In this document: one piece after another, positions 1-35,149 of the stretch | Layout of the letters: each line of letters starts with the position of its first letter | Numbering within the stretch: position 1 is the stretch's first letter | From: Bacillota bacterium | GTDB taxonomy: Bacteria; Bacillota; Clostridia; Tissierellales; Sedimentibacteraceae | Assembly (NCBI GenBank): GCA_029239575.1 | Contig: JARBUP010000002.1 | Location: 1 to 35,149 of the forward strand | Reading direction: 5' to 3' | DNA length: 35,149 nt | Notes under the pieces: generated by a model | What the model saw: only the letters and a program-made list of their open reading frames with translations | The model's database searches: none | Told to the model about the DNA's origin: nothing | Translations under genes and position numbers: made by a program

Positions 1-113
1 GCAAAATATTTCATTACTCCACCAACTGTTTCAGCATGCTTTATATGAAAATCTTCCTTATTATATTCTTTTAATAAAACATACGCTTCATCTTTTGTAA
101 TTTGATTGCTCAT
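1..113 (-). CDS. HD-domain protein (predicted phosphohydrolase), N-terminal fragment running off the left edge
   Basis: Reverse-complement reading from ATG at 113: MSNQITKDEAYVLLKEYNKEDFHIKHAETVGGVMKYFA, which resembles the N-terminus of HD-domain hydrolases; RBS-like aaagga just upstream. Confidence 0.6.
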   Translation of the reverse strand, partial: MSNQITKDEAYVLLKEYNKEDFHIKHAETVGGVMKYF

Positions 114-753
114 CTTATCTATATCCTTTCGTTTTTTATATTATAATAATAAATTTGCATATATAATATAACATATTATAATAATTTTAACTTATTTTAT
201 TAAATATGTCCATTAAAAAGAGGTTAACTTATTGGGTTAAATTATACTATAAAAGGGTAAAATCCAAAAACATAAAATATGAATTTATATTATATTTTAA
301 ACCATTTAATGGTTTGTTAAAAATAGCAAAAAGATATTGATTTTTTTTAACAAATATGATATCATCATAAAGTGTTGAGTAATTATATAGAGTAAGTGTA
401 CAAGCGTAAGAAGGTTTAAAAAATTGTATTTAGTTTTTACTCTGTTGGTTTAGAAATCAATGATTTAGTACGTAATAATACTAAATGAAGAATAAGTTTT
501 TTTGCAATAATATGTTTTAATTTTAACAACCTTTAAAACTAAACATATATATTTATAAATTTAATTCAAATAACTTATCATATTGCAATAATAATAAAAT
601 AATAATTAGTATAGCGAAACGTTATTCACGGGTCGTTATAGAACAAACATTGATTTCTATAGAAAGCATCAATATTATAGAAAAATTTATGGACATAATA
701 TTTGCTAAATTTGTAACACGTTTATTTATTAATCACTAAAAGGAGATATATAT

Positions 754-2781
754 ATGGAATCTAAAATTGTAGTTGTTGGAGCCGGTTATGCAGGTATTCT
801 AACTGCTAAAAAAGTGGCAAAAAAATTCAAAAAACTTAACAAAAAAGATGTTAGCATTACAATAATTGACAGAAACCCATTTCACACTATGTTAACTGAA
901 CTTCATGAGGTTGCAGCATGTCGTGTGGATGAAGATAGTATAAAAATAAGCTTGAAAAGAGTTTTTGCTGGAAGAAATGTTGATGTAAAACTTGATACTG
1001 TTGATTCAATAGATTTTGATAAAAAATGCGTTAACGGTGTTAATGAAAAATATGATTATGACTACTTAGTAATTGCTGCTGGTTCTAAGCCAACTGATTT
1101 TGGTATAAAAGGTGTTAAAGAAAATGCATTTATGCTTTGGTCATTTGAAGATGCTGTTGTATTAAGAGACAGAATTCAAGAAATGTTTAGACGTGCATCT
1201 GTTGAAACAAACTTAGAAGAAAAGAAAAGATTATTAACATTCCACGTTATAGGCGCTGGTTTTACAGGCGTTGAAATGGTTGGAGAACTTGCTGAATTTG
1301 TTCCTATTTTATGTGATAAATATGAGATAGATAGAAGCTTAGTTACTTTAGTAAATGCTGACGGTTTATCAAGAACTGTACCTAACTTAGATGAAAGTAT
1401 ATCAAGAAAAGTTGAAAGACGTTTAAATAAAATGGGTGTTGACCTTCTTCTTAATAACTTTGTTCAAGAAGTTGGACCTGATTTTGTATCTACAAAAAGT
1501 GGTGATAGAATAACTAAACACGCAACTGGTACTGTTATTTGGGCTGCAGGTATTGAAGGATCAGATATTACTACTGCTGTAACAAAACAAATTAAAGGTG
1601 GCGGAAGAGGCAGAGTTCAAGTTGATAAATATTTACGTTCTGTAGATAAAGATAATGTATTTGTTGTTGGCGATAACATGTTCTTTATCTGTGAAGGTGA
1701 AGAAAGACCAGTTCCTCAAGTTGTTGAAAATGCAGAACAAAGTGCGGATGTAGCAGCACATAATATAGTATCAGCTGTTACTGGACAAGGCGAAATGGAA
1801 TCTTATACACATAAAAATCATGGATTCATGGTTTGTATCGGAGGACGTTATGGAGTTGCTTCAGTTGGAACAGTAAATAAAAAGTTTAGCTTACCATCAT
1901 TCTTAGCGATGTTTTCTAAACATTTCATAAATATAGTTTATTTCGTTCAAGTTTTAGGCTGGAATAAAATATTCAGCTATATAAAACATGAATTCTTTAC
2001 AATAAGAAACTGCAGAAGTTTCGTAGGCGGACATTTTTCAAACAGAACACCAAGTTTCTTATTAGTTTTACTGAGGGTATGGCTTGGATGTGTATGGTTA
2101 TTTGAAGGTATAATGAAAGTAGTTGAAGGATGGTTTAATGCACCTAAACTTACTGGATTTTTTGGTGGTGCAAGTGCTTGGTTTAATAGTATAATTAATC
2201 CGGGTGCAGCAGCAGACGGTGTAACAGCAGCAACAGGAGCAGCAGCAGAAGGCGCAGCCGCAGCAGCAGATGCTGTAACAGCAGCAACAGGAGCAGCAGC
2301 AGGTGGAGCTGGTGAAGCAGCACAAGCAGTTGGAACAGCACTTATGAATTTCGACTTCCTTGGTTTAATTCAAGTAATATTAGTAAGTGGTAAAGCATTA
2401 GCTGAATCAACTTTAGCTGACTTAGCTGTTAAATTAAATATACCATTAATGAATTGGTTTGTTGACAATGTAATATTATCAAGTGATTCAATGCAAGTAT
2501 TTATGCAAGGATTCATTGTAATTGCTGAAATTTTAATTGGTCTTGCTTTAATAGGTGGCTTGTTTACATTCCCAGCTTCGTTGTTCTCAATAATTCTTCA
2601 GTTCATGTTTGTATGTACAACTGGATTATATTTAAATTCTATTTGGATGGTATTTGCGGGTATTGCTGTATTAATAGGAGCAGGAAGAACATTTGGATTA
2701 GATTATTATGTAATGCCTTGGTTAAAGAAAAAATGGAAAAAAATAGGTTTTGTAAAGAGGCTTTATATTTACCATGATTAA
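754..2781 (+). CDS. ndh2: Type-II NADH dehydrogenase-like FAD oxidoreductase with C-terminal DoxX-like membrane domain
   Basis: N-terminal Rossmann motif VVVGAGYAGILTAKK, second dinucleotide motif VIGAGFTGVEMVGELAE, FVVGDN near the end of the FAD domain; C-terminal ~230 aa strongly hydrophobic (LLRVWLGCVWLFEGIMKVVEGWF...), DoxX-like. RBS aaggagat before ATG 754. Confidence 0.85.
   Translation: MESKIVVVGAGYAGILTAKKVAKKFKKLNKKDVSITIIDRNPFHTMLTELHEVAACRVDEDSIKISLKRVFAGRNVDVKLDTVDSIDFDKKCVNGVNEKYDYDYLVIAAGSKPTDFGIKGVKENAFMLWSFEDAVVLRDRIQEMFRRASVETNLEEKKRLLTFHVIGAGFTGVEMVGELAEFVPILCDKYEIDRSLVTLVNADGLSRTVPNLDESISRKVERRLNKMGVDLLLNNFVQEVGPDFVSTKSGDRITKHATGTVIWAAGIEGSDITTAVTKQIKGGGRGRVQVDKYLRSVDKDNVFVVGDNMFFICEGEERPVPQVVENAEQSADVAAHNIVSAVTGQGEMESYTHKNHGFMVCIGGRYGVASVGTVNKKFSLPSFLAMFSKHFINIVYFVQVLGWNKIFSYIKHEFFTIRNCRSFVGGHFSNRTPSFLLVLLRVWLGCVWLFEGIMKVVEGWFNAPKLTGFFGGASAWFNSIINPGAAADGVTAATGAAAEGAAAAADAVTAATGAAAGGAGEAAQAVGTALMNFDFLGLIQVILVSGKALAESTLADLAVKLNIPLMNWFVDNVILSSDSMQVFMQGFIVIAEILIGLALIGGLFTFPASLFSIILQFMFVCTTGLYLNSIWMVFAGIAVLIGAGRTFGLDYYVMPWLKKKWKKIGFVKRLYIYHD
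2205..2340 (+). repeat. In-frame Ala-rich 18-aa (54-bp) duplicated segment within the NDH-2 membrane domain
   Basis: gtaacagcagcaacaggagcagcagcag occurs at 2221-2248 and 2275-2302 (54-bp spacing); protein VTAATGAAAEGAAAAADA / VTAATGAAAGGAGEAAQA. Confidence 0.9.
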
Positions 2782-2797
2782 TTAAAAAGGAAATACA

Positions 2798-3769
2798 ATG
2801 ACTATAGATAACAATATTACTAAACAAATAATAACATTTGATCAAGCAATTGTATTAGTGAAAGATGAGGTAGATAGAGCTCTATCTTCCTCACCTCTCA
2901 TAATAAGAGGATTTACTAAGCATTTGACTAAATCCCATGGAAAATTTATTCGTGCAGTATCACTAATTGCTTGTGCACAAGATGAGGTTGGTTATATTCA
3001 TCCTAATGCAATTAAATTTGCAGCATCAATAGAACTTTTACATCTTGCGACACTAGTTCATGATGATATTATAGATGATGCTGATTTAAGAAGAGGGGAA
3101 GCAACTCTTCAAAAAAAATTCGGTAAAAAAACAGCAGTAATTTGTGGCGATTATCTTTTGGCTGTAGCACTACAATTAGCTACTTCAGTTTCAAATAGAG
3201 AAGATTATTTGAAAATTAATATGACTGAGTATATAACAAAAGTATGTCTTGGTGAATTAAACCAACATATAAATAATCATAATTTGGATTTATCGGTAAG
3301 CAAATATTTAAAAATAATTTCAGGTAAAACGGCAGCCTTGTTTGAAGCTTCGTTTTTCGCTGGTGCTATATTGTGTGAAAATGATAAAATAATAATTAAC
3401 AAATACAAAAAACTTGGAAGATATATTGGTATGTTATTTCAGCTTACTGATGATTGTATGGACTTTGAGGAGACTAAAGACACGGCTAAAAAACCTGTTC
3501 AATCAGATTATGAACAAGGTGTAATAACATTGCCGTTAATATATGCATTAAAAGAAGACAGTAATTTAAAAGAAAAAGCTAAATTTAATTCTGTTACAAG
3601 AGATGATATAAATTCTTCTGTATTAAAAACAGGTGGATTAAAATTTACTCATTTAATGTCAAAGCAATATTACAACAAAAGTTTAAAATTAATTAATGAG
3701 TTAAATGTTTCAAAAGAAAAAGAAGAAAAGCTTAAATTGATTTTAGATAAATCTTATAGGTTAATATAA
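2798..3769 (+). CDS. Polyprenyl (heptaprenyl/octaprenyl-type) diphosphate synthase
   Basis: Class-I trans-prenyltransferase motifs HDDIIDDADLRRG and QLTDDCMDFEE; RBS aaagga before ATG 2798. Confidence 0.88.
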   Translation: MTIDNNITKQIITFDQAIVLVKDEVDRALSSSPLIIRGFTKHLTKSHGKFIRAVSLIACAQDEVGYIHPNAIKFAASIELLHLATLVHDDIIDDADLRRGEATLQKKFGKKTAVICGDYLLAVALQLATSVSNREDYLKINMTEYITKVCLGELNQHINNHNLDLSVSKYLKIISGKTAALFEASFFAGAILCENDKIIINKYKKLGRYIGMLFQLTDDCMDFEETKDTAKKPVQSDYEQGVITLPLIYALKEDSNLKEKAKFNSVTRDDINSSVLKTGGLKFTHLMSKQYYNKSLKLINELNVSKEKEEKLKLILDKSYRLI

Positions 3770-3865
3770 GTATTATCTTATTATCATTATTTTTCAATTT
3801 AGTTGTTATATTCCGGCTTAGCCGGTTTATATAAAAAATTAACATTATATTTCGTGGAGGAAATT

Positions 3866-4930
3866 ATGAAAAAGTTAGCATCATTAGCGTTGGTTTTATC
3901 TATGTCTTTATTCGCTTTCGTAGGATGTAGCAAACCAGCAGCAGAAACACCAGCACCAGCGCCAGCACCAGAAGCGCCAGTAGCTGAAGCACCAGCAGCA
4001 GATGCTGTTAAAACAGGATTAGCAGTAATTTCAAATGCAGAAAAATCAAAAGCACCAGAAGCTGATAAAGAAGGTACAGCTGAAGTTAACTCTGTAGTTG
4101 TAGCAGTAACTGTTGATAAAGATGGTAAAATAGTAAAAGCAGCTATAGATACTGCACAAACAAAAATTAACTTTACTAAAGAAGGTAAAATAACTACTGA
4201 TTTAGCAAAAGTATTTGAAGCAAAACAAACACTTGGTGATGAATATGGAATGAAAAAAGCTTCTAAAATAGGTAAAGAATGGTTTGAACAAGCAAATGCA
4301 TTCGAAACATTTGTAGAAGGTAAAACTGTTGAAGAAATAAAAGCATTTGCACTTGACGCAGATACTCATTTAACTGATGCTGATATGGTATCTTCTGTAT
4401 CTATTAAAGTTGGCGGATACATAGAAGCTATTGAAAAAGCTGTAGCTAATGCTCAAGATTTAGGAGCAACTGCTGATGATAAATTAGGTCTTGGCGTTAT
4501 AACTACTATCGACAAATCTAAAGATGCTGCAGCTGATGCAGAAGGAGTAGCTCAAGCTTATACTTATTACACAGTTTCAACATTTGATGCTGATGGAAAA
4601 GTTTCAAGCTCAATAATGGATGCTTCTCAAACAAATGTTAAATTTGATGCAACAGGTAAAATTACTTCTGATTTAGCAGCTGAATTACAAACTAAAAATG
4701 AATTAGGCGATGCTTACGGAATGAAAAAAGCATCTAAAATAGGTAAAGAGTGGAATGAACAAGCTAATGCTTTCTCTTTATATGTAGTTGGAAAAACAGT
4801 TGCTGAAGTTGAAGGTATCGCAGTTGACGCTGAAGGACACACTACTGCAGCTGATATAGTATCATCAGTAACAGTTGGTATAGCTGAATTCCAAGAAACT
4901 TTAGCAAAAGCTGAAGCTTCTGCAAAATAA
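3866..4930 (+). CDS. Lipoprotein with two tandem FMN-binding-like repeats (PplA-like)
   Basis: Start at ATG 3866 (RBS gtggagga) rather than 3803; lipobox LFAFVGC; Pro/Ala-rich linker; two homologous ~140-aa repeats sharing YGMKKASKIGKEW(F/N)EQANAF and D(M/I)VSSV(S/T). Confidence 0.75.
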   Translation: MKKLASLALVLSMSLFAFVGCSKPAAETPAPAPAPEAPVAEAPAADAVKTGLAVISNAEKSKAPEADKEGTAEVNSVVVAVTVDKDGKIVKAAIDTAQTKINFTKEGKITTDLAKVFEAKQTLGDEYGMKKASKIGKEWFEQANAFETFVEGKTVEEIKAFALDADTHLTDADMVSSVSIKVGGYIEAIEKAVANAQDLGATADDKLGLGVITTIDKSKDAAADAEGVAQAYTYYTVSTFDADGKVSSSIMDASQTNVKFDATGKITSDLAAELQTKNELGDAYGMKKASKIGKEWNEQANAFSLYVVGKTVAEVEGIAVDAEGHTTAADIVSSVTVGIAEFQETLAKAEASAK

Positions 4931-4971
4931 TTATATTAATTATTTAAAATATAGTATATAATATTTAATCA

Positions 4972-5001
4972 TAGAGGTAGTTATACTACCTCTAATTTTT
5001 T
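4972..5001 (+). terminator. Intergenic rho-independent terminator between the PplA-like gene and apbE
   Basis: tagaggtagt-tat-actacctcta (10-bp stem, 3-nt loop) followed by atttttt; apbE RBS begins immediately after. Confidence 0.75.
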
Positions 5002-5013
5002 GAGGTGATTATA

Positions 5014-6111
5014 TTGTTTAAGTTAAATAAATTTAAAAAAGTAATTTCAATTGTTACAATAATTATGCTAATGGTAAGCTTAACAGCTTGCACAAGCGCC
5101 GAAAATAACAATACAGATGATAAAAACAATACAAAAAATAAAACACGATATGAATCGGAATTTCTTGAATTGTTTGACACTGTAACCCGTATAGTTGGCT
5201 TTGCAGAAAGTGAAGCAGAATTTAAAGAATATTCACAAATAATTTATGATAATTTAAAAGAATATCATGAGCTTTATGACATATATAATGATTATGAAGG
5301 CATAAATAATATAAAAACAATTAATGATAATGCAGGTATTCAACCTATAAAAGTAGACCAAAAAATAATAGATTTACTTAAATTTTGTAAAGAAGCATAT
5401 AATATTACAAATGGGAAAACAAATATTGCATTTGGCTCTGTTTTAAAAATATGGCATGATTACCGAGACGAAGGCATTAGTGACCCAGAAAATGCAAAAT
5501 TGCCTGATATTAAAGATTTGGAAAAAGCAAGTAAACATACGGATATAAATAATATTATAATAGATGAAACAAACTCTACAGTATTTCTTAAAGACCCTGA
5601 TATGAGACTTGATGTAGGTGCTGTTGCAAAAGGATATGCAACAGAACAAATAAGCAAAATAGCAAAAGAAAGTGGTTTAACATCTGGTTTGATTAGCGTT
5701 GGCGGGAATGTTAGAGCTATAAGTCAAAATTCAGAAACAAAAGCACCATGGAATGTTGGAATCCAAAATCCTGATACTCAAAGTGAGAATCAAGTTTTAA
5801 AAGTAGTAAGAATTAATGATATGTCACTTGTAACAAGTGGTGATTATGAAAGATATTACACTGTAAATGGTAAACAATATAATCATATTATAGATACTGA
5901 AACTCTTTTTCCAGCAGAATATTTTACTTCAGTTTCTATAATAATACAGGATTCTGGACTGGCAGATGCTTTATCTACTGCACTTTTTGATATGCCTTTT
6001 GAAGAAGGTTTAGAATTAATTAACAGTATTCCTGATGCTGAAGCTATGTGGATTTTAAAAGATGGAACATTTAAATATAGCGAAGGTTTTGAAAAATTAA
6101 TAAAAAATTAA
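5014..6111 (+). CDS. apbE: ApbE-family FAD:protein FMN transferase, lipoprotein
   Basis: Likely TTG start at 5014 after gaggtg RBS; lipobox MVSLTAC; ApbE features ELFDTVTRIVGF, LDVGAVAKGYATE, SVGGNVRA, YNHIIDTETLFPA. Confidence 0.88.
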   Translation: MFKLNKFKKVISIVTIIMLMVSLTACTSAENNNTDDKNNTKNKTRYESEFLELFDTVTRIVGFAESEAEFKEYSQIIYDNLKEYHELYDIYNDYEGINNIKTINDNAGIQPIKVDQKIIDLLKFCKEAYNITNGKTNIAFGSVLKIWHDYRDEGISDPENAKLPDIKDLEKASKHTDINNIIIDETNSTVFLKDPDMRLDVGAVAKGYATEQISKIAKESGLTSGLISVGGNVRAISQNSETKAPWNVGIQNPDTQSENQVLKVVRINDMSLVTSGDYERYYTVNGKQYNHIIDTETLFPAEYFTSVSIIIQDSGLADALSTALFDMPFEEGLELINSIPDAEAMWILKDGTFKYSEGFEKLIKN

Positions 6112-6124
6112 AGAGTGACTCGAG

Positions 6125-6191
6125 GATTTAGGGACGCACCTTTTTGATTTTAGGGACTGTCCCCAAGATCAAAAACGTGCGTCCCTAAATC
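6125..6191. repeat. REP/MITE-like imperfect palindrome with central GGGACTGTCCC
   Basis: Outer arms gatttagggacgcac (6125-6139) / gtgcgtccctaaatc (6177-6191), second arms tttttgat (6141-6148) / atcaaaaa (6168-6175), central gggactgtccc (6153-6163). Confidence 0.85.
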
Positions 6192-6207
6192 TTTGAAAGG
6201 AGTTTTT

Positions 6208-7992
6208 ATGGATAATATTAAAATATTGTTGTTACATATGAAAGGATTTAAATATCTATTTTTAATTTCTTTTATTGTTACAACTTTAAGAGTATTTATT
6301 AATTTTATAACACCTCAAGTTATAAGGTTTACAGTGGATTCTATAATTAGTGAAGAAATAATCAAGTCTTCTTTAGTTATTAATTTAACAAATTATTTTG
6401 GTGGCCGTAATTATATTAGAGAAAATATTTGGATTTGTGCTTTAGCAATTATAATTTTAGCTATAATAACATGTATTTGTGATTATATAGGAAGAACATC
6501 TAATGCAAAAGCTTCTGAAAAATTAATGAAAAGTATTAGAAATAGTTTATATGAACATATCCAAAAGCTGCCATACAGCTGGCATATAAAAAATCAAACT
6601 GGGGATACAATACAACGTTCAACTTCTGATGTAGAAATGGTTCGTAATTTTATGAGTTCTCAGCTCATGGAATTGTTTAGAACAATAATGTTAATAGTTA
6701 TATCTTTAATACTTATGTTTTCTATGAATTACTTATTAAGTTTAATAGTACTTATATTTGTTCCTATAATTATAATATATTCTTCTATTTTCTATGGCAT
6801 TTTATCTAAGCAGTTTTTAGTAGCAGATGAGGCTGAAGGTCAGCTTTTTAATGCAGCTCAAGAAAATTTAACTGGTGTTAGAGTAGTAAGGGCTTTTGGA
6901 AGAGAAAAATATGAAATAGAAAAATTCAACAAAAGAAACAAAGAGTTTTCAGATTTATGGGTAAAACTTGGGTATAAGCTTGGTATTTATTGGGGAGTTG
7001 GAGATTTAGTAACAGGGCTTCAAATTATGGCTGTAATTTATGTTGGAGTAATTCAAGCTTCAAAAGGAATCATTACATTAGGAGAGTTTCTTGCATTTGT
7101 ATCTTATAATGCTATGCTTACATGGCCTGTAAGAAGTTTTGGTAGAATATTAGGCGAACTTAGTAAAACGAAAGTTTCTTTAAATAGAATATGTGAAATT
7201 TTAAAAGAACCTGAAGAAAAAGACGAAATAAACAATGAAACACCTGATTTAAGTCAAGATATAGAATTTAAAAATGTAAACTTTAAATATGATAATAATA
7301 CGCCAATATTAAAAGATATAAGTTTTACAATTAAATACAAAACTACATTTGCCATATTAGGTGGAACTGGATCAGGAAAAACAACACTCATGCATTTGTT
7401 AAATCGTTTATATGATTTGTCAGAAGGTGAGGGTACAATAACAATAGGTAATGTTAACATTAAAAATATTAAAAGAAATTATCTAAGAAAAAACATTGGC
7501 ATGGTCCTTCAAGAGCCGTTTTTGTTTTCAAAAACAATTAAGGATAATATTAAAATAGCTAAACCTGAAGCAAGTATAGAAGAAATAAGAAATGTTTCAG
7601 ATGTAGCTCAAGTTACAAAGTCCATAGAAAATTTTGAAAAAGGATATGATACCATTGTAGGTGAAAGGGGTGTTACACTTTCTGGTGGTCAAAAACAACG
7701 TGTTGCTATTGCAAGGATGATACTTCAAAATACTCCTATAATGGTTTTTGATGATTCTTTATCCGCTGTAGATTCTGAAACAGATGCTAAAATTAGAAAT
7801 GAACTTAAAAAGAGAAAAAACAAGTCAACAACTATACTTATTTCTCATCGTATAACAACTCTCATGGAATCAGATATGATTTTAGTATTAGATAAGGGTG
7901 AAATAGCGGACATAGGTACTCATGAAGATCTTATTAAAAAGGATGGGATTTATAAAAATATATATGATGTTCAAATGAATTTATCCATATGA
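6208..7992 (+). CDS. ABC transporter, fused permease/ATPase (exporter half 1, degenerate Walker B glutamate)
   Basis: Start ATG 6208 with aaaggag RBS; N-terminal TM region, Walker A GGTGSGKTT, signature LSGGQKQR, Walker B IMVFDDS. Confidence 0.92.
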   Translation: MDNIKILLLHMKGFKYLFLISFIVTTLRVFINFITPQVIRFTVDSIISEEIIKSSLVINLTNYFGGRNYIRENIWICALAIIILAIITCICDYIGRTSNAKASEKLMKSIRNSLYEHIQKLPYSWHIKNQTGDTIQRSTSDVEMVRNFMSSQLMELFRTIMLIVISLILMFSMNYLLSLIVLIFVPIIIIYSSIFYGILSKQFLVADEAEGQLFNAAQENLTGVRVVRAFGREKYEIEKFNKRNKEFSDLWVKLGYKLGIYWGVGDLVTGLQIMAVIYVGVIQASKGIITLGEFLAFVSYNAMLTWPVRSFGRILGELSKTKVSLNRICEILKEPEEKDEINNETPDLSQDIEFKNVNFKYDNNTPILKDISFTIKYKTTFAILGGTGSGKTTLMHLLNRLYDLSEGEGTITIGNVNIKNIKRNYLRKNIGMVLQEPFLFSKTIKDNIKIAKPEASIEEIRNVSDVAQVTKSIENFEKGYDTIVGERGVTLSGGQKQRVAIARMILQNTPIMVFDDSLSAVDSETDAKIRNELKKRKNKSTTILISHRITTLMESDMILVLDKGEIADIGTHEDLIKKDGIYKNIYDVQMNLSI

Positions 7993-7995
7993 TAA

Positions 7996-9831
7996 ATGTT
8001 GGAGGCAATTTTGGAAGAAGAAATTAAAGAAATTAAATCATTTGATATAAAAGTATGGCTTAAATTAAGAAAATTTTTCAAACAATATCTTAGTCAGTTA
8101 ATAGGAATAGTTGCATTCATGTTGATTTCTGCTTTTATTGATGTAGCCCTTCCTTTATTTCAGAGTTATGCAGTTGATAACTTTATAGTAAATAATTCAA
8201 CAGAAGGATTAAATAAATTTGCAATATTATATTTTTTGGTAATTTCATTGCAGGTTATAACAGTATATATATTTGTTAGGTTAGCAATAACTGTTGAAAT
8301 GCGCTTAGGATATGATTTAAGGCAATCTATTTTTATGCATTTGCAAAGTTTATCTTTGTCTTACTACAATACAACACCTGTTGGTTATATAATGTCAAGA
8401 GTTTTAAGTGATACAAATAAAATTGGTTCCATGATTGCATGGGGATTAGTTGATGTAATATGGTCCATAGCATACGTAATAGGTGTCTTTATAGCTATGA
8501 TGATATTAAATTATAAACTTGCGTTATTAATAATTGTATCCATACCTTTGATGGTTATTATTACGATGTTTTTTCAAAAAAGGATGTTAATAGAAAGTCG
8601 AAATTTAAGAAAAATAAATTCTAAAATGACAGGTGATTTCAATGAAGGAATAACTGGAGCGCGTACATCAAAAACTTTGGTTATAGAACATTTAAATTTA
8701 AAAGAATTTAAAAAGTCAACTAATGATTTAGAATTTACATCGATTAAATTAGCAAGATTAAATGCAGTATTTATTCCAATAATAGTTTTTTTTGGCTCTG
8801 CAACAACAGCCATAGTTTTAGCAAGGGGTGGATATCTTGCTATGAATGATTTGATGAAGCTTGGCACTTTATCAGCATTTATATCATATGCAATTGGAAT
8901 ATTTGAACCCATACAACAATTAGCTCGTATATTTTCAGAAGTAATTTCTTTACAAGCTAATATAGAAAGAGTTACAGAGATTCTCGAAAAAGAGCCTTTA
9001 ATTAAAGATTCTGAACAAGTTTTAGAAAAGTATGGGGATAACATAAATCCTAAAAAAGAAAACTGGGAAGAAATTAAAGGTGATATAGAGTTTAGAAATG
9101 TTACATTTAAATATCCTGATGGTGATGAAGAAATTTTAAACAATTTTAATTTATTTATTCCTGCTGGTACAAATGTGGCTATAGTTGGAGAAACAGGAGC
9201 AGGAAAAAGCACACTTGTAAACCTTGCATGCAGGTTTTATGAACCTACTGAGGGGCAAGTATTTATAGATGGTAAGGATTATAGAGAAAGATCACAGTTA
9301 TGGCTTCATTCAAACATAGGCTATGTATTGCAAAATCCACATTTGTTTTCAGGAACTATAAAAGAAAACATTCGTTATGGGAATCTTAATGCTAGTGATG
9401 CAGAGATTGAAAAAGCTGCAAAAATAGTTTCGGTTGATGAAATTATAAAAAAATTAGAGTTTGGGTACGATTCTCAAGTAGGGGAAGGGGGCGACAAATT
9501 ATCTACTGGAGAAAAACAGCTTATATCAATTGCAAGAGCTATATTAGCTAATCCTAAAATTTTTGTTTTAGATGAAGCGACATCATCTATTGATACACAA
9601 ACTGAAACGCATTTGCAAGAAGGTATTAACTATTTGTTAAAAGGTAGAACTTCATTTATAATAGCTCATAGGCTATCTACAATTAAAAAAGCAGATTTAA
9701 TTTTGGCAGTAAGAAATGGAAAAGTGGTTGAGCAAGGAACGCATTTGCAATTAATTAACAAAAAGGGCTATTATTACAACTTGTACACTAAGCAATATGA
9801 AGAAGAAAAAACATTTGAGGTTTTAAAATGA
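7996..9831 (+). CDS. ABC transporter, fused permease/ATPase (exporter half 2, degenerate signature)
   Basis: TM region, Walker A GETGAGKST, signature LSTGEKQL, Walker B IFVLDEATSSID. A TTG start at 8011 after ggagg is an alternative to ATG 7996. Confidence 0.92.
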   Translation: MLEAILEEEIKEIKSFDIKVWLKLRKFFKQYLSQLIGIVAFMLISAFIDVALPLFQSYAVDNFIVNNSTEGLNKFAILYFLVISLQVITVYIFVRLAITVEMRLGYDLRQSIFMHLQSLSLSYYNTTPVGYIMSRVLSDTNKIGSMIAWGLVDVIWSIAYVIGVFIAMMILNYKLALLIIVSIPLMVIITMFFQKRMLIESRNLRKINSKMTGDFNEGITGARTSKTLVIEHLNLKEFKKSTNDLEFTSIKLARLNAVFIPIIVFFGSATTAIVLARGGYLAMNDLMKLGTLSAFISYAIGIFEPIQQLARIFSEVISLQANIERVTEILEKEPLIKDSEQVLEKYGDNINPKKENWEEIKGDIEFRNVTFKYPDGDEEILNNFNLFIPAGTNVAIVGETGAGKSTLVNLACRFYEPTEGQVFIDGKDYRERSQLWLHSNIGYVLQNPHLFSGTIKENIRYGNLNASDAEIEKAAKIVSVDEIIKKLEFGYDSQVGEGGDKLSTGEKQLISIARAILANPKIFVLDEATSSIDTQTETHLQEGINYLLKGRTSFIIAHRLSTIKKADLILAVRNGKVVEQGTHLQLINKKGYYYNLYTKQYEEEKTFEVLK

Positions 9832-9880
9832 TTTTGCTGAAATTTAATACTTATTAAAAAATTTATTAAGGTGGCTGAAT

Positions 9881-10279
9881 ATGAAGAAGAAAAAAGTTTT
9901 TTTATCATTTATATTTATTGTAGTTGTTTTATTTATAATTATTTTGTTTTCAATAAACAATATGCAAAAAAGTTTAAGCAAGTTAGATAAGTTAACAATA
10001 GAAAATATTAATTTATCAAATGCAAAAGATGGAACATATAATGGTAGCTATGGAGTATTTCCTGTATCTGCTGAAGTTAATGTAACTATAAAAAACAATA
10101 AAATAGTGAATATTGAATTGTTGAAACATAATAATGGTAAAGGTGAATCAGCAGAAATATTAACTGAGAAAGTCGTGGAAAATCAAAGTTTAGAAGTCGA
10201 TATTGTTTCAGGAGCTACTTATAGCAGTAAAGTAATATTAAAATCAATTGAAAATGCTTTAAATAAATCAATCAATTAA
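9881..10279 (+). CDS. Membrane-anchored small FMN_bind-domain protein
   Basis: N-terminal single TM/signal anchor; DGTYNGSYGVFPVSAEVNVTIKNNKIVNIE...DIVSGATYSSKVILKSIENAL with the D-x-x-S-G-A-T flavinylation motif. Confidence 0.85.
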   Translation: MKKKKVFLSFIFIVVVLFIIILFSINNMQKSLSKLDKLTIENINLSNAKDGTYNGSYGVFPVSAEVNVTIKNNKIVNIELLKHNNGKGESAEILTEKVVENQSLEVDIVSGATYSSKVILKSIENALNKSIN

Positions 10280-10298
10280 AATCATGGAGAGGTATAAT

Positions 10299-10841
10299 AT
10301 GAGTAATACAGTTGTAGTTTATAAAACAAAATATGGACATACGCAAAATTATGCAAAATGGATTTCTGAAAAATTAAATTGTGATTTATATGATAGTTCT
10401 GATTTAAAAGTTGAAAATATGCTTAACTATGACAATATAATATATGGTGGCGGACTTTATGCTAGTGGTATATTAGGGGTGGACATAATCACAAAAAATT
10501 TTGAAAAATTAAAAAATAAAAATTTAATTGTTTTTACTGTTGGATTAGCTGATCCAAATATAAAATCTCAATTTTTACCTATAATAAATAAAAATTTTAC
10601 TGATGAAATGCAAAAACAAATAAAAATATTTCATTTGCGTGGAGGCATTGATTATAAAAAATTAGGTATTGTACATAAAGCTATGATGTCAGCACTTAAG
10701 AAAATGGTAAAAAGCAAAAAAGAAGAAGAAATGACGGATGAAGATAAAATGATGCTTGATACTTATGGTGAAGTTGTTGATTTCACAGATAAAACAACCA
10801 TTGAGCCGTTAATATCTTATATGAATTCAATTGTAAGTTAA
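10299..10841 (+). CDS. Flavodoxin-domain protein
   Basis: Start ATG 10299 (RBS gagagg); VVVYKTKYGHTQNYAKWISEKL is a flavodoxin FMN phosphate-binding loop; IIYGGGLYASGI. Confidence 0.82.
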   Translation: MSNTVVVYKTKYGHTQNYAKWISEKLNCDLYDSSDLKVENMLNYDNIIYGGGLYASGILGVDIITKNFEKLKNKNLIVFTVGLADPNIKSQFLPIINKNFTDEMQKQIKIFHLRGGIDYKKLGIVHKAMMSALKKMVKSKKEEEMTDEDKMMLDTYGEVVDFTDKTTIEPLISYMNSIVS

Positions 10842-10892
10842 TCATAATTTTAATAAATAAATTTAGAAAAATAAAATTTACACTATTTTACA

Positions 10893-10921
10893 TTGACATC
10901 TTTATTTATTTATGTTATATT
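10893..10921 (+). promoter_or_regulatory. sigma-A-type promoter of the SRP RNA
   Basis: TTGACA (10893-10898), 17-bp spacer, TATATT (10916-10921), about 8 nt before the RNA 5' end. Confidence 0.7.
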
Positions 10922-10928
10922 TTTAATT

Positions 10929-11034
10929 GCTCAAGCTCGGTCTTGCGCAACAGAATCCTGTGAACGTGTCAGGTCCGGAAGGAAGCAGCAATAAGTGGGT
11001 AATTCTGTGTGTCGCAAGGAAACCGGGCTTGAGC
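10929..11034 (+). ncRNA. ffs: Bacterial small SRP RNA (4.5S-like)
   Basis: Conserved domain IV gtgtcaggtccggaaggaagcagcaataa; closing stem gctcaagc (10929) / gcttgagc (11034). Confidence 0.95.
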
Positions 11035-11076
11035 TTTAATATTTTTTATTTATTTAAAAATTAATATTTATAATAC

Positions 11077-11109
11077 AACGTCCTAATAATAAAAAAGGAC
11101 GTTTTTTTA
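11077..11109 (+). terminator. Rho-independent terminator downstream of the SRP RNA
   Basis: aacgtcc ... ggacgtt followed by ttttt. Confidence 0.8.
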
Positions 11110-11210
11110 TTAAATACATATCTGTAGCTCATGTAAAATGAAAAACTGTATCTTTTAAAGGGTACAGAAATGCATATAATTAATATATAAATCAATACAA
11201 GGAGATATAA

Positions 11211-11711
11211 ATGAGTGATAAAAAATTAAATAAAATGGTTTATACTGCATTGCTTGCAGCACTAATATGCGTAGCTACATTTCTTATTAAAGTTCCAATG
11301 CCAATTACAAATGGATATTCACATATAGGTGATGGATTTATATTTATAGCAGTAATTTTACTTGGAGGCAAAAGTGGAGCATTAGCTGCAGCTTTAGGTG
11401 CGGCTTTAGCTGACATACTGGGTGGATATGCAATTTATGCTTTACCAACATTTATTATTAAAGGTGTCATGGCGTTAATAATGGGATATGTTGTAGTAAA
11501 AATGGATAATAAAAATAAGTATTTAATAGGTTCATTTTTAGGAAGTGTATGGCAGGTAATAGCTTATTATTTAGTGGGTGCTGTAATGGTTGGAAGTTTC
11601 ATAACTCCATTAGTTGAAATTATAGGAAACTCACTTCAATCATTAGTTGGAATTATAATAATGGTAGTTTTTTTAGCTGTATTTAAAAATACACCATTAT
11701 CAAGAAAATAA
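11211..11711 (+). CDS. ECF-type transporter S component (membrane protein), substrate not determined
   Basis: Multi-TM; MVYTALLAALICVATFLIKVPMP...GYSHIGDGFIFIAVILLGGKSGALAAALGAALADILGGYA is typical of ECF S components. RBS aaggagat. Confidence 0.75.
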   Translation: MSDKKLNKMVYTALLAALICVATFLIKVPMPITNGYSHIGDGFIFIAVILLGGKSGALAAALGAALADILGGYAIYALPTFIIKGVMALIMGYVVVKMDNKNKYLIGSFLGSVWQVIAYYLVGAVMVGSFITPLVEIIGNSLQSLVGIIIMVVFLAVFKNTPLSRK

Positions 11712-11727
11712 CATTAGAAAAAAACTT

Positions 11728-11776
11728 AAAAAACAGAAAAGAGTTAAACATTTGTTTAACTCTTTTCTGTTTTTCT
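11728..11776. terminator. Bidirectional terminator between convergent genes
   Basis: Near-perfect palindrome aaaaacagaaaagagttaaaca / tgtttaactcttttctgttttt. Confidence 0.85.
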
Positions 11777-12169
11777 CTATGTTGTTATATTAAATTTATT
11801 ACTGCATTTATTGCAAGTGACCATGATACTTCCTTTTTTTCTTGGAGCACGCATTTTTTGTTTGCAATTAGGACATGAAAAATATTTATATGATTTATTT
11901 CCTTTTAAAACATTAATTTGTGATTTAACCCAAGCTGTTGTAGGATTATAATATTTTAAAAATTTAATATTTTCCTGTTGTCTTGCTGAAATATTTTTTG
12001 ATAAAATTCTAAAAAATGATGCTGTGAAAAATATATAACTCGATAATATTAATATTTCCGAATGTACAATATCTCCAATAAATGTTACTATCATGCCTCC
12101 TACTAAAAGAGTCATGGAGAGTTTATCAGTTCCATATCTTCCTATCATAAATTTTTGAAAAAAGTTCAT
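11777..12169 (-). CDS. Small membrane protein with C-terminal zinc ribbon
   Basis: Two hydrophobic segments, then CPNCKQKMRAPRKKGSIMVTCNKCSNKF (two CxxC); RBS aggaggga before ATG. Confidence 0.7.
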   Translation of the reverse strand: MNFFQKFMIGRYGTDKLSMTLLVGGMIVTFIGDIVHSEILILSSYIFFTASFFRILSKNISARQQENIKFLKYYNPTTAWVKSQINVLKGNKSYKYFSCPNCKQKMRAPRKKGSIMVTCNKCSNKFNITT

Positions 12170-12208
12170 TGTCCCTCCTGTAATTTGTAATTATAATATA
12201 TAATTAAT

Positions 12209-12266
12209 GATAATATGATTATTACCAGAAAGTCGTTTCACGACTTTTTGTTGGTAATCATATTAT
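12209..12266 (-). terminator. Long imperfect hairpin, possible terminator for the GerMN gene
   Basis: ataatatgattattaccagaaagtcg...cgactttttgttggtaatcatattat inverted repeat downstream (in minus orientation) of 12319-13674. Confidence 0.5.
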
Positions 12267-12318
12267 AACTTAAAATTTAATTTTATTATATATAATTTTA
12301 TATTAAATTATATATTTG

Positions 12319-13674
12319 TTATTCTACTAATTCAGGATTTATAAATTTAGGAGGATATAAAATACCTGTCAAGTCACGATCTTTTATAAAATTATTTATA
12401 GGGCTATTATTGACTGTTATTTTTATTCCATCTACATTTGGTATTGTTGTAAAAGAATATATCAGCGATTCAATCATCATTAATTTTAAATCATCCTTAT
12501 TAGAATATTCTTTTAAAAGATTATCATTAAAATCGAGTACTAAAATTCTATTTTCTAATGATACATTTTGTAAATTTATATCTTCAGGTATTGGTTTTAA
12601 TCCATAATTAATTTTAATATCCTTATATGCATCAAATAACTTTTGGGCTTTAATTTCAATTGTTTCTTCTTCTCTTATTCCAGAACTAACTAAATCTACT
12701 TTATGTTCAAACAAATAATACCTGCCATTAGAATTATAAGCTAAATAAACTAAATAGTTTTCATTATTATTTAGTATTGGGCTTGAAATATCTATACCGT
12801 GGAAATAAACATCAGCTTTTTTTCTATCAACTGTAAAACTTATACTTTTTATCGGCCAATATTTATCAACAGCAAAAATAGATTTTACAAATGCATTGTA
12901 AGAGAGTAGTCCTCCTGTAGATCCGTTATCATAAGCAGTATAGCTACTTGGTATGTCTATTTTAACATTTCCATTATTATAAGTTATGTTTGTTACATCT
13001 TTTATTACAGTATGCAAATCTTTGTTTATAGGGCCGTTTTGAAGCTGTTGAATTGTCATTCTTGTAAGTGATTTATCCTCTACTTGAAACCTTGTAACAG
13101 GAATTAATGTGTCTGCATTTTCATTTGCAAAATATAATGTTAAACCTTTTGTTTTAGTAGGTGCTTCATTTAAAGCAGGATAATATTTACCTTTTGTATC
13201 ATATGATACGGATACAGAAATAGAGGACTTATTAGAATCACCTATTAAACTTGATTCAAACACTATTTCATAATTTCCATCTTCAAGACCTAATTTTTTT
13301 TGGCTAATATCTAATGTTGTTTGGATTGGATTATCTTTATTAACTGTAAAACTTGTATTTGGTGTTGTAGCCACAGTTTCTAAATTTAAATTGCTTTTTA
13401 TAATATTATTATTTTTGTATACCGTTGCAGTAAAAATGTTTTCTAAGATACTTTTCACTACTTCATTATTTTCAGATACATGTGAAATAACAATTGTGTT
13501 TGGATTAATTAAATTTTTCCCCTCATTGTCAACTTTTAAATTTAATGTGCTTGATTCTTTTGGAGTTTCTATTTCTATGGTTCCTTTATAATCAATTGGA
13601 GCAAGATTAAATAAATATGTAGAAGACAACATTCCAATCATAGCTATAATTACTATATTTTTAAATGCTTTCAT
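12319..13674 (-). CDS. GerMN-domain protein (sporulation/germination-type)
   Basis: N-terminal signal segment; GLTLYFANENADTLIPVTRFQVEDKSLTRMTIQQLQNGP is characteristic of the GerMN domain; a second degenerate copy may follow (ETIEIKAQKLFDAYK...). Confidence 0.75.
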   Translation of the reverse strand: MKAFKNIVIIAMIGMLSSTYLFNLAPIDYKGTIEIETPKESSTLNLKVDNEGKNLINPNTIVISHVSENNEVVKSILENIFTATVYKNNNIIKSNLNLETVATTPNTSFTVNKDNPIQTTLDISQKKLGLEDGNYEIVFESSLIGDSNKSSISVSVSYDTKGKYYPALNEAPTKTKGLTLYFANENADTLIPVTRFQVEDKSLTRMTIQQLQNGPINKDLHTVIKDVTNITYNNGNVKIDIPSSYTAYDNGSTGGLLSYNAFVKSIFAVDKYWPIKSISFTVDRKKADVYFHGIDISSPILNNNENYLVYLAYNSNGRYYLFEHKVDLVSSGIREEETIEIKAQKLFDAYKDIKINYGLKPIPEDINLQNVSLENRILVLDFNDNLLKEYSNKDDLKLMMIESLIYSFTTIPNVDGIKITVNNSPINNFIKDRDLTGILYPPKFINPELVE

Positions 13675-13865
13675 AAGTACCCCTTTAAATAGCTTTATTA
13701 TAAAAATTATTATATGTAGTTTAATTTATTATATATACATTATATCTCAAAGCGCTAAAAATTCAATAAGCAAAAAATTTAACTTTGTAAAATCAAACAA
13801 CTTTAAATTAAGCTCATATAATAAAGTAACAATCATCATATTTTTTTAATAAAGAGGTGGTAAAC

Positions 13866-14120
13866 TTGAGGAGAAAAAACAGTATTGATGAAATGATGTT
13901 TATATTACATGAATTAAATAGAAACACTGATTTGATTATGAGCATTTTAAATGACATGAACTCCATAAAATATAAAGCTGATAAAATAAATTGCAATGAA
14001 GATTGTTATGAAAACAAAAATCATTATAAAAGCGCAAGATATACACATAAAAATTTAAATGACACAGAAGATGATATGCTTTATAAAATAAAAAAATTTT
14101 TAATAAAATTAAATAGTTAA
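13866..14120 (+). CDS. Small hypothetical protein
   Basis: ORF with agaggtgg RBS and a probable TTG start at 13866 (track start 13857); no recognisable domain. Confidence 0.45.
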   Translation: MRRKNSIDEMMFILHELNRNTDLIMSILNDMNSIKYKADKINCNEDCYENKNHYKSARYTHKNLNDTEDDMLYKIKKFLIKLNS

Positions 14121-14183
14121 TAAGTAACACTTTGGATGCATCATGAATAATATATAGAAAAATAATCTTTAGGAGGTAATTAA

Positions 14184-14393
14184 ATGTTTAATAATATATT
14201 AGGAGATGGAGATAACTTATTATTCTTCTTCTTATTACTTGTAGTTTTGTTCTGCTTCTGCAATGGTGAAGACGGCGGCGTATTAGGAGATTTTGGTGGC
14301 GATGATAATAGCAGCTTATTATTCTTCTTCTTATTATTAGTTATCCTATTTGCAAACTGTGATAGAATCGGTGGCACAAGCGACTGCAGATAA
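14184..14393 (+). CDS. Small hydrophobic protein with two near-identical Leu/Phe-rich segments
   Basis: RBS taggaggta; MFNNILGDGDNLLFFFLLLVVLFCFCNGEDGG...DDNSSLLFFFLLLVILFANC. Confidence 0.65.
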   Translation: MFNNILGDGDNLLFFFLLLVVLFCFCNGEDGGVLGDFGGDDNSSLLFFFLLLVILFANCDRIGGTSDCR

Positions 14394-14431
14394 TTAAAAA
14401 CTTTATATTTAACATAGTTAAAAAAAAGGGG

Positions 14432-14463
14432 GCTGACTCTCTATGAGAGTCAGCTCTCTGTTT
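14432..14463 (+). terminator. Terminator hairpin
   Basis: gctgactctc-tat-gagagtcagc then tctctgttt, downstream of the 69-aa ORF. Confidence 0.6.
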
Positions 14464-14638
14464 ATACAATAATGGATAGATCTAAGATATTTATTTCTTA
14501 ATATAGTTCATTTATCTCATAAATTATATACACATAAATTCTATAAATGAATAGTATGCAATATAAAACAACTTGTCAATCAAAATACGAGGTGAGTGCT
14601 AACTATTGTTTTATGAAGCAAGAAAATTATAAATTTCT

Positions 14639-14673
14639 AAAAGTTGCTCGAATAGTTTCAAGCAACTTTTTTA
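14639..14673 (+). terminator. Orphan terminator-like hairpin
   Basis: aaaagttgct ... agcaactttttt with no annotated gene immediately upstream. Confidence 0.6.
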
Positions 14674-15087
14674 ATTAACAAATATTTTCGAGAAAAAACT
14701 ATCTTATAGTCTGAAAAAGCACCCTAATTTTCAACTTTATTATACATTGGAGCAGTTGATAGAAAATAAACAATAAAGAGTACGCCTACGTACGCTAATA
14801 TTTTAGAAATCTTATTTCCTATTTTGGAGACAGTCTTTTTGTTTTTAATTGTATAAATATTAATGTAGTTAAAAAATGCTGAAATTTCAATATATATAAT
14901 ATATTTCATAGGAATAGTATATAATAAATTAAGTACATCGATTATAAGTTGTATTAGTTTTAACGACGGTTGTATAAAAATTTTGAATATAAAATTGCAT
15001 AAATACATACTTTATTAATAAAATATATATTTAACATATAAATAAATTTTAGTTAATACATAAACAAAATCTTAAAGTAAATTTTTA

Positions 15088-15116
15088 TTGACAAAAAGTA
15101 AAAAATGTATTAATAT
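15088..15116 (+). promoter_or_regulatory. sigma-A-type promoter for the liv operon
   Basis: TTGACA (15088-15093), 17-bp spacer, TAATAT (15111-15116), upstream of livJ. Confidence 0.65.
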
Positions 15117-15155
15117 AAGTTTTAAAATTAAAGAAAACAAGGGGTGCACAAAAGT

Positions 15156-16340
15156 ATGAAAAAATTACTATCATTATTAATCGCTAGCACATTAATAATT
15201 GGTTCATTGACTGCATGCAGCGGTGGACAAGATAAACCTAGCACTGGCAACGGTGATGCAAAAGAAGTTAAAATAGGTATTAACTATGAATTAACTGGAG
15301 ATGTTGCATCATATGGAAATGCTTCTGTTGACGGAATTTTGATGGCATTTGATGAAATAAATGCTGCCGGTGGTATAAACGGAATGCAAATAGTTCCTGT
15401 AAAAATAGACAATAAGTCAGATTCAGCTGAAGCTACTTCAGTAGCAACAAGACTTATGACTCAAGAAGGTGTTGTTGCTTCTTTAGGACCTGCAACATCA
15501 GGTAATTTCATGGCAACTATTCCTGTAGCTATGGGAAGTAAAATACCAGTAATATCAGCTTCTGCAACTGCAGATAAAGGTGTTACAACAGATGATAAAG
15601 GAAATGTAAATGATTTTGTTTTCCGTCTTTGCTTTAATGATTCATTCCAAGGCGTTACAATGGCTAACTTTGCTTCTGGAAATTTAAGTGCTAAAAAAGC
15701 TGTTATTATAAAAGATAACTCAAGCGATTACGGTAAAGGACTTGCTGAAAACTTTAGAGCTACATTTGAAGCTGCTGGTGGAACAATAGTTGCTGAAGAA
15801 GGCTATGTAGGAAAAGATAAAGACTTCAATGCAATATTGACTAAAATAAAAGGCCAAGAGTTTGACGTAATATTTATTCCAGGATATTATCAAGAAGCCG
15901 GTTTAATAATTAAACAAGCACGTGATTTAGGAATCAAAGCTCCAGTACTTGGTGCAGATGGATTCGATTCTCCAGTTCTTTTAGAACTTGCTGGACCTGA
16001 AGCTTTAAATGATGTTTATTTCTCAAATCATTATTCTTCTTTAGACCAAGATCCAAAAGTTCAAGATTTTATTGCTGCATATAAAGCAAAAAACAATGTT
16101 GATCCAAATGCATTTAACGCACTTGGTTATGACCTTGGACAATACATAGCAGATGCTATTAAACGTGCTAATTCAACTGATCCTGTAGCAATTAAAGATG
16201 CTCTTGCAGATACAAAAGGATTTGCTGGAGTAACTGGTACATTTGATATGGGCGAAGATCATAACCCAATTAAATCTGCAGTTGTTATTGGTTTAGAAAA
16301 TGGCGTTCAAAAAACAAGCGTTAAAGTAGATCCAAAATAA
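15156..16340 (+). CDS. livJ: Branched-chain amino-acid type ABC transporter substrate-binding lipoprotein
   Basis: Start ATG 15156 after aagggg; lipobox GSLTAC; VKIGINYELTGDVASYGNASVDGILMAFDEINAAGGINGMQI is typical of LivJ/Peripla_BP_6. Confidence 0.92.
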   Translation: MKKLLSLLIASTLIIGSLTACSGGQDKPSTGNGDAKEVKIGINYELTGDVASYGNASVDGILMAFDEINAAGGINGMQIVPVKIDNKSDSAEATSVATRLMTQEGVVASLGPATSGNFMATIPVAMGSKIPVISASATADKGVTTDDKGNVNDFVFRLCFNDSFQGVTMANFASGNLSAKKAVIIKDNSSDYGKGLAENFRATFEAAGGTIVAEEGYVGKDKDFNAILTKIKGQEFDVIFIPGYYQEAGLIIKQARDLGIKAPVLGADGFDSPVLLELAGPEALNDVYFSNHYSSLDQDPKVQDFIAAYKAKNNVDPNAFNALGYDLGQYIADAIKRANSTDPVAIKDALADTKGFAGVTGTFDMGEDHNPIKSAVVIGLENGVQKTSVKVDPK

Positions 16341-16369
16341 ATAAATTTTAAATAAATATATGACATAAT

Positions 16370-16403
16370 AATTAAGTTAGTGTGATTTCATACTAACTTA
16401 ATT
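16370..16403 (+). other. Intergenic hairpin between livJ and livH
   Basis: aattaagttagt / actaacttaatt 12-bp perfect stem, no T tract. Confidence 0.7.
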
Positions 16404-16433
16404 GTCATTATATCAAGAAATGGAGGTGCACTC

Positions 16434-17312
16434 TTGGAACAGTTTTTACAACAAATGGTAAATGGTATTTCTTTAGGAAGCATTTATGCGTTAATTGCTT
16501 TAGGTTATACTATGGTATATGGAATAATTAAATTAATAAATTTTGCTCACGGCGATGTTTACATGATTGGAGCATACATTGGTTTCGCTGCTACAACTTT
16601 TGCGAAATTAGGGTTTTTTCCTGCACTTATAATTGCAATGTTAGCAAGTGCTGCATTGGGTATATTAATAGAAAAGGTTGCTTACAAACCTCTTAGAAAT
16701 TCTACTAAAATAGCAGTACTTATTACTGCAATAGGTATGTCTTTTCTTTTGGAATATGTTATGATGTTTTTTGTTGGAGCAGAGGTTAGATCTTATCCTA
16801 AAGTTCTTTCTGATGCATCATTTAATTTAGGAAATGTAGTAATTAACATGCAGCAAATTTATATAGTAGTAACTGCTATAGTGCTTATGATAATTCTTCA
16901 GTATATAATAAATAAAACAAAGATTGGAAAAGCAATGCGTGCAGTATCTGCGGATAAAGATGCAGCACAATTAATGGGAATTCAAGTTGACACAACTATA
17001 TCATTTACATTTGCTATAGGTTCTGCTTTAGCAGGAGCTGGTGGTGTATTAGTTGGTATATATTATAATTCAATAGATCCATTAATGGGTATGATGCCAG
17101 GTTTAAAAGCATTCGTTGCTGCAGTATTTGGTGGAATAGGAAGTATTCCAGGAGCAATGATAGGAGGACTTTCCATAGGAATAATGGAAACTTTAGTTTC
17201 AGGTTATGGAAATTCTATGTATAGAGATGCTTTTGTATTTGCTATTTTGATTGTAATCTTAATCATTAAGCCAGCAGGTATTCTTGGCAAAAATACGAAA
17301 GAGAAGGTGTAA
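16434..17312 (+). CDS. livH: Branched-chain amino-acid ABC transporter permease LivH
   Basis: MVNGISLGSIYALIALGYTMVYGIIKLINFAHGDVYMIGAY; TTG start with ggaggtg RBS. Confidence 0.93.
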   Translation: MEQFLQQMVNGISLGSIYALIALGYTMVYGIIKLINFAHGDVYMIGAYIGFAATTFAKLGFFPALIIAMLASAALGILIEKVAYKPLRNSTKIAVLITAIGMSFLLEYVMMFFVGAEVRSYPKVLSDASFNLGNVVINMQQIYIVVTAIVLMIILQYIINKTKIGKAMRAVSADKDAAQLMGIQVDTTISFTFAIGSALAGAGGVLVGIYYNSIDPLMGMMPGLKAFVAAVFGGIGSIPGAMIGGLSIGIMETLVSGYGNSMYRDAFVFAILIVILIIKPAGILGKNTKEKV

Positions 17313-17313
17313 T

Positions 17314-18264
17314 ATGAGAGTGTTATCAAAAAAGAATATAATAACTTTATTATTAATAGTAGCAGTCTTTGCTGTTGTGCAAGTTCTCATTTCAGTTAAA
17401 ATAATAAATTCATTTTATGAAATTACATTAGCAACAATTTGTATTAATATAATTCTTGCGGTTAGTTTGAATTTAGTTACAGGATTTACAGGGCAGTTTT
17501 CACTTGGTCATGCAGGTTTTATGTCAATAGGCGCTTATGTATGTGCTTTAATCAGTATGAATACAGATTCAACTTTAGGATTTATATTTGGTATATTAGC
17601 AGGAGCTGTGGCTGCAGCAATAGTAGGTGTAATAATAGGAATACCTACTTTAAGACTTAAAGGTGATTACCTTGCAATAGCAACTCTTGGTATGGCAGAA
17701 ATAATTCGTGTTTTATTTTTAAATATGGAAATTACAAATGGTGCTGCTGGTCTTAGTGGAATTCCAAGAAATACAAATTGGACTTGGCTATTTATATTTT
17801 TAATGGCAACAATAATTTTAATAAATAATTTCATTAGATCATCCCATGGTCGTGCTTGTATTTCAATTCGTGAAGACGAAATTGCTGCTGAGTCCATGGG
17901 TGTAAATACAACAAAGTATAAAGTAATGGCATTTGCTCTTGGAGCTTTTTTTGCAGGTATTGCAGGTGGATTATACGCATCTTATTTCTATTTCATAAAA
18001 CCAAATGTATTTGGATTTATGAAAAGTGTGGATGTATTAGTAATTGTTGTATTAGGTGGGTTAGGATCTATTTCTGGTTCTGTTATAGCTGCAATTTTAC
18101 TTGCAGTGTTGACTACATTCTTGCAACAATTTACTGAAATACGTATGATAATATATGCATTATTGTTAGTAGCTATTATGTTGTTTAGACCACAGGGTCT
18201 TTTAGGAACAAAAGAAATAACTGATATGTTCAAATCAAATAAAAATACTGAGAAAATTGAGTAA
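17314..18264 (+). CDS. livM: Branched-chain amino-acid ABC transporter permease LivM
   Basis: SLNLVTGFTGQFSLGHAGFMSIGAY; ATG 17314 directly after the livH stop. Confidence 0.93.
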   Translation: MRVLSKKNIITLLLIVAVFAVVQVLISVKIINSFYEITLATICINIILAVSLNLVTGFTGQFSLGHAGFMSIGAYVCALISMNTDSTLGFIFGILAGAVAAAIVGVIIGIPTLRLKGDYLAIATLGMAEIIRVLFLNMEITNGAAGLSGIPRNTNWTWLFIFLMATIILINNFIRSSHGRACISIREDEIAAESMGVNTTKYKVMAFALGAFFAGIAGGLYASYFYFIKPNVFGFMKSVDVLVIVVLGGLGSISGSVIAAILLAVLTTFLQQFTEIRMIIYALLLVAIMLFRPQGLLGTKEITDMFKSNKNTEKIE

Positions 18265-18277
18265 AGGAGGGCTTATT

Positions 18278-19078
18278 ATGCCATTGCTTTCAGTTGAAAG
18301 ATTAACAAAGTCCTTCGGTGGACTTACAGCAGTTTCAAATGTAAATATGTATATAGACAAAGGAGAATTAATAGGCCTTATTGGACCAAATGGAGCTGGA
18401 AAAACAACTCTATTTAATTTACTTACAGGCGTATATACTCCTACAACAGGAAGTATAAAATTAGACTTAAATGGAAATATAAAAGAGCTTGGTGGAATAA
18501 AGCCATATGATGTAACTGCGTCAGGTTTAGCTCGTACATTTCAAAATATAAGACTTTTTAAGGATTTAACTGTTTTAGATAATATTCGTATTGCTATGCA
18601 TAAAAATATAGGATACAAAATGCCATCAGCACTTTTTCGTTCTAATAAATTTTATGAGGAAGAAGATAGATTAAAGATTGAAGCTGAAAAACTAATGGAT
18701 ATTTTTAGCTTAACTCATAAAAAAAATGAATTAGCTAAAAATCTACCTTATGGAGAACAAAGGCATCTTGAAATTGTAAGAGCTATGGCTACTAAGCCAG
18801 TACTATTATTGTTAGATGAACCTGCAGCAGGTATGAATCCAAATGAAACAGCTGAGCTTACAAAAACAATAGCAAAAATTAGAAAAGAATTTGATCTTAC
18901 GGTATTGTTAATTGAACATGATATGTCTTTAGTTATGAAAATATGCGAAAGAATTTATGTTTTAAATTATGGTATGATGATAGCTTCAGGTCTTCCACAA
19001 GAAGTTAGATCTAACAAAAAAGTTATTGAATCATATTTAGGGGAGGATTTAAGCGATGCTTCAAATAAAAAATCTTAA
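18278..19078 (+). CDS. livG: Branched-chain amino-acid ABC transporter ATP-binding protein LivG
   Basis: GPNGAGKTT Walker A; LLLLDEPAAGMNPNE; ATG 18278 after aaaggaggg. Confidence 0.93.
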   Translation: MPLLSVERLTKSFGGLTAVSNVNMYIDKGELIGLIGPNGAGKTTLFNLLTGVYTPTTGSIKLDLNGNIKELGGIKPYDVTASGLARTFQNIRLFKDLTVLDNIRIAMHKNIGYKMPSALFRSNKFYEEEDRLKIEAEKLMDIFSLTHKKNELAKNLPYGEQRHLEIVRAMATKPVLLLLDEPAAGMNPNETAELTKTIAKIRKEFDLTVLLIEHDMSLVMKICERIYVLNYGMMIASGLPQEVRSNKKVIESYLGEDLSDASNKKS

Positions 19079-19766
19079 TGTGCATTATGGAGTTATTCAA
19101 GCCCTAAAAGATGTTTCTTTGACTATAAATGAAGGTGAAATAGTAACACTTATTGGAGCTAATGGAGCTGGAAAAACAACAACTTTAAGAACTATTTCAG
19201 GTTTAAACAAAGCAACAAGCGGTCAAATTTTTTTTGAAGGAGCTGATATAACAAATATGCCTGCAACTCAAAGAGTTAAAATGCATATTTCACAAGTTCC
19301 TGAAGGAAGAAGAATTTTTCCTGAAATGAGTGTTTTAGAAAATTTAGAACTTGGTGCTTACCTAAGAAATGATAAAGCAGAAATAAAAAAAGATATTCAA
19401 AATGTATATGGGCTATTTCCTATATTAGGTAATAGAAAAAAACAATTGGCTGGAACTTTATCAGGTGGAGAGCAACAAATGCTTGCTATGGGTAGAGCTT
19501 TAATGAGCCGCCCAAAAATTCTTTTGCTTGATGAACCTTCAATGGGTCTTGCTCCATTGCTAGTTCGCGAAATATTTGATATAATTAAAAATATAAATTC
19601 TACTGGAACCACAGTACTTCTTGTTGAACAAAATGCCCGCATGGCATTATCCATAGCGCATCGTGCATATGTTATAGAAACAGGTTCAATAGTAATGAGT
19701 GGTACTGGAGAAGAACTTTCAAAATCAGATGATATTCAAAAAGCTTATCTTGGAGGAGGAGAATAA
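19056..19766 (+). CDS. livF: Branched-chain amino-acid ABC transporter ATP-binding protein LivF
   Basis: GANGAGKTT, LSGGEQQMLAMGRALM, LLLDEPSMGLAPLLV; overlaps the livG end. Confidence 0.93.
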   Translation: MLQIKNLNVHYGVIQALKDVSLTINEGEIVTLIGANGAGKTTTLRTISGLNKATSGQIFFEGADITNMPATQRVKMHISQVPEGRRIFPEMSVLENLELGAYLRNDKAEIKKDIQNVYGLFPILGNRKKQLAGTLSGGEQQMLAMGRALMSRPKILLLDEPSMGLAPLLVREIFDIIKNINSTGTTVLLVEQNARMALSIAHRAYVIETGSIVMSGTGEELSKSDDIQKAYLGGGE

Positions 19767-19769
19767 TAT

Positions 19770-20411
19770 ATGTATGTAAAAAGCAGGATGACGTCTAACC
19801 CGTACACAATAGCTTTTGATGCACCTATCAGTGAAGCATTAACTTTAATGAGTGAAAAAAACCTTAAAAGGTTGCCAGTTGTTGACAAAGAAAAAGTTGT
19901 TGGAATTCTTACGCAAGGAGATATTCAAAAAGTTTCCCCTACGAAAGCAACATCATTAAGTATTTTTGAAATTAATTATTTATTGTCTAAAACTAAAGTT
20001 AAAGATGCTATGACTAAAAATGCTATTACAGTATCACAGGACTGTCTTTTAGAAGAAGCAGCGGTCATGATGAGGGACAACAGAATAGGAACTTTGCCAG
20101 TTGTTGATAATGGAAAGTTAGTTGGAATTATTACTGAAAGTGATATTTTTGATGCATTTATTGAATTATTAGGATTTAAGGATAAAGGAAGCAGAATAAC
20201 TATTGAATCATTAGATATACCTGGTTCTCTTGCTGACATAGCTGAGGCTTTTGAAACATACAATGCAAATATAACTCATGCAGCTGTTTACAGAGGAACA
20301 GGAAAAAGTGATGTAGTTGTAAGAACAAATGCGTTGAATACAGAAGATATTGAAAAAAAATTAACCGAACAAGGTTATAAAATAGTTCATAAGATAGTTA
20401 ATGATAAATAA
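19770..20411 (+). CDS. CBS-domain pair plus ACT-like domain protein (AcuB-like)
   Basis: VKSRMTSNPYTI...LPVVDKEKVVGILTQGDI, VKDAMTKNAITV...LPVVDNGKLVGIITESDI, then ITIESLDIPGSLADIAEAFETYNANI (ACT-like). Confidence 0.88.
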   Translation: MYVKSRMTSNPYTIAFDAPISEALTLMSEKNLKRLPVVDKEKVVGILTQGDIQKVSPTKATSLSIFEINYLLSKTKVKDAMTKNAITVSQDCLLEEAAVMMRDNRIGTLPVVDNGKLVGIITESDIFDAFIELLGFKDKGSRITIESLDIPGSLADIAEAFETYNANITHAAVYRGTGKSDVVVRTNALNTEDIEKKLTEQGYKIVHKIVNDK

Positions 20412-20418
20412 AAATTAT

Positions 20419-20446
20419 AAAGCATCTCAAAATTGAGATGCTTTTA
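20419..20446 (+). terminator. Terminator after the CBS-ACT gene (convergent with the S9 peptidase)
   Basis: aaagcatctcaaaattgagatgctttta. Confidence 0.8.
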
Positions 20447-20449
20447 ATT

Positions 20450-22429
20450 TTATTTCAAGTATTTTTCAAACCAGTTTGTTAATTCTTCAAGCCTTCTAAC
20501 TCGATGTTTTGGTTTTCCGCTACGGCTTAGTTCGTGATTTTCGCCTCTAAACATACAAAGCCTTGCATCAACTCCATGATATTTTAATGCAGTAAACATT
20601 TGTAATCCTTCTGGTAACCAACAGCGATAATCTTCTTCAGAATGAATGAATAATGTAGGTGTAACAGCTAAATTAGCATATTTTAAAGGTGAATGATACC
20701 AAAGTTTTTCTACATTATCCCATGGTGTTGATTGTATTTGGTCAGCATTGAAAAAATATCCTATATCAGTAGTTCCAAATTTTGAAATCCAGTTTGAAAT
20801 ACTTCTTTGAGAAGCTGCACATTTAAATCTATCCGTGTGCCCTATTATCCAATTTGTCATGAATCCACCGTATGAACCGCCTGTAACACCAATACGGGAT
20901 GGATCTATTTGATGATATTTATCCAAAACTTTATCTGTAAATTTCATTAAGTCATCATAGTCAATTGTTCCGTATTTTCCTCTTATATCAGCAAATGCAT
21001 TTCCTCTTCCATCACTGCCACGAGGATTACAGAAAAACACAAAGTAGCCTTCGTTAGCCCAATATTGCATTTCGTGATAAAAAACTTCACCATAAACTGT
21101 TTTAGGGCCTCCATGGATATCTAATATACCAGGATATGTTTTGCTCTGGTCAAAATTAACAGGTTTTAAAACATAACCTTCTATTTTTACATCATCGCTT
21201 ATGAAATCTAATCTTTCAGGAACTGAAATATATTTATTTTGATAAATTGCTTCATTAAATTTAGTTTTCTGTATTTCAAAACCTGGCTTAAAACTATAAA
21301 CTTCTTGAAGTTTTTGACCTCTTAAACCTATAAATAATATTTCATCCGTACCTATATCAAAACAATCAATTGTACCATTATTTCTTGTTAGAGTTGTTAT
21401 AGTTCCGTCTAAAGATAATTTTTTTATAAAAGAGCTTTTATTTTCAGTTCCAACAAAATATAATTCATTATTATTTACACGAACATCTATGCCACCACCA
21501 TATTTACAGTCCGTTCCAACAGAGCTATGCATTCCAAAATCATGTTCTGCTAAAAGTTTAATATCTCCATCATCTATTTTATAAAAATTATAATTTTGGT
21601 TTAATCCGTATGTATCCATTAGCGAGCCGCAAAAAATAATATTATTTCCTATTATTTCAGCATAATCAATACTATATTCACCATCTTCTACTATGCAAAA
21701 AATATCATTTAAATTTAAATCATATAAATATAGCCCTGTAGTCATTTCTTTTTTATTAGTGAATTTTTCTGTTATGTAAAGAGCTTTATTATCTTTAATA
21801 CCTGATAATGAAACATTTTCAAATTTATCTGATATAGGAAGTATATCATGAGTTAATTTGTCAAATACATAAAGTCTGTTTCTTTTTTTATTAGTGAATC
21901 CTTCTCCATTTGCCCAGAAAGGAATTTCATCCAATATTTCATAATCTTTATTTTCTTTTATTAAATCTATGGCTTTAGTTTTTTCATCCCCTGACAAAGA
22001 GTGAAGATTTATTCCATAATGGTCATATTCAGCAGTAATTATAAATTTATTTTCGGAAAGTAATTTTATATCTGAAACATTCATAGGTATTCTCATATAT
22101 TCATAAGCTTCACCACCATGGATATTTATAGCATAAAAAGCAGTCCACTGCTCGCCTTTATCTATCTTTTCTTTTAATTTATTATCTCTTATAGATGGAA
22201 ATAACAAAATATCGTCATTTATCCATATAAAACTTTTTTCTTTATTGCATGTTGTAAGTTTCTTGTATTCAGATGTAAGGCAATTATAAATATAAATGTT
22301 TGATAAGTACTTATTTTCATCAAAATCAGAAGTGTGAACTGTAAATGCAGCATATTTTTTATCAGGTGATATTTGTAGATCAGATAAAAACTTATAGTCT
22401 AAAAAATCTTTTAATTTTAAATTTTCCAT
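20450..22429 (-). CDS. S9-family (prolyl oligopeptidase/acylaminoacyl-type) peptidase
   Basis: Catalytic GVTGGSYGGFMTNW, ILDIHGGPKTVYGEVF, ENHELSRSGKP; start ATG at 22429 after ggagg (track start 22441). Confidence 0.9.
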   Translation of the reverse strand: MENLKLKDFLDYKFLSDLQISPDKKYAAFTVHTSDFDENKYLSNIYIYNCLTSEYKKLTTCNKEKSFIWINDDILLFPSIRDNKLKEKIDKGEQWTAFYAINIHGGEAYEYMRIPMNVSDIKLLSENKFIITAEYDHYGINLHSLSGDEKTKAIDLIKENKDYEILDEIPFWANGEGFTNKKRNRLYVFDKLTHDILPISDKFENVSLSGIKDNKALYITEKFTNKKEMTTGLYLYDLNLNDIFCIVEDGEYSIDYAEIIGNNIIFCGSLMDTYGLNQNYNFYKIDDGDIKLLAEHDFGMHSSVGTDCKYGGGIDVRVNNNELYFVGTENKSSFIKKLSLDGTITTLTRNNGTIDCFDIGTDEILFIGLRGQKLQEVYSFKPGFEIQKTKFNEAIYQNKYISVPERLDFISDDVKIEGYVLKPVNFDQSKTYPGILDIHGGPKTVYGEVFYHEMQYWANEGYFVFFCNPRGSDGRGNAFADIRGKYGTIDYDDLMKFTDKVLDKYHQIDPSRIGVTGGSYGGFMTNWIIGHTDRFKCAASQRSISNWISKFGTTDIGYFFNADQIQSTPWDNVEKLWYHSPLKYANLAVTPTLFIHSEEDYRCWLPEGLQMFTALKYHGVDARLCMFRGENHELSRSGKPKHRVRRLEELTNWFEKYLK

Positions 22430-22625
22430 ATTTTCCTCCATCTTATAGTATGCCTTTAATTTACTTTATTATATATCTATAAAATTAAATTTGCAATTAA
22501 AACTAAAACATGTTGTAAAATTCATATGAAGGGTAGTATAATTTAAATTGTATTTGTATTTTTTAATAGTAATATTAATGTAAAAAAATTGTTTATTTAA
22601 AATATTAAGTTTTATAGGAGGTAAT

Positions 22626-23666
22626 TTGGAATTAATATTAAATAGAGAATTTACTCTTAAAACATTAGAAGAAATAATTAATATACCAAGTCCAACTGGA
22701 TATTGTAAAAATGTTATAAATCACATTGAATTAATTGCTAATAAATATGGATTTAAATTTACTAAAAATAACAAGGGAAATGGAATAATAGAAATTGAAG
22801 GGAAAGATAATAGCCGCTGTATTGGCATACCGGTTCATGTTGATACATTAGGTGCTATGGTTAGATCAATAAATAGAGATTCAACTATTAAAATATCATC
22901 TATTGGTGGAAATATATTTTCTACTCTTGATGGTGAATATTGCAAAATTCATACAAGAAAAGGTGAAATATTTACAGGGACAATTTTATCAACATCTCCA
23001 GCAGTTCATGTTTATCCGGATGCAAAAAATAAGGAAAGAACTGAAGATAATATGATGGTAAGATTGGATGAAGTTGTTTATTCCAATACAGATGTTTTGG
23101 AACTTGGAATTATGACAGGGGATTTTATTTCAGTTGAACCTAAATTTCAAATAACAAATTCAGGTTTTATTAAGTCAAGATATTTGGACAATAAAGCTGG
23201 AACAGCTTGTGCTTTAAGCATTATGGAAATATTTCACAGACTTAACACAAAGCCAAATCATAAAATAAAGATATTAATTTCAACATATGAAGAAGTTGGA
23301 CATGGGTGTTCATCAATCCCGGATGATATAAATGAATTAGTTGGAATAGATATGGGATGTATAGGTCTTGATTTAGGTTGTACTGAACAGGATGTTTCCA
23401 TATGTGTGAAAGATAGCTCAGGTCCATATGATTATGATATTACTACAAATTTAATTGAACTTTGTAAAAAACATAAAATAAAGCATGCGGTTGATATATA
23501 TCCTATGTATGGCTCTGATGTTTCAGCTTCTTTAAGAGGAGGAAATGACATTAGAGGTGGACTGGTTGGACCTGGTGTTAATGCATCCCATGGTATGGAA
23601 AGAACTCATATAGATGGTATGGAGAACACAATAAAATTAATATATGCATATTTAACTGATTTATAA
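22626..23666 (+). CDS. M42-family (glutamyl aminopeptidase/deblocking-like) peptidase
   Basis: HVDTLGAMV, SRYLDNKAGTACAL, STYEEVGHG metal-ligand motifs; TTG start after aggaggtaa. Confidence 0.88.
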   Translation: MELILNREFTLKTLEEIINIPSPTGYCKNVINHIELIANKYGFKFTKNNKGNGIIEIEGKDNSRCIGIPVHVDTLGAMVRSINRDSTIKISSIGGNIFSTLDGEYCKIHTRKGEIFTGTILSTSPAVHVYPDAKNKERTEDNMMVRLDEVVYSNTDVLELGIMTGDFISVEPKFQITNSGFIKSRYLDNKAGTACALSIMEIFHRLNTKPNHKIKILISTYEEVGHGCSSIPDDINELVGIDMGCIGLDLGCTEQDVSICVKDSSGPYDYDITTNLIELCKKHKIKHAVDIYPMYGSDVSASLRGGNDIRGGLVGPGVNASHGMERTHIDGMENTIKLIYAYLTDL

Positions 23667-23682
23667 ATGAAAGGAAAGAAAA

Positions 23683-24621
23683 TTGGACAATTTAATATTT
23701 TCAATAAATGTCGTATTACCAATGTTTTTAATAATGTGTTTAGGAACATTTTTTAAAAAAATAAATATTTTTGATGAAATATTTCTAAAAAAGGCTAACA
23801 CTTTTACATTTAAAGCATTATTACCAGTGCTTTTGTTTAATAATATTTACAAAAGCAAAATTACTGATATATTTAATGGAAAATTAGTCATATTTGCAGT
23901 AAGTATTGTTTTGATACTCATAGCATTTCTAATGATTACAGTACCTAAATTTGAAAAAGATAATAAAAATAGAGGTGTATTAATTCAAGGAATGTTTAGA
24001 AGCAATTTTGTATTGTTTGGCATACCATTAGTAACTAATATTTCAGGTAGTGAAGGCGGGGCCTTATCTGCCATGCTTATTGCAATAATAATCCCGCTTT
24101 ATAATTTTACTTCAGTAATAATTTTAGATATTTACTCAAAAGAGAATCTACAAATAAAAGAAACTTTAATCGGTATAGCTAAAAATCCACTTATTATAGG
24201 TTCATTTTTAGGAATTTTAACATCTATATTTAAATTAAATCTACCTAATTCTATTGAAAAAACTATATCCGATGTAGCAAGTTTAGCTACTCCTCTTGCT
24301 TTAATGACACTTGGAGGAGAATTTGAAATTGGAAATGTTTTAAAAAACAAAAAATATATAACTATTGTATGTGCATTTAAATTATTAATATCTCCAGCTA
24401 TAATTCTACCAATTGCTATTTTTATAGGGTTTAGAGGACCAGAACTTGCATCTTTATTTGCTATGGCTGCTGCACCCATAGCTGTTACGAGTTTTACTAT
24501 GGCTCAAAATTGTGGTTCTAATTACGAATTAGCTGGACAAATAGTTTTTATCTCAACAATTTTAAGTTCTTTTACTATATTTATGTTCACATATATATTT
24601 AAAACTATGGGAGTGTTTTAA
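23683..24621 (+). CDS. AEC-family (auxin efflux carrier-like) transporter
   Basis: Hydrophobic 10-TM pattern, VVLPMFLIMCLGTFFKKINIFDE...LNTPLA-like LATPLALMTLGGEFE. Confidence 0.82.
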   Translation: MDNLIFSINVVLPMFLIMCLGTFFKKINIFDEIFLKKANTFTFKALLPVLLFNNIYKSKITDIFNGKLVIFAVSIVLILIAFLMITVPKFEKDNKNRGVLIQGMFRSNFVLFGIPLVTNISGSEGGALSAMLIAIIIPLYNFTSVIILDIYSKENLQIKETLIGIAKNPLIIGSFLGILTSIFKLNLPNSIEKTISDVASLATPLALMTLGGEFEIGNVLKNKKYITIVCAFKLLISPAIILPIAIFIGFRGPELASLFAMAAAPIAVTSFTMAQNCGSNYELAGQIVFISTILSSFTIFMFTYIFKTMGVF

Positions 24622-24632
24622 TAAATAAAAAA

Positions 24633-24665
24633 TAAGGAGGTCACTTAAATTAAGTGGCCTCCTTA
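24633..24665. terminator. Bidirectional terminator between convergent genes
   Basis: taaggaggtcactta / taagtggcctcctta. Confidence 0.75.
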
Positions 24666-24670
24666 AAATT

Positions 24671-25954
24671 TTAATGCCAAGGACCCATTGATGAGTCAAA
24701 ATATTGGTTGTTTTTGTTATCATTTTCTTGTTGTCTTCTGTTTGTAAATTGTTGGTTTCTTTGTGTTGAATAATGAGGTTGTAAATGATATTGGTTTTTT
24801 GTTTGTTGTGATTCAAATTGTTGGTTTAATATTTGATCATTATTTAGTTGAGATTCATATTCATTCATATATTGTTCATACAAATATTGTTGTTGTTGTT
24901 GTTGTTGTTGAGGCATATATTGTTGATATGTTTGTTGTCCTTGTTGTTGCTGTTGTTTAGAATATTTTTGTTTTGCTTGAGTTATTTTTTGTTGTTCTGC
25001 TTGTGCTAATTGATAAATTCCTCTGTTTTGAGCTTCATTAAATAATTGTGCTTGAACTGAGTGAGTAGTATTTAAAATTTGTAACAAGTCATTCCTTAAT
25101 TTTTGATTGCTACATTCATTAACAAATGTATTATATACACTTGTTGTTGATTTTTCAGTTGTTAATGCTTCATTTAACACTTCTTTATCACCAAATTGGT
25201 TTTTGCCTTGTGACGACATATTGCTCATATTAGAACTAAAAATGTTATTTGAATTTGAATTATTCATATTATTTCCGCCCATTATATTCATTTTAGAATT
25301 CATACTGTTGCCCATATTCATGCTTGAATTTTGAAAGTTAGAACTGTTTCCAAAGTTGTTAGAACTATTCTCTAAATTACTGATGCCTCTATCAGAGATA
25401 CCGTTATTTCTGTTAGAACTATTATTTTCTAAATTGCTAATACCATTGTCTGAAACGCCATTGTTACCAGAATTTGAGTTGAAATTTCCAAAACTATTAG
25501 AATTAAAGTTTGAACTGTTTCCAAAGCTGTTAGAACCATTCTCTAAATTGCTGATGCCTCTATCAGAGATACCATTATTTCTGTTAGAACTACTATTTTC
25601 TAAATTACTAATACCATTGTCTGAAACGCCATTGTTACCAGAATTTGAGTTGAAATTTCCAAAACTATTAGAATTAAAGTTTGAACTGTTTCCAAAGTTG
25701 TTAGAACTATTCTCTAAATTGTTGATACCTCTATTAGAAACACCGTTATTTCTTGAATTAGAAGATTGTACTCCACTTCCTAAAATTCCGTTTGTGCCAT
25801 TTCCAAATTTTGAAATGTTATTTGAATTTTCATTTTCTAAATTTCTTATACCATTGTCAGATACTCCGTTGTTACTATAATTTGAATTATTTTGCGAGTT
25901 GTTTCCTATGTTATTTCCTAAATTACTTTTATTTCTCATATTGCTATTGTTCAT
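24671..25954 (-). CDS. CotF-like spore coat protein with long Asn/Ser-Gly repeat N-terminus and Gln-rich C-terminus
   Basis: C-terminal FGDKEVLNEALTTEKSTTSVYNTFVNECSNQKLRNDLLQILNTTHSVQAQLFNEAQNRGIYQL resembles the coat F domain; six NNG[VI]S[DN][NR]GI[SNR]NLEN motifs. Confidence 0.75.
   Translation of the reverse strand: MNNSNMRNKSNLGNNIGNNSQNNSNYSNNGVSDNGIRNLENENSNNISKFGNGTNGILGSGVQSSNSRNNGVSNRGINNLENSSNNFGNSSNFNSNSFGNFNSNSGNNGVSDNGISNLENSSSNRNNGISDRGISNLENGSNSFGNSSNFNSNSFGNFNSNSGNNGVSDNGISNLENNSSNRNNGISDRGISNLENSSNNFGNSSNFQNSSMNMGNSMNSKMNIMGGNNMNNSNSNNIFSSNMSNMSSQGKNQFGDKEVLNEALTTEKSTTSVYNTFVNECSNQKLRNDLLQILNTTHSVQAQLFNEAQNRGIYQLAQAEQQKITQAKQKYSKQQQQQGQQTYQQYMPQQQQQQQQYLYEQYMNEYESQLNNDQILNQQFESQQTKNQYHLQPHYSTQRNQQFTNRRQQENDNKNNQYFDSSMGPWH
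25380..25721 (-). repeat. Two tandem 171-bp (57-aa) near-identical direct repeats
   Basis: ctgatgcctctatcagagatacc... starts at 25380 and again at 25551; a partial copy flanks it at ~25339-25379. Confidence 0.9.
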
Positions 25955-25964
25955 TTGAATCCTC

Positions 25965-26150
25965 CTATCTTAAGTTATTGAATAATTTGTTAAAATGTTG
26001 TTGATGTACATTAGCAATATTTTGTAAATTAGATTTTAATTGTTGATCTTGAGTATGTTGAATTAACATGTTATATTTTTTTACATTTAATTCTTCAAGA
26101 CTTAATAAATCTTCTAATGCAGTTAATTCTTTTTCAGTTAAATTTCCCAT
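25965..26150 (-). CDS. Small helical coat-associated protein (CotF-like N-terminal fragment)
   Basis: MGNLTEKELTALEDLLSLEELNVKKYNMLIQHTQDQQLKSNLQNIANVHQQHFNKLFNNLR; RBS aaaggaggt; directly upstream of the CotF-like gene in the same orientation. Confidence 0.7.
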   Translation of the reverse strand: MGNLTEKELTALEDLLSLEELNVKKYNMLIQHTQDQQLKSNLQNIANVHQQHFNKLFNNLR

Positions 26151-26343
26151 AATAAAATAACCTCCTTTAAAAGTATGACATTATTATGTGGAAAAATAAT
26201 AATATAATCCATTTAAAATTAAAAATTAGTTAGATTTTAAATAATTAAAAAATAAAATTGTATACTTAATTTCATATGATATAATAATTTCGTCTTGCTT
26301 TATGATATAATAATTACATTATAAATTAATAGGAGAAAATAAA

Positions 26344-27072
26344 ATGGAAATAGCTTTTAAGCCTTATAAAAAAACTTTTGATTATTCATATACATATGGT
26401 ATGTTTCCTACTGTTGAACTAATAAATTCGAGACCTGAAACTGTAATTAAAGTTTTAATAAGTTCACAGTTTAAATCAGATTCAAGTTCTTTAAATATTT
26501 TTGAATTATGCAAAGATAAAAATATAAAAACAGAAATAAATGATAAACTATTTAATCGTATAAGTGAAAAAGATAATTGCTATGTAATAGGTGTTTTCGA
26601 AAAATATGAATGTAAATTAATAAATGATGAGCCCCATATATGTCTTGTAAATCCAAGCAATATGGGCAATTTAGGTACAATGATTAGAACTTTAGCAGGA
26701 TTTGGCTTAAATGATTTAGCTATTATAAGTCCTGGAGTTGATATTTTTGATCCTAAAGTAATTAGAGCGTCAATGGGTTCTTTATTTAAAATTAATTTTA
26801 GATATTATAATGATTTTTCTGATTATCAAATGGAATTCAAGAATCATAAAATTTATACATTTATGCTTGACGGCGCAATATCATTAAAAGAAGTAAATCA
26901 TAGCAAAGATGAATTATTTACTCTTGTTTTTGGAAATGAGGCAACCGGCCTTGATTCAAGTTTTTCAAAAATTGGAACAAGCGTGATTATAAAACATACG
27001 GATCGTATTGATTCCTTAAATTTAACTATAGCCGCTGGAATTGCTATGTATGAGTTTTGTAATATAATCTAA
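26344..27072 (+). CDS. SpoU/TrmH-family RNA 2'-O-methyltransferase
   Basis: VNPSNMGNLGTMIRTLAGFGLNDLAII, LVFGNEATGLD, DSLNLTIAAGIAMYEF SPOUT motifs. Confidence 0.88.
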   Translation: MEIAFKPYKKTFDYSYTYGMFPTVELINSRPETVIKVLISSQFKSDSSSLNIFELCKDKNIKTEINDKLFNRISEKDNCYVIGVFEKYECKLINDEPHICLVNPSNMGNLGTMIRTLAGFGLNDLAIISPGVDIFDPKVIRASMGSLFKINFRYYNDFSDYQMEFKNHKIYTFMLDGAISLKEVNHSKDELFTLVFGNEATGLDSSFSKIGTSVIIKHTDRIDSLNLTIAAGIAMYEFCNII

Positions 27073-27320
27073 AAAATATAGTTATCCTCGACAGTTATTT
27101 TTAAAATAAAATGGAAATATGAAATCAGTTTTACAAATATAGGAATAATAATTATTTTATAAAAGCTCATAATATATTTGTAGCAGAAATATGCTATAAA
27201 GAAATTGTAAGCAAAGGGATGAATATTATTTTTAACAACGACAATGATTTCATGAATAACCTTAGAAACAAAAAAATCAACGACGCAAAGTCAAGAATGA
27301 ATAACTGGGAGGAAACAAAA

Positions 27321-27584
27321 ATGGATAATAACAACAGAAATGAATTTAATAACAGAAGAAATGAAGAAGATTGTAACAAAAATGAAAACAAAAGAAATGA
27401 TGAATTAAACAACAGAAGAAATGATGAATTTAACAACAGAAATAATGATGAAAACAGACGTAATGATGAATTAAACAACAGAAGAAATGATAATAACAAT
27501 AACAACAATAACAACAATAATAGAAACAACAACAACAACAATAATAGAAACAACAATAATAAAAATAACAATAACTTTAGATAA
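27321..27584 (+). CDS. Asn-rich low-complexity protein
   Basis: ATG 27321 preceded by gggagg; in-frame with the 27219 ORF; NNRRND(E)(L/F) repeats followed by poly-Asn. Confidence 0.55.
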   Translation: MDNNNRNEFNNRRNEEDCNKNENKRNDELNNRRNDEFNNRNNDENRRNDELNNRRNDNNNNNNNNNNRNNNNNNNRNNNNKNNNNFR

Positions 27585-27596
27585 TTATAAGACCAT

Positions 27597-27630
27597 AATA
27601 AAAGAATACCTAAAAGGGTATTCTTTTATT
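27597..27630 (+). terminator. Terminator after the Asn-rich ORF
   Basis: aataaaagaatacc-taaaag-ggtattcttttatt. Confidence 0.75.
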
Positions 27631-27831
27631 ATGAGTTTTAAGAAAGTGAAATTGTAAATTTAAATATTGCAAAATAATGAATTAACTTAATTAAAATATT
27701 TAGTTTATAGTAATTAAATAATAAAATATTGAAAGATAATATAATTTCATTGCAATTTGTTGTAAAGTATTGACTGTGGAAATTTTATGTAGTATTTTAA
27801 TATAAATAATAATACTATTTGGAGGTGGAAT

Positions 27832-27972
27832 ATGTATAGTGGCATTGAAATTGGATTTGTGGAAGGTTTAGTGGTAACGTTTTTTAGTATGGCAGTCGTT
27901 TTCTTAGCATTATTAGTCATTTCTTATATTATTGATGTAATGCATTTTTTTGTTAAGAAAAGAAATAATTAA
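27832..27972 (+). CDS. Short OadG-like sodium-pump decarboxylase gamma subunit (46 aa), absent from the ORF track
   Basis: MYSGIEIGFVEGLVVTFFSMAVVFLALLVISYIIDVMHFFVKKRNN; ggaggtgg RBS; single TM, immediately upstream of oadB. Confidence 0.75.
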   Translation: MYSGIEIGFVEGLVVTFFSMAVVFLALLVISYIIDVMHFFVKKRNN

Positions 27973-27988
27973 TTAAAAGGGGTATAAT

Positions 27989-29188
27989 ATGAATGATTTA
28001 TTAAAACTTATTATTGATTTTTGGTATAGTACAGGTTTTTCACAATTATTTAAAACAGTGGAACTTGAGTTGTTTGGATTTAATTTAATGTTGCCAGGAA
28101 ATTTAATAATGCTTTGCCTTGCATGCTTTTTCTTATATTTAGGAATTGCTAAAGGATATGAACCATACTTGATGATACCAATAGCATTTGGTATGCTTCT
28201 TGTTAACTTTCCATTAGCTGGTCTTATGGATGGACCGATTGGAGATCAAAAGGGAGGACTCTTGTATTATTTATTTCAAGGGGTTGAACTTGGAATTTAT
28301 CCACCTCTAATATTCCTTTGCATTGGTGCAAGTACAGATTTTGGACCATTGATAGCTAACCCAAGAAGTTTGCTTTTAGGTGCTGCAGCTCAATTTGGTA
28401 TATTTACAACATTTTTAGGCGCAATCCTTTTAACTAAATATGGAATCGTTAATTTTTCAGGAGCAGAAGCAGCTTCAATAGGAATCATTGGTGGAGCTGA
28501 TGGACCAACAGCACTGTACTTGACAAGCAAGCTTGCACCTAATTTATTAGGACCAATAGCCATTGCTGCATATTCATATATGGCGTTAGTACCGATTATT
28601 CAGCCGCCTATAATGATGGCTTTGACAACAAAAGAAGAAAGAGAAGTAAAAATGGAACAACTCAGACCTGTAAGCAAAACTGAAAAAATAGTATTTCCTA
28701 TTGTTGTTACATTGTTTACAATATTGTTGTTACCATCTGCAGCAGCATTAATAGGTATGCTGATGATTGGAAACTTATTTAAAGAATCGGGAGTTGTACC
28801 AAACATTACAAATACTGCATCAAATTCTCTTATGTATATTGTAACAATATTTTTAGGTATAACTGTTGGTGCCAAGGCAAGCGCAGAAGCATTCTTGAAT
28901 ACTAAAACATTGATGATATTATTTCTTGGTTTACTTGCATTCAGCGTTGGTACAGCAGCTGGAGTTTTATTTGGAAAAGTTATGTATAGGACAAGCGGTG
29001 GGAAAATTAATCCACTTATTGGTGCAGCCGGAGTATCTGCAGTGCCAATGGCAGCGAGAGTTGCTCAAAAGGTAGGACAAAAAGCCAACCCTTCTAATTT
29101 CCTTTTAATGCATGCAATGGGTCCAAATGTTGCAGGTGTAATAGGTTCAGCAGTTGCTGCAGGTCTTTTATTAATGTTCTTTGGTTAA
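27989..29188 (+). CDS. oadB: Sodium ion-translocating decarboxylase beta subunit (OadB/GcdB/MmdB family)
   Basis: FLCIGASTDFGPLIANPRSLLLGAAAQFGIF, GIIGGADGPTALYLTSKLAP, AYSYMALVPIIQPPIM, HAMGPNVAGVIGSAVAAG. Confidence 0.93.
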   Translation: MNDLLKLIIDFWYSTGFSQLFKTVELELFGFNLMLPGNLIMLCLACFFLYLGIAKGYEPYLMIPIAFGMLLVNFPLAGLMDGPIGDQKGGLLYYLFQGVELGIYPPLIFLCIGASTDFGPLIANPRSLLLGAAAQFGIFTTFLGAILLTKYGIVNFSGAEAASIGIIGGADGPTALYLTSKLAPNLLGPIAIAAYSYMALVPIIQPPIMMALTTKEEREVKMEQLRPVSKTEKIVFPIVVTLFTILLLPSAAALIGMLMIGNLFKESGVVPNITNTASNSLMYIVTIFLGITVGAKASAEAFLNTKTLMILFLGLLAFSVGTAAGVLFGKVMYRTSGGKINPLIGAAGVSAVPMAARVAQKVGQKANPSNFLLMHAMGPNVAGVIGSAVAAGLLLMFFG

Positions 29189-29244
29189 AATTATTTGAAT
29201 ATTATTTAATAAATATAAAAAATGAATAATGATTAATGAATGCT

Positions 29245-29283
29245 AAAAACCACTGCAATAAATTTTTATTGTGGTGGTTTTTG
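29245..29283 (+). terminator. Terminator after oadB
   Basis: aaaaaccactgcaata / tattgtggtggttttt. Confidence 0.8.
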
Positions 29284-29507
29284 TTGTAAATGAAATAAAA
29301 GTATGAAATGTGATAATCGTAAGATTGTAATATTTTGAATTATGCAACAATGATACTGGAATAATCCATATTAGATTGGATAATTTTAAGTTATGATAAA
29401 TTGTTAACGCAATTAACTATTTTTAACGAACGTGTATTTATAAATACACTAAAACAAACATTAACAATGTTAAACTAATAACTATTGAAATTTCAACAAA
29501 AAAACTA

Positions 29508-29537
29508 TTGACATTTTTTATAAAAAGGTTTTATAAT
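29508..29537 (+). promoter_or_regulatory. sigma-A-type promoter for the glycine riboswitch/gcv operon
   Basis: TTGACA (29508-29513), 18-bp spacer, TATAAT (29532-29537). Confidence 0.75.
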
Positions 29538-29564
29538 GAATTATAATTAAATATTTTGGATGAT

Positions 29565-29668
29565 GAGTTCGGGAGATACCGTAAGGAGCCGAAGGAGCAA
29601 ATTGTATACGTCAAATGCAATGAAACTTTCAGGCAAAAAGACCGAGCTAGGACAAAGCTCTGAATTAA
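29565..29668 (+). promoter_or_regulatory. Glycine riboswitch (single aptamer apparent)
   Basis: gttcgggagataccgtaaggagccgaaggagcaaattg...caatgaaactttcaggcaaaaagaccgagct matches the conserved glycine aptamer core (GCCGAAGGxGCAA ... TCAGGCAAAAxGACxG), upstream of gcvT. Confidence 0.9.
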
Positions 29669-29691
29669 CTATAGTTTATAGAGACAGGGAT

Positions 29692-29723
29692 AAAGACAGT
29701 GTTATTACATCTGTCTTTTTTTT
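29692..29723 (+). terminator. Riboswitch-associated terminator
   Basis: aaagacag ... ctgtctttttttt between aptamer and gcvT. Confidence 0.8.
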
Positions 29724-29805
29724 ACATCATTTTACAAACTATTTATAAAAACGTAAATAAATTCAAGGGAAAACATATACAAAATAAATTTTTGGGAGGT
29801 ATAAA

Positions 29806-30900
29806 TTGAAAAGGACACCATTATATGAAAAACATGTTGAACAAAATGGAAAATTAATTGATTTTGGGGGCTGGGAACTACCGGTTGAATATTCTAAAAT
29901 TACCGAAGAACACGAAGCTGTTAGAAATGCGGCTGGCTTATTTGATGTTTCTCACATGGGAGAAGTAACAGTAGAAGGTGAAGATGCAGAAAAATTTATA
30001 CAATATGTTGTTACAAATGATATCTCATATTTAAATGACTACCAAATAGCTTATACAACTATGTGCTATCCTGATGGTGGTGTTGTAGATGATTTGCTTG
30101 TTTATAGAGTAAACAAAAAAAAATATCTTCTTGTAATTAATGCTTCTAATACGGATAAAGATTATGAATGGTTCAAGAGCAATGTTTTTGGCGATGTGAA
30201 AATAGAAAATGTTTCAGATTCTTATGCTCAGCTTGCAATTCAAGGACCAAATGCTGAAAAAATACTTCAAAAAATTACAACGACAAATTTAAACGAAATT
30301 GAGTTTTATAATTTTGCGGAGAATGTAACTTTAGGTGATTTAAATGCAATAGTTTCAAGAACTGGATATACAGGAGAAGATGGATTTGAAATTTACCTTC
30401 CTTCACAGGATGGACCGAAATTATGGGATTTACTGCTAAGTGAGGGAAAAGATTTAGGAATTTTACCTGCAGCGTTAGGCGCAAGGGATACATTAAGATT
30501 TGAAACATGTTTACCATTGTATGGCCATGAAATTGATAAGGATATTACACCTCTTGAAGCAGGACTTGGATTTTTTGTTAAACTTGCAAAAGAAGATTTC
30601 ATAGGTAAAGAAGTTTTAGCTAAACAAAAAGAAGAAGGCGTAAAAAGAAGAGTTGTTGGTTTTGAAATGGTTGATAGAGGAATTCCAAGAAGCCATTATG
30701 AAGTATCAGCTGATGGTAAAATAATCGGCCATGTTACAACTGGAAGTTATGCTCCGACCTTAAATAAAAACTTAGGTTTAGCGTTAGTTGATGTTGAGTA
30801 TGCAAAAGAGGGATCAGAATTCGATATAATTATAAGAAATAAAAATGTTAAAGCAAAAGTTATTAAAAAACCTTTTTATTCTAAAAAATATAAAAAATAA
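29806..30900 (+). CDS. gcvT: Glycine cleavage system T protein (aminomethyltransferase)
   Basis: PLYEKHVEQNGKLIDFGGWELPVEY, GLFDVSHMGEV, RTGYTGEDGFEIY; TTG start after gggaggt. Confidence 0.95.
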   Translation: MKRTPLYEKHVEQNGKLIDFGGWELPVEYSKITEEHEAVRNAAGLFDVSHMGEVTVEGEDAEKFIQYVVTNDISYLNDYQIAYTTMCYPDGGVVDDLLVYRVNKKKYLLVINASNTDKDYEWFKSNVFGDVKIENVSDSYAQLAIQGPNAEKILQKITTTNLNEIEFYNFAENVTLGDLNAIVSRTGYTGEDGFEIYLPSQDGPKLWDLLLSEGKDLGILPAALGARDTLRFETCLPLYGHEIDKDITPLEAGLGFFVKLAKEDFIGKEVLAKQKEEGVKRRVVGFEMVDRGIPRSHYEVSADGKIIGHVTTGSYAPTLNKNLGLALVDVEYAKEGSEFDIIIRNKNVKAKVIKKPFYSKKYKK

Positions 30901-30968
30901 TTTAATTAATAATGTTAAAAATAAAAAAGTTATATTAAAAAATAAATTTAAAAAATGGAGGAGTTAAA

Positions 30969-31343
30969 ATGAAATTATTAGATGAATTAAAATATGTTGA
31001 ATCCCATGAGTGGGTAAAAGTTGAAGAAAATAAAGCACGTATGGGAATAAGTGATTATGCTCAAGAACATTTAGGGGAAGTTGTTTTCGTTGAATTGCCT
31101 GAAGTAGGTGCAACTGTAGCAGCAGGGGATCAAATTATAGTTTTAGAATCAGTTAAAGCAGCTTCAGACGTATATGCTCCTGTATCAGGAACAGTTGTTG
31201 AAATTAATGAAGAGTTGCTTGATAATCCAGGACTTATAAATGAGTCTGCATATGATGCTTGGATAGCAGTTATTGAAATGTCTGATGCATCAGAAGTTGA
31301 TAAACTACTTTCTGCTTCAGATTACGAAAAAGTTTGCGAATAA
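30969..31343 (+). CDS. gcvH: Glycine cleavage system H protein
   Basis: ESHEWVKVEE, VFVELPEVGATVAAGD, ESVKAASDVYAPVSG lipoyl-lysine site. Confidence 0.95.
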   Translation: MKLLDELKYVESHEWVKVEENKARMGISDYAQEHLGEVVFVELPEVGATVAAGDQIIVLESVKAASDVYAPVSGTVVEINEELLDNPGLINESAYDAWIAVIEMSDASEVDKLLSASDYEKVCE

Positions 31344-31355
31344 ATTTTAGGTTGG

Positions 31356-31387
31356 CGTTAATACGATAATTTAGTATCGTATTAACG
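31356..31387 (+). other. Intergenic hairpin between gcvH and gcvPA
   Basis: cgttaatacgata-atttag-tatcgtattaacg, 13-bp perfect stem, no T tract. Confidence 0.75.
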
Positions 31388-31427
31388 TGAAATTCGGTGT
31401 GTATTAATAATGATAAAAGGAGATGCT

Positions 31428-32765
31428 ATGCATAGATATATTGGAAATACAGATCAAGATAGAGTAGAGATGCTTAAAGAAATTGGTGTAAGTGATATAA
31501 AAGCTTTATTTTCTTCCGTTCCTGATTCAGTACATTTAGATAGGAAATTGAATTTGCCAGTCGCTTTATCGGAAATGGAACTTATAAAAAACTTAAAATC
31601 ATTATCAAAAACTAATTATAATACAGATGATTACACTTGTTTTTTAGGGGCTGGTGCTTATGATCATTTCATTCCATCAGCAGTAGGGGAACTTCTTTCA
31701 AGACAAGAATTTTATACAGCATATACTCCATATCAGCCAGAAATAAGTCAGGGAACTTTGCAGGTTATATTTGAATATCAGTCCATGATCTGTGAATTAA
31801 CAGGCATGCATGTAGCAAATGCATCAATGTATGACGGTGCAACTGCTATGACAGAAGCAGCTATAATGGCTGTGGAATCTACAAAAAGAAAAGAAATTTT
31901 AGTTGCAAAAGCTGTTAACCCTGAAGACAGAAAAGTTTTAAACACATATGCAAAATTTAGAGATATAGTAATAACTGAAGTTGACTACAAAAATGGACAA
32001 ATAGATGTTGATGATTTACAAAGCAAATTAAATAGCAATGTTGCTGCTTTAATAGTTCAAAGCCCTAACTTTTTTGGAATAGTTGAAAATATTGAAGCAT
32101 TCAATGATTTAATACACAATAACAAGAGTTTATTAATAGTAAGTGCAGACCCTATTTCTCTTGCTCTTTTAAAAAGCCCTGGTGAATTAGGTGCTGATAT
32201 AGCAGTAGGAGATGGACAGTCTTTAGGAAATCCTTTAAATTATGGTGGTCCATATTTAGGATACTTAGCAGTAACAGAAAAATTAATGCGTAAAATGCCT
32301 GGAAGAATTGTAGGTCAAACAACTGACAAAGACGGAAACAGAGGATTTGTTTTAACTCTTCAAACAAGGGAACAACATATAAGAAGAGAAAAAGCTACTT
32401 CTAATATTTGTTCTAATCAAGCTTTAAATGCTTTGACTGCTACAATTTATTTAACTTTACTTGGCAAAGAAGGCTTAAATGAAGTTGCAGAACAATGTTT
32501 ACAAAAATCACATTATGCTTACAATGAACTCATTAAAACAGGAAAATTCAGTGAGGTTTTCTCCGCTCCATTTTTCAAAGAGTTTGTTTTAATTAGCGAA
32601 CAGCCTGTAAGTGAATTAAACAATAAACTTCTACAAAATAATGTTATTGGCGGATATGATGTTCAAAAGAAATATACTGAATTAAAAAATGGATATTTAG
32701 TAGCAGTAACTGAAAAAAGAAGTAAAGAAGAAATTGATTACTTATGTGAAAGGGTGGTGAAATAA
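31428..32765 (+). CDS. gcvPA: Glycine dehydrogenase (decarboxylating) subunit 1
   Basis: HRYIGNTDQDRVEML, FLGAGAYDHFIPSAV, YTPYQPEISQGTLQVIFEYQ; start ATG 31428 after aaaggag. Confidence 0.95.
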   Translation: MHRYIGNTDQDRVEMLKEIGVSDIKALFSSVPDSVHLDRKLNLPVALSEMELIKNLKSLSKTNYNTDDYTCFLGAGAYDHFIPSAVGELLSRQEFYTAYTPYQPEISQGTLQVIFEYQSMICELTGMHVANASMYDGATAMTEAAIMAVESTKRKEILVAKAVNPEDRKVLNTYAKFRDIVITEVDYKNGQIDVDDLQSKLNSNVAALIVQSPNFFGIVENIEAFNDLIHNNKSLLIVSADPISLALLKSPGELGADIAVGDGQSLGNPLNYGGPYLGYLAVTEKLMRKMPGRIVGQTTDKDGNRGFVLTLQTREQHIRREKATSNICSNQALNALTATIYLTLLGKEGLNEVAEQCLQKSHYAYNELIKTGKFSEVFSAPFFKEFVLISEQPVSELNNKLLQNNVIGGYDVQKKYTELKNGYLVAVTEKRSKEEIDYLCERVVK

Positions 32766-34226
32766 ATGCTAAAAAAACAACCATTAATATTTGAAATAAG
32801 TAAAGAAGGAAGAAAAGCATATTCACTTCCTAAATGTGATGTTCCTAAATCTGTTAATGATGAGATAATAGATAAAAAATATCAAAGAGAAACAGCCCTA
32901 GGACTTCCAGAAGTAAGCGAACTTGATGCAGTTAGACATTTCACTCAGCTTTCTCAAAGAAATCATGGTGTTGATTCAGGATTCTATCCACTTGGTTCAT
33001 GTACAATGAAATACAATCCAAAAATAAATGAAATAGTATCACGTTTTGATGGATTTACAAAAATACATCCATTGCAATCTGAAGAAACTGTTCAAGGAGC
33101 ATTAAAAGTACTTTATGATATGGATGAAATGCTGTCTGAAATTGTAGGCATGGATCAATTTTCACTTCAACCTGCTGCTGGTGCCCATGGTGAATTAACT
33201 GGACTTATGATAATAAAAGCATACCATGAAAACAGAGGGGATGCAAAAAGAAATAAAATAGTTGTTCCAGATTCAGCTCACGGTACAAATCCTGCTTCAG
33301 CTGCTGTTGCTGGTTTTGACATAGTTGAAGTAAAATCAAATGAAAAAGGTTTAGTTGATTTGCAGTCATTAAAAGATGCAATGAGTGATGAAGTTGCAGG
33401 ATTCATGCTAACAAATCCTAATACACTTGGTTTATTTGATGAAAACATTCTTGAGATATCTTCAATAGTACATGAAGCTGGCGGTTTAATGTATTATGAT
33501 GGAGCTAATACAAATGCAATAATGGGTATTACAAGACCTGGGGATATGGGATTTGATGTTGTTCATGTTAACTTGCATAAAACATTCTCAACACCACATG
33601 GTGGTGGTGGACCTGGCTCAGGACCTGTTGGAGTTAAGAAACATTTAGCAGATTTTCTTCCTGTACCTGTTATAGTAAAAAATGAAAATGGTTATAAATT
33701 GGATAATGATAGACCTCTTTCAATTGGTAAAGTTAAATCTTTCTACGGAAACTTTGGAGTAATTGTAAGAGCTTATACTTATATTTTAAGCATGGGTCCT
33801 GATGGATTAAAAGAAGTTTCTGAAACAGCAGTATTAAATGCAAATTACATTGCTGCAAAATTAAAAGATGTTTATCATTTACCGTTAGACCATTCTCCTT
33901 GCATGCATGAATGTGTATTCTCAGGAGATTGGCAAAAAGCTGAAAATGGTGTATCGACTCTTGATATAGCTAAGAGATTATTAGATTTTGGTTATCATCC
34001 ACCAACTATTTATTTCCCTCTTATAGTTTCAGAAGCTTTAATGATTGAGCCAACTGAATGTGAAAGCAAAGAAACACTTGATGAATTTATTAGTGTATTA
34101 AGACAAATAGCAGAAGAAGCTAAAAATGATCCAGAATTAGTTAAAACTGCTCCTCATACTACGATTGTATCAAGACTTGATGAAGCAACAGCTGCAAGAA
34201 AACCAATTGTTAAATACATGCGTTAG
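32766..34226 (+). CDS. gcvPB: Glycine dehydrogenase (decarboxylating) subunit 2
   Basis: [59 protein letters not shown]-lysine motif. Confidence 0.95.
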
Positions 34227-34236
34227 GAAAATATTA

Positions 34237-35149
34237 TGGAAAATAAATTAGTAATAATAGGGGGAGGACCTGGCGGTTATGAAGCTGCTATAAGGGCTTC
34301 CCAATTAGGGGCAAATGTAACATTAATTGAAGAAAACAAATTAGGAGGAACATGCCTTAACAAAGGCTGCATTCCTACAAAAGCATTATATAAAAATGCT
34401 GAAGTAATAAATACGTTGCAAAACATATCTGAATTTGGAATTGAATTATCAAATTATTCAGTTGACATGATAAAAGTTCAAGAAAGAAAAAATGAAGTTG
34501 TAAATAAACTTCGTTCTGGTATTGAGCAGTTATTAAAAGGAAATAAAATTGAAGTTATAAACGGAAAGGCAACATTTATAGGTGATAAAACTCTTGAAGT
34601 TAAAACTGAAAATTCAGTTGAAAAATTAACAGCAGAAAATATTATAATTGCTACTGGATCTAATTCTTCTGTAATAAATGTGCCAGGCATTGATTTAAAC
34701 GGAGTAATCACCAGTGATGAAGCTTTAAATTTTAACTATATTCCTAAAAGCATGGTAATAGTAGGCGGTGGAGTAATAGGAATTGAATTTGCAAGCATAT
34801 TTGCAACAATGGGAACAGATGTAACTATAATAGAATTTTTACCACGCCTCATGTACCGCATGGATGAAGAATTATCTAAAAGAATTACAATGTATTTAAA
34901 GAAGAAAAAAATAAAAATTGTAACAGGTATTGGTGTTAAAGAAATAATTTCATCTGAAAGCGGTTTAAAGGTTGTTGCAGGAAATGATAAAGGCGACACT
35001 GAATATGAATGCGAAAATGTATTGGTTGCAGCCGGAAGAGTTCCAAATGTTACAGGATTAAACCTTGAAGCAGAAAATATAGAGTATGACAGAAAAGGAA
35101 TACGTGTAAATGAAAACTATGAAACATCTCAAAAGGGCATTTATGCCAT
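34237..35149 (+). CDS. lpdA: Dihydrolipoyl dehydrogenase, truncated by the window end
   Basis: ATG 34237; MENKLVIIGGGPGGYEAAIRASQLGA...GGTCLNKGCIPTKAL redox-active disulfide motif; open to position 35149, hence not in the ORF track. Confidence 0.93.

Follow-up and report, generated by a model that had tools for sequence, protein, structure and literature searches.

A two-repeat clostridial lipoprotein, probably a PplA counterpart, bears serine at one predicted flavinylation site and threonine at the other

Results

Gene content of the locus

The DNA analysed here, hereafter the window, is a stretch of 35,149 nucleotides from a genome of the Sedimentibacteraceae; the genes given with coordinates below lie on its forward strand. 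An open reading frame at positions 3866-4930, preceded by an RBS-like ggagg, translates into a lipoprotein of 354 amino acids with a lipobox and two homologous repeats. The signal peptide and its lipobox AFVGC, with the lipidated Cys21, occupy positions 3866-3928. An Ala/Pro/Glu-rich linker (3929-4003), modelled with low pLDDT, connects the lipid anchor to the first of two predicted flavin domains. This is repeat 1 (residues 48-199, positions 4007-4462; model pLDDT 97); repeat 2 spans residues 205-354 (4478-4927), as delimited by the repeat alignment and the model.

The lipoprotein is encoded together with apbE, ndh2 and a prenyl synthase gene, a combination that characterises FLEET loci. Upstream lie a type II NADH dehydrogenase resembling Ndh2, with a membrane C-terminal region (754-2781; Pyr_redox_2, E 1e-36), a gene conserved at this position, and a HepT-like polyprenyl diphosphate synthase (2798-3769; PF00348, E 1e-57) that probably serves the quinone side chain. 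Directly downstream, positions 5005-6111 encode ApbE, an FAD:protein FMN transferase that is itself a lipoprotein (PF02424, E 1.1e-68) and the probable modifying enzyme of its neighbour. Further on, a membrane-anchored canonical FMN_bind protein with the motif DIVSGAT (9881-10279; PF04205, E 2.7e-10) is a likely second substrate of ApbE, and the S component of an ECF-type riboflavin transporter (11211-11711; PF07155, E 1.8e-33) possibly supplies the flavin. Two ABC transporters and a flavodoxin are also encoded in the window. The intergenic region between apbE and an ABC transporter gene holds an inverted, palindrome-like stretch at 6120-6190 (agggacgcacctttttgat ... atcaaaaacgtgcgtccct).

This neighbourhood is recurrent: in 81 loci with a homologue of the lipoprotein gene, apbE is found nearby in 72, hepT in 38 and ndh2 in 36. 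The window's genome also encodes another ApbE (L126, G000:C285), which belongs to the T-G type described below and adjoins a divergently oriented second ndh2-like gene.

Two acceptor motifs in register

Aligned end to end, the two repeats place DMVSSVS (residues 173-179, positions 4382-4402) and DIVSSVT (residues 330-336, positions 4853-4873) in register. The putative acceptors are Ser179 (codon tct, 4400-4402) in repeat 1 and Thr336 (codon aca, 4871-4873) in repeat 2. Translation and repeat alignment thus bear out the asymmetry described in an earlier note on this DNA. The same note had matched both motifs to the FMN_bind site D-x-x-S-G-A-T, which holds for their position and fails for part of their content. 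Tested against the ApbE motif D-x-x-[ST]-G-A-[ST], both repeats have the Asp at -6 and a Ser/Thr acceptor; the Gly-Ala that should precede the acceptor is absent from both, with Ser-Val in its place.

This deviation belongs to the whole family. Public genomes and the window's genus, which is represented by 24 relatives of the window's genome, yielded 109 distinct homologues; the closest named matches include Sedimentibacter saalensis. Across these proteins the motif reads [DE]-L-x-[SA]-S-V-T instead of SGAT: in repeat 1, position 5 is Ser in 91 and position 6 is Val in 84 of the 109 homologues. The larger departure from known sites is this family-wide SSVT-type motif, and serine at the acceptor is a minor variation with precedent.

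Each of the two deviations occurs alone in Rnf-like subunits of the same genome (L122, G000:C203), whose non-canonical sites read DAISGVT in the RnfG-like and DAVSSAT in the RnfD-like protein. In two further proteins of this genome, L321 (G000:C223) and L322 (G000:C81), a LysM-like wall-binding segment is fused to a single divergent repeat with DVTTSAT or DITTSAT at its end; they are possibly wall-anchored flavin carriers. In another clostridial genome, a two-domain lipoprotein (L300) has apparent serine acceptors (DTITGVS, and QVS in repeat 1) and adjoins an ApbE of the T-G type.

Serine and threonine at the acceptor columns

The repeat 1 acceptor is Thr in 101 and Ser in 5 of the 109 homologues, and that of repeat 2 is Thr in 98 and Ser in 5, the remainder being gaps or unread; at neither column did any of the 109 show another residue. 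In an alignment of 100 two-repeat homologues, most sequences have Ser or Thr at 27 columns, but the columns of residues 179 and 336 are the only ones where all of them do, which argues against a chance match to the acceptor motif. Some homologues (L084, L086, L088) have a single repeat. Another (L109/L116, G008:C62) is broken up into reading frames of 258 and 245 amino acids, likely through an assembly gap, since unread bases fall in its repeat 1.

Serine is confined to repeat 1 in the window protein and in G001 of the same genus (DLAASVS / DLMASVT); three Butyrivibrio proteins have it in both repeats, and two distant lineages in repeat 2 only. With the motif columns excluded from tree building, parsimony requires three Thr/Ser changes per repeat. 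The window protein groups on that tree with G001 and with L009, which has Thr in both repeats, so that serine would have been gained twice in this group, or gained once and reverted once. The serine codons are TCT in the window and TCA in G001, each one base from a threonine codon (ACT and ACA, respectively). With the same residue written by another codon in G001, a sequencing or assembly error behind Ser179 can be dismissed.

Repeat 1 has not degenerated either. Of 34 strongly conserved columns, 31 are intact in it and three are changed (E122T, L174M, T179S). Nor is the divergence of this repeat peculiar to Ser-bearing proteins: the identity difference, repeat 1 minus repeat 2, is -5.1 points in the Thr-bearing sister L009 against -5.3 points here. 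Because the acceptor columns hold Thr or Ser and never another residue, we read the serine as a rare, recurrent, conservative substitution that keeps the hydroxyl under constraint and leaves the site unbroken.

Relation to FMN_bind domains

Standard profiles do not see this family. None of 60 members matched PF04205 (FMN_bind) above cut-off, scans of the lipoprotein against Pfam, NCBIfam and PADLOC gave chance-level matches only, and a single-sequence search of the PDB with it gave no match. A profile of the repeats, in contrast, retrieved 2kzx from the PDB (E 1.7e-6), the family's acceptor Thr aligning with the Thr of SGAT. The only other match, 8p2b, was weak (E 0.4), and placed the acceptor on Thr67, the residue that bears FMN in the 8p2b crystal structure (PMC10339131). 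Profile-profile comparison with FMN_bind aligned the motifs with E values of 2.9e-5 to 2.9e-4, at a probability of only 40-48%; reversed or shuffled controls gave 0.2-0.7.

AlphaFold models of the two-domain protein and of a single repeat reached a mean pLDDT of 92 and 97. Their order of elements (three strands, helices, motif, helix) agrees with that described in the literature for domains of the 8p2b type. Foldseek searches with both models returned no FMN_bind structure among the 50 matches listed.

Fusions provide a further link. Same-genus paralogues (L110-L115 and L192:7537-8898), adjoining apbE, join a PF04205 domain with the motif DVIAGAT to two SSVT repeats, and in one of them (L113, 788 amino acids) the canonical FMN_bind domain is fused to four. 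Finally, L202 combines an EWHEQA segment like that of 2kzx with the motif DAVAGVT, and so bridges the 2kzx and SSVT families.

An ApbE subtype near SSVT repeats

ApbEs encoded beside SSVT repeats (93 of 96 in the first set) read H-x-[IL]-[DN]-x-x-T-[L/M]-x-P, with T-[L/M] following the conserved H-x-x-D motif; T-G takes that place in most other ApbEs. A strong SSVT neighbour was found for 11 of 26 T-L ApbEs and for none of 76 T-G ApbEs (Fisher p 4e-8, a statistic that ignores kinship); the T-G count leaves out four enzymes that have a T-L ApbE alongside or only a weak match. Strict dedication of an ApbE to SSVT sites was rejected on the near-closed genomes G023 and G024, each of which shows a single ApbE beside 15-16 FMN_bind matches. 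As that of G023 is of the T-L type, T-L enzymes probably serve both kinds of site.

Discussion

We now propose that the lipoprotein is probably a clostridial, FLEET-type counterpart of PplA with two flavin domains, likened to it by architecture and locus and through the bridging relatives L202 and L300. The earlier note had already called it PplA-like, with ApbE as its partner and the motif at the acceptor position; conservation of the locus, profile matches to two structures, one of them FMN-bearing, and the fusion to FMN_bind all speak for that view.

The explanation that we hold to be likely is that each repeat bears an FMN, the first on Ser179 and perhaps at lower occupancy, and that the protein relays electrons outward as PplA is proposed to do. 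The neighbouring ApbE would attach FMN to the two repeats: to Thr336 in repeat 2, and to Ser179 in repeat 1, where the hydroxyl nucleophile is kept and occupancy would at most be lowered. From the locus we infer a flow of electrons in which Ndh2 would pass them from NADH to quinone, the quinol would reduce the FMN groups on both repeats, and these flavins would hand them to extracellular electron acceptors. In Listeria PplA, two sites are flavinylated by FmnB (PMC9973259). Flavinylation of serine is documented for DUF3570 and for ApbE-linked Flavodoxin_4 and FMN_red (PMC8238504, PMC11334425), which take up the flavin on a serine, as predicted for repeat 1, but have unrelated folds. Against the two-flavin reading stands the departure of the motif from the canonical one at its Gly as well as its Ala position, given what single exchanges there did in a Klebsiella substrate (see below).

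The earlier note had left two fates open for repeat 1: unflavinylated, or flavinylated on serine. If S-S-V-S were a weak substrate of ApbE, repeat 1 would be un- or marginally flavinylated in vivo and the mature protein would carry one FMN. Indeed, ApbE prefers threonine: a Thr-to-Ser change at the acceptor lowers flavinylation by 10-55%, and in a Klebsiella substrate a single G-to-A or A-to-V change was enough to halve it (reviewed in PMC12052999). The single-repeat homologues, moreover, indicate that one flavin domain can suffice. Yet the acceptor hydroxyl is never lost among the homologues, repeat 1 retains nearly all of its conserved columns, and it is no more accelerated than in L009; besides, the Butyrivibrio proteins, with Ser at both sites, would be flavin-free although apbE is retained alongside. 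We consider a single FMN unlikely, and flavinylation on serine, possibly at lower occupancy, is the predicted fate of repeat 1.

Serine might instead have been selected in the window's lineage as a functional asymmetry, setting the two flavins to differing occupancy or redox behaviour. The same asymmetry in G001, with serine likewise in repeat 1, fits this. L009 does not: it branches nearest to the window protein and has Thr in both repeats. The three other Ser lineages follow no consistent pattern, serine being found in both repeats of Butyrivibrio and restricted to repeat 2 in the other two. Since the phosphoester linkage is remote from the isoalloxazine (PMC8238504, PMC10339131), no shift in potential is expected from exchanging Thr for Ser. 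Differential tuning of the two flavins is unsupported, and we regard such selection as very unlikely. A wider proposal sees here one of a widespread group of clostridial two-flavin lipoproteins, whose non-canonical site [DE]-L-x-[SA]-S-V-T would be read by the T-[L/M] subtype of ApbE; in the window's lineage, divergence of the two sites to Ser and Thr would then load the flavins unequally. Taken as a whole, it seems distinctly unlikely.

It is highly improbable that the repeats form a lipoprotein domain without flavin, for instance of an IscU-like fold, that adjoins apbE by chance. The missing PF04205 match would fit such a reading, as would the best Foldseek matches listed, which are IscU scaffold proteins; these superpose poorly (TM 0.33-0.50 and rmsd about 6.6-8.8 A for the single repeat), and iron-sulphur scaffolding is hardly to be expected of a lipid-anchored protein outside the cytosol; we do not take the matches to indicate that function. 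Against any domain devoid of flavin stand the limitation of Ser/Thr invariance to the acceptor columns, the alignments to 2kzx and 8p2b, the FMN_bind fusion and the linkage to apbE.

The natural Ser/Thr pair within one chain lets the protein serve as its own test of how far ApbE depends on threonine and of whether it still modifies a divergent motif. The more useful outcome is the family itself: SSVT proteins recur in clostridial electron-transfer loci, are invisible to Pfam, and would be missed by surveys that rely on the FMN_bind model or on the SGAT motif.

Comparison with known systems

Like the window protein, PplA of Listeria monocytogenes is a lipoprotein with two homologous flavin domains (predicted ones in the window), encoded near apbE/fmnB, ndh2 and prenyl synthase genes. 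The Listeria EET locus comprises ndh2, demethylmenaquinone genes, eetA, eetB, pplA and fmnB, and the gene order of one homologous locus (L028), ndh2-hepT-UbiA-NusG_II-Hpre_diP_synt_I-pplA-apbE, resembles it. Sister loci of the window also share UbiA, NusG_II and EetB-like genes with the Listeria FLEET locus, whereas the window has no UbiA, NusG_II or Hpre_diP_synt_I between ndh2 and apbE. The acceptor motifs differ as well: SSVS and SSVT here, SGAT and TGAT as reported for the Listeria and Enterococcus homologues (PMC7074142).

With FMN_bind domains of PF04205 (such as CbFMN4-D1 in 8p2b, NqrC and RnfG), the repeats have in common the order of three strands, helix, motif and helix, and an aligned Ser/Thr acceptor before the C-terminal helix. 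They differ from them by an inserted YGM-x(n)-KEW-x-EQA segment, by S and V in place of G and A in the motif, and in matching FMN_bind neither in Pfam nor among the Foldseek matches listed. The 2kzx family, solved with its function unassigned and including L202 as a relative, has a Y-x-M / EWxEQA segment in common with the repeats, and its acceptor, too, is matched in them, reading D-x-x-[SA]-G-[AV]-T in this family; unlike the window protein, its members consist of a single domain with a canonical or near-canonical motif.
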